From Arenibacter certesii DSM 19833 (GTDB lineage: Bacteria > Bacteroidota > Bacteroidia > Flavobacteriales > Flavobacteriaceae): a stretch of 64,000 bases of DNA. Shown here piece by piece: positions 1 through 64,000 of the stretch (its first letter is position 1; the number at the start of each line of letters is the position of its first letter). The stretch covers positions 62,001-126,000 of the forward strand of contig NZ_KE386914.1 of NCBI RefSeq assembly GCF_000429545.1, given 5' to 3'. The notes under the pieces were generated by a model that saw only the letters and a program-made list of their open reading frames with translations, did not search any database and was not told the DNA's origin. The position numbers and the translations under genes were made by a program.

Positions 1-22
1 ATAGGATTAGCTTCTAATACAA

Positions 23-30
23 TACCTTTG
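23..30 (+). promoter_or_regulatory. candidate -7 element, RNA methyltransferase gene
   Basis: TACCTTTG matches the Bacteroidota -7 consensus TAnnTTTG and lies 20 bases before the ATG at 51. No TTG-type -33 element is evident in the 22 bases available upstream. Confidence 0.45.
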
Positions 31-50
31 CAATCTTAATTTTTTTTAAA

Positions 51-1268
51 ATGCGATTACATAGAAATCTAGTGTTTGCAGTTGTTGATGCATTAAATTA
101 TATATTTAATGAAGGCGAATATGCAGATAAAGTAGTAGAAAAAGTATTAAAATACGATAAGCGCTGGGGTGCGCGAGACAGGGGCTTTATTGCCGAAACC
201 ACCTATGATATGGTGCGATGGAAGCGATTATATGCCGAGATAGCCGAAGTGAAAGCCCCTTATAGCAGACCAAATCTGTTTAGAATGTTTGCTGTTTGGG
301 CGGTTTTAAAAGGCATAAAACTTCCAGATTGGAAACAATTAGAGCCAACCCCTGAAAGAAGAATCAAAGGGAGATTTGATGAACTTTCTAAAATCAGAAA
401 ATACAGGGAGTCTGTTCCGGATTGGATGGATGAATTAGCAGCAAAAGCATTAGGTGAAGCGCTTTGGACCAAGGAAATAGCCGCTTTAAACCAACAGGCA
501 GAGGTTATTCTAAGGGTAAACACCTTAAAGACCACCAAAGATGCCTTGAAAAATGCACTCCGTGAAGCAGGAATCGAGACCGAACCTATACGAGGGTATC
601 CAGATGCTTTAAAACTGGCCGAGCGCAGCAATGTATTTATTACTGAGCCTTTTAAATTAGGATGGTTTGAAGTGCAAGACGCCTCTTCCCAACTAGTAGC
701 TCCATTTTTAGATGTAAAACCCGGACAGCGTGTTGTTGATACTTGTGCAGGTGCAGGTGGGAAAACCTTGCATTTGGCTGCCCTAATGGAAAATAAGGGG
801 CAATTGATAGCCTTGGATATTTACGGAAATAAGCTTAAAGAACTTAAGAGAAGAGCTAAAAGGGATGGTGCCCACAATGTGGAAACTAGACATATAGAAA
901 CTACCAAGGTAATTAAGAAGTTATACGATACAGCAGACCGGGTACTTATAGATGCCCCTTGTACTGGACTCGGAGTACTTAAAAGGAATCCGGACGCTAA
1001 ATGGAAATTGCAACCAGAGTTTCTTGAGAAAATTATGGTTACACAGCAAGAGATCTTACAGGACTATAGTCGCATTGTTAAACCTGGTGGTAAGTTGGTT
1101 TATGCAACCTGCTCAATTTTACCACAAGAAAATATCATGCAGGTAAAGAAATTTTTAAGTTCTGAGGCCGGAAAGGATTTCCATCTAGTTAAGGAATCCA
1201 AAATTTATTCTTCTAAAACAGGATATGATGGGTTTTATATGGCGCAGTTGGAAAAGAATCCCGCCTAA
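51..1268 (+). CDS. RsmB/NOP2-family RNA (cytosine-C5)-methyltransferase
   Basis: SAM-dependent m5C methyltransferase of the NOL1/NOP2/Sun family, acting in the cytoplasm probably on rRNA. The N-terminal 120 or so residues are helical and NusB-like. The Rossmann domain follows, with the SAM-binding stretch VVDTCAGAGGKTLHLA. Both family cysteines are present: C304 in DAPCTGLG (motif IV) and C354 in YATCSILPQEN (motif VI, the expected covalent catalyst). At 405 residues the length fits RsmB-like enzymes. The ATG at 51 follows a TAnnTTTG box by 20 bases, and the gene ends just before a strong hairpin terminator, so it is probably a single-gene unit. The family is clear; the exact target (16S C967 or another site) cannot be read from the sequence. 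Confidence 0.93.
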   Translation: MRLHRNLVFAVVDALNYIFNEGEYADKVVEKVLKYDKRWGARDRGFIAETTYDMVRWKRLYAEIAEVKAPYSRPNLFRMFAVWAVLKGIKLPDWKQLEPTPERRIKGRFDELSKIRKYRESVPDWMDELAAKALGEALWTKEIAALNQQAEVILRVNTLKTTKDALKNALREAGIETEPIRGYPDALKLAERSNVFITEPFKLGWFEVQDASSQLVAPFLDVKPGQRVVDTCAGAGGKTLHLAALMENKGQLIALDIYGNKLKELKRRAKRDGAHNVETRHIETTKVIKKLYDTADRVLIDAPCTGLGVLKRNPDAKWKLQPEFLEKIMVTQQEILQDYSRIVKPGGKLVYATCSILPQENIMQVKKFLSSEAGKDFHLVKESKIYSSKTGYDGFYMAQLEKNPA

Positions 1269-1280
1269 TCAACGAATAAA

Positions 1281-1317
1281 AAAATCCCCGATGTAAAATG
1301 TCGGGGATTTTTTTTTT
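1281..1317. terminator. intrinsic terminator, probably bidirectional
   Basis: AAATCCCCGA and TCGGGGATTT form a 10-bp perfect stem around a 9-base loop, followed by a run of T on the plus strand and preceded by an A-run, so it can work both ways. It sits between convergent genes ending at 1268 (plus) and 1346 (minus). Confidence 0.85.
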
Positions 1318-1345
1318 GCTTCTTCTCGTTATTGACATTAGTACA

Positions 1346-1786
1346 TCAAATTCCAATCCGGACACTGGGCATTCTAACTCCTATTCCGGTACTAATTGTT
1401 GTTCTGTTGTAGGGTCTACGGTTCCCATAATTAGTATTATTGTAATAATAGAAAGAAGTTTGAGTGTGATAGTGCCTACTGTGATGACAATGAGAATCAC
1501 AATGCTTTCTATGCTGGGCATAAGCATCATTTTTCCCCTTTAAATAGGCTTTATATGCTTTTTTATCTCTCTTTTTCAAGTCGCGTTCATATTCCTTTTG
1601 ATCTTCCCAAAACTCCTCCTCGGCATCTTCGTCCAAGTTTTGGGTCTGTTCATATCTTGCATCTTCGATAGCACGTTGTTCATAATAGGATATCTCTTTA
1701 TTTTCTATAGATTTTTTCTCTTGGGCAAATAATCCCACAGACATACACAACAAACTAATGAACGGAACGTATTTTAATTTCTTCAT
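1346..1786 (-). CDS. small exported acidic/His-rich protein, unknown function
   Basis: A 146-residue protein with a clear signal peptide (MKKLKYVPFISLLCMSVGLFAQ, cleavage expected after the AQ). The mature part begins with a strongly acidic stretch rich in E, D and Y, then a Lys-rich segment, then HRKHCDSHCHHSRHYH, which holds seven His and two Cys and could bind metal. The C-terminal third is Asn/Tyr/Arg-rich and ends in a short hydrophobic motif (IGVRMPSVRIGI). No family recognised. The gene is convergent with the RNA methyltransferase across a shared terminator. It could be a periplasmic metal chaperone or simply a low-complexity envelope protein; only export is well supported. Confidence 0.7.
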   Translation of the reverse strand: MKKLKYVPFISLLCMSVGLFAQEKKSIENKEISYYEQRAIEDARYEQTQNLDEDAEEEFWEDQKEYERDLKKRDKKAYKAYLKGKNDAYAQHRKHCDSHCHHSRHYHTQTSFYYYNNTNYGNRRPYNRTTISTGIGVRMPSVRIGI

Positions 1787-1890
1787 AATATTAATGTTTT
1801 ATTCGAACATCTTAGCTCGAGACAATGGTTCGTGAATAAAACAACTACAGGAGAATTTACCCTACCTTAAACTTAAAATTCATCTATGGT

Positions 1891-3699
1891 TTAAAAATAA
1901 TCTTTGCCCGTATTTAGAGTTAGAACATCTTTATGCATCAATGATTCCGCTAAAGCATTGGTTTTTACCAATTCGTACTTAAAGTAAAACTTCATGGAGT
2001 GTATTTTACTTTCATAGAAGTTGGTGGAGTAGGTTTTATTCTTTTCTAACATATTTTGTTGTGCTCTTGCGGCAATATCCAACCATACCCACCCTAGCAC
2101 CAAATGACTAAGAAATTCCATAAACAAATTTGCATCGGCGAGATATCGTTCATAATCCCCTTCTTTGGCAATAGGCATCAAATGGGCAGTTACTTCCTGC
2201 GTCAATGATATCTTATCTCCAAGAATTTTAGCATAGGGAGCTAAATTTTCCATCGTTAGGGCCTCGGTAATAGTCTCCAATATTTCATTAAGCAACAGCT
2301 CCAGTCCTTTTCCATGGGCCATCAATACCTTTCTTCCCAAAAGATCTTGGGATTGAATTCCCGTTGTTCCCTCATAAATACTAAAAATACGGATATCGCG
2401 ATAGTACTGCTGTAAGATATAGTCTGTACAGAATCCATAACCTCCTAAAACCTGAAGTCCATTACTAACTGCTATCGCGCCTGCTTCAGAAGGGTAGGTT
2501 TTTACTATAGGCGTGATCATCTCCAACAGTAATCCGTATTTTTTTGTAAGGGCTATATCATTTTCAGCAAGTTGTAGGTCGTGATATTTAGCTGCCAACA
2601 AAATTAAGCTTAGTGATCCTTCGGCAATAGTTTTTTGAAGCAATAACATTCGCCGTACATCGGGGTGTTCAATAATTAAACAAGGGCTTTCGTTGGGATT
2701 CTTTTTTCCTGAACTCCTAAGTTTTCTACCTTGGGTACGTTCCCTGGCATATTCTAAGGACGCCTGATAAGCAGCCATAGTTATAGCTGCTGCTCCCCTT
2801 CCCACACCTATGCGGGCATCGTTCATCATTTGGAACATATATTTCAATCCGTGGTGAGCTTCACCCAATAACCATCCTCGGCAGTTGTTTTTATCTCCGA
2901 ACCCCAAATGTGTAGTAGCAAAACCTCGCTGACCCATTTTTTTAAAATCCGACAGGGTAACCACATCGTTGTTCACGAGTTCTCCATCTTCCATTCGGTT
3001 TTTCGGTACCACAAACAAGGAAATCCCTTTGGTTCCCGCTGGAGCACCTTCTATTCTGGCCAATACAAGATGTACTATGTTTTCGGCATATGGATAGTCG
3101 CCCCCAGAAATAAATATCTTCTGACCTTTTATTTTATAATATCCATCTTTATCGGGAATGGCTTTGGTAGTAATATCAGATAGGGAGCTGCCAGCATCGG
3201 GTTCAGTAAGACACATAGTTCCGCCCCATTTGCCAGATAACATGTTTGGGATATATGTGTCTTTTAAAGCTGTATTTCCAAAATGGATTATCAATTCCGC
3301 CGCCCCTAAAGTTAATGTCAAGTATCCGGGTAAATGATTATTGGCTGTATCTAAGATATAAGTTGCCGCGGTATGGACAATAAAGGGCAGCTGCAATCCT
3401 CCTATTTCATAATCTAAAGGACCGCATATTAGTCCCATTTCTCCACCTTTCTTCATCATCACTCCTACTTGTTCGTGAACTATGACCTCCCCATCCTTAA
3501 ACGCTGCAGGAGATTCATCCATCTCTCTAAAATAAGGGAACAGTTCCCGGTCCGAAAATTCCTTAACAGAATCTAAGAACAGACCCAGGGACTCAAGATC
3601 GTGCTCCTTATATCGGTCTAATTTAAGCACATTGGAAAGTCCGTGTACATTGTACAATAAGTATTTAAGTGTTGGTAAATCTATATATTGTTGTATCAT
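1891..3699 (-). CDS. acyl-CoA dehydrogenase family protein, long form
   Basis: FAD-dependent dehydrogenase that would introduce a trans-2 double bond into an acyl-CoA. The 602 residues (from ATG at 3699; a TTG two codons upstream is also open) exceed the usual 380. The core shows the N-terminal helical domain, the beta domain (GGTMCLTEPDAGSSLSD, KIKGQKIFISGGDY), the flavin/CoA helical domain (YARERTQGRK) and the signature RDIRIFSIYEGTTGIQSQDLLGRK, followed by about 130 extra C-terminal residues as in the AidB/FadE-like C-terminal-extended group. It stands apart from the fad cluster at 12-20 kb and has no acyl-CoA partner genes beside it, so its substrate range is open. The family is certain; physiological substrate is inference. 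Confidence 0.92.
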   Translation of the reverse strand: MIQQYIDLPTLKYLLYNVHGLSNVLKLDRYKEHDLESLGLFLDSVKEFSDRELFPYFREMDESPAAFKDGEVIVHEQVGVMMKKGGEMGLICGPLDYEIGGLQLPFIVHTAATYILDTANNHLPGYLTLTLGAAELIIHFGNTALKDTYIPNMLSGKWGGTMCLTEPDAGSSLSDITTKAIPDKDGYYKIKGQKIFISGGDYPYAENIVHLVLARIEGAPAGTKGISLFVVPKNRMEDGELVNNDVVTLSDFKKMGQRGFATTHLGFGDKNNCRGWLLGEAHHGLKYMFQMMNDARIGVGRGAAAITMAAYQASLEYARERTQGRKLRSSGKKNPNESPCLIIEHPDVRRMLLLQKTIAEGSLSLILLAAKYHDLQLAENDIALTKKYGLLLEMITPIVKTYPSEAGAIAVSNGLQVLGGYGFCTDYILQQYYRDIRIFSIYEGTTGIQSQDLLGRKVLMAHGKGLELLLNEILETITEALTMENLAPYAKILGDKISLTQEVTAHLMPIAKEGDYERYLADANLFMEFLSHLVLGWVWLDIAARAQQNMLEKNKTYSTNFYESKIHSMKFYFKYELVKTNALAESLMHKDVLTLNTGKDYF

Positions 3700-3822
3700 A
3701 GTCAAAATTATTAGTTCTAATATGCTTACTAAGATAAAATATATTCCGTCTAAATCACAGGGTACGTCAAGTCATTCCTTTGGAATGGGAATAATAAAAC
3801 ACGGAATTAGACTTTGGTCCAC

Positions 3823-3830
3823 TATCTTTG
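3823..3830 (+). promoter_or_regulatory. candidate -7 element, CDF transporter gene
   Basis: TATCTTTG fits TAnnTTTG and lies 22 bases upstream of the TTG start at 3853, which supports that non-ATG start. No good -33 TTG at the usual spacing. Confidence 0.45.
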
Positions 3831-3852
3831 TGGCTTATAAATCTCCCAAAGA

Positions 3853-4719
3853 TTGAAGAACGAAAATACAGCCATACGAACCATTTACTTTAGTATTGTG
3901 GCAAGCACCCTTTTAGCAATTATTAAGGGGTTGGCTGGTTTTTTCGGTAATTCTTATGCTCTAATTGCCGACGCTATAGAGTCTACAACCGATATATTCT
4001 CTTCTCTACTAGTGCTCTTCGGATTAAAATATGCAAAAAGACCCGCCGATGATAACCACCCTTATGGACATGGGAAAATAGAACCTCTCATCACTTTTTT
4101 AGTAGTTGGATTTTTACTACTATCTGCTGTCTTAATCGCATATAATAGTATCCAGAATATTCAGACCGCACATTTACCGCCTAAACCGTGGACCTTATTA
4201 GTACTTGGAGGAATAATCATATGGAAGGAAACTTCATTTCGCCTCGTATTAAAAAAAAGTATTGAGACCAATAGCTCCTCCTTAAAAGCGGATGCATGGC
4301 ACCATAGAAGTGATGCTATAACCTCTGTGATGGCCTTTGTAGGTATAACAATTGCTTTATTGTTTGGTGATGGATTTGAAACTGCAGATGACTGGGCGGC
4401 CTTATTTGCTGCGGGTTTTATAGTGTATAACAGCTACTTGATTTTCCGACCTGCACTCGGTGAAGTTATGGATGAACATCTTTACGATGATCTTATAGAA
4501 GAAATAAGGCAGATTTCTATTGGCGTTGAAGGGGTTTTGGGGACCGAGAAATGTTTTGTAAGAAAGGCAGGGACAAAATACCATGTAGATCTTCACGCAT
4601 TGGTAAATGGGGATATATCAGTGTCTGAAGGTCACGCTATATCACACAAATTAAAAGATACGCTAATCAAGAAAATTCCAAATTTAGAGCATGTCTTAAT
4701 TCATATAGAGCCTAAATAA
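3853..4719 (+). CDS. cation diffusion facilitator (CDF) family metal transporter
   Basis: Inner-membrane metal/proton antiporter exporting divalent cations such as zinc or iron. The 288 residues show about six hydrophobic segments. Metal-site motifs are DAIESTTD in the second membrane helix and ADAWHHRSD in the fifth, followed by a soluble C-terminal domain (about residues 210-288) of the CDF dimerisation type. The start is TTG; no in-frame ATG precedes the first membrane helix, the encoded N-terminus MKNENTAIRT fits the family, and a TAnnTTTG box lies 22 bases upstream. Divergent from the acyl-CoA dehydrogenase and upstream of purL. The metal cannot be assigned from sequence. Confidence 0.9.
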   Translation: MKNENTAIRTIYFSIVASTLLAIIKGLAGFFGNSYALIADAIESTTDIFSSLLVLFGLKYAKRPADDNHPYGHGKIEPLITFLVVGFLLLSAVLIAYNSIQNIQTAHLPPKPWTLLVLGGIIIWKETSFRLVLKKSIETNSSSLKADAWHHRSDAITSVMAFVGITIALLFGDGFETADDWAALFAAGFIVYNSYLIFRPALGEVMDEHLYDDLIEEIRQISIGVEGVLGTEKCFVRKAGTKYHVDLHALVNGDISVSEGHAISHKLKDTLIKKIPNLEHVLIHIEPK

Positions 4720-4808
4720 ATCATATTAGGTTCCAATGTTTAATAATAATTAACAATATCACCATAAAACTGTTAACTATTCTCCTTATAAATTTCAGTT
4801 TAAAACCG

Positions 4809-4816
4809 TAAATTTG
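4809..4816 (+). promoter_or_regulatory. candidate -7 element, purL
   Basis: TAAATTTG is a full match to TAnnTTTG, 32 bases before the purL ATG. The -33 side is poor (no TTG at 19-21 bases). Confidence 0.45.
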
Positions 4817-4848
4817 TGCCTTTCTTAATCTTACAATTTATAAACTAG

Positions 4849-7800
4849 ATGATTCATTTCTTCGGAGACCTCGACACCAAAGTTTTTGCGGTACAAACCA
4901 AGCAAGATCTGTTACAGGAAGATATAATAAAGCTTAGTTGGTTATTTGGTAATCAACCTAAGATAATAGCGGCGTCTTTAGACGCCTTTTTTGTTGGTCC
5001 TAGGGCAGCCATGATTACGCCATGGAGTACCAATGCCACGGAAATCACCCAAAATATGGGTATATCTGGGATAGTAAGAATTGAGGAGTTTTTAGCTTCA
5101 AACAAGGAGTTTAAGGACTACGACCCTATGCTGTCTCAAAAATATAGTTCACTACATCAGGATATATTTAAAATAGATGTTGAACCTGCTCCCATCCAAG
5201 AAATTGAAGATATTGCTTCTTACAATGAAAAGGAAGGCTTAGCCCTTAATGAAGAGGAAGTAGAATACCTACAGGAGATGTCTAAGAAGATTGGGCGTAA
5301 ATTGACCGATTCCGAAGTTTTTGGATTTAGTCAAGTGAATTCAGAACACTGTAGGCATAAGATATTTAATGGCACTTTCATCATTGATGGCGAAGAAAAG
5401 CCATCCTCTCTTTTCCAGTTGATAAAAAAGACCTCCAAGGAGAATCCGGGAGACATTGTATCGGCCTATAAGGATAACGTAGCCTTTATTAAGGGACCAA
5501 AGGCGGTTCAGTTTGCTCCGAAAACTGCAGACAAGCCCGATTTTTATAAGGAAAGTGATTTTGAATCCGTTATTTCCCTAAAAGCGGAAACCCACAATTT
5601 CCCGACAACAGTAGAACCTTTTAGTGGTGCTGCTACCGGTGCAGGAGGTGAAATTCGTGACCGACTGGCAGGAGGTAAAGGCTCTTTGCCATTGGCAGGA
5701 ACAGCTGTTTACATGACTGCTTATTCCCGATTAGAGGACAATAGACCGTGGGAAAAAGCTATGAAGGAAAGGGATTGGTTATACCAGACCCCAATGGATA
5801 TCTTGATTAAAGCATCTAATGGAGCATCTGACTTTGGCAACAAATTTGGTCAGCCTTTAATTGCTGGGTCTGTTCTTACCTTTGAACATGATGAAAATAA
5901 TCGCAAATTAGGCTATGATAAAGTGATTATGCAAGCCGGAGGTATTGGATATGGTAAGGCTAGTCAGGCAATTAAAGAAGAACCAAAAGCTGGGGATAAA
6001 ATTGTAATTCTTGGTGGAGATAATTATCGTATCGGGATGGGCGGTGCTGCTGTTTCTAGTGCAGATACCGGCGCATTTGGATCTTCTATAGAACTTAATG
6101 CCATACAACGTTCCAATCCAGAAATGCAAAAAAGAGCTGCTAATGCTATCAGAGGGATGGTAGAAGCAGAACATAACCCAATAGTATCAATTCACGATCA
6201 TGGGGCTGGGGGACATTTAAATTGTCTTTCCGAACTAGTGGAAGATACAGGTGGAAAAATAGATTTGGACAAGTTGCCTGTTGGAGACCCAACCTTATCG
6301 GCCAAGGAAACCATCGGGAACGAGTCCCAGGAGCGCATGGGCCTAGTAATAGGTAAGCAAGATATAGATACATTGCAAAGAATTGCGGATAGGGAAAGAT
6401 CGCCTATGTATAAAGTAGGTGATGTAACCGGAGACAAGCGTTTTACTTTTGAATCTGCCACTACTGGAGAAAAACCAATGGATTTGGATTTGTCCGATAT
6501 GTTCGGGAGCTCTCCAAAAACCATCATGACAGATACTACGATTAAAAGGGAATACAGTGCCCCTGTTTATTCTTTGGAGCATTTTCACGAGTATTTGGAA
6601 AACGTACTTCAATTAGAGGCTGTAGCCTCTAAAGATTGGTTAACCAATAAGGTAGACCGATGTGTTGGAGGGAAAGTAGCCAAACAACAATGTGTAGGCT
6701 CGCTACAATTGCCTTTAAACAATTGTGGGGTAATGGCGTTGGATTATAAAGGGAAGGAAGGAATTGCCACCTCTATTGGGCACTCTCCTATTTCCGGACT
6801 AATTGATCCTACCGCGGGTAGTAAAAATAGCATTGCTGAAGCATTGACCAATATTGTTTGGGCCCCATTAAAGGATGGACTTTCCTCGGTATCGCTTTCT
6901 GCGAACTGGATGTGGCCTTGTAATAATGAAGGGGAAGATGCTAGACTATATGAAGCTGTTTCGGCCGTTTCTGATTTTTCTATCGCCTTAGGAATCAATG
7001 TTCCTACCGGGAAAGATTCACTTTCCATGAAGCAACGTTATAAAAATGACGAGGTAATCGCACCAGGAACTGTAATTATCTCAGCTGCTGCCAACTGTAA
7101 CGATATTAATAAAGTAGTTGAACCTGTTTTACAAAGGAATGGAGGAGGTATCTACTATATTAACTTATCAGAAGACAGTCACAAATTAGGCGGATCTTCT
7201 TTTGCTCAAGTTTTCAATACTATTGGAAACGAAGCTCCATCCGTACTTAATGCTAAAAACTTTAAGAATACCTTCAATACGATTCAGAAATTAATCGTAG
7301 AGGACAAAATTCTTGCAGGACATGATGTTGCTTCTGGTGGATTGATCACTACCCTTTTAGAGCTTTGTTTTGCAGACCAAAATTTAGGTGCAAATTTAGA
7401 CTTAACATCAATTGAGGAGCCGGATACCATTAAATTGTTGTTTGCTGAAAATTCTGGAATCGTTTTTCAAGCTAAGGACGCTTCTGTAGAAGCTATACTT
7501 AACGAAGCAGGAGTTGTATTTTACCATATTGGTTCCGTTACTGAAGAAGCTACGCTTACCATCAAAAACAATGAGGTGGAAATGGGACTGAATATAGAGT
7601 CCTTAAGAGACACTTGGTTTAAGACCTCATATCTTTTAGATCAGCAGCAAACCGCCAATAATTTGGCTAAAGATCGATATGAAAATTATAAGAATCAGCC
7701 TTTAAACTATATTTTTCCAGCTAATTTTGAAGGTAAAATGCCTGAAAAACCGGCTACTGGTAAAAGACCTAAAGCTGCTATTCTTAGAGAAAAAGGCAGT

Positions 7801-8517
7801 AATTCTGAACGTGAAATGGCCAATGCCATGTTTTTGGCCGGATTTGATGTTAAGGACGTACACATGACCGACTTAATATCAGGAAGAGAGACGTTGGAAG
7901 ATATCCAATTTATTGGCGCCGTGGGCGGATTCTCCAACTCGGATGTATTAGGAAGTGCTAAAGGTTGGGCTGGAGCATTTAAGTATAATGAGAAGGCCAA
8001 TAAAGCACTGAAAGATTTCTTTGCTAGACCTGATACGCTTTCTGTGGGAATTTGTAATGGTTGTCAATTGTTTATGGAATTGGAACTAATTAATCCAGAG
8101 CATTCGGAGCATGGGAAACTTACCTATAACAATTCTAAAAAACACGAAAGCGGATTTACCTCTGTAAAAATCCAGAAAAACAAATCGGTGATGCTCTCCT
8201 CATTGGAAGGCACCAGCCTGGGAGTGTGGATTTCTCACGGGGAAGGTAAATTTAAACTACCTCTTTCTCAAGATAGTTATCAAATTGTAGCCAATTATGC
8301 TTATGAAGGGTACCCTGCTAACCCTAATGGGAGTGATTACAACACTGCTATGATGTGTGATAAGACAGGTAGGCATTTAGTCACTATGCCCCATATAGAA
8401 CGTTCTATATTCCAATGGAACTGGCCGCACTACCCTAAGGATAGAAAAGATGAAGTTTCTCCTTGGTTAGAAGCATTCGTAAACGCGAGGAAATGGATCG
8501 AAAATAACGGTAAGTAA
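4849..8517 (+). CDS. purL: phosphoribosylformylglycinamidine synthase, large single-chain form
   Basis: Fourth step of de novo purine synthesis: FGAR + glutamine + ATP to FGAM. The 1222 residues combine an N-terminal PurS-like region, a linker with the hallmark FSQVNSEHCRHK, two AIRS-type ATP-binding halves (SLKAETHNFPTTVEPF and GAGGHLNCLSELVEDTGG in the first, DFSIALGINVPTGKDSLSM in the second), and a C-terminal class I glutamine amidotransferase domain with nucleophile C1069 in VGICNGCQLF and the HGEGKF histidine motif. Length is slightly below the 1295 residues of the E. coli enzyme. Cytoplasmic. The gene stands alone with its own promoter-like box and a terminator. Confidence 0.97.
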   Translation: MIHFFGDLDTKVFAVQTKQDLLQEDIIKLSWLFGNQPKIIAASLDAFFVGPRAAMITPWSTNATEITQNMGISGIVRIEEFLASNKEFKDYDPMLSQKYSSLHQDIFKIDVEPAPIQEIEDIASYNEKEGLALNEEEVEYLQEMSKKIGRKLTDSEVFGFSQVNSEHCRHKIFNGTFIIDGEEKPSSLFQLIKKTSKENPGDIVSAYKDNVAFIKGPKAVQFAPKTADKPDFYKESDFESVISLKAETHNFPTTVEPFSGAATGAGGEIRDRLAGGKGSLPLAGTAVYMTAYSRLEDNRPWEKAMKERDWLYQTPMDILIKASNGASDFGNKFGQPLIAGSVLTFEHDENNRKLGYDKVIMQAGGIGYGKASQAIKEEPKAGDKIVILGGDNYRIGMGGAAVSSADTGAFGSSIELNAIQRSNPEMQKRAANAIRGMVEAEHNPIVSIHDHGAGGHLNCLSELVEDTGGKIDLDKLPVGDPTLSAKETIGNESQERMGLVIGKQDIDTLQRIADRERSPMYKVGDVTGDKRFTFESATTGEKPMDLDLSDMFGSSPKTIMTDTTIKREYSAPVYSLEHFHEYLENVLQLEAVASKDWLTNKVDRCVGGKVAKQQCVGSLQLPLNNCGVMALDYKGKEGIATSIGHSPISGLIDPTAGSKNSIAEALTNIVWAPLKDGLSSVSLSANWMWPCNNEGEDARLYEAVSAVSDFSIALGINVPTGKDSLSMKQRYKNDEVIAPGTVIISAAANCNDINKVVEPVLQRNGGGIYYINLSEDSHKLGGSSFAQVFNTIGNEAPSVLNAKNFKNTFNTIQKLIVEDKILAGHDVASGGLITTLLELCFADQNLGANLDLTSIEEPDTIKLLFAENSGIVFQAKDASVEAILNEAGVVFYHIGSVTEEATLTIKNNEVEMGLNIESLRDTWFKTSYLLDQQQTANNLAKDRYENYKNQPLNYIFPANFEGKMPEKPATGKRPKAAILREKGSNSEREMANAMFLAGFDVKDVHMTDLISGRETLEDIQFIGAVGGFSNSDVLGSAKGWAGAFKYNEKANKALKDFFARPDTLSVGICNGCQLFMELELINPEHSEHGKLTYNNSKKHESGFTSVKIQKNKSVMLSSLEGTSLGVWISHGEGKFKLPLSQDSYQIVANYAYEGYPANPNGSDYNTAMMCDKTGRHLVTMPHIERSIFQWNWPHYPKDRKDEVSPWLEAFVNARKWIENNGK

Positions 8518-8541
8518 TTTTCATTTGTCATTTTAATATAT

Positions 8542-8581
8542 ATTACCCCGTTGGAAATTTCCTTCGGGGTAATTTATTTTT
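8542..8581 (+). terminator. intrinsic terminator after purL
   Basis: ATTACCCCG (8542-8550) pairs with CGGGGTAAT (8565-8573) in a 9-bp perfect stem, followed by TTATTTTTA. The loop contains its own small palindrome, GGAAATTTCC. Located 25 bases after the purL stop. Confidence 0.8.
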
Positions 8582-8784
8582 AGGGGATAAACCATGTTCT
8601 AAAATGGTGTTGATTAATCTATTAAAAAGATGACGATCTATAAATATCAAACCATAAAATCATTACTTTTAATGGTATTTATTGCAGCCATCTGACCCTA
8701 GAGAAGTCTATTGACCTTAATTATACCTAATTAATGATCTAGTAAAGTAGAATCGAGGAAAAGAGAAAAAGTCAAATACGGGAA

Positions 8785-9621
8785 TTGGGTAGTCAAACAG
8801 TATATAAATTGGAAAAAGCATCAAATTACCAGGCCATCAATAAAGCATCTTGGAATAACCGGGTTAATGCACATTTAAATTCGGATTTTTATGACCTTGA
8901 TGGTTTTTTGAATGGAAAATCCTCTTTAAACCAAATAGAAACGGACCTTTTGGGCGATATAAAAGAGAAAAGTATTCTTCATCTACAGTGTCACTTTGGT
9001 CAAGATACTATCTCCCTTTGTCGTTTAGGAGCACAGGCTACAGGTGTAGATCTGTCTGATAAAGCAATTGAGGCTGCCAAGAGAATTGCCGCTGACACAA
9101 ACTCCAAAGCCACTTTTATATGTTGCGACATTTATGATTTGCCAAAATATTTAAACCATCAATTTGATATTGTTTTTACAAGCTATGGAACAATTGGGTG
9201 GCTACCTGATTTAAATAAATGGGCTACAATTATAGCTAGATTTTTAAAACCAGGTGGTAAGTTAGTATTCGTAGAATTTCATCCTGTAGTTTGGATGTTT
9301 GATGACAATTTTGAGAAAGTTGCCTACAATTACTTCAACTCAGGAGCAATTGTAGAAACAGAACAGGGAACTTATGCCGACAAAAATGCTGAAATAGAAC
9401 AGGAGTACGTAATGTGGAACCACAGTTTAAGTGAAGTGATCAGTGGTCTAATTTTGGCGGGACTAGAAATTAAATCCTTTGAGGAGTTTGATTATTCGCC
9501 TTATAACTGTTTCAACCATACCGTAGAAATAGCACCAGGGAAATTCAGAATAAAACATCTAGAAAATAAAATCCCACTGGTCTATTCCTTAGTTGCAACC
9601 AAGAAGAGTACTACCAAATAA
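8785..9621 (+). CDS. class I SAM-dependent methyltransferase, substrate unknown
   Basis: Soluble methyltransferase of about 270-278 residues. The Rossmann core shows motif I as ILHLQCHFGQDTISL, the acidic loop GVDLSDKAIEAAKR, motif III near DIYDLPKYL and the motif after helix D FLKPGGKLVFVEFHP. The N-terminus NYQAINKASWNNR is characteristic of this methyltransferase group. There is no ATG before motif I; TTG at 8785 and TTG at 8809 (MEKASNYQAIN) are the candidate starts, and the second fits the usual N-terminus better. Isolated between purL and the AAA+ gene, so context does not point to a substrate. Confidence 0.82.
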   Translation: MGSQTVYKLEKASNYQAINKASWNNRVNAHLNSDFYDLDGFLNGKSSLNQIETDLLGDIKEKSILHLQCHFGQDTISLCRLGAQATGVDLSDKAIEAAKRIAADTNSKATFICCDIYDLPKYLNHQFDIVFTSYGTIGWLPDLNKWATIIARFLKPGGKLVFVEFHPVVWMFDDNFEKVAYNYFNSGAIVETEQGTYADKNAEIEQEYVMWNHSLSEVISGLILAGLEIKSFEEFDYSPYNCFNHTVEIAPGKFRIKHLENKIPLVYSLVATKKSTTK

Positions 9622-9783
9622 AACCTCATAAGAATAGAAGGATAAAGGCATATACATCCTCCTCTAAACTATCACTGCCATTCTTTTTTTATTATACCTG
9701 TTACTGATTTCCCAGAAACCGTATGGTTTTAAATATCTTTGAAGATTATAATCCATCTCATAATATAATATTTAAAAGACTCT

Positions 9784-10500
9784 ATGGGAATATATGACTT
9801 AATGATAAAATCCAAGGAAATTGAGCTTTCCCTAGATCAGATTCATTTCAGCCAAGTAAACGAAGACACCTTAAACCAGTTGTTGAACGAGTTTAAGCAT
9901 TTTGAAGCCTTAAAAAAATATGACTTACCCATAGATAATAAAATTCTCTTACACGGGCATACCGGGTGTGGAAAAACAGCTACAGCGAAAGCTATCGCTA
10001 AAAAGTTGAACAAGGACATCATTATTCTTAATTTGGGAGGAATTGTATCCTCCCGATTGGGGGAAACGGCCAAAAATGTCTCCAATATCTTCCAAAAAGC
10101 CAGTAGGGATAAGTCCGTCCTATTTATTGATGAGTTCGATTTTTTGGGAAAACTTCGGGATTACGACGACAAGGACTCAGGAGAGATGAAACGGCTAGTA
10201 AATACAGTCATTCAATTAATAGATTACCTTTCAAATGACACCTTGCTTATTGCGGCAACGAATCATATTGAAATAATCGACAAGGCTGTTTTAAGGCGAT
10301 TTCAGTTAAGATTAAAATTTGAACTTCCTTCACGGAAAGAACTAGACAGTTATTACGACGAATTGCTAAACAGGTATCCAGAAAAACTCCAGGATATTGA
10401 AAGGAAATATGACATTTCCTATGCCGAAGCCAAGGACATTATCCATAGGGAAGTAAAAAAACTGATAATAGAATGGGAAGAAAAGAAAGCGCAAAATTAG
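9784..10500 (+). CDS. small orphan AAA+ ATPase
   Basis: A 238-residue ATPase of the classical AAA type (FtsH/Vps4/spastin-like core). Walker A is GHTGCGKT (residues 58-65), Walker B is SVLFIDEFD with D116 and E117, sensor 1 is the AATNH segment (N160), and R171/R172 in AVLRRF are the likely arginine fingers. Only about 55 residues precede the core and about 60 charged, helical residues follow it; there is no protease, membrane or recognised substrate-binding domain. Related compact AAA proteins are often paired with a subtilisin-like protease or other effector, but no partner lies beside this gene. It probably remodels or unfolds a protein in the cytoplasm; the substrate is unknown. Confidence 0.82.
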   Translation: MGIYDLMIKSKEIELSLDQIHFSQVNEDTLNQLLNEFKHFEALKKYDLPIDNKILLHGHTGCGKTATAKAIAKKLNKDIIILNLGGIVSSRLGETAKNVSNIFQKASRDKSVLFIDEFDFLGKLRDYDDKDSGEMKRLVNTVIQLIDYLSNDTLLIAATNHIEIIDKAVLRRFQLRLKFELPSRKELDSYYDELLNRYPEKLQDIERKYDISYAEAKDIIHREVKKLIIEWEEKKAQN

Positions 10501-10558
10501 ATAGTTCGTTCATATGTATCACCTAGGAAAATAATACTCCTAGTATCATAAAAACAAT

Positions 10559-10592
10559 GTCCGTTGGGCTGTTTCCAGATCCAACGGACTTT
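10559..10592. terminator. terminator between AAA+ gene and convergent glycosidase gene
   Basis: GTCCGTTGG (10559-10567) and CCAACGGAC (10581-10589) form a 9-bp stem with a 13-base loop, followed by a short T-rich run. Located between stops at 10500 (plus) and 10650 (minus). Confidence 0.65.
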
Positions 10593-10649
10593 ATTATACT
10601 AATAACTTCTTTTCCTACACCCCTTACAAGAAGGCTAAAACAATATTTT

Positions 10650-11759
10650 TTATTTTTTGGTATAATCGGCATATATAGCTTTCTCAAAAGCTACCCAGTG
10701 CTCCGCTGTCATACGTTCTGGAGTAAACAAGCAAATTCCGGTAGCGCCGTTTTCTATAGATCCCCTGATAGCAGTTTCTATTTCGGACGGCAACAATCCG
10801 TGATTTTCTGGATCGTTTTCTTCAGTTTTATTCTCTGGATTAGGACAGATGAACAACCCACTAAAAATAGGTTTCTGGTTATTTACGGCCGCCACCTCTT
10901 CTTTAGTAACCTCCCCTACCCATTCTGGGCCTTTTAGGTAAAAATCATTATAATTCATAGGGTAAATAGCATCTAGATTCCATTTATCCCATTCTTGTCT
11001 AACCAATTTCTTGGAGATACTAGGGCCAGGAAAAACAGCTGCATTAATTTTCTTTCCTTTCTCATGCACTACTTCTGCTATACCATTTACCACATCGGTA
11101 ATTAAGTTGTACCTAAATTGCTTCCATTCTGCTACTTGCGAAGGATCTTCCACTTCCTTGATATCGATTCCAGACTCTACCTTAAAATCTGCCACGCAAT
11201 CGTCGCAGTAGCAATAGTCTGCAGGAGCATACTCCTCATCCATCACCAATCCGTATTTATCCCAAAGTCCTTCCGCTAAAATTACATCGGGAAACCGGAT
11301 ATAGTCCAAATGGATTCCGTCTACTTCTTCTACAGAAGCAATATTTCCATATAACTCAGCCAAAAATTGATGCGTACCGGGCTTATTGGGACAAAGAAAT
11401 TTGTAATATGGAACATATACCGGTTTATCAAATGCAGATTCCCCATTTCTATTTATTGCATATAGTTCAGGCGCCAACTTGGGGTTATCCCCTTGTACCA
11501 TAGTAGGTACCCAGGTATGGAATTCGAGTCCGGCTTCCTTCACCAATTTCCCAACCCTTTCATATGTTTTAGGATCTTGACCTCCATTATACATTAATCC
11601 GTCTATGCCTTTTTCCTTATAATCCTTAAAAGTAGCCAACAACTCTTGGTCCGTAGCCTCACCAGGTCCTCCCGTCCATGCATAGACAGGGATTTTAGAT
11701 TTTTCCGCGCAAGAGTACAGATTAAAAATAATGACAATGGCGGCAATTAATTTTTTCAT
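10650..11759 (-). CDS. putative glycosidase lipoprotein, GHL10/family-10-like TIM barrel
   Basis: A 369-residue lipoprotein: signal MKKLIAAIVIIFNLYSC with a lipobox ending in Cys17. The mature part looks like a GHL10-type barrel: VYAWTGGPGEATDQEL near the start, GIDGLMYNGG, FHTWVPTM, the signature VDGIHLDYIRFPD (about residue 145), then NAAVFPGP, AIYPMNYNDFY and GATGICLFTPE near the end. A four-Cys cluster (residue region CYCDDC) might bind a metal or form disulfides. It presumably acts on glycans at the cell envelope, but this family has few characterised members and the substrate is unknown. Monocistronic, with the AAA+ gene convergent. Confidence 0.8.
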   Translation of the reverse strand: MKKLIAAIVIIFNLYSCAEKSKIPVYAWTGGPGEATDQELLATFKDYKEKGIDGLMYNGGQDPKTYERVGKLVKEAGLEFHTWVPTMVQGDNPKLAPELYAINRNGESAFDKPVYVPYYKFLCPNKPGTHQFLAELYGNIASVEEVDGIHLDYIRFPDVILAEGLWDKYGLVMDEEYAPADYCYCDDCVADFKVESGIDIKEVEDPSQVAEWKQFRYNLITDVVNGIAEVVHEKGKKINAAVFPGPSISKKLVRQEWDKWNLDAIYPMNYNDFYLKGPEWVGEVTKEEVAAVNNQKPIFSGLFICPNPENKTEENDPENHGLLPSEIETAIRGSIENGATGICLFTPERMTAEHWVAFEKAIYADYTKK

Positions 11760-12234
11760 TTGTGTGTTTTAATGGGTTAATAAAATAATAGTATTACGAA
11801 AGGTCAAAATAATCAAAATTCCGGCTATAATGGAAATGGTTTCCCCCCTATTTTAATATATCACTTATGGCTGCTTAATTACTTTGATAACACTATAGGA
11901 AATTTCGCTTTTATAAACTCATGTTACGCTATCGTGTTAGTTCTTTAAACTCTTGATCTATTATTAAATTTATAAGAGGAAATTCCAGTATTACCACCTT
12001 AAAATAACTAATGTATCCTAAAAGATTTAAATTTTATAGCCAAATCAAATTCAAAGTAGTTGTTCTTGAAAGGAGCTATTATATTAAAGAACAAGCTGTC
12101 TTTAGCAATGAGGATATGGGTGGATTTACGATTAATAATGTAATTTCAACAATTATATATATCAAATTATACAAAAGTCATTTTATTATACCGTTCCGTT
12201 TTCTTAATTTGGCAATTCGAATAGCTCAAGAAAT
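11760..12234. other. 475-base intergenic region, no gene seen
   Basis: AT-rich spacer between the divergent glycosidase-like lipoprotein and the acyl-CoA ligase. An open frame of 99 codons starts at 12011 but runs into the ligase in another frame and resembles nothing, so I treat it as chance. No convincing hairpin, palindrome or consensus promoter was found. Confidence 0.5.
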
Positions 12235-14007
12235 ATGCAAGAAATTACCCGCCTTTTTGATTTCCCCTATTATCAGTTGGAGAAATACAATCTTAAAAAA
12301 TCATTGGTAACCAAGTACAATGGAGAATGGGTAGCTACCTCTTCCCAAGAATATGTAAACAAATCAAATCAAATTAGTCGCGCTTTATTACGATTAGGGA
12401 TAAAACCAAATGATAAAATTGCCGTGATATCCATGAGCAACAGAACGGAGTGGAATGTTATGGATATAGGGATACTACAATTAGGGGCTCAAAACGTACC
12501 TATCTACCCAACTATTTCCGAGGAGGATTACGAATATGTCCTTAATCATTCAGAGGCCATTTATTGCTTTGTCTCTTGTAGTGAGGTGTATAACAAGGTG
12601 GAAGCAGTACGGAAAAACATTCCTAATTTAAAGGAGGTGTTTTCATTCGATGAATTGGACAATTGCAAAAATTGGAGCGAAATCTTGGCGTTGGGTGTAG
12701 ATACTGCTAATCAGCCAGAGGTTGAAAAACACAAAAATGCGGTTAAGCCCCACGATTTGGCAACGTTAATCTATACCTCTGGTACCACGGGAAGACCAAA
12801 AGGTGTAATGCTCACACATGATAACGTAGTGAGCAACGCATTGGAAAGTTCTAAGCGGTTTTCTCTTGTAGAAGGAGATACAAATGCGTTGAGTTTTTTG
12901 CCTTTATGCCATATTTATGAACGTATGATCATATACCTCTACCAGTTTAGAGGAGTATCGATACACTATGCCGAATCTATGGATAAAATTAGCGATAACA
13001 TAAAGGAGGTTTCTCCCTATGTTATGACTGCCGTTCCCAGGGTTTTGGAAAAAGTGTACGACTCAATTATTGCAAAGGGAGCAGCCTTGACCGGGATAAA
13101 GAAAATGCTGTTCTTTTGGGCAGTGGATATCGGATTAAAATATGAGCCATACGGACAAAATGGATGGTGGTACGAGTGGCAACTAGCTCTTGCCCGTAAA
13201 CTAATCTTTAGTAAATGGAAAGCAGGCCTAGGTGGAAAATTAAGCTTTGTTGCTTCCGGAAGTGCCGCATTACAGCCTAGATTAGCAAGAGTATTCAATG
13301 CTGCAGAAATGGGCGTTATGGAAGGTTATGGACTTACGGAAACTTCTCCGGTAATTTCCGTTAACGATATGCGCGATGGCGGATTTAGAATAGGAACTGT
13401 AGGAAAGTTATTGGATCGTACGGAAGTGAAAATTGCCGAAGATGGAGAAATTTGCGTAAAAGGACCCCAAGTGATGTTAGGGTATTATAAGGATAAGGAG
13501 AAAACAGCTGAGGTTTTGGAGGGTGGATATTTTCATACCGGGGACATCGGCGAAATAGATTCGGATGGATTCCTAAAAATAACCGATAGAAAAAAAGAGA
13601 TGTTTAAAACCTCTGGAGGTAAATACGTGGCCCCACAATTATTGGAAAATAGATTTAAACAATCCCGATTCATAGAGCAGATCATGGTTATTGGGGAAGG
13701 GGAGAAAATGCCTGCAGCCCTAATCCAACCCGATTTCGATTTTATCCGAGATTGGGCCAAAATCCATAATGTAAAGGTGGGCGATAATAAGGACCTAGTC
13801 ACCAATGAAAAGGTACTGGAACGTTACCAAGAGGAAGTAGACCTCGCCAATGAAAATTTCGCCAAATGGGAAAAAGTGAAACAGTTTAGACTTACCCCGG
13901 ATGTCTGGAGTATAGAAGAAGGACACCTTACCCCCACCCTAAAATTGAAAAGAAAAATAGTCAGGGAAAAGTATAAAGATCTCTACAAAGAAATATATGG
14001 CCATTAA
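12235..14007 (+). CDS. fadD: long-chain acyl-CoA ligase (AMP-forming)
   Basis: ANL-superfamily enzyme activating a fatty acid to acyl-CoA via acyl-AMP, the entry step for the beta-oxidation genes downstream. The 590 residues contain the AMP-binding P-loop LIYTSGTTGRPKGVM, the GYGLTETSP motif (A5), GDIGEIDSDGFLKITDRKK (A7/A8) and the C-terminal KLKRKIVREKYK region with the expected catalytic lysine. No signal peptide; cytoplasmic or membrane-associated. It resembles the long-chain type found across Bacteroidota rather than E. coli FadD in detail. It has its own terminator at 14035, so it is a separate transcription unit from the regulator that follows. Confidence 0.92.
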   Translation: MQEITRLFDFPYYQLEKYNLKKSLVTKYNGEWVATSSQEYVNKSNQISRALLRLGIKPNDKIAVISMSNRTEWNVMDIGILQLGAQNVPIYPTISEEDYEYVLNHSEAIYCFVSCSEVYNKVEAVRKNIPNLKEVFSFDELDNCKNWSEILALGVDTANQPEVEKHKNAVKPHDLATLIYTSGTTGRPKGVMLTHDNVVSNALESSKRFSLVEGDTNALSFLPLCHIYERMIIYLYQFRGVSIHYAESMDKISDNIKEVSPYVMTAVPRVLEKVYDSIIAKGAALTGIKKMLFFWAVDIGLKYEPYGQNGWWYEWQLALARKLIFSKWKAGLGGKLSFVASGSAALQPRLARVFNAAEMGVMEGYGLTETSPVISVNDMRDGGFRIGTVGKLLDRTEVKIAEDGEICVKGPQVMLGYYKDKEKTAEVLEGGYFHTGDIGEIDSDGFLKITDRKKEMFKTSGGKYVAPQLLENRFKQSRFIEQIMVIGEGEKMPAALIQPDFDFIRDWAKIHNVKVGDNKDLVTNEKVLERYQEEVDLANENFAKWEKVKQFRLTPDVWSIEEGHLTPTLKLKRKIVREKYKDLYKEIYGH

Positions 14008-14034
14008 CCAATATCCCGCTACCCTATAACAATC

Positions 14035-14066
14035 AGCTCCTTACAACAATAAGGAGCTTTTTTTTA
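14035..14066 (+). terminator. intrinsic terminator after the acyl-CoA ligase gene
   Basis: AGCTCCTTA (14035-14043) pairs with TAAGGAGCT (14050-14058) in a perfect 9-bp stem with a 6-base loop, followed directly by eight T. Confidence 0.9.
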
Positions 14067-14083
14067 CATTGCTATTTTTTATT

Positions 14084-14111
14084 AAATTTATTATGCATGC
14101 ATAATAAATTT
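14084..14111. promoter_or_regulatory. perfect 28-bp palindrome, probable MarR operator
   Basis: All 28 bases are self-complementary, centred on TTATGCATGCATAA with AAATTTA and TAAATTT arms. It lies 30 bases before the marR ATG and just upstream of the -7 box at 14115, covering where a -33 element would be. MarR dimers usually bind palindromes of about 16-20 bp near their own promoter, so autorepression of marR and the fad genes is the natural inference. Confidence 0.75.
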
Positions 14112-14114
14112 TCT

Positions 14115-14122
14115 TATCTTTG
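14115..14122 (+). promoter_or_regulatory. candidate -7 element of the marR-fad operon
   Basis: TATCTTTG matches TAnnTTTG, starts 3 bases after the palindrome and lies 19 bases before the ATG at 14142. A repressor on the palindrome would block it. Confidence 0.55.
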
Positions 14123-14141
14123 AAATTCTCGCATCAAATAA

Positions 14142-14594
14142 ATGAAAGATACAACAATAGATTATGCGTTACGCGCCACTTGGCAAGCAGTAACAAAAAT
14201 GTATAATGAGGAAGCTAAAAAGTTTGGCAGCACTATGGCTGTCGGTTTTACGCTTTTAAGCATAGACCCTAAAACAGGTACTCCTTCCACAGCTTTAGGT
14301 CCAAAGATGGGAATGGAGGCCACCAGTTTATCTAGAATACTAAAAAGCATGGAACAAAAGGGTCTCATAGTACGCAAACCCAACCCTAATGATGGTAGAG
14401 GAGTCCTAATTCACCTAACTGATTTTGGACGTGAAAAAAGAAATGACTCCAAAGCAGTAGTCATTCGCTTTAATGAGACCATAAAGTCTCATGTATCAGA
14501 AGAACAATTAAATTCATTTTTTGAGGTGGCGGAGCTAATAAACCGCTTAGTCTCGGAAAAGAAAATTTACGATAAAAAGTCCATAACCAATTAA
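14142..14594 (+). CDS. MarR-family transcriptional regulator of the fad operon
   Basis: A 150-residue winged-helix repressor: helical dimerisation segment first, then a recognition region (ATSLSRILKSMEQKGLI) and a wing with the family motif DGRGVLIHLTDFGREK. Such regulators often sense acyl-CoA or aromatic ligands; being first in a beta-oxidation operon, an acyl-CoA effector is the obvious guess. Its stop is 12 bases before the fadN ATG, so the genes are cotranscribed, and a perfect palindrome lies in its promoter. The family is certain; the ligand and the operator assignment are inferred. Confidence 0.9.
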   Translation: MKDTTIDYALRATWQAVTKMYNEEAKKFGSTMAVGFTLLSIDPKTGTPSTALGPKMGMEATSLSRILKSMEQKGLIVRKPNPNDGRGVLIHLTDFGREKRNDSKAVVIRFNETIKSHVSEEQLNSFFEVAELINRLVSEKKIYDKKSITN

Positions 14595-14606
14595 TAATAA
14601 CTATTG

Positions 14607-17012
14607 ATGAAAAAACATATTAGAAAGGTAGCAGTTATTGGCTCCGGAATCATGGGAAGTGGAATAGCATGTCACTTTGCCAACATAGGAGTAGAAGTTT
14701 TACTGCTAGATATAGTACCACGAGAACTAAATGATAAGGAAAAAGCCAGTGGACTCACCTTAGAAGATAAGGCAGTACGCAATAGATTGGTAAACGAATC
14801 TTTAATGGTTGCATTAAAATCCAAGCCCTCCCCCATTTATCACCCAAAGTTTGCCCAGCGAATAACCACTGGAAATCTTGAAGATGATATCGCTAAAGTT
14901 GGCGAGGTTGACTGGATTATTGAGGTGGTCGTTGAACGATTGGACATCAAGAAAAAGGTATTCGAAAATCTGGAAAAATACAGAAAATCGGGAACATTAA
15001 TCACTTCCAATACCTCTGGTATTCCTATAAAATTTATGAGTGAAGGTAGAAGTGAGGATTTCCAGAAACATTTCTGTGGAACCCACTTTTTTAACCCCGC
15101 CAGATATTTAAAACTATTCGAGATTATTCCAGGACCAAAAACTTCACCAGAGGTTTTGGAATTCCTAAATGGATATGGTGAACAGTTTTTGGGGAAAACT
15201 TCGGTTATAGCCAAGGATACCCCTGCATTTATAGGGAACCGTGTAGGTATTTTTGGAATACAGAGCCTATTCCACATGGTTAAGGAAATGGGACTTACTG
15301 TTGAAGAAGTTGACAAATTAACTGGTCCTGTAATAGGTCGACCTAAATCGGCTACTTTCCGTACAGTAGATGTAGTAGGTTTGGATACCCTAGTGCATGT
15401 TGCCAACGGTATTAATGAAAACTGCCCCAATGATGAACGTCATGAGCTGTTTAAACTGCCTGGCTTCATCAATACCATGATGGAAAACAAATGGTTGGGA
15501 AGTAAAACAGGACAAGGTTTTTATAAAAAAATAAAGAATGCCGATGGTTCCAGTGAGATAAAAACACTAGACCTCAATACCATGGAGTACAGAGCTAATA
15601 AAAGAGCTAGTTTTGCCACTTTAGAGCTTACAAAAACCATAGATAAGGTTGTAGACCGCTATAAGGTGTTAGTTGGTGGAAAAGACACGGCCGGCGAGTT
15701 CTACAGAAAGAGCTTTGCAGCGCTATTTGCCTACGTATCTAACCGGATCCCAGAAATAGCGGATGACCTCTATAAAATTGATGATGCCATGAAGGCTGGA
15801 TTTGGATGGGAACATGGACCCTTTCAAATATGGGATGCCATTGGAGTGCAAGAGGGATTAGAAATGATAAAAAGTGAAGGTCTAAAAGCTGCCCCATGGG
15901 TATCAGAAATGCTAGCATCCGAAAATAAGTCGTTTTACAACGTAAAAAATGGGGCTACTTATTTTTATAATATCACCGCTAAAAAATCAGAAAAAGTACC
16001 TGGACAAGATGCTTTTATTATCCTAGATAATATTCGTAAGTCCAATGAAGTATTTAAAAACAGTGGTGTTGTAGTAGAAGATTTAGGAGATGGAATAGTA
16101 AATGTGGAATTCCAATCCAAAATGAATACCATTGGTGGCGATGTACTTGCAGGACTAAACAAGGCTATAGATATAGCTGAAAAAGATTTCCAAGGATTGG
16201 TAGTTGGCAACCAAGCTCCCAATTTCTCCGTAGGAGCCAATATTGGAATGATTTTTATGATGGCGGTAGAGCAGGAATATGATGAGCTGAATATGGCTAT
16301 TAAAATGTTTCAAGACACGATGATGCGAATGAGGTATTCCGCAATTCCTACCATTTCGGCACCCCATGGGATGACCTTAGGTGGAGGATGCGAACTTTCT
16401 CTTCATGCAGATAAGGTAGTTGCTGCAGCTGAGACTTATATAGGATTGGTAGAATTTGGTGTAGGAGTTATCCCTGGTGGAGGTGGATCTAAAGAATTTG
16501 CCCTTCGAGCGCAGGATACCTTTAAGAAAAACGACGTAGAATTAAACGTTCTCCAGGAGTACTTTCTTACTATAGGAATGGCAAAAGTCTCTACTTCTGC
16601 CTACGAAGCCTATGACCTAGGAATATTACAACACGGAAAGGATATAGTGGTAGTCAATAAAGACCGACAAATAGCAACCGCCAAAGCACATGCCAAATTA
16701 ATGGCAGAAGCAGGATATACTCAACCTATTAAACGCAAGGATATTAAAGTCCTTGGAAAACAAGCCCTTGGAATGTTCTTAGTAGGTACTGATGCTATGG
16801 AAGACAGTAATTACATAAGTGAACACGATAAGAAGATTGCCAATAAATTGGCGTATGTAATGGCAGGAGGAGACTTATCTGAGCCTACCCTGGTATCTGA
16901 ACAGTATCTATTGGATTTGGAAAGGGAAGCCTTCCTATCGCTATGTACTGAAAGAAAAACCTTAGAAAGAATTCAGCACATGTTAAAAACGGGTAAACCG
17001 TTGAGAAACTAA
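14607..17012 (+). CDS. fadN: 3-hydroxyacyl-CoA dehydrogenase / enoyl-CoA hydratase, FadN type
   Basis: Bifunctional beta-oxidation enzyme carrying out hydration of enoyl-CoA and NAD-dependent oxidation of 3-hydroxyacyl-CoA. The 801 residues have the dehydrogenase first (NAD fold VAVIGSGIMGSGIACHFA, then THFFNPARYLKLFE and GNRVGIFG) and the hydratase/crotonase domain last (NQAPNFSVGANI, GMTLGGGCELSLHAD, VEFGVGVIPGGGGS). This order is the reverse of E. coli FadB and matches B. subtilis FadN. I start at ATG 14607; a TTG at 14604 only adds one residue. Cotranscribed with marR. The stop is followed after 4 bases by the repeats that bracket the four-helix-bundle gene. Confidence 0.94.
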   Translation: MKKHIRKVAVIGSGIMGSGIACHFANIGVEVLLLDIVPRELNDKEKASGLTLEDKAVRNRLVNESLMVALKSKPSPIYHPKFAQRITTGNLEDDIAKVGEVDWIIEVVVERLDIKKKVFENLEKYRKSGTLITSNTSGIPIKFMSEGRSEDFQKHFCGTHFFNPARYLKLFEIIPGPKTSPEVLEFLNGYGEQFLGKTSVIAKDTPAFIGNRVGIFGIQSLFHMVKEMGLTVEEVDKLTGPVIGRPKSATFRTVDVVGLDTLVHVANGINENCPNDERHELFKLPGFINTMMENKWLGSKTGQGFYKKIKNADGSSEIKTLDLNTMEYRANKRASFATLELTKTIDKVVDRYKVLVGGKDTAGEFYRKSFAALFAYVSNRIPEIADDLYKIDDAMKAGFGWEHGPFQIWDAIGVQEGLEMIKSEGLKAAPWVSEMLASENKSFYNVKNGATYFYNITAKKSEKVPGQDAFIILDNIRKSNEVFKNSGVVVEDLGDGIVNVEFQSKMNTIGGDVLAGLNKAIDIAEKDFQGLVVGNQAPNFSVGANIGMIFMMAVEQEYDELNMAIKMFQDTMMRMRYSAIPTISAPHGMTLGGGCELSLHADKVVAAAETYIGLVEFGVGVIPGGGGSKEFALRAQDTFKKNDVELNVLQEYFLTIGMAKVSTSAYEAYDLGILQHGKDIVVVNKDRQIATAKAHAKLMAEAGYTQPIKRKDIKVLGKQALGMFLVGTDAMEDSNYISEHDKKIANKLAYVMAGGDLSEPTLVSEQYLLDLEREAFLSLCTERKTLERIQHMLKTGKPLRN

Positions 17013-17016
17013 CAGC

Positions 17017-17042
17017 TTTAGTATTGAGATATTAGTATTGAG
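17017..17042 (+). repeat. left repeat pair of the four-helix-bundle cassette
   Basis: Two direct copies of TTAGTATTGAG (17018-17028 and 17032-17042) with a 14-base period. Their reverse complement occurs twice on the other side of the gene, so the gene is bracketed by inverted repeats. Confidence 0.8.
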
Positions 17043-17055
17043 TAGTTAGACAGAA

Positions 17056-17403
17056 GTGCATAAAGTAGAAGGCTTAAAAATTTGGAGAAAGGCTATGGAT
17101 TTAACAAAATCTATCTATCAACTTGTAACTGAGTTACCTTCTGATGAAAACTACGGGCTAAAATCTCAAATAAAAAGGTGTTCCATTTCTATACCTTCAA
17201 ATATTTCAGAAGGTGCAGGAAGAAACTCCAATAAAGAATTTAAACACTTTTTGTCAATTGCAAATGGATCTGCCTATGAACTACAAACACAATTAATTCT
17301 ATTGTGGGAGTTAAATTTAATATCAAAAGAAAAAGTACAACCCATTATTGAACAATGCATTGAAATTCAGAAAATGAATTATTCATTTCAAAAAACATTA
17401 TAA
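17056..17403 (+). CDS. four-helix-bundle protein (S23/IVP family) inserted in the fad operon
   Basis: A 115-residue protein of the 23S rRNA intervening-sequence (S23) / four-helix-bundle family, related to the Avd protein of diversity-generating retroelements. Visible hallmarks are LKIWRKAMDLTKSIYQLV, LPSDENYGLKSQIKRCSISIPSNISEGAGR and FLSIANGSAYELQTQL. The start is GTG; it gives the usual short N-terminus before KVEGLKIW. No rRNA gene is here: it lies between fadN and fadA with 43- and 65-base flanks carrying inverted copies of TTAGTATTGAG. It has no evident role in fatty-acid metabolism. Family members may bind nucleic acid, but the function of these stand-alone copies is not established. 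The bracketing repeats suggest an inserted cassette. Confidence 0.88.
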   Translation: MHKVEGLKIWRKAMDLTKSIYQLVTELPSDENYGLKSQIKRCSISIPSNISEGAGRNSNKEFKHFLSIANGSAYELQTQLILLWELNLISKEKVQPIIEQCIEIQKMNYSFQKTL

Positions 17404-17432
17404 ATCACCTTATAAATATCCAACACTAAAAT

Positions 17433-17464
17433 CTCAATACTCATATCTAAATACTCAATACTAA
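17433..17464 (+). repeat. right repeat pair of the four-helix-bundle cassette
   Basis: CTCAATACTCA (17433-17443) and CTCAATACTAA (17454-17464): the second is the exact inverse complement of the left-side repeat, the first differs by one base. The pair ends 4 bases before the fadA ATG. Confidence 0.8.
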
Positions 17465-17468
17465 AATC

Positions 17469-18659
17469 ATGAAAACAGCATATATAGTAAAAGCATATAG
17501 AACAGCGGTAGGAAAAGCTCCTAAAGGGGTCTTCCGCTTTAAGCGTACAGATGAATTGGCAGCGGAAACCATAGAATATATGATGAAAGAGTTGCCACAG
17601 CTCGATAAAAAACGCATTGACGATGTCATTGTAGGAAACGCCATGCCAGAAGGTTCTCAAGGGCTTAATATGGCACGACTCATCTCTTTAATGGGATTAG
17701 ACATAGTTGACGTTCCTGGAGTTACTGTAAACAGATTTTGCGCCTCTGGAATAGAAACTATTGGAGTAGCCACCGCAAAAATTCAAGCTGGTATGGCCGA
17801 TTGTATTATTGCTGGGGGAGCAGAAAGCATGAGTGCGGTCCCTATGACTGGCTATAAAACAGAACTTAATTACGACTTGGCTAAATCTGGTCACGAAGAT
17901 TATTACTGGGGTATGGGAAATACTGCTGAAGCTGTTGCCAAGCAGTTTAAGGTATCTAGGGAAGATCAGGACGAGTTTGCCTACCATTCCCATATGAAAG
18001 CGTTAAAAGCGCAAGCAGAAGACCGCTTCCAAAGTCAGATCGTACCAATAGATGTAGAGCAGATTTATATAGATGAGAACGGAAAAAAGGCGACAAAGAA
18101 CTATACGGTCACCAAAGATGAAGGTCCCCGTAAAGGAACTAGTTTAGAAGCTTTGGCGAAACTTCGCCCCGTATTTGCTGCTGGAGGTAGCGTTACTGCT
18201 GGAAACTCTTCCCAAATGAGTGATGGCGCCGCCTTTGTAATGGTAATGAGCGAAGAAATGGTAAAAGAATTAAACTTGGAACCCATTGCCAGACTGGTAA
18301 ATTATGCTGCTGCAGGTGTAGAACCTCGGATTATGGGGATCGGACCGGTAAAAGCCATTCCCAAAGCGCTAAAGCAAGCGGGATTAAAGCAAGAGGATGT
18401 AGAATTAATTGAGTTAAACGAAGCCTTTGCTTCTCAATCCATAGCAGTAATTAGAGAGTTAAACCTTAACTCTGATATTGTAAACGTTAACGGTGGAGCC
18501 ATCGCTTTAGGCCATCCATTAGGATGTACAGGTGCCAAGTTGTCCGTTCAACTGTTCGACGAAATGAGAAAGCGAAATATGAAAGGGAAATATGGTATGG
18601 TTACCATGTGCGTAGGAACCGGACAAGGAGCAGCAGGGATTTATGAGTTCCTAAATTAA
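17469..18659 (+). CDS. fadA: acetyl-CoA C-acyltransferase (3-ketoacyl-CoA thiolase)
   Basis: Last step of beta-oxidation, cleaving 3-ketoacyl-CoA with CoA. The 396 residues show the nucleophile C91 in [11 protein letters not shown], the [12 protein letters not shown] segment, [10 protein letters not shown], the catalytic His in [15 protein letters not shown] and the second catalytic Cys in [11 protein letters not shown]. Length is typical for the family. It follows the four-helix-bundle cassette, whose right repeats end just before this ATG; without the cassette it would be close behind fadN. An acyl-CoA dehydrogenase follows after 124 bases. Confidence 0.95.
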
Positions 18660-18783
18660 CAAGTTGACTCTTTAAACAAAATGATCAATCAATTACCGCT
18701 CTCACCTAGTGAGTGAAAAATAACGTTAAATTTTAAAACGCCCGTTATACCTGCAGATCGAAAAGCAGATCGGGAAAAGGCCT

Positions 18784-20589
18784 ATGGAAACTACAGATAA
18801 AGAAATCTTACGAGGAGGACAATTCCTTGTAAAGGAAACAAAATGTGAGGATGTATTTACGCTTGAGGATTTATCCGAAGAGCAAAAAATGATGCGGGAG
18901 AGCACCAAAGAATTTGTGGATAGAGAGCTTTGGGCTCATTGGGAGCGATTTGAAAATAAAGATTACGCTTATACCGAAGAAACCATGCGCAAAGCGGGGG
19001 AATTAGGATTATTAAGTGTTGCAGTACCGGAATCTTACGGAGGAATGGGGATGGGTTTTGTATCTACCATGTTGGTATGTGATTATATTTCTGGGGCTAC
19101 TGGATCTTTTAGTACCGCCTTTGGTGCACACACTGGAATTGGCACCATGCCTATTACCCTGTATGGTACTGAAGAGCAAAAACAAAAATACGTACCCAAA
19201 TTGGCTTCAGGAGAATGGTTTGGCGCTTATTGCTTAACCGAACCAGGTGCCGGCTCCGATGCCAATTCTGGAAAGACCAAAGCTGTTCTTTCTGATGATG
19301 GTAAATACTATAGCATTTCGGGACAAAAAGTGTGGATATCCAATGCCGGATTCTGTAATCTGTTCATTGTTTTCGCTCGGATTGAGGACGATAAGAATAT
19401 TACTGGTTTTATTGTGGAGAATGACCCCAGTAATGGAATTACTTTGGGAGAAGAAGAAAGGAAATTAGGAATCCACTCCTCCTCTACCCGCCAAGTATTC
19501 TTTAGCGATACCAAAGTTCCGATAGAGAATATGCTTTCGGAACGTGGCAACGGTTTTAAGATCGCTATGAATGCGTTGAATATAGGTCGGATAAAACTGG
19601 CAGCTGCCTGTTTGGAAGCGCAAAGACGTGTTATTGGTGAGGCTACTAAATATGCTAATGAAAGAATCCAGTTTAAGACACCAATTATCAATTTTGGCGC
19701 TATAAAAGCAAAGATTGCAAATATGGCCACCAATTGCTACGCAGATGAGTCTGCAAGTTATAGGGCTGCAAAAAACATTGAAGATAGGATTGCCATGAGA
19801 CAGGCTGCAGGCAATTCTCATCAGGAAGCGGAACTAAAGGGTGTTGAAGAGTATGCTATAGAGTGCTCTATCTTAAAAGTAGCTGCATCCGAAGACGTTC
19901 AGAATACGACGGATGAAGGAATCCAAATTTTTGGGGGAATGGGATTTTCTGCAGACACCCCAATGGAATCTGCATGGAGAGATGCCCGTATTGCCCGAAT
20001 ATATGAGGGAACCAATGAAATCAATAGAATGTTGGTTGTAGGTATGCTAGTTAAAAAAGCCATGAAGGGCCATGTAGATCTTCTAGGACCAGCAACCAAG
20101 GTAGGTGAAGAATTAATGGGAATACCTTCTTTTGATGTGCCTGATTTCTCCGAATTGTTTGCGGAAGAAAAGGATTTATTAGCACGACTGAAGAAAGTGT
20201 TTTTAATGGTTGCCGGTAGTGCCGTACAAAAATATGGACCTGATTTAGAAAACCATCAACAACTAATGCTCTCTGCTGCCGATATTCTGATTGAAATCTA
20301 TATGGCGGAATCTACGATCCTTAGAACAGAAAAAAATGCGAAACGTTTCGGAGAAGAAGCTCAATCCACTCAAATAGCAATGTCTAGATTATACTTATAC
20401 ACTGCAGTGGACACCATCATCCAAAAAGGAAAGGAAGCTATAGTTTCTTTCGCTGAAGGCGATGAGCAACGCATGATGCTAATGGGACTTAGACGTTTCA
20501 CAAAATATACAAATCAACCTAACGTAGTGGCTTTACGCACACAAATTGCCGATAGAGTAGCTGCGGATAATGGTTATACCTTTGACTAA
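18784..20589 (+). CDS. fadE: acyl-CoA dehydrogenase, FadE type
   Basis: First oxidative step of beta-oxidation. The 601 residues include an acyl-CoA dehydrogenase core (SEEQKMMRESTKEFVDRELW, GAYCLTEPGAGSDANSG, ISGQKVWISNAG, IQIFGGMGFSADTPMESAWRDARI, YEGTNEINRM, the last holding the likely catalytic Glu) and about 190 further C-terminal residues. This is the size and form of B. subtilis FadE (YusJ), and the order fadN-fadA-fadE is the same. The 124-base gap after fadA is long, and a promoter there cannot be excluded. A terminator follows the stop. Confidence 0.94.
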   Translation: METTDKEILRGGQFLVKETKCEDVFTLEDLSEEQKMMRESTKEFVDRELWAHWERFENKDYAYTEETMRKAGELGLLSVAVPESYGGMGMGFVSTMLVCDYISGATGSFSTAFGAHTGIGTMPITLYGTEEQKQKYVPKLASGEWFGAYCLTEPGAGSDANSGKTKAVLSDDGKYYSISGQKVWISNAGFCNLFIVFARIEDDKNITGFIVENDPSNGITLGEEERKLGIHSSSTRQVFFSDTKVPIENMLSERGNGFKIAMNALNIGRIKLAAACLEAQRRVIGEATKYANERIQFKTPIINFGAIKAKIANMATNCYADESASYRAAKNIEDRIAMRQAAGNSHQEAELKGVEEYAIECSILKVAASEDVQNTTDEGIQIFGGMGFSADTPMESAWRDARIARIYEGTNEINRMLVVGMLVKKAMKGHVDLLGPATKVGEELMGIPSFDVPDFSELFAEEKDLLARLKKVFLMVAGSAVQKYGPDLENHQQLMLSAADILIEIYMAESTILRTEKNAKRFGEEAQSTQIAMSRLYLYTAVDTIIQKGKEAIVSFAEGDEQRMMLMGLRRFTKYTNQPNVVALRTQIADRVAADNGYTFD

Positions 20590-20620
20590 CTCAAGTAGAA
20601 GCTTCCTATGGAGGCAAAAC

Positions 20621-20657
20621 AAAAAGCCGTTTCCAAAAGGAACGGCTTTTTAATTTT
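20621..20657. terminator. bidirectional terminator after the fad operon
   Basis: AAAAAGCCGTT (20621-20631) pairs with AACGGCTTTTT (20641-20651), with additional pairing of TCC and GGA inside, then TAATTTTT. It lies between stops at 20589 (plus) and 20704 (minus) and can serve both. Confidence 0.85.
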
Positions 20658-20703
20658 TATGTTGTTACAAATCACTGATTTACTATTACATAAAGCTCAT
20701 CAC

Positions 20704-22749
20704 TTAATTAACTGCTTCAGTATGTTTTATGGTTAAAAAGCTAAAATTCTTAGCATACTCTAACATCTGAGATTCAAAATTCTTAGGTTGAGTTACCTCA
20801 ATATCGGTGATTTCACCAGCCTCATTTACTTCTGCAACCAACACTGGATTTACAAAGCCACTATAAGGAGCAGATTTAAATTGAGAATTTCTTTCTATTA
20901 TTTCAGCGTGAATTTCTTGATCTACTTTTACCCCATATCCCTCTACTAAATCTTGAGCAGCTTTAAAATCGCCTTCAGATTTCATTCTTTGGGTCTCCTG
21001 TAATAATTGACCAAACAACTCTCGTAATTTTTGATAGTCATTGATATTATAATAGGTCTTCCCTTCTCTTGTAATTTTCTCAATCACATTATCTGCCTTT
21101 CCTTTTTCGAAAGCCCATGCAGAAACCCATTGCCGGTTTACCATATGATCTTCTTCAATATCATCCCCAAGGTTGATACGAACCAGCTGGGTCATTAAAC
21201 CATTTCGGATATAACCATCATAGGCCGCCTTACCTAGTTTCTCCCAATCGTCTACCAATCCCAGCTCCTGTAATTTAGGATCCATCAAATAGTAAAGCCC
21301 TATTAGATCAGCCCTACCTTCTTCAATAGTAGAGGCATAGTTTTTAAGGGTTTCTTTAGGTTGACCAACGCCTTCGTTTATTTGACCAGACGCATGCCCT
21401 ATTACTTCGTGTAGTGCGGTATGCAGCTTATCCCCTATTTCTCCATATTTTATTTCCAATTCAATCTCCTCTGCATCGTGGGCAAATTCCTTTAATCTAT
21501 CCGTACCCCCGGCATGGTTGTAGGCATTGATAATATTTCCTAAGGAAACCGATTTACTTCCGTGTTGCTGCCTAATCCAGTTGTTGTTGGGAAGGTTCAC
21601 TCCTATTGGAGTACTTGGTGATGCATCTCCTGCTTCTCCTGCCACATTTACCGTTTTATAGGATACACCTACCACTTTTTCCTTTTTATGCTCTGGAAGT
21701 AAAGGCGCATTATCCTCAAACCATTGTGCATTATCAGATAGGACCGCCATTTGTCTGGACATTTCAAAATCCTTGATTTGTACAATAGATTCATAAGACC
21801 CCTTATACCCTTTTGGGTCATTGTAAACTTCAATAAAACCGTTGATCCAATCAATATTACCTGAAGTGGATGTGGCCCACTCAATGCAGTATTTATCCCA
21901 AGTATCTAAACTTCCAGTTTTGTAATATTCAATCAAAAGTCCCAATGCACTGGCCTGTTTTTCATTTTCAGCAACCCCTTGTGCTTTTTCCAGCCATTTA
22001 ATGATCTCATCTATGGCACTTCCATAGAGTCCGCCAGACTTCCACACCTTTTCAACTAATTTCCCGTTTTCCTTAACAAGTTTAGAATTTAAACCCGTTT
22101 CAATGGGCATTCCTTTAGGTCCTTTATAAGCAGTTTTATAAAAATTTTCTACTTCTGCGTCGGTTACTGAAGGGTCGTAAAAGTTAACTGCAGAAGAAGC
22201 TACAATGTCCACCCCCTTTTTCTTATTTACCTTTTTACTATCCTTATCGTTGAAAATTACGTCAAAAGCTTCTCCTTTTAATTCAGTACCCGTTTCCGAT
22301 AACAGAGAATTTAAATAGTCCGCTGAAAATTCGGGCATAATCTTGTCATTTGAATAGTGGTGATGGATTCCGTTGGAGAACCATACCCTTTTCATATACA
22401 CCTCAAAAGACTTCCAATCGTCCGAGGTCTTATCTCCTTCAAAACGGGTATAGACATTTTCTAAAGCCTCTCTAATAGTAAGGTTATGCCGGTAGTTTTG
22501 GTCCCAGATAATATCCCTACCTGCCAGTCCGGCTTGAGTAAGGAAGTAAACCAATTTCTTCTCTTTTAGTGTTAGCTCCTCAAATCCAGGGATTTGATAT
22601 CTTAAGATTTTAATATCGGCAAATTGGTCTACCGAATAATCAAAGCTCTGCTCTGTTTCCATTACAGGCTTTTCTACCATCTTCTTTTCAGTACAAGCCA
22701 CTAACGTGCCTAGCAAAAGAAGACTACCTGCCATTAACTTTAAGTTCAT
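20704..22749 (-). CDS. M49-family zinc metallopeptidase (dipeptidyl peptidase III type), lipoprotein
   Basis: Zinc dipeptidyl peptidase removing N-terminal dipeptides from short peptides. The 681 residues start with a lipoprotein signal (MNLKLMAGSLLLLGTLVAC). The family signature HExxxH is HEVIGH at residues 447-452 inside LHEVIGHASGQ, and the second signature is EEGRADLIGLYYL, giving the third zinc ligand. The usual form is EECRAD, so the Cys is Gly here as in several Bacteroidota DPP III enzymes. Probably attached in the cell envelope. A TAATTTTG box lies 31 bases upstream of the ATG. Monocistronic. Confidence 0.9.
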   Translation of the reverse strand: MNLKLMAGSLLLLGTLVACTEKKMVEKPVMETEQSFDYSVDQFADIKILRYQIPGFEELTLKEKKLVYFLTQAGLAGRDIIWDQNYRHNLTIREALENVYTRFEGDKTSDDWKSFEVYMKRVWFSNGIHHHYSNDKIMPEFSADYLNSLLSETGTELKGEAFDVIFNDKDSKKVNKKKGVDIVASSAVNFYDPSVTDAEVENFYKTAYKGPKGMPIETGLNSKLVKENGKLVEKVWKSGGLYGSAIDEIIKWLEKAQGVAENEKQASALGLLIEYYKTGSLDTWDKYCIEWATSTSGNIDWINGFIEVYNDPKGYKGSYESIVQIKDFEMSRQMAVLSDNAQWFEDNAPLLPEHKKEKVVGVSYKTVNVAGEAGDASPSTPIGVNLPNNNWIRQQHGSKSVSLGNIINAYNHAGGTDRLKEFAHDAEEIELEIKYGEIGDKLHTALHEVIGHASGQINEGVGQPKETLKNYASTIEEGRADLIGLYYLMDPKLQELGLVDDWEKLGKAAYDGYIRNGLMTQLVRINLGDDIEEDHMVNRQWVSAWAFEKGKADNVIEKITREGKTYYNINDYQKLRELFGQLLQETQRMKSEGDFKAAQDLVEGYGVKVDQEIHAEIIERNSQFKSAPYSGFVNPVLVAEVNEAGEITDIEVTQPKNFESQMLEYAKNFSFLTIKHTEAVN

Positions 22750-23100
22750 TTCGCGTGTATATTTTAAATTAGCTTAAGCGCAAAATTAACGATTCATCAA
22801 TAAAATGTTAGAATTATAAAATATTTAATTTGTATTTCCTCAATTAGGAGCTCCATTTCAATTTATACCGGGTAGGAATGTGAGGTATAGAAAAATGATA
22901 ATACCTCAAAAGAAATTCTTATAGGGCTGTGAGGTAAAATATGGAAGTGCAAATAAAAGGCAGTAGCATAACCTGGTAGGTGGTTTATACAAATAAGGAG
23001 TATAGGATGTAATGAATTCACCTCTCTCCTTGGACCACCTACCGGAACTAAAAGAATTTAATTGGAATAGCACTCTTAAGCTCTAGCAAAACAGTAATAA
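22750..23100. other. 351-base intergenic region with one inverted repeat
   Basis: No gene seen. It holds the upstream region of the M49 gene and, near the other end, GGTAGGTGGT (22975-22984) and its exact inverse complement ACCACCTACC (23034-23043), 49 bases apart. The spacing is too wide for a normal terminator. TGAGGTA also occurs twice (about 22879 and 22929). Confidence 0.5.
22781..22788 (-). promoter_or_regulatory. candidate -7 element, M49 peptidase gene
   Basis: Read on the minus strand it is TAATTTTG, a match to TAnnTTTG, 31 bases before the ATG. No clear -33 TTG at the usual spacing. Confidence 0.4.
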
Positions 23101-24918
23101 TTACTTATCATTTTTTTCCATAGATTCTAAAATATCTATTTCACTACGCTTCTTGGAGAAATTCATTGCACATTCTATCAACGCCAAATGGGAATAGGCT
23201 TGCGGAAAATTTCCTAGAAGTCTTTTGGTCTTAAAATCAATATCTTCGCTGAATAGACCTAAATGATTACTATAACTTAAAAGTTGATCAAAATGCGCTA
23301 TCGCTTTTTCTTCTTCCCCTATTTTAAATAGACTATTTATAAACCAAAAAGTACAAATAGTAAAGGATGATGAGGGCAACCCAAAATCGTCCTCATTTTT
23401 ATAACGATAAAGAAGTCCGTCATGGCAAAGTTCTTTTTCAACTGCATGTACCGTACTCACGTACTTGGGGTCTTTTGCCTCTATAAACCCATACGACTCC
23501 ATTAAAAGCACTGAGGCATCTAGGTGTGGCGACCCATAGGATTGGGTAAATGCTTGTTTCTCTTCATTCCAAGCATTTGTATGGATATCTTCCCTAATTT
23601 CCCTTTCTAAGGTGCGCCATTTCTTCAGTCTATGTTTTTTCCCAAAGAATTCCGCTACTTTTAATGCCCTATCAATCGCTGTCCAGCAAAGCACTTTGGA
23701 AAAGGTAAAATGTCTGTTTTCGGTTCTAAATTCCCATATACCCTTATCTGGTTCTTGCCAGTGATTTCCAACGATCCAGGCAATTCCTTTGGTAATATTC
23801 CAAAGCTCCTCTCCATTTTCAATATCGGTATCAAATTCCTCCAACTGGGTATAGATAACATCCATTAAAATACCATATATATCGTGCTGACGTTGTTTAT
23901 AAGCTGCGTTACCTATACGGACCGGTTTTGATCCTTTATACCCACTTAAGTGCTCTAGGGTTTTTTCTGTGAGCTTTTTCTCCTTATTGATACCGTACAT
24001 AATTTGTAATTTCTCATCCTTATCGGGCATTAGGTCTATTATAAATTGCAGGTATCTTTTAGCAATATTTTTATGACCTAGTCTAGAAACCACCTTAATT
24101 ACCATGGAAGCATCCCTGATCCAACAGAATCGATAATCCCAATTCCTAACTTCCCCAATAGTTTCTGGCAAAGAAGTAGTAGCTGCGGCCAATACTGCGC
24201 CAGACTTATCATAGCTAAGCATTTTAAGGGTAAGGGCACTTCGCTTTATTTGATCGCTATAGCTGTGGTAGGTAGGTGTCTTATTGGACCAGTTAAGCCA
24301 ATATACCTTAGTACGTTCCATTTCCAAGTACACTTTCTCCAAAGTGGGAATTAGAATTTTCTCATTATATCCCAATAAAAAATACCCATCCTCCTCCAAG
24401 TTTATATCTCCACCGTTCATTACGGTCTGTTTGTCAAATGAGGTATAAAGGAATATAGTATCAAATCTCACCTCCCTAGTGAGGCTTGCAATAAAATTAT
24501 CTTTAATATACGTCTTTGTTTCCCCTTGGGCATATTCCAACTTAGGATTATACAGCACTTTGAAAACTGGTTTTCCGTACACATATCTAATATACCTTAC
24601 AATTTCAGGAGGTGCGTTATATCCACCTTTAGGACTTGGCCTATGGTATCTGGGCATAAAATCGTGCACTTCAAAAATATTTATTCCATCTGAATAACGG
24701 GTAACCAAAATAGCGGTATTACGAACATATTCTTGATTTATGGAATAACTTTCATCGACTAAAATCTCAAAACTCCCCCCTTTTTTCTCGTCTAGAAGTT
24801 TTGCGAAAATAGAGGCTGAATCAAATTCTGGCAAACAACACCAATCTAAAGATCCGTTTTTAGAAATTAATGCGGCGCTTCTACAATTGCCAATTATACC
24901 ATAATCTAAATTATCCAT
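23101..24918 (-). CDS. glycoside hydrolase family 15 protein, possible trehalase or glucoamylase
   Basis: A 605-residue soluble protein of the GH15 type. The N-terminal beta domain begins YGIIGNCRSAALISKNGSLDWCCLPEFDS, the usual opening of bacterial GH15 proteins. The (alpha/alpha)6 catalytic domain contains EVRNWDYRFCWIRDAS, carrying substrate-binding and acid residues, and EDDFGLPSSSFTICTFWFINSLF near the end, where a glutamate equivalent to the second catalytic acid is less certain. No signal peptide, so cytoplasmic. It is divergent from the trehalose synthesis gene with 74-104 bases between starts. Some actinobacterial GH15 proteins are trehalases, so trehalose or an alpha-glucan is the likely substrate; this is inference from context. 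Confidence 0.88.
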   Translation of the reverse strand: MDNLDYGIIGNCRSAALISKNGSLDWCCLPEFDSASIFAKLLDEKKGGSFEILVDESYSINQEYVRNTAILVTRYSDGINIFEVHDFMPRYHRPSPKGGYNAPPEIVRYIRYVYGKPVFKVLYNPKLEYAQGETKTYIKDNFIASLTREVRFDTIFLYTSFDKQTVMNGGDINLEEDGYFLLGYNEKILIPTLEKVYLEMERTKVYWLNWSNKTPTYHSYSDQIKRSALTLKMLSYDKSGAVLAAATTSLPETIGEVRNWDYRFCWIRDASMVIKVVSRLGHKNIAKRYLQFIIDLMPDKDEKLQIMYGINKEKKLTEKTLEHLSGYKGSKPVRIGNAAYKQRQHDIYGILMDVIYTQLEEFDTDIENGEELWNITKGIAWIVGNHWQEPDKGIWEFRTENRHFTFSKVLCWTAIDRALKVAEFFGKKHRLKKWRTLEREIREDIHTNAWNEEKQAFTQSYGSPHLDASVLLMESYGFIEAKDPKYVSTVHAVEKELCHDGLLYRYKNEDDFGLPSSSFTICTFWFINSLFKIGEEEKAIAHFDQLLSYSNHLGLFSEDIDFKTKRLLGNFPQAYSHLALIECAMNFSKKRSEIDILESMEKNDK

Positions 24919-25022
24919 AAACGTAAATATTGTAACTGTAAAGATTTAAAAATAGGAATTTCCCATGATTTTGTCGAAATTTAGGAAAATTAATGCCGAA
25001 AACATCCAAAAATTCTCATTTT

Positions 25023-27236
25023 ATGTCTAAAACCATTATAATTTCAAACAGGTTACCCGTACAATTACAAATTGATAATCGCAAAATTACGGCCACCCCC
25101 AGTGTTGGTGGGTTAGCCACTGGAATGAAATCTGTACACTCTGGGGGAGATAGTCTTTGGATTGGATGGAGTGGATTAACTGATGAGGAGATTCCTAATG
25201 GGCTAGCGCCAGAAATAGACAAAGCATTGGCAAAACACGGTTCTTCTAAAGTAAGCTTAACTACGGCTGAGGTAGATGGATTCTATTATGGCTTTAGCAA
25301 TCGTACCATTTGGCCCCTTTTTCACTATTTCTTGGAATATGCAGAGTTTGAACTGGAAAGCTGGAATATTTATAAAGCCGTAAATCAGAAATTTGCCGAT
25401 GCCATTCTAGAGAAAGCGGAAGATGACGATATTATATGGGTCCATGATTACCAATTGATGTTGGTGCCACAAATGGTTAGGAAGCAACGCCCCAATGTAT
25501 CCATTGGTTTCTTTCTTCATATACCTTTCCCTTCTTATGAGATATTTAGAACCTTACCGTGGCGAAAAGAAGTACTTGAAGGGCTGCTAGGAGCAGACTT
25601 AATCGGATTTCATACCTACGATTACGAACGACACTTTTTAAGCTCTGTAAGACGGTTATTACGCCTAGAGGTCAGCTTTAACGATATTCACTTAGATGAC
25701 CGGGTTATTAAGGTAGATTCTTTTCCCATGGGGATAGATTATAAGAAGTTTAGTGATGCTGCAAAGAAACATCACGAAAATAAGGAAGTAGATAAATCGG
25801 AGTTGCAGAAGCGGTTGGATATGCACAAGAAAAATCAGCCCAATGCTAAATTTTTACTCTCCATAGACCGCTTGGATTATTCTAAGGGAATTGCTAAACG
25901 TCTTAAGGCCTTCGAATATTTTTTAAACGAAAACCCTCAATACAAGGAGAAGGTGCGACTTATTATCCTAGCGGTTCCTTCCCGCTCCAATGTGCCACAA
26001 TATCAACTATTAAAAAAGGAAATAGACGAATTAGTGGGAAGAATAAACGGGGAATTTTCTACGGTAAGCTGGACCCCAATATGGTACTTTTACCGCTCTA
26101 TGCCTTTTGAAAATTTAATAGATCTCTACACCTCTTGCGATATTGCTTGGCTGACCCCTATACGGGATGGGATGAACCTAGTTGCCAAAGAATATATAGC
26201 TACCAGAACGGACAAAACAGGAGTGCTAATACTCAGTGAAATGGCTGGTTCTGCCAATGAAATGAACGAGTCGCTACTTATAAACCCCAATAATTTTGAA
26301 GAGATATCGGAGGCATTACTCCAAGCAATTAATATGCCCAAGGAAGAGCAGCAGGCAAGAAACGGCATTTTACAAAAAAGACTGGAGCGCTATAATGTAG
26401 AAAAATGGGCAAATGATTTTATGACTTCACTTCTGGAGCAAAAACAAAACGAAAAACAACATAAGTCTCGCAAACTATCTGCTTCCAGGGCGAAGAATGT
26501 AATAGATGAGTTTAAGTCTGCCAAGAAAAAGCTATTGTTCATAGATTATGATGGCACCTTAGCAGGATTTCAAAACGACCCCCAAAAAGCAAGTCCAGAT
26601 GAAGAATTATACCATCTCTTGGACAAGCTTGCTGCACTGGAAAATACTGATCTATATTTAATTAGCGGCAGGGACAAAGAAACTTTTACGAAATGGTTTT
26701 TGCCAAAAAAATACAATATGATCGTAGAGCATGGCGTATGGATATCCCAAAATGGGGAAGACTTTAGAATGCTGGAAAACGTTAAAAAAGATTGGATGGA
26801 AAAGATTCTTCCCGTACTAGAGTCCTTTGTTGATAGGACCCCAGGTAGTTTTATAGAAGAGAAGAATTACTCTATGGCCTGGCACTATCGGAATACCGAT
26901 CCAGATTTTGGTCAGAAAAGGGCTACTGAACTCAATACTGTGCTCACTAGTCTAATTGCCAATGATGATTTAAGTGTTTTAAATGGCAATAAGGTGATGG
27001 AAATAAAGAGTAGCAATATAAATAAAGGACGTGCTGCTATGCGAGTATACTCCGAACAAGATTATGATTTTGTTTTTGCGATAGGCGATGACTGGACGGA
27101 TGAATTTATGTTTGAAGAATTACCAGAATCCGCCTTTACAGTAAAGGTTGGCCGCCAAAAGACTCAAGCTAAGTTTTATGTGAACAGCATAAGTAATGTT
27201 AGACAATTACTCAATAAGTTTACGGACAAGTCCTAA
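25023..27236 (+). CDS. fused trehalose-6-phosphate synthase / trehalose-6-phosphate phosphatase
   Basis: Makes trehalose in two steps on one chain. Residues 1 to about 465 are the GT20 synthase (SNRLPVQLQ, TPSVGGLATGM, HDYQLMLVPQMVRK, GFFLHIPFPSYEIF, RLDYSKGIAKRL, RDGMNLVAKEY). Residues about 490-737 are a HAD-type phosphatase (LLFIDYDGTLAGF with the nucleophile Asp, LISGRD, VEHGVW, IGDDWTDEFMF). An upstream ATG at 24993 adds ten residues; I prefer 25023 because MSKTIIISNRLPVQ is the usual N-terminus. In E. coli these are separate OtsA and OtsB. Divergent from a GH15 gene and immediately followed by an M28 peptidase gene. Likely serves osmotic or desiccation protection. Confidence 0.94.
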   Translation: MSKTIIISNRLPVQLQIDNRKITATPSVGGLATGMKSVHSGGDSLWIGWSGLTDEEIPNGLAPEIDKALAKHGSSKVSLTTAEVDGFYYGFSNRTIWPLFHYFLEYAEFELESWNIYKAVNQKFADAILEKAEDDDIIWVHDYQLMLVPQMVRKQRPNVSIGFFLHIPFPSYEIFRTLPWRKEVLEGLLGADLIGFHTYDYERHFLSSVRRLLRLEVSFNDIHLDDRVIKVDSFPMGIDYKKFSDAAKKHHENKEVDKSELQKRLDMHKKNQPNAKFLLSIDRLDYSKGIAKRLKAFEYFLNENPQYKEKVRLIILAVPSRSNVPQYQLLKKEIDELVGRINGEFSTVSWTPIWYFYRSMPFENLIDLYTSCDIAWLTPIRDGMNLVAKEYIATRTDKTGVLILSEMAGSANEMNESLLINPNNFEEISEALLQAINMPKEEQQARNGILQKRLERYNVEKWANDFMTSLLEQKQNEKQHKSRKLSASRAKNVIDEFKSAKKKLLFIDYDGTLAGFQNDPQKASPDEELYHLLDKLAALENTDLYLISGRDKETFTKWFLPKKYNMIVEHGVWISQNGEDFRMLENVKKDWMEKILPVLESFVDRTPGSFIEEKNYSMAWHYRNTDPDFGQKRATELNTVLTSLIANDDLSVLNGNKVMEIKSSNINKGRAAMRVYSEQDYDFVFAIGDDWTDEFMFEELPESAFTVKVGRQKTQAKFYVNSISNVRQLLNKFTDKS

Positions 27237-27237
27237 T

Positions 27238-28569
27238 ATGAAAAAACTACAGGCAATTACCTTATTTTTATTAGTCGGTTTTTTAAACGCCCAGACCGAT
27301 CAACGTATATATGATATCATTGAAGCAGTCTCAGCGGAAAGGATAAAAAACGATATTTCTACCCTTGCAGGATTTGGCACCAGACATACTTTAAGCGATA
27401 CGGTTTCCACTACTCGTGGTATTGGCGCCGCAAGACGCTGGATAAAAAAAGAGTTTGATATCATCTCTAAGTCATGTGATAATTGCCTTGAAGTAACATC
27501 TCAAAAAGACCTGGTAAAGTCTGGTATAAATCAGCGTATTACCAAAGATACTTGGGTGGTGAATGTGGTAGCTATACAAAGAGGGGAAAAATACCCCAAT
27601 CGATATATTATTATGAGCGGGGATATTGATTCCCGTGTAAGCGACCCTAACGATTTTACTTCAAATTCCCCTGGCGCCAATGATAATGCTAGTGGAATGG
27701 CAGGCACTTTAGAAGCCGCAAGAGTGCTTTCTAATTATCAATTTGAGAGCAGTATAATGTACCTTGGTTTGTCTGGTGAAGAACAAGGCCTTTTTGGTGG
27801 TCAGGGCTTTGCAAAACAGGCAAAGGAAAAAGGATGGGAAATTATTGGGGTATTCAATAATGACATGATTGGGAATATCAAGGGAGTAGATGGAATCATC
27901 AGTAATACCGATTTCAGGATATTCTCCGAACCAGTGCCACCCACAGAAACAGAGGAAGAGCGAAAAATGCGTAGATTCTACGGCGGGGAAGTAGACGGTA
28001 CAAGTAGGCAACTCGCTCGCTATGTGCACAAAAATGTGCTGACCTATATGCCAGAAATGAATCCCATGATGATCTATAGGCTAGACAGATTTGGCCGAGG
28101 TGGACATCACAGACCCTTTAACGATCTGGGCTTTGCTGGAATACGTATTATGGAGGCTCATGAAAATTATACCCAACAACATCAAGATATTCGAATAGAA
28201 GACGGTATTTCCTATGGGGATGTATTGGAGCATGTGAACTTTAATTATGCTAAAAAGCTAACCGCGGTTAACGCTATTAACTTGGCATCCTTGGCTTGGT
28301 CACCTCCTGCCCCAAATGAAATTGGAATTGGCGGGATAGTAGCTCCTGCGGTTACACTTCAATGGAGTGAAGTTAGCGGTGCAAAGGGTTATAAAATATA
28401 TTGGAGAGAAACCACCTCCCCCACCTGGGACCATAGTAGGTATGTTGGCGATGTTACTGCTTTTACCTTAGAGGGAATTGTAATCGATAATTATTTCTTT
28501 GGAGTATCGGCTGTGGGAGAAAATGGATTTGAAAGTGTGGTGGTTTTTCCTAATAAAATTATTAAATAA
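27238..28569 (+). CDS. M28-family zinc aminopeptidase, exported
   Basis: A 443-residue exported metallopeptidase. Signal peptide MKKLQAITLFLLVGFLNAQ. The M28 core shows GDIDSRVSDP, SPGANDNASGMAGTLEAARVL (bridging Asp), YLGLSGEEQGLFGG (catalytic Glu pair) and FNNDMIGN; the late metal-ligand His lies near GIRIMEAHENYTQQH. The last 90 or so residues look like a fibronectin III-type module (VTLQWSEVSGAKGYKIYWRE). I start at ATG 27238, directly at the signal peptide; its A is only one base after the trehalose gene stop. An open frame extends further upstream to 27196 but overlaps that gene. Function in the periplasm or outside: release of N-terminal amino acids. Confidence 0.9.
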   Translation: MKKLQAITLFLLVGFLNAQTDQRIYDIIEAVSAERIKNDISTLAGFGTRHTLSDTVSTTRGIGAARRWIKKEFDIISKSCDNCLEVTSQKDLVKSGINQRITKDTWVVNVVAIQRGEKYPNRYIIMSGDIDSRVSDPNDFTSNSPGANDNASGMAGTLEAARVLSNYQFESSIMYLGLSGEEQGLFGGQGFAKQAKEKGWEIIGVFNNDMIGNIKGVDGIISNTDFRIFSEPVPPTETEEERKMRRFYGGEVDGTSRQLARYVHKNVLTYMPEMNPMMIYRLDRFGRGGHHRPFNDLGFAGIRIMEAHENYTQQHQDIRIEDGISYGDVLEHVNFNYAKKLTAVNAINLASLAWSPPAPNEIGIGGIVAPAVTLQWSEVSGAKGYKIYWRETTSPTWDHSRYVGDVTAFTLEGIVIDNYFFGVSAVGENGFESVVVFPNKIIK

Positions 28570-28676
28570 TCCCAATAACTAGGTATTTGGTGCGTGAACC
28601 AGTGTTGTCTCAGTTTTTTTAAATCCGATGTTAAGAACCATTAAATCCAAAAAAAACTTTTTGATAGGACCTGTAT

Positions 28677-28708
28677 TTGGGCTAGTACCAATTTAAATAA
28701 TAAATTTG
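28677..28708 (+). promoter_or_regulatory. promoter of the M1 peptidase gene
   Basis: TTGG at 28677-28680, a 20-base spacer, then TAAATTTG at 28701-28708. This is the Bacteroidota TTG-N19-21-TAnnTTTG pattern and the best promoter match in the window. The ATG is 58 bases downstream. Confidence 0.7.
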
Positions 28709-28766
28709 TTGCAATGAAAAATTGTAGGCAAAATAATACACTATCAAATACCCATCAATTACGACT

Positions 28767-30404
28767 ATGATCAAAAACAGGATTCATAAATTCATCTCTA
28801 TTTTTCTTATCTCTATTTTTTTTAGCGCATTTGGGCAAAACCAGAATTTTACGGAGCAAGATACGCTTCGTGGTAGCATAACTCCCGAAAGGGAATGGTG
28901 GGATGTAGATTTCTATCACTTAAACATAGAGGTGGACCCAGAAAAAAAATTTATCGCTGGGAGCAATACTGTCCGCTATACTGTGTTAGATGAATCTCAA
29001 GTGCTTCAAATAGACCTACAATCACCGTTAACAATTACTAAGGTGTTGCAAGATGGCAAATCGCTAAAATACAAATCCAATGGTAGCGCACATTTTATCA
29101 AACTAAAGAAAAAACAACGCAAAGGAGCCATTAATGAGCTCACCGTTTACTATTCCGGTCATCCAAGGGAAGCAGTGAAAGCGCCATGGGATGGTGGATT
29201 TTCTTGGAAAAAAGACGCCAATAATAAACATTTTATAGGATCTTCCTGTCAAGGGCTCGGTGCCAGTGTATGGTGGCCAAACAAGGATCATATGTATGAT
29301 GAGGTTGATAGCATGGCTATAAGTGTTACCGTGCCCAAAGACCTAATGAATATTTCTAACGGGAAACTTAAACAAATAGAGGAGCATGGGGAAACTACCA
29401 CCTATCACTGGTATGTTACGAATCCGATAAACAACTATGGGGTTAATGTAAATATTGGCGATTACGTCCATTTTGGCGAGACTTACGACGGGGAAAATGG
29501 CAAATTGAGTATGGATTATTATGTAATAGCTGGAAATTTAGAGAAAGCAAAGAAACAATTTCAGCAAGCTCCTATGATGATGAGCGCCTTTGAACATTGG
29601 TTTGGCCCGTATCCTTTTTATAATGATGGCTATAAATTAGTTGAGGCCCCGTATTTGGGAATGGAGCACCAAAGCTCAGTAACTTACGGGAACGGATTTA
29701 AAAATGGCTATTTAGGAAGGGACCTTTCTGGTACCGGTTGGGGCTTAAAGTTCGATTTTATCCTAGTTCATGAGTCAGGCCACGAATGGTTCGCCAACAA
29801 TATCACCTACAAGGATATAGCTGATATGTGGATCCATGAGAGTTTTACCACCTATTCCGAAAGTCTTTATCTAGACTATCATTTCGGTAAAAATGCAGGC
29901 GCTGAATATGTTATTGGAACCAGAAAGGGAATCGCTAACGACATCCCAATTATTGGTCCCTACGGCGTTAATAAAAGCGGTTCTGGAGACATGTATTATA
30001 AGGGCGCCAATATGCTTCACACCTTGCGACAGCTTTTAGAAGACGATGAAAAATGGAGAGCTATTTTAAGGGGATTGAATGAAGAATTCTATCATCAAAC
30101 CGTAACCACAGCGCAGATTGAAGAGTATATTAGTCAAAAAGCAGGCATTGATCTCACTCAATTTTTTAACCAATATCTCCGCACCACACAAATACCGAGG
30201 TTAGAATACTGGGCGGATGGCCATCAACTGCGTTTTAGATATACCAATATTGTTGCAGGTTTTGATATGCCAGTGAAAATTAGGTTAAATGGGAACGAAG
30301 AGTGGGTATTTCCAACAGCGAAATGGAAAACAATATCCTTAGATAATGAAATTAAGGCCATATCGGTAGATAAAAATTTCTATATAGAATCCATTAAAGT
30401 ATAG
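28767..30404 (+). CDS. M1-family zinc aminopeptidase, exported
   Basis: A 545-residue gluzincin. Signal peptide MIKNRIHKFISIFLISIFFSAFG, then an N-terminal beta domain (YHLNIEVDPEKKFIAG). The exopeptidase motif GxMEN appears as LGMEHQSS, and the zinc site HEXXH-x18-E is complete: H335-ESG-H339 and E358 in MWIHESFTTYSE. The catalytic Tyr is probably in DMYYKGANMLHTLR. Shorter than full M1 enzymes (about 850 residues), lacking the long C-terminal domain, as is usual for this exported Bacteroidota form. A good promoter precedes it. Probably periplasmic peptide trimming. Confidence 0.92.
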   Translation: MIKNRIHKFISIFLISIFFSAFGQNQNFTEQDTLRGSITPEREWWDVDFYHLNIEVDPEKKFIAGSNTVRYTVLDESQVLQIDLQSPLTITKVLQDGKSLKYKSNGSAHFIKLKKKQRKGAINELTVYYSGHPREAVKAPWDGGFSWKKDANNKHFIGSSCQGLGASVWWPNKDHMYDEVDSMAISVTVPKDLMNISNGKLKQIEEHGETTTYHWYVTNPINNYGVNVNIGDYVHFGETYDGENGKLSMDYYVIAGNLEKAKKQFQQAPMMMSAFEHWFGPYPFYNDGYKLVEAPYLGMEHQSSVTYGNGFKNGYLGRDLSGTGWGLKFDFILVHESGHEWFANNITYKDIADMWIHESFTTYSESLYLDYHFGKNAGAEYVIGTRKGIANDIPIIGPYGVNKSGSGDMYYKGANMLHTLRQLLEDDEKWRAILRGLNEEFYHQTVTTAQIEEYISQKAGIDLTQFFNQYLRTTQIPRLEYWADGHQLRFRYTNIVAGFDMPVKIRLNGNEEWVFPTAKWKTISLDNEIKAISVDKNFYIESIKV

Positions 30405-30563
30405 GAAAATTGTTTTTGAGCCCATTTTTTCATAGAACAATCCTAAGTTATCTTTAGCTTTGTAGTTCATGTTTACCCTAATAACGGGTATAAAATGGCT
30501 TTTAACTTATAATCGTAAAATCAATAAACAACGTAATTAAAAAAATATAAAATCATTTAAATT

Positions 30564-31298
30564 ATGGATACAAATTTGGCGGTATTAATCGATGGCGACA
30601 ACATTCCCTCTGCCTATGTAAAGGAAATGATGGAGGAAATTGCCAAATACGGCAACCCTACCATTAAACGTATTTATGGAGACTGGACCAATCCAAAACT
30701 GGCCAAATGGAAGAACCTTTTATTGGAGAACGCCATCACTCCCATTCAGCAATACGCCTATACAACGGGAAAAAACGCTACTGATTCAGCAATGATAATC
30801 GATGCCATGGACATCCTGTACTCTAACAAGGTAAGTGGCTTTTGCATTGTATCCAGTGATAGCGACTTCACAAGATTGGCAACGCGACTAAGAGAAGCGG
30901 GCATGAATGTGATCGGTATCGGAGAAAAAAAGACTCCTAACCCTTTTATTGTAGCCTGTGACCGATTTATCTATATAGAGATTCTAAAAAATCAGACTGA
31001 AGAGAGTAGTTCAGAAGCATCAGATCGCAAAAAAGGTAAGAAAGATGATGTGGATAAGATCACCGCTAAAGAAATTAAGCTTATTGCCTCTACCATATCT
31101 GATGTGGCAGATGACGATGGATGGGCATTTTTAGGAGATGTGGGCAGTCTATTACAGAAAAAGCAACCCAATTTTGACTCTAGAAATTACGGGTTTCAAA
31201 AGCTGACTCCCCTTATCAAATCCATTAAGAATTTTGAAATCGATCAACGGGAAAATACAAAGGGCCGTTTTAAATTAATATATGTAAGAAATAAGTAA
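30564..31298 (+). CDS. NYN-domain (PIN-like) putative RNase with C-terminal OST-HTH/LOTUS domain
   Basis: A 244-residue cytoplasmic protein. Residues 1-140 form a NYN/DUF88 domain of the PIN-like nuclease fold: VLIDGDNIPSAYV, TGKNATDSAMIIDAMDIL and FCIVSSDSDFTRLATRLREAG supply the acidic metal-binding residues, and GIGEKKTPNPFIVACDRFIYI ends it. A charged linker (about 150-170) leads to a winged-helix OST-HTH/LOTUS-type domain (ISDVADDDGWAFLGDVGSLLQKKQPNFDSRNYGFQKLTPLI, described here from 184 on). LOTUS domains bind RNA or protein partners, so RNA cleavage or surveillance is a reasonable inference; no target is known. Single gene, no partner nearby. A TAGCTTTG box at 30455 may be its promoter. 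Confidence 0.87.
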   Translation: MDTNLAVLIDGDNIPSAYVKEMMEEIAKYGNPTIKRIYGDWTNPKLAKWKNLLLENAITPIQQYAYTTGKNATDSAMIIDAMDILYSNKVSGFCIVSSDSDFTRLATRLREAGMNVIGIGEKKTPNPFIVACDRFIYIEILKNQTEESSSEASDRKKGKKDDVDKITAKEIKLIASTISDVADDDGWAFLGDVGSLLQKKQPNFDSRNYGFQKLTPLIKSIKNFEIDQRENTKGRFKLIYVRNK

Positions 31299-31520
31299 AG
31301 GACCTAGTTTATGTATGCCCAATTAGTGCTATGCTGTAATTAAAGCAGCCATATATGTTGTTTAGGTAGAACCTATCCTTGGCAGGTAATGCTGTTTGTT
31401 GCCATTCTCTCTATATGGTGTACATGCGAAGTGGAGAATTCTTTAAGAAGCTGTTCTTCCTCTACACTTTAGGATTGATTAGTGGCGCATAGGCATACAT
31501 CATAATTCTAAAATTAAAAC

Positions 31521-32204
31521 ATGAAAAATATTTTTGGTCTCTGCCTACTTTTATGCATTGTTAATTTAAATGCGCAAGATTCAGGTGATCATAAGACGGG
31601 CTTTTGGTATCAATATGTTGGTCATAATAGGGTTTCGGAAAAAATGAGTGTATTAACGGAGGTGCAACTCCGCTATTTTGAACAGTCCAAAAATTTTCAG
31701 GAGCTCGTTCTGCGGACGGGGGCAAATTACTCCTTTGCCAAGGAGGTGAATATCACATTGGGTTATGCCTATTTATTTACTGATGACACTTTTGAAGAAT
31801 TCCCTGATGAAGAAAATATAAGAGAGCACCGTATTTTTGAACAAGTAACGTTAAAGCAGCAATTTTGGGAAATGTATCTGGAGCATCGATATGTTTTGGA
31901 ACAGCGATTTCTGGATTTTGGGGATCAAAACGAGACCCAACACAGAGCTAGGTATCGCCTGCAGTTGACCCTGCCCCTTACCAATACCTTCTTTGTTAAC
32001 CTTTCTGATGAAGTAATGCTAAATTTACAAGAGGATATTTTTAATCAGAACCGACTCTACGCAGGGCTAGGAGTACGTGTCACCAACAATCTAAATGTGG
32101 AAGCAGGGTTTTTAAAAACCCATTTTTCCCATGCTAATTATGAACGTCTCTTATTAGGGGTAACCTATAATCCGGACCTTAGGGGTTTCTTTAAAAAAAA
32201 GTAA
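31521..32204 (+). CDS. DUF2490 outer-membrane-like protein
   Basis: A 227-residue exported protein: signal peptide MKNIFGLCLLLCIVNLNAQ, then alternating beta-strand-like segments (GFWYQYVGHNRVSEKMSVLTEVQLRYF at the start, GYAYLFTD, NRLYAGLGVRV near the end) typical of the DUF2490 family, predicted small outer-membrane beta barrels. No enzymatic motif. The stop is 4 bases before the ATG of the hydrolase-OsmC gene, so the two are coupled. Molecular function unknown. Confidence 0.85.
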   Translation: MKNIFGLCLLLCIVNLNAQDSGDHKTGFWYQYVGHNRVSEKMSVLTEVQLRYFEQSKNFQELVLRTGANYSFAKEVNITLGYAYLFTDDTFEEFPDEENIREHRIFEQVTLKQQFWEMYLEHRYVLEQRFLDFGDQNETQHRARYRLQLTLPLTNTFFVNLSDEVMLNLQEDIFNQNRLYAGLGVRVTNNLNVEAGFLKTHFSHANYERLLLGVTYNPDLRGFFKKK

Positions 32205-32208
32205 TACT

Positions 32209-33420
32209 ATGAATCTTCAAAAAGTAACTTTTACCAATTCAAATGGGGATACTTTGGTAGGCCGACTTGCTTTACCAGCCAATCAACAACCCCATAATTT
32301 TGTGCTGTTCGCTCATTGTTTTACATGCAATAAAAACTTTCCCGCCATACGGAATATTAGCAGGGCTTTGACCACTGAAGGTTTTGGAGTATTGCGTTTT
32401 GACTTTACTGGACTGGGGGAAAGTGAGGGCGAATTTGCAGATACCAACTTCTCTGGCAACGTAGGGGATCTTGTGGAGGCAGCCAATTACTTAAAAGAGC
32501 ACTACTCCTCCCCTTCCTTGATTATTGGTCATTCTCTAGGTGGAGCTGCCGCTATTTTGGCGTCAGAAGAAATAAGCTCAATTAAGGCCATTGCGACTAT
32601 TGGTGCACCATCGGATCCAAAGCATGTTACCCATATCTTTAAAGATAAATTGGAAACAATAGAGAATACTGGTGTTGCTGAAGTAAATGTTGGAGGGCGC
32701 AGTTTTACGGTTAAGAATCAATTTCTAAACGATCTACGATCCCAATCCTTAAAAGAACGTATAAAGAACAATAGAAAAGCGCTCCTAATACTACATTCAC
32801 CACAAGATACTGTGGTTGGAATTAACAATTCGAAAGAAATATATCAAGCGGCACATCATCCCAAAAGTTTTGTAAGTCTAGATGGAGCCGATCATTTATT
32901 GAGCAATGTAGAGGATGGAAAATATACTGGAAACCTAATTGCGGCATGGGCCAAACGATATTTAGATTTTCCTAAAAGCGCACCTCTGGATACAGACCAC
33001 CAGGTTGTGGCCAGTTTGGACAAAAACGATGGGTTTACCACCGAAATGAAAATAGGCAACCATTATATTACTGCAGATGAACCTATTTCTTTTGGCGGAA
33101 ATGATTTTGGGCCATCACCCTACGAATTAGTATCCGCTGGATTATCGGCATGTACGGCAATGACCATACAGATGTATACTAAAAGAAAAAAATGGCCGCT
33201 AGAAAATGTTCAAGTACATACCTCTTATAAAAAGGTACACGCTAAAGACTGTGAAAATTGTGAATCGGACAATTCCAAGATAGATACATTTGAAAGGGAA
33301 ATAAAACTAGTGGGTACTTTAGCTGCACCTCAGATTGCCAAAATATTAGAAATTGCCGATAAGTGTCCCGTACATAGAACCCTAGAAACTAAGATCCACA
33401 TTTCTACCAAAATTGTGTAG
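32209..33420 (+). CDS. alpha/beta hydrolase fused to an OsmC-family domain
   Basis: A 403-residue two-domain cytoplasmic protein. Residues 1 to about 255 are an alpha/beta hydrolase with nucleophile elbow IIGHSLGGAAA, an aspartate in LLILHSPQDTVV and catalytic His in GADHLLSN. Residues about 270-403 are OsmC/Ohr-like: ITADEPISFGGNDFGPSPYELVSAGLSACTAMTIQMY with one redox Cys, and the second in ADKCPVHRTL. OsmC proteins reduce organic hydroperoxides through such a Cys pair; the hydrolase may first release or process the substrate. This fusion occurs in other bacteria, usually annotated as bifunctional. The DUF2490 gene is 4 bases upstream. Confidence 0.93.
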   Translation: MNLQKVTFTNSNGDTLVGRLALPANQQPHNFVLFAHCFTCNKNFPAIRNISRALTTEGFGVLRFDFTGLGESEGEFADTNFSGNVGDLVEAANYLKEHYSSPSLIIGHSLGGAAAILASEEISSIKAIATIGAPSDPKHVTHIFKDKLETIENTGVAEVNVGGRSFTVKNQFLNDLRSQSLKERIKNNRKALLILHSPQDTVVGINNSKEIYQAAHHPKSFVSLDGADHLLSNVEDGKYTGNLIAAWAKRYLDFPKSAPLDTDHQVVASLDKNDGFTTEMKIGNHYITADEPISFGGNDFGPSPYELVSAGLSACTAMTIQMYTKRKKWPLENVQVHTSYKKVHAKDCENCESDNSKIDTFEREIKLVGTLAAPQIAKILEIADKCPVHRTLETKIHISTKIV

Positions 33421-33526
33421 ATAGGTGAAGATCCTGATCGATAGTGTTAAAATCCTTTTGATTTATGGTTGATGTCCCCCAAAATTATACTTAACTTTAT
33501 CTTTTTATAACTAAAAATAGTTAAAC

Positions 33527-34114
33527 ATGAAAAAAATACAATTAGTATCTCTAAGCCTTCTATTATTTGCAAGCTACAGTTGCAAAGAAGTAAAAAAAGA
33601 GAGTGAGAACGCAATTGATGGTATTGAATCCAAAATGGAGGAGATAACAGAAGAAGAGGAAGTGAAAGTCCTTAGGTTTTCAATGGAACCGAAAAGTGAT
33701 AGTAACGTTACGGGTGATGTAACCTTTACGGAGGAAAATGGCACCGTTAGAATGCAAGCTACCCTGACAGGCTTAACTCCTGGTGAACATGCAATTCATA
33801 TTCACGAGAAAGCAGATTGTTCTGCTGCAGATGGTACGTCTACCGGTGGGCATTGGAATCCTACTTTTGCACAACACGGAAAATGGGGAGATGAAGCGGG
33901 TTACCACCGTGGAGATATTGGGAACTTAACAGCAGATGCAGATGGTAATGCTACTGTAGATTTCTCAACTGACGAGTGGTGTCTAGGTTGTGATGATGAA
34001 ACTAAAAATATTATCGGCAAGGCAGTGATTGTTCATCAAGGAGTTGACGATTTTGTTACTCAGCCTACTGGTGATGCAGGTGGAAGAGTAAGTTGTACCG
34101 GTATAATAGAATAA
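33527..34114 (+). CDS. Cu/Zn superoxide dismutase, lipoprotein
   Basis: A 195-residue envelope enzyme that converts superoxide to hydrogen peroxide and oxygen. Lipoprotein signal with lipobox ASYSC (Cys19), then an acidic linker rich in Glu (about 20-50). All metal ligands can be seen: HIHEKADC (two Cu His), GGHWNPTFAQHG (bridging and Zn His), GYHRGDIGNL (Zn His and Asp) and VIVHQGVDDF (Cu His). The disulfide partners are in KADCS and GRVSCTG, and the guidance Arg is in GGRVSC. An extra CLGC pair lies in a loop. Monocistronic with a terminator. Confidence 0.94.
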   Translation: MKKIQLVSLSLLLFASYSCKEVKKESENAIDGIESKMEEITEEEEVKVLRFSMEPKSDSNVTGDVTFTEENGTVRMQATLTGLTPGEHAIHIHEKADCSAADGTSTGGHWNPTFAQHGKWGDEAGYHRGDIGNLTADADGNATVDFSTDEWCLGCDDETKNIIGKAVIVHQGVDDFVTQPTGDAGGRVSCTGIIE

Positions 34115-34134
34115 ATTTTATTTTGATTAATCTT

Positions 34135-34165
34135 AAAAGCTGTCCTTATAGGCAGCTTTTTTTTT
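34135..34165 (+). terminator. intrinsic terminator after the superoxide dismutase gene
   Basis: AAAAGCTG (34135-34142) and CAGCTTTT (34153-34160) form an 8-bp stem, extended by TCCT/AGG pairing, followed by nine T. Confidence 0.85.
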
Positions 34166-34247
34166 ACACCTAATTTAACCGACTTCAATTAGTTAAAATT
34201 GATTTATTAAAATACTTATTGTATTTTCCTGGGATAAATTGGGAGCC

Positions 34248-35336
34248 ATGGTAAACAAAAGACGCATTTTCATTCAAAACACAGGTATTATCGCAGCCAC
34301 TGCAGCATTTTCCCCTAATGTATTGTTATCTGCCACTAGACCCGCAAAAGAGAAACTAGGGGTTGCCCTAGTGGGTTTGGGGTATTATAGTAAGGACCTC
34401 CTCGCTCCTGCCCTACAGCTGACAAAAAACTGTGAACTTAGGGGAATTGTGACTGGAAGCCCAGATAAAATTCCCGCCTGGAAGGCTAATTATGGAATTA
34501 AAGACAAGAATATATATGACTATCAAAATTTTGATGATATAGCCAACAACCCAGATATAGATGTGGTTTATGTGGTTTTACCACCATCCATGCATGCAGA
34601 ATATACGATTAGGGCTGCCAAGGCTGGAAAACATGTTTGGTGCGAAAAACCTATGGCTCCCTCTGTAGCCGAATGTGAGGCTATGATTAAAGCATGTAAA
34701 GACAATAAAGTAAAATTGGCTATCGGATACCGCTGTCAGCACGATCCAAACATTCAGGCGTATATGAAAGTAGGGAATGATCGTCCGTTTGGAAAGGTAA
34801 AAATGATTAGCTCAGCAGCTGGTTATTTTGACGGGAGGACCGACCATTGGAAACAAAGCAAAGCAATGGGTGGTGGTGCTATGGGGGATATGGGAGTTTA
34901 TGCTTTACAAGGAGCCCGATTGGCAACAGGAGAGGAGCCTATCTCCGTACTGGCACAAGCTTCTACTACGCGACCTAAAATATATCATGAAGTGGAAGAA
35001 ACCATGATGTTTCAGTTAGAATTTCCCAGTGGTGCCTTGGCAGCATGCCATACCAGTTTTGGAATCAATATGAACCACTTACATATTACCTATGAAAATG
35101 GATGGTTAAAAATGCAACCACATTCCAGCTATAGTGGCAACAATGGAAGTATGTCTAATGGCACCATTATAAATTTCCCTATTCCAAACCAACAGGCCAA
35201 GCAAATGGATGAGGATGCCCATGCAATCTTAAATAATATGGACTTAATAGCGCCAGGAGAAGAAGGTTTGCGTGATATTGTAGTGGTAGAATCAATCTAT
35301 AAATCGGCTGCACAACAATGTGCGATTATGATATAG
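34248..35336 (+). CDS. Gfo/Idh/MocA-family oxidoreductase with Tat-type signal
   Basis: NAD(P)-dependent sugar or inositol-type oxidoreductase, 362 residues. The N-terminus MVNKRRIFIQNTGIIAATAAF has a twin-arginine motif followed by a hydrophobic stretch, so export by Tat of a folded, cofactor-loaded enzyme is likely. The Rossmann fold is LGVALVGLGYYSKDLLAPAL and the family motif EKP is in HVWCEKPMAPSV; YRCQHDPNIQAY and MGDMGVYALQGAR belong to the C-terminal domain. The ATG at 34248 is chosen over a TTG three codons earlier. Exported Gfo/Idh proteins are related to glycan-degrading enzymes such as GH109-like glycosidases that use NAD as cofactor, which is an alternative role. Single gene. Confidence 0.9.
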   Translation: MVNKRRIFIQNTGIIAATAAFSPNVLLSATRPAKEKLGVALVGLGYYSKDLLAPALQLTKNCELRGIVTGSPDKIPAWKANYGIKDKNIYDYQNFDDIANNPDIDVVYVVLPPSMHAEYTIRAAKAGKHVWCEKPMAPSVAECEAMIKACKDNKVKLAIGYRCQHDPNIQAYMKVGNDRPFGKVKMISSAAGYFDGRTDHWKQSKAMGGGAMGDMGVYALQGARLATGEEPISVLAQASTTRPKIYHEVEETMMFQLEFPSGALAACHTSFGINMNHLHITYENGWLKMQPHSSYSGNNGSMSNGTIINFPIPNQQAKQMDEDAHAILNNMDLIAPGEEGLRDIVVVESIYKSAAQQCAIMI

Positions 35337-35426
35337 ATTATAGAGTAGCAGTATTATTTCCGATCTTTAATCAGCAATTAATATCCCTTCAAAACTACTG
35401 ATCCCAATACGAACTAGGAGATATTC

Positions 35427-36356
35427 TTATTGCTCAGAAAACCTGTTGACGGTAAATTTTTTAAGAGCGTGACTTTGGACGGACCACACGTGTAGATTCC
35501 CTTCGTCATCAACTTGCAATCCGGCCGCAATTCCGAAGTGAACCTTACTTTTACCAGTAAAAGATTTGGATAACACCTTCTTCATTATAGGGAGAAAGGA
35601 ATTTGTTTTACTAACCAGAATTAAATCGGCATACCCTAAATTATTGTCACCGTTGTAGAATCCAATGGCGTAAATAGCGTTATTATCCCTAATCAGATTT
35701 ATGGATTGATAGGCAGGCCAGTCCAACGGGGCAGAAAAGCTTGCGAGTTTCTTTTTTACGTTTTCTTCGGGTTTAATATGGTAGAAATCCCAATTACGAG
35801 AGTCCCAATTACCGACCACCATCAAGCTGTAATTTTCCAATGCCAATAATCCTACCGCTCCAGCAGTTTGTTTTTCGGGTTCGCCATGTCTATCTATAAC
35901 AATAGTAGGCTGTGCTTTATAAAGGAGGGTGGTCCTATAATTATAAACGCACACTTTGGAGGTTGTTTTACTGTAATTATCTTCAATTCCAACAGCTAAC
36001 AGTCCATTACTAACTTGGAAACCACCAGCATGCCTGTATGGTTCCTTCTTAAGGGAAATAAGTTTATCGGATTTAAGGGTACCTAAATCTACTTGTAAAA
36101 TATAGGCTTTGGAAAATGAACTTCCTGAGGCTAATAATTTTTCTTTTCCATTTTGCTGGATAACCTGTACCCCTTGCAAATGACCTCCCTTAGTGGGCAC
36201 CTTTATTATATTTCTCACGAGAAAAATTTCTGGAACGGAGCTGATAGATCTAAAGGCATTGGGCACATCTTTTACTTGTTGGCCAAAACTTGATATAGGG
36301 ATCAAACCAAGAAATAACATTATAATAAGGGAGCTCCTCCTATTTCGTACACCCAT
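35427..36356 (-). CDS. exported protein, beta-propeller-like, function unknown
   Basis: About 309 residues from ATG 36356, with signal peptide MGVRNRRSSLIIMLFLGLIPISSFG. An upstream ATG at 36416 adds 20 residues rich in Cys and Tyr before it and is less likely. The mature part has repeated beta-rich segments (HLQGVQVIQQNGKEKLLASGSS, AYILQVDLGTL, HAGGFQVSNGLLAVGIED, KVHFGIAAGLQVDDEGNLHVW described singly), suggesting a propeller-like fold. No catalytic motif recognised. Downstream of an AT-only hairpin that separates it from the UPF0316 gene. Convergent with the oxidoreductase. Confidence 0.7.
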   Translation of the reverse strand: MGVRNRRSSLIIMLFLGLIPISSFGQQVKDVPNAFRSISSVPEIFLVRNIIKVPTKGGHLQGVQVIQQNGKEKLLASGSSFSKAYILQVDLGTLKSDKLISLKKEPYRHAGGFQVSNGLLAVGIEDNYSKTTSKVCVYNYRTTLLYKAQPTIVIDRHGEPEKQTAGAVGLLALENYSLMVVGNWDSRNWDFYHIKPEENVKKKLASFSAPLDWPAYQSINLIRDNNAIYAIGFYNGDNNLGYADLILVSKTNSFLPIMKKVLSKSFTGKSKVHFGIAAGLQVDDEGNLHVWSVQSHALKKFTVNRFSEQ

Positions 36357-36475
36357 GGTTTTATAAAAGTGGATAAATATCTTCGTGCAATAGTACATTC
36401 TACAATTTAGATACAATTAAAATATTCTCCAAATACGATTGCTAGGAGTCAATAGTAAAAGGGGAGAAGAGTTAA

Positions 36476-36508
36476 TAATGTAAAAAAATGAATTATTTTT
36501 TTACATTA
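36476..36508 (-). terminator. AT-only 14-bp inverted repeat, possible terminator of the UPF0316 gene
   Basis: TAATGTAAAAAAAT (36476-36489) is perfectly inverted at 36495-36508 around a 5-base loop. On the minus strand it follows the stop of the gene ending at 36549 and precedes the next start by 120 bases. It may be a terminator, or an operator-like site for the downstream gene. Confidence 0.5.
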
Positions 36509-36548
36509 CTAACTTTAAAGAATTTAATAGAATATAATTCCCCACTAT

Positions 36549-37151
36549 TTACTTTCTTTTTAATTGAATCCACCTAAAGCCAATTCCCTTTGGTACTTCT
36601 TCCGATAGGTCTGCTTCACTAACCATTTTTACCCCTTCAATGGTGTAGAATGCATTAGGGTGGTATTTGTTAATTGCTTCGGTCAAATTGTTTAGCAAAT
36701 CCCTTTTTAGGACTAAAAAAACAACGTTCACTTTCCCTGTACTACCTTCTCCATCTAGCATGGAATAGCGATAATCGTTCTCTTTTAAGAAATCTAGAAA
36801 TTGATGAACTGGTTCCTTTGTGATTAATCTTAACACCACACGGCCCAGAGCCAGTCTCTCCTCTATATACATTCCTACGTAAGTCCCTGTTGCAAATCCA
36901 CTTGCATAGGCTATATAAGAGAAAACATTATCTATATTACTAATTATCTGTCCTATGGCCAATAACCAAATAAGAGCTTCAAAAAAACCTAAAATAGGGG
37001 CAATATTCTTTTTCCCGCTCATAACAAATATGATCCGGATGGTAGAAATGGAAACATCTCCGATCCTTGCCACAAAAATTAACAGAGGAATGATTACATA
37101 GTTTAAAACTCCCTCACTTACTCCAAAATTTTCGTAAAAAAATTGCTCCAT
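36549..37151 (-). CDS. UPF0316/DUF2179 family membrane protein
   Basis: A 200-residue inner-membrane protein. Three hydrophobic segments occupy residues 17 to about 100 (YVIIPLLIFVARIGDVSIST, then FFEALIWLLAIGQIIS and a Gly-rich third segment ending GTYVGMYIEERLALG). The C-terminal part (about 105-185) is the soluble DUF2179 domain (FLDFLKENDYRYSMLDGEGS, VVFLVLKRDLLNNL). Such domains are often fused to YitT-type membrane proteins and may sense ligands; function is unknown. Monocistronic. Confidence 0.87.
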   Translation of the reverse strand: MEQFFYENFGVSEGVLNYVIIPLLIFVARIGDVSISTIRIIFVMSGKKNIAPILGFFEALIWLLAIGQIISNIDNVFSYIAYASGFATGTYVGMYIEERLALGRVVLRLITKEPVHQFLDFLKENDYRYSMLDGEGSTGKVNVVFLVLKRDLLNNLTEAINKYHPNAFYTIEGVKMVSEADLSEEVPKGIGFRWIQLKRK

Positions 37152-37409
37152 AATTTAAATTTCTTATAAAAAAGTAACAACCAACGGTTAAAAAAAAGTT
37201 GTTTGTTTGAAGATGCAAAGGTATTCAATCAGCTTATAACCAATAAGAAAAATCAAAAAAGTTTAAAAAAGGTTTATCTCAGGATTAGTTTTATGAAGAT
37301 TACGGGAAGTAGTACGTTATGGACCGAATTCACACCCTTATTTTTCATAGAATAACCCTATATTTACTTATTAGGCATGGATAGAAACCCTACATCTTGA
37401 ATGTAAAAC

Positions 37410-39773
37410 ATGGAGAATCTGAAGGAAAATTTAAATGATCAACAATTAGAAGCTGTAACAGAAACAGAAGGCTATGTTAGAGTGATTGCTGGTGCAGGTT
37501 CGGGAAAAACTAAAGCACTTACCCAAAGATACGCCTACATTGTGGACGCCTTGGGAATTAACACTTCTAATATCCTTTGCGTAACTTTCACCAATAAAGC
37601 CGCACAAGAGATGCGGAAACGAGTAAAAAAACTGGTTGGTACCAATTCCGACTTGAGTTATATCACGACTTATCACGGATTTTGTGTTCGCGTATTAAGG
37701 GAAGACATCAATAAGATTGCCTACCCGAAAAATTTTATTATTATGGATGTTGAAGATCAAAAGACGGTTCTTCGACAAGTTTATGCCGAACGGGGCCTAA
37801 CTTCTAAAGTCTTCACTTTTAAACAAGTATTACGATATATAAGCAAGCAGAAATCCACACAAGAATATTTGCGATATATCCTTGAATCCAAGAAGCAAGA
37901 AACTGATAACGAAATAGAAAAAATATTTAGACGATATCTAGAAAAACAACAGCGGAATTTTGCTTTGGATTTTGATGACTTGCTAAATTTTACCCTTTAC
38001 CTATTTATAAACAACCCAGACGTACTTGAAAAATGGCAAAAAAGGCTGCACTATATTCAAGTTGACGAAACCCAGGACAGTTCGCAAAAACAATTTATGT
38101 TAATTGAGCTGCTTTCTCAATACCATAAGAACCTATTTGTTGTTGGCGACCCAGACCAAACTATTTACGAGTGGCGAGGGGCCAAACCTGAAATCTTGGT
38201 CGATTTTGATAAGCAATTCCCAGAGTCAAAGACCATCATAATGAATCAAAATTACCGGTCCACTCCCAATATTCTAAGTCTTGGCAATCATATAATAAAA
38301 AACAACAAGATCCGGGTAGATAAAGATATGTTTACAGAAAACCCGAAAGGGGTTGATGTGGTCCATTTCCATGCTCAGAATGATTACGAAGAGGGCTTAT
38401 GGGTTGCTAACGAGATAAAAAGACTCCTATCCGAAGAAAACTGTACGTATTCCGATGTGGCCATATTATACAGGGCCAATCATATTTCGCGCAGTATTGA
38501 ACAATCCCTAATAAGGGAAAATATTCCTTATTCCGTTTTTGGTGGAATACGGTTCTTTGAGCGGAAAGAAATCAAGGATGTTTTGGCATATTTAAGATTA
38601 ATCCAATTTGAGGACGATTTTTCTTTTTTAAGAATAGTCAATACCCCAAGCAGAGGTTTAGGCAAGAAGTTCCTTGAAAGTGTTGCCAAAATTGCTGATC
38701 AGCAAAATACCTCACTATACACCGCATTAAAGGATAACCTAAAACACAGAGAGTTAAGTCGTAAAGGAGCTATAGAGTTTGTTCAACTAATAGAAAAGTA
38801 CAAAAAAGAAAAAATAGATTTTATTGTATCCGACCTAGTAAAGGCAGTGATGGATGAAAGTGGTCTTACCTCCTACTACAGAACCGATGGTGATACGGAC
38901 AGACTAGATAATATCAAAGAACTTCAGAACTCCATTATTTTATTGGAAACGCAGGATGAGGCGCCTATTGACCTAATGGAATATTTACAAGAAATTGCGC
39001 TTTATACCGATATGGATATAGAGGACGATAGCAATGATAGAATTAAATTAATGACTATCCACACTTCTAAAGGCTTGGAGTTTCCTTTCGTTTTTTTGTG
39101 TGGTTTTACAGAAGGGATACTACCAAGTGCCATGGCTATTAAGGAAAGGCGGGCAAAAGCCATTGAAGAAGAAAGACGATTGACCTATGTTGCTATAACA
39201 AGAGCAGAAAAGGCATTCTATATGACTGAATCCGAGGGGTATAATTTTAGCTTAGGGACTAGTAAATATCCCTCACGTTTTCTATTTGAAATAAGCGATA
39301 ATTATTACGTTAGTAAAGGAGAATTGAGCCAAGAGATTATTAAGGCAGCCAAAGCGCAATTGAAGTCAGACACTACGCAGCAATTAATTCAGAAGAAATT
39401 TGAAGTTGGGGATATTGTTCACCATCAAATTTGGAAAGAAGGCAAAGTAATTGCAGTAAACGATGTAAAAGGAGAATACCAGATAGAGTTTTTGGAAATA
39501 GGCAAGACGAAACCCATAACTTATGAATTTAAGGGACTGACTAAGGTTGAGGGTTCTTCGGAACCGACCGGAGATGATAAAAATAAAAAAACGGATCTAG
39601 AAGAAGATTGGACCGCTTTAATAGAAGAAAAAGATAGGAAGAGAGGGAGTCAGCTCCTTAAAAATGATGAAGAAGAGCAACCTCCAGCCAATAAGAATGA
39701 AAAAGGCAACAGCAAACAGTCTAAAGAAAAAGACAATAATCTGTGGTCAAGGCTAAAGGACCTGTGGTCGTAA
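37410..39773 (+). CDS. UvrD/PcrA/Rep-type ATP-dependent DNA helicase
   Basis: Superfamily 1A 3'-5' helicase, 787 residues. Motifs in order: LNDQQLEAV (Q), IAGAGSGKTKAL (I, Walker A), TFTNKAAQEMRKR (Ia), VDETQDSSQKQF (II; DETQ in place of the usual DEYQ), VGDPDQTIYEWRGA (III), NYRSTPNILSL (IV), MTIHTSKGLEFPFVFLCG (V) and RRLTYVAITRAEKAFY (VI). The C-terminus carries the PcrA-like Tudor segment (FEVGDIVHHQIWKEGKVIAV) and a Lys/Glu-rich tail of about 60 residues. Likely works in repair, replication-fork clearing or conflicts with transcription. Monocistronic; which of UvrD, PcrA or Rep it replaces cannot be told. Confidence 0.94.
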   Translation: MENLKENLNDQQLEAVTETEGYVRVIAGAGSGKTKALTQRYAYIVDALGINTSNILCVTFTNKAAQEMRKRVKKLVGTNSDLSYITTYHGFCVRVLREDINKIAYPKNFIIMDVEDQKTVLRQVYAERGLTSKVFTFKQVLRYISKQKSTQEYLRYILESKKQETDNEIEKIFRRYLEKQQRNFALDFDDLLNFTLYLFINNPDVLEKWQKRLHYIQVDETQDSSQKQFMLIELLSQYHKNLFVVGDPDQTIYEWRGAKPEILVDFDKQFPESKTIIMNQNYRSTPNILSLGNHIIKNNKIRVDKDMFTENPKGVDVVHFHAQNDYEEGLWVANEIKRLLSEENCTYSDVAILYRANHISRSIEQSLIRENIPYSVFGGIRFFERKEIKDVLAYLRLIQFEDDFSFLRIVNTPSRGLGKKFLESVAKIADQQNTSLYTALKDNLKHRELSRKGAIEFVQLIEKYKKEKIDFIVSDLVKAVMDESGLTSYYRTDGDTDRLDNIKELQNSIILLETQDEAPIDLMEYLQEIALYTDMDIEDDSNDRIKLMTIHTSKGLEFPFVFLCGFTEGILPSAMAIKERRAKAIEEERRLTYVAITRAEKAFYMTESEGYNFSLGTSKYPSRFLFEISDNYYVSKGELSQEIIKAAKAQLKSDTTQQLIQKKFEVGDIVHHQIWKEGKVIAVNDVKGEYQIEFLEIGKTKPITYEFKGLTKVEGSSEPTGDDKNKKTDLEEDWTALIEEKDRKRGSQLLKNDEEEQPPANKNEKGNSKQSKEKDNNLWSRLKDLWS

Positions 39774-40081
39774 GTTTAAATTGGGCTCATTAGTTTAGTG
39801 TCTTAATTGTTTAGATTACCTTTTACAATCTGTTCAAAACACAAATTTCAAGGATTATCCTCTAATACTATTTCAGTCTTAAGCCTAATTATATAGTCCT
39901 TACCTCATGAATCACTTCTACCCTACTTTAGATTAATTTATTTTAAATTTTAGGAAGGTATGTAGCTTACCTAATTTTGTTAATTTAGGACTTTTATAAG
40001 ATGTGTTAGTTAATTTTAGTAGGTTCGAAATCCGTATGGATGTATCTACTAAAAATTCAATAATCAATAAAAATTACCAAT
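39774..40081. other. 308-base intergenic region, leader of a small ORF
   Basis: AT-rich, no gene seen. Near its end TTTTAGTAG (40014-40022) and its inverse complement CTACTAAAA (40046-40054) frame 23 bases and could form a stem-loop in the 5' leader of the small ORF that starts at 40082. Confidence 0.5.
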
Positions 40082-40264
40082 ATGAGAGCATTAACGGCTT
40101 CAATGATAAATTTACTCGCCGCTGTCCGTACGTACCTTGAAAGGGGGAAATATAAAATTTCATTCAAAATATTTCTTATAATAATAGGTGCTTTAAGTAT
40201 TTACGCTGCAGGAGAAAGATTAGGAGAGTTTCTCTTCTACATTACTAACAAAAACTTATTTTAA
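40082..40264 (+). CDS. small membrane protein, 60 aa, unknown
   Basis: Possible small gene. The 60 residues have an amphipathic, basic first half (MRALTASMINLLAAVRTYLERG) and one hydrophobic segment (about residues 27-43, FKIFLIIIGALSIYAAG), then an amphipathic end. A hairpin-forming inverted repeat lies 28 bases upstream of the ATG, and 267 bases follow before the next gene, so it is well isolated. No family recognised. It may be a small inner-membrane regulator or stress peptide; the other view is a chance frame. Moderate confidence from composition and start only. Confidence 0.5.
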   Translation: MRALTASMINLLAAVRTYLERGKYKISFKIFLIIIGALSIYAAGERLGEFLFYITNKNLF

Positions 40265-40532
40265 GTACGCATTTACGTCTTTAGAATACGAACATTGGTG
40301 GCACCCTTTACACTTAATTAAGAAAGTTTTTCCATTACCTTCATATATTAAACCTAGGGCTATCCCACTCACCATAAAGACCTGGTTTTCTTCCCCTATT
40401 CATATAATAGTCAAAGGTTGGCTATATAAATCTCTTTATATCCGTTTTGACGGCGTTCAAGATTGTTATAATTATTATCTTTATCTGTAGTAGATTAAAT
40501 TAATCAACTAGAATTTACAGACCTTTTGTTAT

Positions 40533-41618
40533 ATGCTAATCGCTTTTTATATTTTATCGGCCATACTTATCACGGTGTCCTTACTACCTTTTATCTCACA
40601 TCAACACTGGATATTCCGGGTATGGGATTTCGGAAGAATTCAGCTGTTGATACTTCAACTTTTAACATTATTCATGGGGATTTTATTGGTGGATGAAAAA
40701 AGTGATCTTTTCTGGGTGGTCATAGTTTTACATGCTGGGCTTATAACTTTCCATGTTATCATCTTAATTCCCTATACCACCTTATATAAGAGAAATAAAG
40801 CTGTAGAGGTCCCAAAAGAATCTGATCCCATTTCTATAATATCCGCTAATGTTTATCAATTTAACGAGCAGTATCAAAAATTAATTAATTTGGTCCTAGA
40901 AGTTAAGCCCGATATCTTGCTTACCATGGAGTCCAATCAGGCGTGGGAAGATGCTATGACCCAAATCGAAGGGGAATATCCAAACTTTAAAAAGGTAGCC
41001 TTAGAAAACACTTATGGGATTCACTTTTATACCAAACTCCCCGTAAAATCTATTAAGGTCAATTATTTTGTTGCGGACGATCTGCCAAGCATAGAGGCTT
41101 CCTTACTTACAGAATCAGGTCAGCCATTTACATTTTTCGGGATCCATCCACCTCCACCAAGCCCTACGGAAGAGGATACATCTAGAGAACGTGATGGAGA
41201 ATTACTTGCCATTGGGAAACGAGTAAGAAACACTAAAGGGCCTGTAATTGTAGTAGGCGACTTTAATAATGTAGCCTGGGCAAGGTCTTCTGTCTTATTT
41301 AGAAAAACATCAGAACTTATTGATCCACGAATCGGAAGAGGTTTTGTTTCCACTTTTCATGCTAAATATAGATTCCTTAGAGCTCCCATTGATTTATTTT
41401 TCCATTCCAAGGAAGTGTTTATTGAAGATTTTAGAACGTTACGACCTATTGGAAGTGATCACCTACCCTTGTTCTCCAAATTTTTTATAAATCATGAGGA
41501 AGATGTTCAGGAGGAAGAGGTGGAGACATTAGATAAGGAAGAAGCCGAAGAAGTAGATGAAATGATTAAAGATGGTATTGAAGAAAAGAGCGATAGACCA
41601 CAGGTAGCAACGGAATAG
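40533..41618 (+). CDS. membrane-anchored endonuclease/exonuclease/phosphatase (EEP) family protein
   Basis: A 361-residue protein: three membrane segments in the first 90 residues (ILSAILITVSLLPFI, LLILQLLTLFMGILL, VVIVLHAGLITFHVII), then an EEP-superfamily phosphodiesterase domain to about 325. Visible catalytic motifs are ISANVYQFN (metal-ligand Asn), LLTMESNQAW (Glu), the His in FFGIHPPPPSP, VVGDFNNVAW (Asp and Asn) and the final IGSDHLPLF (Asp-His pair). The last 40 residues are strongly acidic (EEDVQEEEVETLDKEEAEEV). The active site would face the periplasm or cytoplasm depending on topology. Substrates in the family range from nucleic acid to phospholipid and inositol phosphates. Monocistronic. 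Confidence 0.88.
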   Translation: MLIAFYILSAILITVSLLPFISHQHWIFRVWDFGRIQLLILQLLTLFMGILLVDEKSDLFWVVIVLHAGLITFHVIILIPYTTLYKRNKAVEVPKESDPISIISANVYQFNEQYQKLINLVLEVKPDILLTMESNQAWEDAMTQIEGEYPNFKKVALENTYGIHFYTKLPVKSIKVNYFVADDLPSIEASLLTESGQPFTFFGIHPPPPSPTEEDTSRERDGELLAIGKRVRNTKGPVIVVGDFNNVAWARSSVLFRKTSELIDPRIGRGFVSTFHAKYRFLRAPIDLFFHSKEVFIEDFRTLRPIGSDHLPLFSKFFINHEEDVQEEEVETLDKEEAEEVDEMIKDGIEEKSDRPQVATE

Positions 41619-41747
41619 GATTATATAAGAATTTGGGAACCCCTCATTTCCCGCTAGTGAAAGTTTCCCTATGTAGGCCAATAGAAATTATGCTCCCACC
41701 CTACTATAAACGGAAATTGTCAGTCTAAAATACAGCTTAACCATGGT

Positions 41748-42425
41748 TTAAAAAAGAGTATATAGCGTGGTGACAATAACTCCTTTTCTATCCATTGGAA
41801 TAACAGATAGGAGTTGCTTTTCTTCTTTTACCTTAAAACTGAATGGGGCTGCTATTACGTCTATTCCACTTTGTTTTTTGAGTCGAGTTCCTTGCCCGGA
41901 AATAATATCCAGATTGGGTACAAAATCTATTGCGGGTATATGTTCGGTTAGGAGTACATATTTAAAATGGATTAGCTTATCCAAAATACATTGCACTTCG
42001 GCATTGGATAAATGCTGCAGTACTTGTCGCAATAAAGCACAATCTCCAGAAGGCAAATTGTCTACTGCCACATCCAAACAATGGAATTCAAGATTCTCTT
42101 CTAGATATTTGTCCTTATGGTGCGCTATAAGATCTGCCACAATATCCACAGCAATATATTTCTTGGTATGCTTAACCAATTGTCTTCCCACGTTAAAGTC
42201 TCCACACCCTAGATCACAAACAACAAGCGGACTTTCAAAGGAAGTTAAAAATGAGGTTAAAGCTGTTATATATGGATTTACTATTTCCGGATGATGCGAT
42301 CCTTCACCGGAATAGAAGTCGGATTTATTATCCCCCCAGAGTTTCATTTCATATACCTGTTCCATTGCCTTCTTGGTTGGCCAGGGCTTCTTTATTTTTT
42401 TGGTTGCTATTTCCTTCTTATTCAT
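41748..42425 (-). CDS. class I SAM-dependent methyltransferase
   Basis: A 225-residue soluble protein. After a Lys-rich N-terminus (MNKKEIATKKIKKPWPTKKA), motif I is VVCDLGCGDFNVGRQLV, the SAM-ribose acidic loop is YIAVDIVADLI, and motif IV is near CALLRQVLQHLSNAEVQCIL. The substrate is unknown. Convergent with the EEP-family gene and no operon partner, so the context does not help. Confidence 0.8.
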   Translation of the reverse strand: MNKKEIATKKIKKPWPTKKAMEQVYEMKLWGDNKSDFYSGEGSHHPEIVNPYITALTSFLTSFESPLVVCDLGCGDFNVGRQLVKHTKKYIAVDIVADLIAHHKDKYLEENLEFHCLDVAVDNLPSGDCALLRQVLQHLSNAEVQCILDKLIHFKYVLLTEHIPAIDFVPNLDIISGQGTRLKKQSGIDVIAAPFSFKVKEEKQLLSVIPMDRKGVIVTTLYTLF

Positions 42426-42699
42426 AAACAGGTTTAAAGATTATAAAAGTAAATTGAGCCATGCAGTCGTTTTTATAATCCAAATTAATTATCCCTGAAA
42501 AATACTTCCTGCTGATCTCCAAAAGTAAAAATATAGATAATATCAACTATATAAACCTGGCAACCCAAAAAAATAAAACCACGTTACAGTAGAGTTTGAA
42601 CTCATCGGAAGCTAAGTAGTAGAAAAGAATTCGGTATATTGTTACCTACAGCGTACCCCCCCTTTTGAGGTTAATAAATCGAATTAAAAGAACAGAATA

Positions 42700-42945
42700 A
42701 TGAAAACAATGACATGTAGCCAATTAGGAGGGGCTTGCGATAAAGAATTCCATGCAACTACTTTTGAGGAAATTGAGGGAATGAGTAAAAGTCACGGAAT
42801 GGAAATGTTTCAAAAAAATGACAAAGCACATTTAGAGGCCATGCATAAAATGAGGGACTTAATGAAATCATCTGACTCTAATGCGATGCAGGATTGGCTA
42901 GATGAAAAAAGAAAAGAATTTAACGCACTTCCTGAAAGAGGATAA
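42700..42945 (+). CDS. DUF1059-type small protein
   Basis: An 81-residue soluble protein with the opening MTCSQLGGACDKEFHATTFEEI and the continuing MSKSHGMEMFQKNDKAH, which are features of the DUF1059 family. A Cys pair (CSQLGGAC) might coordinate a metal; otherwise the protein is helical and charged. The role of the family is not established. Isolated, with more than 230 bases on each side. Confidence 0.8.
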   Translation: MKTMTCSQLGGACDKEFHATTFEEIEGMSKSHGMEMFQKNDKAHLEAMHKMRDLMKSSDSNAMQDWLDEKRKEFNALPERG

Positions 42946-43181
42946 TCAAGGGTGCCTATGTCAGCAGACCGGCGCGACGAAGGTACATCACATACCATCC
43001 AATTTTAAGAATACAGAATTCCTTAATTTAACAACTTCAAAAGTATAAAATAGGATTTGAAGAATTAGTTGTTTTAATTACATTCGATTTGAATTTGGGA
43101 AAATAACTCCTAGCATGAATCTAGAGGTATATGGCTTTGGATTATTTTCTTGTAGTTTTACGTCTTATATAAACCAATTGC

Positions 43182-44384
43182 ATGAAAATCCTTCATACAT
43201 CCGACTGGCATATCGGGAAGCAACTACATAAATACGATCTGTCCGAGGATCTTGAGCTGTTTTTTACATGGCTAATAAAATATATAAAATCTGAAAACAT
43301 AGATGTCCTATTGGTGTCAGGTGATATTTTTGATCAGGCGAATCCTTCACAAGCAGCTTATAAGCAGTATTATGATTTACTGAAAAACCTTATTCAGCTC
43401 GACTGTAAAATTATACTTACTGGTGGGAATCACGATTCCCCAACGGTATTGAACGCACCTGCAGAATTGCTAAAGGCATTTGATATTACTGTAATTGGTG
43501 GAGCCACAGAGGCAGTGGAAGATATGTTTGTAACTGTTGATAAAAACAATGAGAAGTTAGTAGTGGCTGCCGTTCCCTTTCTAAAAGATCGCGACATCCG
43601 CAAATCTGCTGCAGGAGAAAGCTATGCTACAAAAATTGAACAAATAAAGTCGGGCTTAAGAACCTATTTTTCAAATGTAACTGCACATTACAGTCGGCAC
43701 CATACCAATCAGGTGTTTATTTTAATGGGACATTTATATGTACAGGGCAGCGAGCTTTCCGAGAGCGAGCGCGATATACAGATTGGAAATCAGGCGGGTG
43801 TGGAGGCCAATATGTTTGGGGAAATACCTCATTATGTAGCTTTAGGCCATATTCATAAACCACAAGTAATTTCTCAAGAGCAAAATATACATTACTGTGG
43901 TTCCCCAATTCCATTGAGCTTTTCAGAAAAAGAAGATCGCAAACAGATTAACGTGATTACCATAGAGAATAACAAAATCTCACAGGTAGCTATTATTCCT
44001 ATTCCCAAGCACAGAAATTTACTCACTTTTGAAGGCAGTCTCCAAGAAGTAGAAGAAAAATTAAATGCCTATTCCGAAGTAACCACTTTAATATCCCTAG
44101 CCGAAATAATCGTAAATGAGGAAAGCGAAAGTTTGGAGAAGCGACAAGCTTTTGATGCGCTTACCGATTCCCAACTCAATTCCAAAATCGAAATTGTGAA
44201 ATCGCGACTCAATTTTAAGAGTAAAATTCGTGGTGCTAGTGATGCCTTTGCTGTGGGCACCGATGTAGCAGATGTTACTCCTATGCAGATGTTCGAAAAA
44301 AAACTGGAGCTACAAAGCGAATTAGAGAACACAGACGAATTAAAGAACGCTTTTCGTGAAATCTTGGAAGAATTGAAATTATAG
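43182..44384 (+). CDS. sbcD: exonuclease SbcCD, nuclease subunit SbcD (Mre11-like)
   Basis: Manganese-dependent nuclease subunit of the SbcCD complex, which opens hairpins and cuts DNA ends bound by protein. The 400 residues show the phosphoesterase motifs HTSDWHIGK, LVSGDIFDQANPS, LTGGNHDSP, ILMGHLYVQG and VALGHIHKPQ in the expected order, then a C-terminal region that binds SbcC. Length is typical. The stop is 3 bases before sbcC, so the two are translated together. The role in replication of palindromic DNA and repair follows from the family. Confidence 0.95.
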   Translation: MKILHTSDWHIGKQLHKYDLSEDLELFFTWLIKYIKSENIDVLLVSGDIFDQANPSQAAYKQYYDLLKNLIQLDCKIILTGGNHDSPTVLNAPAELLKAFDITVIGGATEAVEDMFVTVDKNNEKLVVAAVPFLKDRDIRKSAAGESYATKIEQIKSGLRTYFSNVTAHYSRHHTNQVFILMGHLYVQGSELSESERDIQIGNQAGVEANMFGEIPHYVALGHIHKPQVISQEQNIHYCGSPIPLSFSEKEDRKQINVITIENNKISQVAIIPIPKHRNLLTFEGSLQEVEEKLNAYSEVTTLISLAEIIVNEESESLEKRQAFDALTDSQLNSKIEIVKSRLNFKSKIRGASDAFAVGTDVADVTPMQMFEKKLELQSELENTDELKNAFREILEELKL

Positions 44385-44387
44385 TCC

Positions 44388-47300
44388 ATGAAAATCCTAA
44401 AAATTAGATTTGAAAATATTCACTCCCTAAAAGGAGAACACCATGTTGATTTTGGTGATGGTGTTCTGGCGGAAGCTGGGCTCTTTGCCATTACCGGCCC
44501 TACAGGATCGGGTAAGTCGACTTTACTAGATGTAATAACCCTTGCGCTTTACAACCGAATTGCAAGGGTAGATAAAGCGGTAAGCAATACCATTTTGGAG
44601 GATGACGGCGGCATTATGACCCGCAATATGAAACATTGCTTTGCAGAGGTAGAATATCGTGTTAATGGCAAGGATTATCGTAGCCATTGGTCCATAGAAC
44701 GCAATAGGAACAATAACTTAAACGCACGTAAGCAGGAATTGGTAGAAGTAGCAACTGGTCAGATCCTTGAAGCGGGTACCAAAACTCCGGATAAAAACCA
44801 GGAGGTTATTGGCCTTAGCTATGAACAATTTGTAAAAGCCATGGTGCTGTCTCAGGGAGAATTCAGTAAATTACTGCAAGCACCGCGCAACGAACGTAAT
44901 AAATTATTGGAAGATATTACAGGGGCCCGCTCCTACCGTGAGATTGGAAAGGCAGTCTATTTTAGGTATAAACAGGTAGAAAAGAGCATAGCACTCAAAG
45001 AGGCAGGACTAGAAACTATTGAGCTTCTAACAGCAGAACAAGTTACGGAAAAGAAAGCTGAACTTAAATCCCTGACCGAGGCGAAGCCTGAAATAGAAAA
45101 AAGCTACCAAACCGCTTCAGAAAAAATATCCAACAGAAAAGAGCTTCATAAAAAACAAGTAGAACAAAAAGAACTGCAAGATCAACAGCTTCAGCTAAAA
45201 AAGGACTGGGATATTTTCAACCCTTTTAAAAGCCAATTGGAGCTACATGATAAACTAGCAAAATATAGTGTAATCTTGTCAGATTACGATGCTGTAAGCA
45301 AGCAAGAGAGCCAACTGAAGGAAGATGGAGATCGACTCGGAAAATCTAAATTGGAAGCAGAAAACCAATTAAAATCATATTTAGAGGCCGCCGAAAAGCT
45401 CCTTAAAGAAAAGGTGGAAGTCAAAACTGCCAATGAGAAATTGGATGCTTTCCGAAATAAAATTGCTCAACTACAAGCCGAAGAGAAAAAGATGCAAGGA
45501 GAGGCGTCGTTATTCCTTAATCAATTAAATACTTATGTTAGGAAAATAAATGAGTTGGGATATCCATTGCCCATGGCGTACAAGCCCCAATTGTTTATCC
45601 CAGAAGTTGCATTTCTACATAAAGCGATTCAGGAATCTATACATTCTTCAGGGGTAGATTCCCTAGAAAAGTTGAATTCGGTTTTGGATGGCCAACGTGT
45701 TTTAAATGAAAAAGCAGGGGAATTACTCTCTAGTAAAGAGCAACTTATAAAGATTCAAGAAAACCATAAAAATCAATTTGGCAAACTAAAAGAAGTCAAG
45801 GAACAGTTGGTAAAAGACACCAACACCATAGAATCTCTGGAAAAAGAGGTGCTTTTAGGGTCAAAGGAAGTAGAATCGTTAGAGAAATCTTTAGCACAGC
45901 AACGTAATCATCAGAGTTTAGAGGAATATCGATTACAGTTAGATCCCGAGCAACCTTGTCCGCTTTGTGGGTCATTGCACCATCCCTATGCTTCCGAAAA
46001 ACCTTATTTGGATACCAAGGAGGAACTGGTAAACGAAAAAAAGAAAGCACTCCAAACAAAGTCGGATTATCTTATCTCATTAAGAGCAAAAAACAAATTC
46101 CAATTTAAGGAAATAGACGACTTAACCACGGCTATAGCAACCCTTAAAGAAGAGCAGGCACAGCATTTGGAATCACTCACCAATATAGCTGAGCCTTTAA
46201 ATTGGAATTTTAAAGACGATTTAGAAACGCTAAAATCCCGCCGACTCGATTTAAATCGGCAAATCCAGCAAATGGAAAAGTCGAAACAAGCTTTCCAAGC
46301 GGCTTCCACATTAAAGGATTTGGATGATAGTTTAAAGCAGTGGGAGTTGGCACTAACCACTTATAAAAGCTTAAAACAGAAACGCACTGCCTTATATGAT
46401 GGGCCAGATATCAATGGAAAGGTGAATACTTTATCCACTTCCATAACTAGACTCCACTCCACTATTACTTCGCTTTCTGAGCAGTTAAATGGAAACGCAG
46501 AAAAACTAAAACTGCAATCGGCACAAAAGGAAAAAAAGGAAAATGAGCTAAAGGGGATAATTACAGATGAAAAGCTAGAAAACCTACAAGCCTTACGGTC
46601 TGCCATACTTTCTGAAGAGCGTGCCAGTAAAATTAGGAAACGTGAAAATCAACTAAAAGAGCAAAAAACCATTCTATCAGAAAAAGAAAGCTCCATAAAT
46701 AAAGCATTAACTGAGTTAACAGAGAAAGATGACCAATCCCTTTCACTGGAAGCTTTAACCACCCTATTTAAAGAAGCTAAGTCCAGCTGGGATACCCTGT
46801 CCATTAATATCGGTAAGATCACCCAAAGTTTGGAGGCCGATGAAAAAGCCAAGAAGCGTCAGCAAAAAGTACAGGAAGAAATAGACCTACTAAAGAAAGA
46901 TTTGTCGCTATGGAAAACCATGAACGATTTAATTGGGGATGCTACAGGTAATAAATTTTCCAATTTTGTCCAGGATCTTACTCTAGAGCAACTTATTGGG
47001 CACGCCAATAAACGACTTTCTGAGTTTAGCGATCGTTATCTACTAGATATTCCAACAGCAGAGGAAGCCGAAAAAAGTGATACGCTCAAGGTTTTTGATA
47101 AATATATGGGTAATGCACGTCGCTCTGTACGTACCCTTTCCGGCGGTGAGACCTTTTTAGTTAGTTTGGCTATGGCTTTTGCGCTATCGGACATTGCTGC
47201 AAGAAATGTAAAGATAGAATCCCTCTTTATTGATGAAGGTTTTGGCACATTGGATCCAGAAACCTTGGACCAGGCAATTACGATACTGGAAAAAATGCAG

Positions 47301-47423
47301 AACGAGGGCGATAAGTCTGTTGGAGTAATCTCTCACGTAGGCGCATTAAAAGAACGTATTACAACTCAAATCCAATTAGAAAAAGGAAGTTTAGGGCATT
47401 CAACTTTAAAGGTGGTACAATGA
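44388..47423 (+). CDS. sbcC: exonuclease SbcCD, ATPase subunit SbcC (Rad50-like)
   Basis: SMC-like ATPase partner of SbcD, 1011 residues. N-terminal Walker A is ITGPTGSGKSTLLD, with a Q-loop in MVLSQGEFSKLL; two long coiled-coil arms rich in Lys, Glu and Leu run from about 170 to 830; the zinc hook at the apex is CPLCGSLHHP (about 525); the C-terminal head has the signature RTLSGGETFLVSLAMAFALSD and Walker B SLFIDEGFGTLDPETL. All elements are complete. Cotranscribed with sbcD. Convergent with the T9SS protein gene. Confidence 0.95.
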   Translation: MKILKIRFENIHSLKGEHHVDFGDGVLAEAGLFAITGPTGSGKSTLLDVITLALYNRIARVDKAVSNTILEDDGGIMTRNMKHCFAEVEYRVNGKDYRSHWSIERNRNNNLNARKQELVEVATGQILEAGTKTPDKNQEVIGLSYEQFVKAMVLSQGEFSKLLQAPRNERNKLLEDITGARSYREIGKAVYFRYKQVEKSIALKEAGLETIELLTAEQVTEKKAELKSLTEAKPEIEKSYQTASEKISNRKELHKKQVEQKELQDQQLQLKKDWDIFNPFKSQLELHDKLAKYSVILSDYDAVSKQESQLKEDGDRLGKSKLEAENQLKSYLEAAEKLLKEKVEVKTANEKLDAFRNKIAQLQAEEKKMQGEASLFLNQLNTYVRKINELGYPLPMAYKPQLFIPEVAFLHKAIQESIHSSGVDSLEKLNSVLDGQRVLNEKAGELLSSKEQLIKIQENHKNQFGKLKEVKEQLVKDTNTIESLEKEVLLGSKEVESLEKSLAQQRNHQSLEEYRLQLDPEQPCPLCGSLHHPYASEKPYLDTKEELVNEKKKALQTKSDYLISLRAKNKFQFKEIDDLTTAIATLKEEQAQHLESLTNIAEPLNWNFKDDLETLKSRRLDLNRQIQQMEKSKQAFQAASTLKDLDDSLKQWELALTTYKSLKQKRTALYDGPDINGKVNTLSTSITRLHSTITSLSEQLNGNAEKLKLQSAQKEKKENELKGIITDEKLENLQALRSAILSEERASKIRKRENQLKEQKTILSEKESSINKALTELTEKDDQSLSLEALTTLFKEAKSSWDTLSINIGKITQSLEADEKAKKRQQKVQEEIDLLKKDLSLWKTMNDLIGDATGNKFSNFVQDLTLEQLIGHANKRLSEFSDRYLLDIPTAEEAEKSDTLKVFDKYMGNARRSVRTLSGGETFLVSLAMAFALSDIAARNVKIESLFIDEGFGTLDPETLDQAITILEKMQNEGDKSVGVISHVGALKERITTQIQLEKGSLGHSTLKVVQ

Positions 47424-47540
47424 TATTGGTGGTAGGAGTTACTAAATTAGCATTGTTAGCACTCTTTAGGAATAAAACCAAGTTTATTTCCTGAATAACA
47501 CCATAGCGGTTTCAATATCGGTCCGGGGTATTTAAATGCT

Positions 47541-49646
47541 TTATTCTGGAATTATAAACTTAAAACTTTCGGTGTTGGACTGTAGAATGTATATTCCTGG
47601 GGGTAATCCGCTTACATCAATAATTGATTCCTCGTGGGCGTTTTCTATATGCTTAACTGAATTTCCGTAGATATTAATTATCTCTAGATCACTACTTGTT
47701 TCTTGGAAAACATGCATTTGGGAACCTTCAATAGGGTTTGGCGCAACTTGAAGGGCACCGTTTCCTTCTTGTGGGGAATTTGAACCTAAGGCGTTCTTTT
47801 GAGTTAGATTTCCAATAGCCTTATCCACCACATTAAATTGTGTTACATTATTTTCTTTTTGACCATTACTATCTGTAACCTCAACTTTAACAGTATGGGT
47901 GCCAAGAGTAACATTGGTAATTAGATGGGGGGTATAAAACGAAAGATCGGTATCCACTAGAATGCCATTTACGAAGACCTGATATTGAACGATATTGCTC
48001 TCACTTGGAATGGCAATATCAACTGGGATGGTTTCTCCTGCAATATAATTTGTACCATCAACTGGTGATATTATTTTTAAGATGGATTTATCTTCATTGG
48101 GAATATTCTCTTTTCCCCCCTCATCCCCTATTCTAGTGTTAATAGTTTTAATAGTTTTTAAACCCTTGCTATCCGTTGCTTCGGCCCTAATAGTATATAC
48201 ACCTTCATTTGTATTCGTAATTTTATGAGGGGTAAAATTACTTCCATCGGTATCTACCAGCTCATCATTTACAAAAATCTGATATTGAACAATCTTACTA
48301 TTATTGGCAGTTGTTAGGTCGACCGTAATAGTTTCCCCAACACCATAATGTGTACCCTCTATAGGGGATACAAAGTTAATCGAAGGAGTTTCGTTGTAAT
48401 TTGGATTATCGTTTTCATTTTCTTCATCCTCCCTATCTTCTTCATCTTCCTTATTCTTATCTTCTATAACCACTATTTTGGTGGTATATTTGGTTTTTTG
48501 ACCCTTATTGGTAGTCACTTCTGCTCGTATTTCGTAGTCTCCTTTTTTAATGTTCGTAATGATATGTGGCGTATAATTTACTCCGTCCGAATCAACTAAG
48601 TTGTTATTTACAAAAATTTGATGACTAATTATATTTAGTTGATTTTTTACTTTGAGATCAATAGTGACATCCTCCCCTACATTAAAAGTTTGTCCATTTT
48701 GGGGTGAGGTAATTAATAGCTCCATTGGCTCATTATTCTCGGGAAGCAGGGTCTTTTCACAAGGGTTTTCCATCAACTTCCTTGCATCATTATGATCAGG
48801 ATTCTTTTTGCCTCCATTAAACGGTCCTCCACTAATTAGAAAGTACGACATACCCGCATCGGAAGGATCAAAATAACCGCTAAAAGGATTTCGACTATAA
48901 ATCCAACGATTGTATGTTTTATTACTATCTCGCATCCAAGTCCAATTGCTTTTTGCAGAATTAAACCCACCATTCTGATCATTCAGTTTATTTGGGCTAT
49001 TACATCCCCCCTTATTACAATTTTCAACAAAGTTCACACCTTTTCTCTTAAATTCGGACTTTAGATCATCCCAATTATGAGCACCACTACAATGGGTATG
49101 ATCTTCATTCCATTTAGAGTGAGAGATTATGGTAACATTATCAAAACCTTTGGACGCATTTTTGAGCCCACGCCATACTGTTTCCATTGGTCCTCCTGCT
49201 AAGATCCACAATGGATTAGATTTAGTTGATTTCTCTATTTCGATGGTCATTTTATTAGTTGAAGCATTTCCCTGCCTTTCGTAATCATAAAAAATATTTG
49301 ATCCGTATCCGAAGTTTTCTATGATGCCAGCAGCGGTTATGCGCATGTTTTGACTATCATCACCAGCACCAGGGCCCATTCCATCCGATTCTGTTACGTT
49401 GGTTTCGCATATATGGTTGTTATATTCTATTTGTACTACCTTGTCCTTAAGTCCAGCTGCCCACCACAAACCTGCAGATAGGGCCATTGCCACAATATCA
49501 TCATCATCATGTACGTTTCCATCAAAGCTCATTACAACCCTACCACCAGGGAATTTCACTTCTGGTATAGGAGTACAGGCAGATTGACCGATAGTGTAAT
49601 AGGAGGTTAATAGGGACAGGGCAAATAAAATTAGTTTCGTCTTCAT
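47541..49646 (-). CDS. T9SS-secreted protein: nucleoside-hydrolase-like head, three Ig-like modules
   Basis: A 701-residue secreted protein. Signal peptide MKTKLILFALSLLTSYYTIG. Residues about 25-300 contain FDGNVHDDDDIVAMAL and NPLWILAGGPMETVWRGLKNA, which resemble the Asp cluster and GPLTN segment of nucleoside-hydrolase-like folds (as in DUF1593); I infer the fold, not the activity. Three Ig-like modules follow (about 305-400, 420-510, 520-610), each with GExxxxD, QxFVNxxLVD(T/S)D and YTPHxITN, separated by an acidic Asp/Glu/Asn-rich linker near 400-420. The final 75 residues form a T9SS type A tail (VAPNPIEG, IINIYGNSV, LPPGIYILQ). Probably a cell-surface glycan-related enzyme. Next to a GH43-like gene. 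Confidence 0.82.
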   Translation of the reverse strand: MKTKLILFALSLLTSYYTIGQSACTPIPEVKFPGGRVVMSFDGNVHDDDDIVAMALSAGLWWAAGLKDKVVQIEYNNHICETNVTESDGMGPGAGDDSQNMRITAAGIIENFGYGSNIFYDYERQGNASTNKMTIEIEKSTKSNPLWILAGGPMETVWRGLKNASKGFDNVTIISHSKWNEDHTHCSGAHNWDDLKSEFKRKGVNFVENCNKGGCNSPNKLNDQNGGFNSAKSNWTWMRDSNKTYNRWIYSRNPFSGYFDPSDAGMSYFLISGGPFNGGKKNPDHNDARKLMENPCEKTLLPENNEPMELLITSPQNGQTFNVGEDVTIDLKVKNQLNIISHQIFVNNNLVDSDGVNYTPHIITNIKKGDYEIRAEVTTNKGQKTKYTTKIVVIEDKNKEDEEDREDEENENDNPNYNETPSINFVSPIEGTHYGVGETITVDLTTANNSKIVQYQIFVNDELVDTDGSNFTPHKITNTNEGVYTIRAEATDSKGLKTIKTINTRIGDEGGKENIPNEDKSILKIISPVDGTNYIAGETIPVDIAIPSESNIVQYQVFVNGILVDTDLSFYTPHLITNVTLGTHTVKVEVTDSNGQKENNVTQFNVVDKAIGNLTQKNALGSNSPQEGNGALQVAPNPIEGSQMHVFQETSSDLEIINIYGNSVKHIENAHEESIIDVSGLPPGIYILQSNTESFKFIIPE

Positions 49647-49995
49647 AACGGGGAGTTAAATTTCACTATAAAATAATGAGCTAAACCATAAACTAGGTTC
49701 GGTATATTTTTCAATCTATAATTTAGATTTTCTTATATCCCCTATTTCAAAATTTTATGCCCAAACTTACCCGAAAATTTATAGATCATCTATTTCAATC
49801 AATTAAAATTTTGACTCAAATAGAGGATTAACGAACTGAAATATAGAGAGATAGTTGTTTAATAAGTTTTTACTTATAGTAACAATAGTAATAACCTACT
49901 TACCATCGTATTGTTAACGATATTAATAGATAGACATTTAAAGTGTAGAGCAAAAAACCGATAACCAGCAAGAAAAGGGCTTGCTCAGCTTACTA
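49647..49995. other. 349-base intergenic region, no gene seen
   Basis: Very AT-rich spacer between two minus-strand genes. It should hold the promoter of the T9SS protein gene, but I find no good consensus box. AATCTA and TAGATT around a 5-base gap (about 49713-49729) form only a weak hairpin. Confidence 0.4.
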
Positions 49996-51180
49996 CTATT
50001 CTTTTTTGAGTTTATTTAAAATACTTCGAGGCACTGAAATAATTGTTCCATGCCTAGCACCATCTGGGAATTTTACCCGATCAGAAACCTCTATCCAGTT
50101 TTCTAAATTTTCTGAAGAAACTGCTCCGTATTGGTGATGTATATATTTATCAAAATAAACAATAAACTTTCCATTTACATAGGTTGTAGTAGGACCTTCC
50201 GCCCAATAGTCCCCTGTGATAGGTTTCCCTGGTGCACTATAGGGACCTTCCACAGAACTACTAAAGGCTATCTTAATATTTTTTTGGGCGGGCTCAATAG
50301 TTTCATCCTTTAAAAACATTACATACTGGTCTTTAACTTTTATGATATGTGAATCTATTACATTAAAACCGGGTTCATACAGTAGTTGCGTTTTGGTGTA
50401 GTTTTTAAAATCTTTTGTTGTGGTGTAATATATGCGATGGTTATATCCATTTTCTTTTTCAGACTTTGTTTCTTGAAATTGCCCTTCCACTGTACTGGCC
50501 CAATAGATTATATATCTCTCAGTATCAAGGTCGAATGTTATTTCGGGTGCCCAGGTATTTCGACTATCTTTTTCATGGGCCATAACGGGAATAAACTGTT
50601 GTTCGGACCAATTTATAAGATCTTTAGAGTAGGCATACCCTATCCCATTATCCGTCCAACTTACCGTCCATACCATGTGATAGTTGCCGTCTCCCCCTAT
50701 AATTATGCATGGGTCGCGCATAAGTTTATCTTTTCCTACGGTTGGACTCAAAAATGATGTGTCGTTCTTTAAAGCCTTCCATACAAATCCGTCCTCGCTA
50801 AACGCCAAATGGAGTCCGTCCTCACCATTGCCTTTAAAGTAGGAGAATAACAGCACATCATCCTGGGGATTTCCGACTTCTAGATAAATAGGAGGCCATT
50901 GTTCTACATCTAGGTTTGTAGCAGATACTACCTTTGCCTCCGTAGAATCCTCAACAGATGGGCTGCTCATTCCATATTGCTCTTTAAAAGATAATGAAAG
51001 GTCATTTTTCCAAACATTATCATTTGAGTATTGACCCCTTATTTCAAAATTCTTATCGTGATTTACCACCGTATTAATTCTATAAAGGTCTGGTGACATC
51101 CTGGAATGGGATAATAATGTCCCGTATGTGATATAAAATAAGAGGGTGATAAATTGGTATTTAAAATTTTTCCTGGCCAT
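49996..51180 (-). CDS. GH43-like five-bladed propeller glycosidase, exported
   Basis: A 394-residue protein with a hydrophobic N-terminus (FQFITLLFYITYGTLLSHS-like segment, residues 8-27). The mature half from about 120 has the features of a GH43/GH117-type propeller: FSYFKGNGEDGLHLAFSEDG, LMRDPCIIIGGDGNYHMVWTVS (Asp base region), NTWAPEITFDLDTERYIIYWAST (Asp modulating pKa region) and AEGPTTTYVNGKFIVYFDKY (likely catalytic Glu). It probably removes arabinose, xylose or galactose residues from a polysaccharide; the specificity cannot be read. It lies downstream of the lipoprotein gene and upstream of the T9SS gene on the same strand. Confidence 0.84.
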   Translation of the reverse strand: MARKNFKYQFITLLFYITYGTLLSHSRMSPDLYRINTVVNHDKNFEIRGQYSNDNVWKNDLSLSFKEQYGMSSPSVEDSTEAKVVSATNLDVEQWPPIYLEVGNPQDDVLLFSYFKGNGEDGLHLAFSEDGFVWKALKNDTSFLSPTVGKDKLMRDPCIIIGGDGNYHMVWTVSWTDNGIGYAYSKDLINWSEQQFIPVMAHEKDSRNTWAPEITFDLDTERYIIYWASTVEGQFQETKSEKENGYNHRIYYTTTKDFKNYTKTQLLYEPGFNVIDSHIIKVKDQYVMFLKDETIEPAQKNIKIAFSSSVEGPYSAPGKPITGDYWAEGPTTTYVNGKFIVYFDKYIHHQYGAVSSENLENWIEVSDRVKFPDGARHGTIISVPRSILNKLKKE

Positions 51181-51283
51181 TTGGTAATATAGTTTTTTAA
51201 AGCTTCTCTTTTCAGCGGGAGTCTGATTTTGTATACAACGTTGGCCGGATTGTGTTGATAAAGCAAATTTCTACTGAAATCGA

Positions 51284-52126
51284 TTACTCAAAATAGTCTT
51301 CTGGCAGGTACACATAATAAGAATTAGAAGAAATATGTTTAAAACGATAATTTACCTTCATATTATAATATGCAAAGTCTGTCTCTTCACTTAAAACCAT
51401 AGTGTTCTTAGGTATTCCGATAGGAAAAGAAATAGGGAGTTCTATATCACCCTCCAAATTATTAAAGTGATGCAAAGGCCGCATATCTATATCACTAGTA
51501 CCCACATAAAATACCGAAGGATCTGGTTGACCTTTAAAAAACACCTCATATTTTTCACCTTTAAAAACTTCCCAACCATGAACCGAATCTCCAAAATTTT
51601 TAATTTCTCCTCTTGGCTTCCAAAAATAGGAGAATTCCTTTTCATCAACAAAATCAATTACCTGTCTATCTATTGTATTCGGCGTATTCATCTCAGGTTC
51701 TTGATAATTAAAAATATATTCTCCATTTGGCTTAGCAAGTACCCATTCGCACATTTCACTACTCACTCCAAAAGAGCTTAATCTTTCAAACAACCAATAG
51801 TTTAAATTTGGTTCCCTAAATACCCACATTTCCTTCCATTCTCTATCTTCACTGAGATATTCCCAGATCCATAATTCGGTGAAATGAATTTCTTTTATAC
51901 CTTCCGTATTATTAGGCTCCGCATACTGATCCTCATACTGCTGAAAGTCTACTTCTGCTTCTTCACTTTCCAACTCTGGATCACCTATGATTATAGTGCT
52001 ATTTTCAAAATGATCCAATGCATCAACTTCTATTAGGGAATCTGTTGTTCCTTTAAATTTTTCTGATATAAATGCGCAGCTTGTAAAAAGAAAGAGTAAG
52101 CTAAAGTAAGTCAAACACTTTGTCAT
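51284..52126 (-). CDS. lipoprotein of unknown function
   Basis: A 280-residue lipoprotein: signal MTKCLTYFSLLFLFTSC with a lipobox FTSC (Cys17). The mature part is acidic in its first 70 residues (DPELESEEAEVDFQQYEDQY) and then Trp/Tyr-rich (ELWIWEYLSEDREWKEMWVF, YFWKPRGEIKNF, GWEVFKGEKYEVFF), suggesting a beta-rich fold. No family recognised. First of three minus-strand genes with glycan-related neighbours (GH43-like and T9SS); a role in surface glycan handling is only context. The stop is about 100 bases before the GH43-like start. Confidence 0.72.
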   Translation of the reverse strand: MTKCLTYFSLLFLFTSCAFISEKFKGTTDSLIEVDALDHFENSTIIIGDPELESEEAEVDFQQYEDQYAEPNNTEGIKEIHFTELWIWEYLSEDREWKEMWVFREPNLNYWLFERLSSFGVSSEMCEWVLAKPNGEYIFNYQEPEMNTPNTIDRQVIDFVDEKEFSYFWKPRGEIKNFGDSVHGWEVFKGEKYEVFFKGQPDPSVFYVGTSDIDMRPLHHFNNLEGDIELPISFPIGIPKNTMVLSEETDFAYYNMKVNYRFKHISSNSYYVYLPEDYFE

Positions 52127-52503
52127 TATTATAACTTCTTAAGTTGTTCAATAGAAATTTGATACTTATATCCGAATTTTAAATATATGCAAAAATTTTC
52201 CTTTTGATCGCCTAATTAAAGTAAACCCAGAGGTTTAAAGATGAATATTCGTTTAAAATCAGTAAAGCTTATAATTAACCTGATATTGAAGATTTAGAAT
52301 CTAAAATCACTACATAACGGATAGCACTATAATCACCTAAGAATACAATCTATTTTTTCACTAATATCTATTTGCGTATGCAAGAAGCTTGCTCAATTTT
52401 TTTTTAGTTGAGTTTAATAAAATAGAAACCTTATTTTTAACTGTCTAAGGACAATAAAAGCTTCGGTTAAGTTCAATTAAAAACATCAAGAAACCTTCCA
52501 ATA
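52127..52503. other. 377-base intergenic region between divergent genes
   Basis: AT-rich promoter region for the lipoprotein (minus) and the serine hydrolase (plus). There is no gene, no good consensus promoter and only a small stem (CTCAA and TTGAG around a T-run, about 52396-52415). Confidence 0.4.
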
Positions 52504-54078
52504 ATGAAAAAATCCATATCACCATACTTAGTCGCATTTTATTTATTGGTAGGTCAAAACTTAATGAGCCAGAACTATAGTTCTTTTCAAATAGATTCCA
52601 TAGTCAAAAAATCTATGTCTATAAGGCCTAATGCTGGGATAGCCGTTGCGGTGGTTAAAGACAATGAGGTGGTTCATTTAAAAGGCTATGGGGTAACATC
52701 TATCCTTACCAAGGAAGCAGTAGATGAGAATACACTGTTTGCAATAGCCTCTAACTCCAAAGCGTTTACTACCACGGCACTAGCCATATTGGTGGATGAA
52801 GGCAAACTTAGTTGGGATGATAAGGTTGTGGATCATATCCCTGAATTTAAAATGTACTCCCCTTATGTTACGGAAAACTTTAATATACAAGATTTACTAA
52901 CACACCGGAGCGGTTTAGGTTTAGGCGCTGGAGATTTAATGTTCTTCCCTGATGGGTCTGATTTTACTATTGGGGATGTATTACAAAGTTTTCAGTATCA
53001 AAAGCCCGTATCCGCATTCAGGACGAAATACGATTATGATAATTTACTTTACGTAGTGGCCGGGGAAGTAGTAGCACGAGTAAGTGGAATGGGCTGGGCC
53101 AACTTTGTAGAAACCAAAATAATGGATCCTTTGGGGATGAATAGGTCTGTTGGCGTATATCAGCGATTACAAGATAAAAACAATGTCGCATTTCCACACT
53201 CAAGCGAAAATGGTGAACTAAGGCAATTGGAACATTATACAAAAAGTGACGCATCACTTGGTGCTGCAGGGGGAATATATGCCAGTGTAAACGATCTAAG
53301 CAAGTGGCTATTGTTAAATTTAAATAACGGGAAATATGGTGCGAATTTTAACAAACAACTTATTTCTGAAAACAATCATAAGGAATTGTGGAAACCCCAC
53401 ACCAATATAGGTTTTAATGTGGCGCCATCACCACCGTATAAAACTCACTTTAGCGCTTATGGTCTAGGTTGGCTTCTGAGTGATAAAAACGGATTTATTG
53501 TTGTAGAACATACCGGAGGGCTGCCTGGGATGCTATCTAGAACCATGCTTATTCCCGAACTAAATGTTGGGATTGTTGTACTAACCAATACTGATCCAGG
53601 TGCGTATAGTTTTTCTACTATAGCCAGTACCATAGCGGACGCTTATCTCGGTGTAGATAAAACCGACTGGATAGCCAATGCAGATAAGAGGTTACAGGAA
53701 AGTGAAGCGGAATCCGATTCGATTACCACAGCGGTGTGGCAAACGGTAGCCAAACCGAAATCAACCAAAATTGACTACTCCAATTTTGTTGGCACCTACC
53801 AAGATAATTGGTTTGGGAAGGTAGAAGTCTTTTTAAAAAATGGCAAGCCATGGTTTACATCCTATAGATCCCCAAAGTTAAATGGAGAGATGTTTTTTTA
53901 TAAAGCGAATACGTTTGCAGTAAAATGGGAATATAGGGATATGCCGTGTGACGCTTTTGCTATGTTCACTTTAGATGAGAATGGTAAGGCAATAGGAATA
54001 AAAATGAAAGGCATATCACCGTATATAGATTTCAGCTTCGATTTCCAAGATTTAGATCTAAAACGAATTGACAAATAA
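52504..54078 (+). CDS. serine hydrolase, beta-lactamase/esterase class C type, exported
   Basis: A 524-residue penicillin-binding-like serine hydrolase. Signal peptide MKKSISPYLVAFYLLVGQNLMSQ. The active-site SxxK is SNSKAF (about residue 84), the YxN is in YDYDNLLYVVAGEV, and HTGGLPGM takes the KTG-like place. The last 100 or so residues (YSNFVGTYQDNWFGKVEVFL) are a DUF3471-type lipocalin-like domain. Family roles include D-amino peptide cleavage, esterase and beta-lactamase activity; sequence alone does not separate these. Monocistronic; a long hairpin follows the stop. Confidence 0.92.
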   Translation: MKKSISPYLVAFYLLVGQNLMSQNYSSFQIDSIVKKSMSIRPNAGIAVAVVKDNEVVHLKGYGVTSILTKEAVDENTLFAIASNSKAFTTTALAILVDEGKLSWDDKVVDHIPEFKMYSPYVTENFNIQDLLTHRSGLGLGAGDLMFFPDGSDFTIGDVLQSFQYQKPVSAFRTKYDYDNLLYVVAGEVVARVSGMGWANFVETKIMDPLGMNRSVGVYQRLQDKNNVAFPHSSENGELRQLEHYTKSDASLGAAGGIYASVNDLSKWLLLNLNNGKYGANFNKQLISENNHKELWKPHTNIGFNVAPSPPYKTHFSAYGLGWLLSDKNGFIVVEHTGGLPGMLSRTMLIPELNVGIVVLTNTDPGAYSFSTIASTIADAYLGVDKTDWIANADKRLQESEAESDSITTAVWQTVAKPKSTKIDYSNFVGTYQDNWFGKVEVFLKNGKPWFTSYRSPKLNGEMFFYKANTFAVKWEYRDMPCDAFAMFTLDENGKAIGIKMKGISPYIDFSFDFQDLDLKRIDK

Positions 54079-54220
54079 GCATAGAGGGATAACCGTCATA
54101 AATTCAGGGAGTTTTCCCTTAACATTTCTGCGCTTCAGTTTTAATTGTTTTATTGTATAATTACTACATCTGTCCTATTCTAGCGCATCTTACTAAATTG
54201 GCTTGTAAAAAATGTAGTTC

Positions 54221-54270
54221 AATAGTATAAAATCTGCCCAAAGAAAGGCAGATTTCATACTATTTTACAT
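54221..54270. terminator. long-stem bidirectional terminator
   Basis: AATAGTAT-A-AAATCTGCC and GGCAGATTT-C-ATACTATT form a stem of 18 bp with one mismatch and an 8-base loop; T-rich on the plus strand. It lies between convergent genes ending at 54078 and 54340. Confidence 0.75.
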
Positions 54271-54339
54271 TACCCATTTGATCATTCCATATTAAAAAAA
54301 ATGTATTGATTTTGGATAGCCAGAAAACAAATTATAACA

Positions 54340-55173
54340 CTAGTTAGTATGTGGAACTACAAAAAATGGAATGTCGGAATGATATCCTAATCGCTTTATA
54401 ACGGGCTCTTTAATAAAATCCTCAATTATACCATGCTCATAATTAATCATAGTAAGGATATTGATATTATTTTCCTCAATAAAGCTTTCTATTGCATGTT
54501 CCTTCTTCCCTTTGTCAGGCACCCAATTAAAACTATGCTGATAGTCCTTTAAATTAGTTTTTAGGAAATCCATATTCGCATTCTGTGTTTCAGTAAGGTG
54601 CTCCTTGCTATTAATATGCAGCACTTTAATTCTTGAGTTATGGATATCTGCTAAATTTTTTATGGGCTGTAATTCATCTCCATACCCTCTATTAAAATCG
54701 GTAGGAAAGCCAATCTGATTTGGTGTTACATATGCAAAATTACTTGGCACCAACAATAAAGGACAAAGTCTCACCTTGTCTATTACAGATACGGTATTGC
54801 TTCCTAAAAGAAACTCTTTGGCACCCGTAGCACCTTTTGTTCCCATTATTATTTGGTCTATATGATGCTCTTCAATTACATTTTTTATAGCATCCAATAA
54901 CGGATCTAGACGAAAAAGGATTTCAAACTTATGCTCGCTGTTTGTGCTTTCACTTATAGCGAGTTCTTTCACCTCTGCCAAATGCGCTTTTGATTTGTCT
55001 TGAAGAATGTCTATATAACTAGGAGAAACATAGGTCCTAGAGCCGGAACTGAATGTCCAAGCGTGTAAAAAATAAAAGGTACACGGCTTTTCAGCATATA
55101 GTTTTAAAGCATATAGTGCAGCACTCCAGGCATTTTCTGAAAAATCTGTTGGTATTAAAATATGATGTCTCAT
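54340..55173 (-). CDS. tandem universal stress protein
   Basis: Two UspA-like domains in 277 residues. I start at ATG 55173 (MRHHILIPTDFSENAW); two upstream ATGs (55179, 55194) add at most seven residues. Domain 1 (1-140) retains the ATP-binding G-2x-G-9x-GS motif: GTKGATGAKEFLLGSN. Domain 2 (about 145-277) has ITMINYEHGIIEDF-like sequence in that place and has lost it, so only one half should bind nucleotide. Role in stress or energy-state response is inferred from the family. Divergent from the APC permease gene. Confidence 0.9.
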   Translation of the reverse strand: MRHHILIPTDFSENAWSAALYALKLYAEKPCTFYFLHAWTFSSGSRTYVSPSYIDILQDKSKAHLAEVKELAISESTNSEHKFEILFRLDPLLDAIKNVIEEHHIDQIIMGTKGATGAKEFLLGSNTVSVIDKVRLCPLLLVPSNFAYVTPNQIGFPTDFNRGYGDELQPIKNLADIHNSRIKVLHINSKEHLTETQNANMDFLKTNLKDYQHSFNWVPDKGKKEHAIESFIEENNINILTMINYEHGIIEDFIKEPVIKRLGYHSDIPFFVVPHTN

Positions 55174-55531
55174 GCTCATATTACTTCTTATCATTTTTAA
55201 AAAATTAAATCTTCATTCTAAAAAGTAAAACTAAGAAATAACGACTAGGAGTAAAATGACATCTGTCAGGTTTTAATCGAATTTAATAAACAAGCGTTGG
55301 CTGTCAATTACCGGGTTATTACTTCCGGTCGTCTAACCTCACTACGGTCATTGATTACGCTACTTAAATAGAACTTGTTCTCTCAAGGTTTAATATTTAT
55401 CTTCCCCCCCTATTTAACATCCTGCTTTTATAGCTACATAAGAAGTAGAAATTGAGGTAAATGATCCCTATTGGGAATGGATAAATGGAAGTAGCAAATG
55501 TTTAATTGATAGTAACTACAAAAGAGAAAGA
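55174..55531. other. 358-base intergenic region between divergent genes
   Basis: Upstream region of the stress protein (minus) and permease (plus). No gene. A purine-rich stretch (AAAGAGAAAG) just before the permease ATG may serve as ribosome binding site. ACCGG and CCGGT about 10 bases apart (about 55312-55332) make only a weak hairpin. Confidence 0.4.
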
Positions 55532-56788
55532 ATGAAAAATCCCGTTGATAAAGGGCTTCTAAGGTCTTTAACCTTAATGGATGCGATTGGCATTGGTTTA
55601 GGTGCGATTATAGGAGCCGGTATATTTGTAGTAACCGGAATTGCAGCTGGTGTTTCGGGTCCGGCTTTTATCATTGGACTTTTGGCAGCAGGAATTATCG
55701 CTGCTTTTAATGCATTGAGTTCAGCACAATTAGCAGCTGTATATCCGCATTCCGGAGGCACCTACGAATATGGGTATATTTTAATAAATCCCGCTTTTGG
55801 TTTTTCCGCTGGTTGGATGTTTCTAATTAGCAAACTTTCGGCAGCAGGTGTTGTAGCTATAGGATTTGGTAGCTATTTTCATCAATTAGTTCCAATAGTA
55901 TCTCCTATTACCCTTTCTATTATGGCCGTTATTCTGCTCACAGCTGCCAATTATTTTGGTATTAAAAAAGTTGGTATTTTGAATTTTGCTATTATCACCG
56001 TCACCCTGATTTCCCTTTTATATTTAACGTTTAGTGGAATATCCGAAATTAAAGAGGAGAACTTTAAACCCTTTGCGCCATTTGGAATTTCAGGAATAGC
56101 AGAAGCTGCGGCAATCCTATTTTTTGCATTTACGGGATACGCGAGAATCGCGACGCTTGCAGAAGAAGTAGCGGAGCCCAAGAAAACTATACCTAAAGCA
56201 ATTATTATTACCATTGTAACTGCTATAGTATTATATGTTGCCATTTCTATAGTAGCTATTGGGGTTATAGGTTCGGAAAAGATGGCAAATAGCACTTCTC
56301 CTTTACAAGTGGTTGCCAACGCACTTTCTACTCCTGCAATTAGCACTATAATAACTATAGGCGCTTCTACGGCCATGTTAGGGGTACTACTAAGTCAGGT
56401 TTTAGGAATAAGTAGAATGATGCTGGCCATGGGTAGGCGGCGCGATTTGCCACCTATATTTCAAAACATACACAGTCAATATCAGGTACCCCATATAGGG
56501 ATAGTGGTTACAGGTGCAATCATTTTACTGTTTACCATCCTCGGATCATTCGAGTTTATTGTAAGAGCGGCCACGTTTACTATTCTGTTGTATTACAGCA
56601 TAACTAATATTGCAGCCATAAGACAACCTTTAAAGGAACGGTTATATGGCAAATTCATCCCTATTTGTGGTCTTTTAGGATGCTTAATTATGTCGGTATC
56701 CTTACCCATAAACGTGATAATTTCTGGTGTTGGATTACTCATTATTGGTTTTGTGATCCGGTTCTTAGTTCATAAAGTATATCGGTAG
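55532..56788 (+). CDS. APC-superfamily amino acid permease
   Basis: A 418-residue inner-membrane transporter with about 11-12 hydrophobic segments. The APC signature GIGLGAIIGAGIFVVTGIAAG is seen as the first helix, PHSGGTYEYGYI follows, and AFTGYARIATLAEEVAEPKKTIPKAI is the conserved loop after helix 6 (quoted in part). Length is a little short for the family (about 430-480). It would import amino acids or a related amine with proton; the substrate is not identifiable. Purine-rich RBS-like sequence precedes the ATG. Confidence 0.9.
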   Translation: MKNPVDKGLLRSLTLMDAIGIGLGAIIGAGIFVVTGIAAGVSGPAFIIGLLAAGIIAAFNALSSAQLAAVYPHSGGTYEYGYILINPAFGFSAGWMFLISKLSAAGVVAIGFGSYFHQLVPIVSPITLSIMAVILLTAANYFGIKKVGILNFAIITVTLISLLYLTFSGISEIKEENFKPFAPFGISGIAEAAAILFFAFTGYARIATLAEEVAEPKKTIPKAIIITIVTAIVLYVAISIVAIGVIGSEKMANSTSPLQVVANALSTPAISTIITIGASTAMLGVLLSQVLGISRMMLAMGRRRDLPPIFQNIHSQYQVPHIGIVVTGAIILLFTILGSFEFIVRAATFTILLYYSITNIAAIRQPLKERLYGKFIPICGLLGCLIMSVSLPINVIISGVGLLIIGFVIRFLVHKVYR

Positions 56789-57112
56789 GCCCTATACTAA
56801 CCTTCTTCTATACCTAGAATTTGGATTTAGGAGTCAACAAAAATAGGTATGGTATATCAATTTGATTACTATGAGATGTGGGTCGATTATTTTTTTGTAT
56901 CAAATTTTAGCAAGCAGCTCTCTAACTAGGAGTTTCCATTTCATATTCAATCCATTCCCTAAAAACCACTAAACCACTCATTTTTAGTCGTTTTACACTA
57001 CTATCATTTGCCATCTGCGGAAAATAGGCTATGTTGCTCAATTTGGTAAGAAAAAGAAAAACAGAAATGCCTTTCTTCTATTTTCTTCATAATGTCTATT
57101 ATCATTTAATAC
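56789..57112. other. 324-base intergenic region, no gene seen
   Basis: AT-rich spacer between the permease and the RNA methyltransferase, both on the plus strand. No strong terminator or consensus promoter found. Confidence 0.4.
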
Positions 57113-58345
57113 ATGAAAGTACCTGCAACTATTGCCATTAAACTAACTAAAGCAGCCGAAAAAGCTGTTAAACAAGGACATCCTTGGGTATTTGAACAAA
57201 GTATTGAGAAGGGTCCGGCCGGAAATGCAATTCCGGGAAGTGTATGTGTGATTTTTGATCAAAGAACGAATAAACCCTTTGCATTTGGATTATGGGATCC
57301 AAGAGAAATCATCCGAATAAAGATTATTTATAGGGGTGCGCGCCTACAACTATCACCCAATTTTTGGAAAGTGCAACTTAAAGAAGCGTATTCCAAAAGA
57401 AAGCACCTAATTACTAGCGGAGTTAGCGGGTATCGAGGTATTCATGGAGAAAACGATGGCTTTCCCGGCTTAGTATTAGATATTTATGCAGAAGTAGGGG
57501 TGCTAAAAATATACTCCGAAATTTGGAAACCTTATAAACAGCTACTGATACAAGAAATAAAAAAGCAGTTTAATATTGAGGCCATTGTGATCCGCTTTAG
57601 CCGTAAAATTTTAAAGAACAATCCCTTTTCTTATCAGGAAGGAGATGTCATAGGCAAAGTCCTGCACGATGAAAAGGTAGCTTTTAATGAGTATGGAGTA
57701 CAATTCTTAGCCTATACCCGATCGGGGCATAAGACTGGATTCTTCTTAGACCAAAGACCTAACAGATTTTGGGTACAACAAAATGCAAGGGGAAAAAAGG
57801 TTTTGGATGTCTTTAGCTATGCTGGTAGTTTTGGTATTCACGCATTAAAAGGTGAGGCTCAATCCTTAACCTCTATCGATATTAGCGCGCCCGCAATGGA
57901 CGTGGCTTTCGAAAATTTGGAACTTAATGGATTAGATCCTACAAAATGGACTCCGGTGGTTGCGGATGCTTTTACGGCTTTAGAGGAATTAATTGATAAT
58001 AAAAAACAATTTGATATTGTTATCATAGATCCCCCTTCCTTTGCCAAACAAGCAACTGAAGTCCCCATTGCCCTTAAGCAATATGAACGATTGGCGCAGT
58101 TAGGAAAAGAATTGGTAGCTGTTAACGGCACTTTAATTTTAGGCTCCTGTTCTAGTCGAATCAACTTAGAAGACTTTCAGATGGTTCATCAAAATGGAGG
58201 AATTACAAAATCTAATGGATGGAAGTATTTACAAACGACTTTACACGATGATGACCATCCAATTTCATTTCCAGAGAGCAACTATTTAAAAACAATTTTC
58301 TATAAAAAAATAAAGGAATCCCAAGCACATGCTATATTGGGCTAG
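57113..58345 (+). CDS. RlmI-type 23S rRNA (cytosine-C5) methyltransferase family protein
   Basis: A 410-residue SAM-dependent RNA methyltransferase. The N-terminal 80 residues look like a PUA domain (GHPWVFEQSIEKGPAG, VIFDQRTNKPFAFGLWDP). An EEHD-type middle segment (GVSGYRGIHGENDGFPGLVLD) and the Rossmann domain follow: KTGFFLDQRPNR, VLDVFSYAGSFGIHA, DIVIIDPPSFAK and the late LGSCSSRI. This layout matches RlmI (m5C1962 in E. coli 23S rRNA), though RlmI homologues from this phylum often have other exact targets. Cytoplasmic, single gene. Confidence 0.9.
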   Translation: MKVPATIAIKLTKAAEKAVKQGHPWVFEQSIEKGPAGNAIPGSVCVIFDQRTNKPFAFGLWDPREIIRIKIIYRGARLQLSPNFWKVQLKEAYSKRKHLITSGVSGYRGIHGENDGFPGLVLDIYAEVGVLKIYSEIWKPYKQLLIQEIKKQFNIEAIVIRFSRKILKNNPFSYQEGDVIGKVLHDEKVAFNEYGVQFLAYTRSGHKTGFFLDQRPNRFWVQQNARGKKVLDVFSYAGSFGIHALKGEAQSLTSIDISAPAMDVAFENLELNGLDPTKWTPVVADAFTALEELIDNKKQFDIVIIDPPSFAKQATEVPIALKQYERLAQLGKELVAVNGTLILGSCSSRINLEDFQMVHQNGGITKSNGWKYLQTTLHDDDHPISFPESNYLKTIFYKKIKESQAHAILG

Positions 58346-58544
58346 ACCTATTAGTGAACAGGTGACTTACGGAAATAGTTTATAAAATTAAATTGTTTTC
58401 CTTTATAAAAGGTCCTAATTCATTTTTTTTCTAAATAGTACATCCGGTTCAAAACTAAATGAGATATCGTTTTGTTTACTAATGTTCCGATCAACCATAT
58501 CCGATTTTAATGAGCTTAGAGTGTGCCTAATGGAGAGGTGAAAA

Positions 58545-58787
58545 ATGGACAAGTCTGTATTCAGGGGAAATTTGGTGGATTTATGTTATTTTGGACTATC
58601 CCATCAAAACTTGTATTTTAAATCCGATTCCGGAAAGGAAATTAAAATCTTACTTAGCACAGTAAGCGTTCCTGCCCTGAGGTGTGAAAATTGTGGAGTA
58701 GTTATCCTTAATAAAGCAATAGTTTCACAGAGTCCGCAGGAAATACTCAATGAAATTCTTACTGTATCCGCTTCAAAAGAATTATAG
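58545..58787 (+). CDS. small protein with CxxC motif, unknown
   Basis: An 80-residue protein. It has one CxxC (RCENCGVVIL, residues about 47-56) preceded by VPALRCENCG, which recalls the second zinc knuckle of DUF6487-like proteins, but the first knuckle is missing. The middle (LYFKSDSGKEIKILL) is beta-like. A good Shine-Dalgarno-like GGAGAGG lies 6 bases before the ATG, unusual in this window and supporting translation. The next small ORF starts 9 bases after the stop, so they are probably cotranscribed. Function unknown. Confidence 0.6.
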   Translation: MDKSVFRGNLVDLCYFGLSHQNLYFKSDSGKEIKILLSTVSVPALRCENCGVVILNKAIVSQSPQEILNEILTVSASKEL

Positions 58788-58796
58788 GAAAGTAGT

Positions 58797-58979
58797 ATGA
58801 GGGCTTATCCAGAGACCAATAGTCATGAAGAAATAGAGAAATTGTGGGACGATTTCTATTCCCCACAATCAACTAGTTTTAAAGAATCGTTCAACCAAGA
58901 AGAGCTATCATTCTTATCGCAATTTAATGACGTAATAGCGACTAAAAATTGGAAAATAATTCAGGCCTTTGCGGATTAA
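58797..58979 (+). CDS. small acidic protein, unknown
   Basis: A 60-residue helical, acidic protein (MRAYPETNSHEEIEKLWDDF, then FNQEELSFLSQFNDVI and NWKIIQAFAD). No family recognised. ATG 9 bases after the CxxC gene's stop with AGGAAAG just upstream, so translation coupling is likely. Possibly a partner of the CxxC protein. Confidence 0.52.
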   Translation: MRAYPETNSHEEIEKLWDDFYSPQSTSFKESFNQEELSFLSQFNDVIATKNWKIIQAFAD

Positions 58980-59088
58980 AAATTAGATTTGATAGTGGTA
59001 AAATAAAGAAACTAGTTAAAGGAAATTCTACAGTTTTACATTACTCTAGGATGCAACTTATTTACTAGATCCAATCAATCCATATTTG

Positions 59089-60486
59089 TTATTGCTTCAT
59101 TTCTAATCGTACAGCCTTTAACCAAGAATTATGCAACTGTAAAAGTTCCTTTAAAATTTTAGGATTGGATTCCGCCAAATTATATTGTTCAGCGATATCC
59201 TTCTCTAAATTCACCAAAAACAACTTCTCCAAGTCCTTACTCTTTTCTTTACCAAGTGGCTCATTTACATTCCCTATAAGTTTCCATGGCCCTTTACGTA
59301 CTGCCCATTGCGCAGTGCTATCATCATAACTGCCAAATTGCCAGTGCACTACATCGTGTAAAGATTCCTTTTTAGCATCTAAAATAATAGGCATTAAACT
59401 TTTACCGTCAATTTTCTCTGATACTTTAGAACTCGTCAGTTCAGCTATTGTGCTAAACCAATCCATTTGCATAGTAAGCTGGTCTCTCACTTCATTGGAT
59501 GGAATTACTCCAGGATAGCGAATAATGGCTGGTACACGGATACCTCCTTCAAATAAACTAAATTTACTACCCCGATAGGGCCCTGCATTTCCTCCACCCC
59601 AAAATGCCCGTTCCTCCAAGGAATGTCCGTGATCTGACTGAAAGACTACAATAGTATTATCCGCAAGGCCTTGCCGATCTAGATAGTCCAGCACCTCTCC
59701 TATTGCCTCATCAGTTTTTGAAATAAATGCAGCATATTCCTTTCTGGGAGTAGGGAATTCACGGTAATAGTCCAGCCATTTTTTTGTCCCCTGATACGGA
59801 TAATGGGGTGCATTAAAGGCCCAGTAAATAAAAAAAGGTTCGTTTTGTTTGTGATTGATCACTTGCTTGACTTCCTCGGTCATTAAATCCGAAAAGTGAG
59901 ATCCATCATAATACACTTCCTCCGCGTTTCTAAATAAGTCGTGCTTATTGGGACCATCCCAATAGAATGTGTGGGAATAGTTATCGATACAGCCTCGTTG
60001 ATGGCCAAAAAAATAATCAAACCCTTGTCCATTCGGCAAATTTTGCTCTCTGTGTCCCAAGTGCCATTTTCCGATCAAGGCGGTATAGTACCCATTTTCC
60101 TTTAACATTTCCGCCATAGTAACCTGTTCTGTTGGTAGCCCATAGCTACCCGTTTTTTCGGCCCCTTCAGGGGTAGGTACATTGTTGGGAAGACCTGCCC
60201 GTAGGTTAGTCTTTCCGGTCAATAGGGCTGCGCGTGATGGAGAACACACGGGTGCTCCAGCATAAAACTGGGTAAATCTAACACCTTCCTTAGCAAGCCT
60301 ATCCATATTAGGAGTATACAGATCCTTAGCTCCATAACTATTAAGATCTATTGCACCTTGATCATCCGTCATAATAACAATGACATTAGGTTTGCTCTTA
60401 TCTGATGCTTGGGAATAAACCCCTTGGCATAAGAAAACGAAGAGAAGCGTTAAGCAAATAGGACTGATAGATTTAATTGTGGTCAT
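59089..60486 (-). CDS. sulfatase (family S1), exported
   Basis: Formylglycine-dependent sulfatase, 465 residues. Signal peptide MTTIKSISPICLTLLFVFLCQGVYSQ. N-terminal metal site IVIMTDDQG, activation motif C81-S-P-S-R85 in APVCSPSRAALLTGK (C to be converted to formylglycine by an anaerobic or aerobic maturase), GKWHLGH, FQSDHGHSLEE with the second metal site. The segments YWAFNAPHYPYQG and FGGG-like downstream parts recall arylsulfatase A-type enzymes. Presumably cleaves sulfate esters from algal polysaccharide. First of three minus-strand sulfatase genes in reading order from the left; the gap to the next is 460 bases with repeats. Confidence 0.94.
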   Translation of the reverse strand: MTTIKSISPICLTLLFVFLCQGVYSQASDKSKPNVIVIMTDDQGAIDLNSYGAKDLYTPNMDRLAKEGVRFTQFYAGAPVCSPSRAALLTGKTNLRAGLPNNVPTPEGAEKTGSYGLPTEQVTMAEMLKENGYYTALIGKWHLGHREQNLPNGQGFDYFFGHQRGCIDNYSHTFYWDGPNKHDLFRNAEEVYYDGSHFSDLMTEEVKQVINHKQNEPFFIYWAFNAPHYPYQGTKKWLDYYREFPTPRKEYAAFISKTDEAIGEVLDYLDRQGLADNTIVVFQSDHGHSLEERAFWGGGNAGPYRGSKFSLFEGGIRVPAIIRYPGVIPSNEVRDQLTMQMDWFSTIAELTSSKVSEKIDGKSLMPIILDAKKESLHDVVHWQFGSYDDSTAQWAVRKGPWKLIGNVNEPLGKEKSKDLEKLFLVNLEKDIAEQYNLAESNPKILKELLQLHNSWLKAVRLEMKQ

Positions 60487-60946
60487 TTGATTCCGTTAAT
60501 TTTTAATTTTAAAGATAGTAAACTAGATTAAGATTGGTGAAATAGATCCTAACCATCCTGTATTTAAATAAACTAATTGATCCATTGAAAATGGATAACA
60601 TTAATCTACATTTCAAATTTTCAAATTGACTCGTGTCCAGTAGCGGGAACAAATTGGAAGTAATCTTCTTTTGCTGTAAACAATCCAACCTATCAATACT
60701 TTGCAGCGCTTAGTCAATTTATAATCAACGGCAGGGAAGAAAAACTCATACAGAAAGTTATCTACCCCTACTCCTGCGAGTGTGATTTCTCTCCCGATGG
60801 CTCGGAACGTTGTAATAGGCAACTCAAAAGGAAATGACAGGGTGCTGATTTTCAAATTATTACATTGCTTAATTTTTACATTAATCAATTGTTACATAAA
60901 ATCAAATTTTCAAATTAACAAATCAACTCATCTCCAAATTAACTCG
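60487..60946. other. 460-base inter-sulfatase region with repeats and no clear gene
   Basis: The 15-mer TCAAATTTTCAAATT occurs at 60613 and 60902, and CAAATTRACTCGT at 60622 and 60935, so a segment of about 290 bases is bracketed by direct repeats; the right copy touches the stop codon of the next sulfatase. A 91-codon minus-strand frame (60613-60888) lies inside, but its translation resembles nothing and its stop falls in the left repeat. It may be the remnant of a small mobile cassette. Confidence 0.6.
60613..60634 (+). repeat. left direct repeat of the inter-sulfatase segment
   Basis: TCAAATTTTCAAATT at 60613-60627, running into CAAATTGACTCGT to 60634. Both parts recur at 60902-60947. Confidence 0.75.
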
Positions 60947-60947
60947 T
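60902..60947 (+). repeat. right direct repeat of the inter-sulfatase segment
   Basis: The same 15-mer at 60902-60916; CAAATTAACTCGT at 60935-60947 differs from the left copy by one base. The two parts are separated here by about 18 bases that are absent on the left. The end overlaps the stop codon of the sulfatase gene. Confidence 0.75.
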
Positions 60948-62551
60948 TATTTATTGATTTTCGCTAAATATTCCTTTAAAAAGCGTTGGTCATTCTCATC
61001 TGAATCTCCATACTTTTTTCGCATTTCTTTTAACCTTTTATGCATCATAGTTTTTACTTCGGCATAGGTAGCATCATTATAAACGTTTTTCATTTCGTTG
61101 GGGTCACTTTCCAAATCATATAGTTCCCATTCATCAATATCATAATAAAAATGTATCAGCTTATAGCGATGCGTACGCACCCCATAATGCCGCTTTACCA
61201 TGTGTATAGAAGGATATTCGTAATAGGTATAATATATGGCGTCTCGCCACTCTGTATTTTCATTTTTTACTAATTTCCTAAACGATTCCCCCTGCATCTT
61301 TTTGGGAATTTTAACGCCGGCATAATCCAAAAGTGTGGGAGCATAGTCAATATTTTGAACCATTTCGTTAACCTCTGTTCCTGGTTTTATTTCTTTGGGA
61401 TACGATATCACAAAAGGAGTCCTTAGGGATTCTTCGTACATAAAACGTTTGTCGAACCAACCGTGCTCTCCTAAATAAAAACCTTGATCGGAAGTATAGA
61501 CTACAATCGTATTTTCGTCCAACCCATTCTCTTTTAGGAAGTCTAACACCTGCCCTACTCCCTCATCTACCGAGGCTATACTGCCTAAATAATCCTGCAT
61601 ATACCTTTGATACCTCCATTGCATTAATTCTTTTTGGGACATACTAGGATAAATCTCTTTAAATTCTTCATTGATAGGACCATATATAGAATCCCAGGAG
61701 GCTCTTTGCTCCGCATCCATTCGTCCTAAATTATGTTTTAAGGCCCCAATTCCCCAATTGGAAGTTTCTTTTATACCCAATTCTTCCATAACCTCAGGAT
61801 TTATTTTAGAATCTCCGGCCCAGTTCATATGTTGAAGAATATTCATTTCGGAACTCTTTGCGGCAGAACCCCGGTTGCTATAATCATCAAATAGGGTTTT
61901 TGGTTCCTTGAATTCCATTTTGGTGTATTCCGAATAATACTTTTTTGCTGGTAGCCATTCCCTATGGGGTGCTTTTTGGTGATAAAGAACACAGAATGGT
62001 TTATCCTGATCTCTATTTGCCAACCATTCCAAAGTAAGATCGGTAGTTATTTCCGTAACATATCCCGATAATTGTTGCTTATCCCCATTGATGATAAAAT
62101 CGGGATTATAATAATGCCCCTGTCCAGGAAGAACAGCGGAATAGTCAAATCCCTGAGGTAGACCATCTAGATGTATTTTTCCGATCAAGGCCGTTTGATA
62201 TCCGTTCTGCTGTAACAATTTAGGGAAGCTTTCTTGATCCCAATTAAACTCCTGCACATTGTCTACCTTACCATTTATAAAACTATGTTTTCCTGTTAAC
62301 ATCACTGCCCTACTGGGAGCACAAATAGAATTGGTGACAAAGGAGTTGTTGAAAATAGCACCGTTTTTAGCTATTCTATCGATGTTTGGTGTATTGTTTA
62401 ATTTATGACCATAGGCGCTTATCGCCTGATAGGCATGATCATCGCTCATAATAAATACGATGTTGGGTCTTTTTTGGTCCTTTTCTTTCTTTTGTGCGAA
62501 AGATGAGGCTACTACAGCCAACATCACTAGGCAGCTAATTGATTTTCTCAT
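60947..62551 (-). CDS. sulfatase (family S1), GlcNAc-6-sulfatase-like, exported
   Basis: A 534-residue formylglycine sulfatase. Signal peptide MRKSISCLVMLAVVASSFAQ. Metal site IVFIMSDDHA, activation motif C77-A-P-S-R81 in SICAPSRAVMLTGKHS, GKIHLDG, and YTSDQGFYLGEHGWFDKRFM. The last motif and the N-terminal SAYGHKLNNTPNIDRIA are typical of the group containing N-acetylglucosamine-6-sulfatases (S1_11-like); assignment is by resemblance. Lies 44 bases downstream of the partial sulfatase gene on the same strand, so probably one transcription unit. Confidence 0.93.
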   Translation of the reverse strand: MRKSISCLVMLAVVASSFAQKKEKDQKRPNIVFIMSDDHAYQAISAYGHKLNNTPNIDRIAKNGAIFNNSFVTNSICAPSRAVMLTGKHSFINGKVDNVQEFNWDQESFPKLLQQNGYQTALIGKIHLDGLPQGFDYSAVLPGQGHYYNPDFIINGDKQQLSGYVTEITTDLTLEWLANRDQDKPFCVLYHQKAPHREWLPAKKYYSEYTKMEFKEPKTLFDDYSNRGSAAKSSEMNILQHMNWAGDSKINPEVMEELGIKETSNWGIGALKHNLGRMDAEQRASWDSIYGPINEEFKEIYPSMSQKELMQWRYQRYMQDYLGSIASVDEGVGQVLDFLKENGLDENTIVVYTSDQGFYLGEHGWFDKRFMYEESLRTPFVISYPKEIKPGTEVNEMVQNIDYAPTLLDYAGVKIPKKMQGESFRKLVKNENTEWRDAIYYTYYEYPSIHMVKRHYGVRTHRYKLIHFYYDIDEWELYDLESDPNEMKNVYNDATYAEVKTMMHKRLKEMRKKYGDSDENDQRFLKEYLAKINK

Positions 62552-62595
62552 TTCTATTGGTTCTATTTTAATAATAAAATGTGGTAATGGTTTAC

Positions 62596-64000
62596 TTAGT
62601 TTCTTTGATACTTAATCTCGAGATCATTAGTTCTTACCTCCTTTAATTTTGCCCTTAACCGATTTTGCATCTCCGCTCTTACATTAGCATATTGTGGGTT
62701 ATTTGCAAGGTTATTGTATTGTTTGGGGTCGTGCTCCATATCAAATAATTCCATCCCCGATCCGGCATCCTCATCGTATTGAATATACGCCCATTTTTTT
62801 GTCCTAATTAAAAAGGAATTTCCTCCCTGACTTACGGAAAAAGCCATATCCCGCACCTCAATATCAGGATTATCCAATGTTTTTGCGATACTTTTACCCT
62901 GAATGTTTTTAGAATATTTTAATCCTGCCAATTCTGCTACAGTGGGATAAAGATCCAATAATTCTGTAAATGAATTGCAAACCGCAGGTTCCTTGCCTGG
63001 CATTTTAATAATTAATGGTATCCGAACGGACTCCTCCTTCAAACTTACTTTCATCCAAAAACGGTGCTCCCCCAAATGAAAACCATGGTCTGAGGTAAAT
63101 ATAACAATAGTATTATCCTCCAAACCTTCTTCTTTTAGTGTGTTGAGTACCTTCCCCACCTGGGCATCCATATAAGACACCGATGCATAATAGGCAGCTA
63201 CTGCTTTCTTTTCTTGCTCTTCCGACATTTCCCCATTTACACTGGTAACATAATTAATACCACGAGCTGGTATATCATCCCAATCATTATGGACTTTGGG
63301 AGGTAACACTATTTCCGAATGGGGATAAGGATCAAAATAAGATTTTGGTGCTACAAAGGGTACATGTGGTCTAACCAAACCCACGGCCAAAAAGAAAGGT
63401 TCATTTTTGTGCTTCCTGATTAATTCTATCGCCTTTTCTGCAGTCTTACCATCGGAATGCACTAAATCATCCCCATCTGCTTTTACTATGGTCATGACAT
63501 TACCCCCTTTTCTTGGTTTATCTCCAAATGGATTGTTTTGCACCAATTCTGCCTCTCCCTCTGCTTTCCACTCAGGACCTTGACTATTATATCGTTCGGT
63601 CCAAGAGGCCTCGTCATCTTGACCGTCAGAACCAGTTTCAATATCAATAGGAACTCCCATATGGTAAATTTTACTTACCCGAGCTGTATAATATCCATTG
63701 TCTTTAAACAGCTGAGACCAGGACTTTCGTTTATCACCTACTTGTTCCCGACCGCTGACATATCCATAGGTTTGGGTTGCATTAGGGTAATATCCGAACA
63801 TTAAGGAGGCCCGGGAAGGACCACAAACGGGATACTGAGAATAAGCGTGGGTGTACCGTGTCCCCTCTCTAGCTAGTTTATCTATGTTAGGGGTTTTACT
63901 AGCTATATTCTCATAGGAAGATACAGCTGTAGCCGTGAGATCATCCGCAATTATAAATAGGACATTAGGTTTCTTTCTGTCTTGTGCAACACCTATTGCT
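62596..64000 (-). CDS. sulfatase (family S1), iduronate-2-sulfatase-like, 5' part beyond the window
   Basis: Partial gene: the stop is at 62596 and the frame is open to the right edge. The frame to 64000 contains RKKPNVLFIIADDLT (metal site), SQYPVCGPSRASLMFG with the formylglycine Cys codon at 63823-63825, TARVSKIYHMG, GLVRPHVPFVAPKSYFDPYP and FTSDHGFHLGEHRFWMK. The RPHVPFVAPKSY segment is typical of iduronate-2-sulfatase-like (S1_7-type) enzymes. A Met at 63801 lies after the active-site motif, so it is not the start. Only the signal peptide and first few residues are missing. Probably cotranscribed with the next sulfatase. Confidence 0.93.
   Translation of the reverse strand, partial: AIGVAQDRKKPNVLFIIADDLTATAVSSYENIASKTPNIDKLAREGTRYTHAYSQYPVCGPSRASLMFGYYPNATQTYGYVSGREQVGDKRKSWSQLFKDNGYYTARVSKIYHMGVPIDIETGSDGQDDEASWTERYNSQGPEWKAEGEAELVQNNPFGDKPRKGGNVMTIVKADGDDLVHSDGKTAEKAIELIRKHKNEPFFLAVGLVRPHVPFVAPKSYFDPYPHSEIVLPPKVHNDWDDIPARGINYVTSVNGEMSEEQEKKAVAAYYASVSYMDAQVGKVLNTLKEEGLEDNTIVIFTSDHGFHLGEHRFWMKVSLKEESVRIPLIIKMPGKEPAVCNSFTELLDLYPTVAELAGLKYSKNIQGKSIAKTLDNPDIEVRDMAFSVSQGGNSFLIRTKKWAYIQYDEDAGSGMELFDMEHDPKQYNNLANNPQYANVRAEMQNRLRAKLKEVRTNDLEIKYQRN

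Follow-up and report, generated by a model that had tools for sequence, protein, structure and literature searches.

Intervening sequences (IVSs) of bacterial 23S rRNA that carry an S23p ORF, as in Coxiella and Leptospira, are about 430-450 nt long and have complementary, stem-forming ends. According to the accessible text of the Coxiella study, they occupy few conserved insertion sites, their ORF is prone to decay, they were earlier proposed to be a mobile element or a remnant of one, and the function of the S23/IVP family is stated as unknown (PMC4990558). Heptameric intergenic repeats have been described separately, with the unit TAACTGA in Beggiatoaceae, cyanobacteria, and Bacteroidetes (PMC4679880) and the units GGGAATC and GGGGA(C/T)T in Xanthomonas and Nostoc, respectively (PMC4692102). 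Convergent pairs of the repeats are reported in Xanthomonas, and the heptamers are generally not associated with mobile elements in the available text of that work (PMC4692102). The available text of PMC4679880 draws no link between its repeats and a four-helix-bundle (4HB) gene (“23s,” “intervening,” and “four helix” occur 0 times), and “s23” and “helix bundle” occur 0 times in that of PMC4692102. We found no description in the open-access literature of a cassette system such as the one reported here. Homing elements, including group I and group II introns, combine site fidelity with horizontal spread to the cognate site and rare ectopic moves; MITEs and REPINs are short, have inverted ends, and include ORF-less derivatives.

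The window analyzed here is the whole 64,000-nt stretch of Arenibacter certesii DNA. Within it, a fadN-like 3-hydroxyacyl-CoA dehydrogenase/enoyl-CoA hydratase gene (14604-17012, + strand; TAA stop at 17010-17012; 3HCDH and ECH domains in the product) and a fadA-like thiolase gene (17469-18659, + strand; assigned from the ORF list and the thiolase domain matches of its product) are separated by a 456-bp segment that runs from the fadN stop to the fadA start (17013-17468, + strand) and whose boundaries were deduced from empty sites. The segment comprises a left arm of degenerate 7-nt repeats (17013-17055, + strand; clearest at 17018-17049), a 4HB gene with a GTG start that encodes 115 amino acids (17056-17403, + strand), and a right arm in which the 7-nt repeats are inverted (17404-17468, + strand; clearest at 17413-17468, with TRF reporting periods of 14 and 7 at 17416-17462). 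An acyl-CoA dehydrogenase gene lies downstream (18784-20589, + strand), and the fadA/acyl-CoA dehydrogenase junction is unfilled in the window. Inspection of the arms revealed TTAGTATTGAG on the + strand at 17018-17028 and 17032-17042 and in inverted form at 17454-17464 (exact) and 17433-17443 (one mismatch), which are the two left and two right copies reported in the initial annotation. Its spacing of 4 bases held on the right, where the copy stops 4 bases before the fadA ATG, and was corrected on the left, where the copy begins 5 bases past the fadN stop.

The window 4HB protein matched PF05635 (E 1.4e-40, 138.3 bits, cut-off 33.8) and TIGR02436 (E 1.3e-38, 131.5 bits, cut-off 24) and, having passed both curated cut-offs, is a member of the 4HB S23/IVP family; its best solved relative is 2GSC (Xcc0516; E 3.7e-20), from which a pentameric assembly would be expected. 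The observation of a repeat-bracketed 4HB gene between fadN and fadA is confirmed, as is its description as a discrete cassette between two unbroken genes. Of the 296 Bacteroidota genomes sampled, 223 contained the family. The window protein had no match among phage records, and a phage origin was rejected on that ground.

The arms of the window cassette are period-7 arrays (TTAGTAT TGAGATA TTAGTAT TGAGTAG TTAG), a structure absent from the initial annotation. The copy number of TTAGTATTGAG in the window is modest (six matches with at most one mismatch, a count reached in 2 of 100 shuffles), and across the whole genome the pattern occurs 20 times versus once for the pattern read backwards. When the left arm was compared with the reverse-complemented right arm, the window-type cassettes (n = 3) gave a mean score of 22.3 as against 10.7 for arms swapped between types, and 0.25% of swapped-arm pairings equaled or exceeded the former value; the arrangement is therefore beyond chance. 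The same kind of inverted-match test applied to 39 other window genes gave p ≤ 0.01 in none and p ≤ 0.05 in three. Among 69 genus loci, own arms scored 15.9 versus 9.96 for swapped arms, with 19 of the 69 missing p ≤ 0.05; p ≤ 0.01 was reached by 74 of the 109 family loci listed from other genera (8/109 with swapped arms) and by 15 of 29 phylum loci (2/29 with swapped arms), 13 of 82 genus loci and 1 of 30 phylum loci having been left out. Given that the shuffle p values derive from single-base shuffles, which are lenient toward simple repeats, more weight was placed on the swapped-arm comparison. Self-match of the arms at a lag of 7 was 0.37 for the genus types, 0.40 for family, 0.42 for named, and 0.34 for phylum loci, compared with 0.27-0.29 for ORFs; by eye, a few lineages seem to have period 8 rather than 7. 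The initial annotation had named the occurrence of the repeats as common simple sequence apart from such genes as evidence against its reading. The repeats do occur without such genes. Chance repeats and simple sequence were rejected by the swapped-arm and other-gene controls.

Searches of 18 genus genomes gave 92 matches, counted as 86 loci, of which 82 were analyzed, the other four being decayed fadN/fadA copies (L033, L036, L037, and L039). Further repeat-bracketed 4HB genes, for which the initial annotation had proposed a search, were found: 73 of the 82 loci occupy six operon junctions, and at five of these, separate 4HB lineages are found in different species, each lineage being flanked on either side by a repeat motif peculiar to it. 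The 4HB tree was built without the 12 of 82 proteins that fall below 75 aa. Junction names were checked on short pieces for sdhA, sdhB, sufC, scoA, scoB, ffh, folD, and hemW, and fadN, fadA, and the acyl-CoA dehydrogenase were also checked; sufD gave no match on checking and, like cysD/cysN, metH, atpA/atpG, and the mevalonate pair, was named by eye. Both neighboring frames lay on the 4HB strand at 80/82 genus, 76/80 named, 27/30 phylum, and 103/109 listed family loci, where strand was taken from the longest open frame on each side rather than from gene calls and 3 of the 27 phylum loci sit within one larger frame.

At fadN/fadA itself, a cassette or remnant was present in 18/18 genus genomes. 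In other genera, this junction was empty, filled, or held a short ORF-less insert; 29 loci were taken from 55 genomes with a fadN match, three were unreadable, and 11 of the 26 readable junctions were empty, with a gap of 3-6 bp; the initial annotation had proposed to look for such sites in relatives. Comparison of empty with filled fadN/fadA sites revealed no target-site duplication recognizable by eye, and no autonomous partner transposon was found for the cassette. A TAG stop was present at 10 of 15 filled and 2 of 11 empty sites (p 0.02), which was noticed post hoc and is a lead only. A second hotspot in other genera is the junction of fadA with the acyl-CoA dehydrogenase gene.

Cassette content was also compared with that of the flanks. 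At sdhA/sdhB, the inserts of genomes G011 and G012 are 99.6% identical, but their flanks are only 85.8 and 89.0% identical; in G017, the sister of G011, a different cassette lies between flanks that are 94.5 and 97.5% identical. The flank tree of 16 genomes at this junction carried six cassette changes (G000, in which the sdhB start was not found, and G013, a paralogue, were left out of the 18). Seven tract tests placed the nearest host-native site at a distance of 0-50 nt on the upstream and 11-98 nt on the downstream side; two of the seven (hemW) are weak, as their comparators with a like cassette are distant ones. Three further tests gave a mixture of donor-like and native sites. Such comparisons indicate that some cassettes passed between species with little detectable flanking DNA. 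Only 27 of 196 same-type pairs had inserts whose similarity exceeded that of both flanks by more than 4%, and for scoA/scoB the flanks showed the higher mean similarity (+0.076, 105 pairs). One old vertical insertion was rejected for the genus on the basis of the cassette-type changes and the insert and flank identities, with vertical persistence still playing a part. The insertion envisaged in the initial annotation is borne out as regards exchange between species, but instead of a single event there are many cassettes cycling through few conserved junctions; likewise, the ubiquity at fadN/fadA that it had set against its own reading was found within the genus, yet the history is not purely vertical. 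Slippage of simple sequence beside a gene that is old and has been inherited vertically would account for a short repeat unit whose copy number varies, as between G006 and G011 at sdhA/sdhB. It is, however, highly improbable: both arms switch motif together from lineage to lineage, empty sites exist, and certain inserts show greater similarity between species than the sequences that flank them.

The same data bear on a second account, in which the 4HB gene is a selected, operon-embedded gene for an RNA-binding protein, DNA imported from other species recombines through short flank homology and swaps the intergenic segment, and the element has no mobility function. Purifying selection on the gene (dN/dS 0.06-0.13 in 11 types, calculated for copies with a score of 100 or more and for pairs whose dS was 0.05-1.5) is consistent with this, as are donor-like sites that extend 24-30 nt into the upstream gene (suf in G015; sdh in G005 and G015) and 42-113 nt into the downstream gene in a few swaps, and long junction fidelity of the 4HB lineages. 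An essential host function is argued against by frequent decay, since 8 of the 18 genus fadN/fadA copies are broken or mostly deleted. Bacterial recombination tracts are usually longer than those of the ten examined swaps, in all of which a host-native site lies no more than 81 nt away upstream and 140 nt away downstream. Host-driven exchange would also explain neither the inverted arms nor why 4HB lineages that are separate and differ in their arms repeatedly converge on the same few junctions. We regard it as rather unlikely, although the exchanges could arise from very short homologous-recombination tracts.

The 4HB lineages tracked junctions. Only 26 label changes were needed on the 4HB lineages, compared with 89-100 in 50 shuffles, and some junction labels were wrongly merged (paralogous dehydrogenases and thiolases labeled fad, one of them relabeled), which adds label changes. 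Relatives of the window protein were at fadN/fadA in 57 of 80 cases, including all of the first 30 listed, and 4HB lineages often remain at one junction across genera. Among 55 fadN/fadA loci, 4HB identity correlated weakly with host identity (rho 0.34), a correlation that also speaks for host-driven exchange, and only one of seven well-supported 4HB splits contradicted the host tree, so that vertical inheritance, too, would account for prolonged occupation of one junction.

The initial annotation had further suggested mobilization in trans. Under one such scheme, the 4HB protein acts in the manner of Avd from diversity-generating retroelements and presents cassette RNA to a reverse transcriptase (RT), the cDNA then replacing the resident cassette. 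The 4HB proteins are related to Avd and bAvd by weak profile matches, but both scores of the window protein fall below their cut-offs (NF033474, 30 versus 80 bits). The predicted fold is RNA-like in its anatomy, and RT is somewhat commoner in genomes with 4HB (17/45 versus 2/15, p 0.11); against this, 8 of 18 genus genomes gave no RVT_1 match at E ≤ 0.001, and the RVT_1-less G007, G011, and G016 hold exchanged cassettes. The genome of A. certesii has two RVT_1 matches, both away from the cassette, and by eye no RT, template, or variable repeat was seen among the ORFs listed around it. Alternatively, a Y1 transposase (IS200/IS605 or RAYT-like) could act on the hairpin ends of a MITE-like element, a scheme with which the correlation of Y1 and 4HB counts (rho 0.37, p 0.004) and the existence of ORF-less hairpin forms agree. 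Like MITEs and REPINs, the cassettes are short, with inverted ends and ORF-less derivatives; unlike them, they carry a conserved protein gene and their ends differ in sequence between lineages, and no matching transposase was identified. Of the 22 copy-rich family genomes (those sampled with at least four 4HB copies), 12 lacked the RT family PF00078, 6 lacked the Y1 transposase family PF01797, and 4 lacked both. Neither helper is consistently present, and the trans hypothesis has to date found no support in these two forms; we consider the RT route improbable and the Y1 route more improbable still.

Folding of the RNA from 17010 to 17471 predicted that the arms pair and that a terminal stem encloses the ORF (MFE -87.5 kcal/mol, z -3.4). 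The cassette resembles the 23S rRNA IVS in its length, its single ORF of the same protein family, its predicted stem-forming complementary ends, the small number of sites, and ORF decay. It differs in lying between protein-coding operon genes, with no match to a known RNA family in an Rfam search of 16500-18000, and in having heptamer arrays as arms, many junctions, and exchange between species. With the described heptameric repeats it shares a 7-nt unit that lies between aligned genes, in intergenic DNA close to start and stop codons. The architecture recurs in two phyla, Bacteroidota and, on plasmids, cyanobacteria, where inverted arms were present in 7 of 9 examined records from 28 plasmid records. 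The cassette is best read as a junction-faithful mRNA counterpart of the 23S rRNA IVS.

With modest confidence, we favor the view that the window cassette belongs to a family of small mobile cassettes that are faithful to their sites. Each consists of an S23/IVP 4HB gene enclosed by two degenerate heptamer arrays in mutually inverted orientation and is located between the stop codon of one host operon gene and the start codon of the following one. Within the operon mRNA, pairing of the arms may create a long stem from which the 4HB gene is looped out, much as the ends of a 23S rRNA IVS form a stem. RNase III probably cuts this stem, and such cleavage would keep the host genes expressed and the insertion tolerated. 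How the cassettes move we infer from comparisons: they would spread between species into the cognate junction, displacing the resident content, and reach new junctions only rarely. Such horizontal spread into the same site is homing-like, but the cassette differs from homing elements and group I/II introns in having a 4HB gene alone and lacking a nuclease, an intron ribozyme, and an RT. Selection maintains the 4HB protein, which probably belongs to the cassette as the factor that recognizes its arms or its RNA. Since the cassette has no gene for a nuclease, recombinase, or RT, a putative dedicated insertion mechanism would operate without a known enzyme.

More tentatively, S23/IVP 4HB proteins may be the mobility factors of a new minimal class of homing element, resident in operon mRNAs and rRNA and composed of one 115-aa gene and inverted heptamer arrays without a nuclease, whose ORF-less derivatives could be the source of at least part of the unexplained heptamer repeats in cyanobacteria, Bacteroidota, Xanthomonas, and Beggiatoaceae. 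The association of the S23/IVP family with inverted heptamer arrays and with the exchange of cassettes at operon junctions provides the family with a role that can be tested. The rRNA IVS would become one particular form of a more general element, and an origin is offered for the heptamer repeats reported from several phyla, for which no explanation had been given. Should insertion be driven by the 4HB protein, these cassettes would, in our judgement, be among the smallest site-faithful mobile systems.

The segment between the fadN-like gene (window 14604-17012) and the fadA-like thiolase gene (17469-18659), both assigned by domain search, spans 456 bp and contains an ORF of 115 amino acids (17056-17403) belonging to the S23/IVP four-helix-bundle (4HB) family. 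The closest named relative of its product is found in Arenibacter latericius (97% identity), which makes an Arenibacter (Flavobacteriaceae) the probable host, and the best solved relative is Xcc0516 (2GSC), described in the accessible part of PMC4990558 as five four-helix bundles arranged as a ring. The initial annotation had placed isolated 11-mer repeats on either side of this gene; the repeats are present but are degenerate heptamer arrays, the right array being the inverse of the left. In the predicted RNA fold of this cassette (the 4HB gene with its two arms), the arms pair into a closed stem (z -3.4, equalled by 1 of 100 shuffles), the base of which would be only a few nucleotides away from both the stop codon of fadN and the start codon of fadA.

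Other repeat-bracketed 4HB genes, which the initial annotation had suggested looking for in the host and its relatives, were found, most with matched inverted arms. Across 69 loci of the genus, the left arm scored on average 15.9 against the reverse complement of its own right arm, versus 9.96 (95th percentile 14) for arms paired across 4HB types, i.e. lineages with their own heptamer motif, and 10.5 for arms of different types at the same junction. Relative to single-base shuffles, the match reached p≤0.01 in 40 and p≤0.05 in 50 of these 69 loci. At p≤0.01 it was observed in 74 of 109 loci from other genera (8 of 109 with right arms swapped), 15 of 29 phylum loci (2 of 29 swapped) and 62 of 80 named loci, for which the swapped value of 20 of 80 is inflated because most share one junction and have similar motifs. 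Self-match within arms peaked at lag 7 (0.34-0.42) and again at lag 14, the lag 7 value for the ORFs being 0.27-0.29. None of the 39 other genes in the window had inverted flanks at p≤0.01. In two other genome stretches, such flanks were seen at none of 13 genes and at two of 19, one of these two being the 4HB gene before hemW; the scoA/scoB 4HB copy, in the 13-gene stretch, gave no match at this threshold. The difference between own and swapped arms, together with the rarity of matches at other genes, therefore indicates that most cassettes own a matched arm pair. Arm motifs switch jointly with the 4HB lineage.

Two minus-strand sulfatase-like genes are separated by a repeat-rich gap (window 60487-60946) that lacks an ORF of 100 amino acids and contains TTACATTAATC-like units; TRF reports period-16 rows at 60855-60905. 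The gap resembles the arms of scoA/scoB cassettes and is perhaps a decayed cassette. Separately, a 17-kb stretch of contig C1 of genus genome G000 (274409-291133, loci L010-L017) contains a cluster of eight more copies of TTAGTATTGAG; several are embedded in mixed heptamer-like arrays, and four are spaced ~240-320 bp apart in similar units.

Of the five 4HB loci in the window's own genome (4.99 Mb), two are broken; all five are flanked by frames on the strand of the 4HB gene. In the 18 genomes of the genus, including this one, 86 loci were counted and 82 examined, 73 of which are accounted for by six junctions: scoA/scoB (18), before hemW (17), fadN/fadA (10), sufC/sufD (10), sdhA/sdhB (9) and ffh/folD (9), the gene names being confirmed by a check except for sufD. 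Both neighbouring frames lie on the strand of the 4HB gene in 80 of 82 genus loci, 103 of 109 loci from other genera, 76 of 80 named loci and 27 of 30 phylum loci (three of these 27 being inside one larger frame), compared with ~31% expected for random position and orientation in the window's own gene order, a baseline drawn from only 39 gene pairs and set against non-independent loci. In those three (L342, L355 and L358), the 4HB sequence, with heptamer-like edges, is in frame within the larger ORF, as if a cassette had inserted into a coding gene without a stop.

Junctions are retained with considerable fidelity. A tree of 178 4HB proteins, with 131 tips at recurrent junctions bearing 19 labels, has 26 changes of junction label versus 89-100 in 50 shuffles; this is a description without a p-value because tips are non-independent and some labels are wrong merges. 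In the named scan, 57 of 80 proteins related to that of the window, including every one of the first 30, lie at fadN/fadA, extending to Pedobacter and Chitinophaga-labelled genomes. Moves to other junctions do occur, rarely: the CTAGACC lineage of the genus at fadN/fadA nests within one found mostly at the next junction, fadA/acyl-CoA dehydrogenase. Nine other genera carry a 4HB copy at this next junction (L170, L174, L178, L187, L195, L235, L239, L242 and L248), making it a second hotspot. Across 55 fadN/fadA loci, 4HB and host identity are weakly correlated (rho 0.34), the nearest neighbour is the same by both in 25 of 55, and one of seven well-supported 4HB splits conflicts with the host tree. 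Both long residence and horizontal exchange thus happen.

A fadN/fadA cassette or remnant is present in all 18 genus genomes: 10 copies are among the 82 loci, and the remaining eight have suffered frameshifts or lost most of their sequence. The motifs fall into three types (TATTGAG, CTAGACC and AGTATTA), which, each with its corresponding 4HB type, are interleaved on the host tree as judged by eye. The sdhA/sdhB, sufC/sufD, ffh/folD and hemW sites each harbour two separate 4HB lineages as well; the scoA/scoB copies form one group with two deep subgroups. The strongest evidence for the apparent transfer between species is the comparison of insert and flank identity. At sdhA/sdhB, genomes G011 and G012 share an insert of 99.6% identity within flanks of 85.8 and 89.0%, and G011 and its sister G017 have flanks of 94.5 and 97.5% identity around different inserts. 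For the sufC/sufD inserts of G011 and G015, identity is 95.3%, against 86.2 and 87.8% for their flanks; G017 and G005, their sisters on the fadN/fadA tree, carry the other type, broken in G005. The pattern is not universal: 27 of 196 same-type pairs have an insert >4% more alike than both flanks, inserts at scoA/scoB being on average less alike than flanks. On a flank tree of 16 genomes, six changes occurred at sdhA/sdhB among nine 4HB cassettes and seven short inserts.

The main rival explanation is that an intergenic allele is exchanged by plain recombination, which would have to involve very short tracts. In seven tract tests, the two at hemW being weak because comparators with a like cassette are distant, the nearest host-native site lay 0-50 nt upstream and 11-98 nt downstream. 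In three further tests, native sites were intermingled with donor-like ones, and the nearest native site was no more than 81 nt away on the upstream side and 140 nt on the downstream side. A few swaps had donor-like sites inside the neighbouring genes, extending 24-30 nt into the upstream one and 42-113 nt into the downstream one.

Empty sites, expected had the cassette entered between two intact genes as first proposed, were indeed found: 11 of the 26 fadN/fadA junctions readable in other genera have just 3-6 bp between the genes. A 4HB cassette fills another 6, and the remaining 9 contain a short insert (58-135 bp). Six of these nine have inverted halves at p≤0.002, two of the six being GC-rich and not heptameric by eye. 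At these sites (L123-L150), the fadN stop codon is TAG in 10 of 15 with an insert versus 2 of 11 empty, and the insert edge may supply its final bases. At sdhA/sdhB, seven genus genomes have 65-79 bp inserts whose heptamer units resemble the TATTGAG motif of the window's cassette, and the G000 insert begins in the same way. These short inserts, two of which folded as RNA with z -3.2 (G001) and -5.1 (G003), are apparently cassette relatives that lack the ORF.

The 4HB family occurs in 45 of 60 sampled genera of the host family and 223 of 296 phylum genomes, and in none of 14 control genomes. The window protein had no match among phage records, and 4HB genes appear in a table of phage elements in the portion of PMC5524665 available. 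It matches 28 plasmid records, mostly cyanobacterial; the arms are strongly inverted in seven of the nine opened (scores 18-34, reached in 0 of 500 shuffles), the period not being clearly 7 in L379, one of the seven. Heptamers are in direct orientation in L372, and L373 has no significant arm match. A further 4HB gene on a Nostoc plasmid has inverted heptamer arms; among other genes in two Nostoc plasmid stretches, 0 of 39 and 3 of 56 reached p≤0.01, and none had strong period 7. In L371 and L373, the two neighbours (ribonucleotide reductase and secretion genes, respectively) share one orientation, and the 4HB gene between them runs antisense. In L372 and L374, on Pseudanabaena and Anabaena plasmids, it is flanked by cas6 and cas4 within type I-D CRISPR operons, a placement that may explain why the 23S rRNA IVP is named in a legend of CRISPR-associated domains (PMC10910872, seen in part). 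Neither S23 nor helix-bundle proteins are mentioned in the accessible text of the cyanobacterial genome papers PMC4907049 and PMC3542288.

The closest known counterpart of the cassette is the 23S rRNA intervening sequence (IVS), which has the same protein family, a similar size and complementary ends and, according to the sections of PMC4990558 on the Coxiella IVS, occupies conserved sites and is excised by RNase III. Heptamer repeats are treated in PMC4679880 and PMC4692102, as far as their available text goes, and the two subjects are nowhere joined in the open-access literature covered, subscription papers and preprints being mostly outside its scope. Reverse transcriptases (PF00078) and Y1 transposases (PF01797) are inconsistently present across genomes, and Y1 counts correlate with 4HB counts. 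We propose that the cassettes are the operon-mRNA counterpart of the 23S rRNA IVS and would spread in a homing-like manner, with recognition of the cassette by the 4HB protein. Median dN/dS is 0.06-0.13 across 11 types, for well-scoring copies only, and a number of 4HB copies are broken; the gene is maintained yet dispensable, consistent with either selection on the element to propagate itself or a gene that is useful but can be lost.
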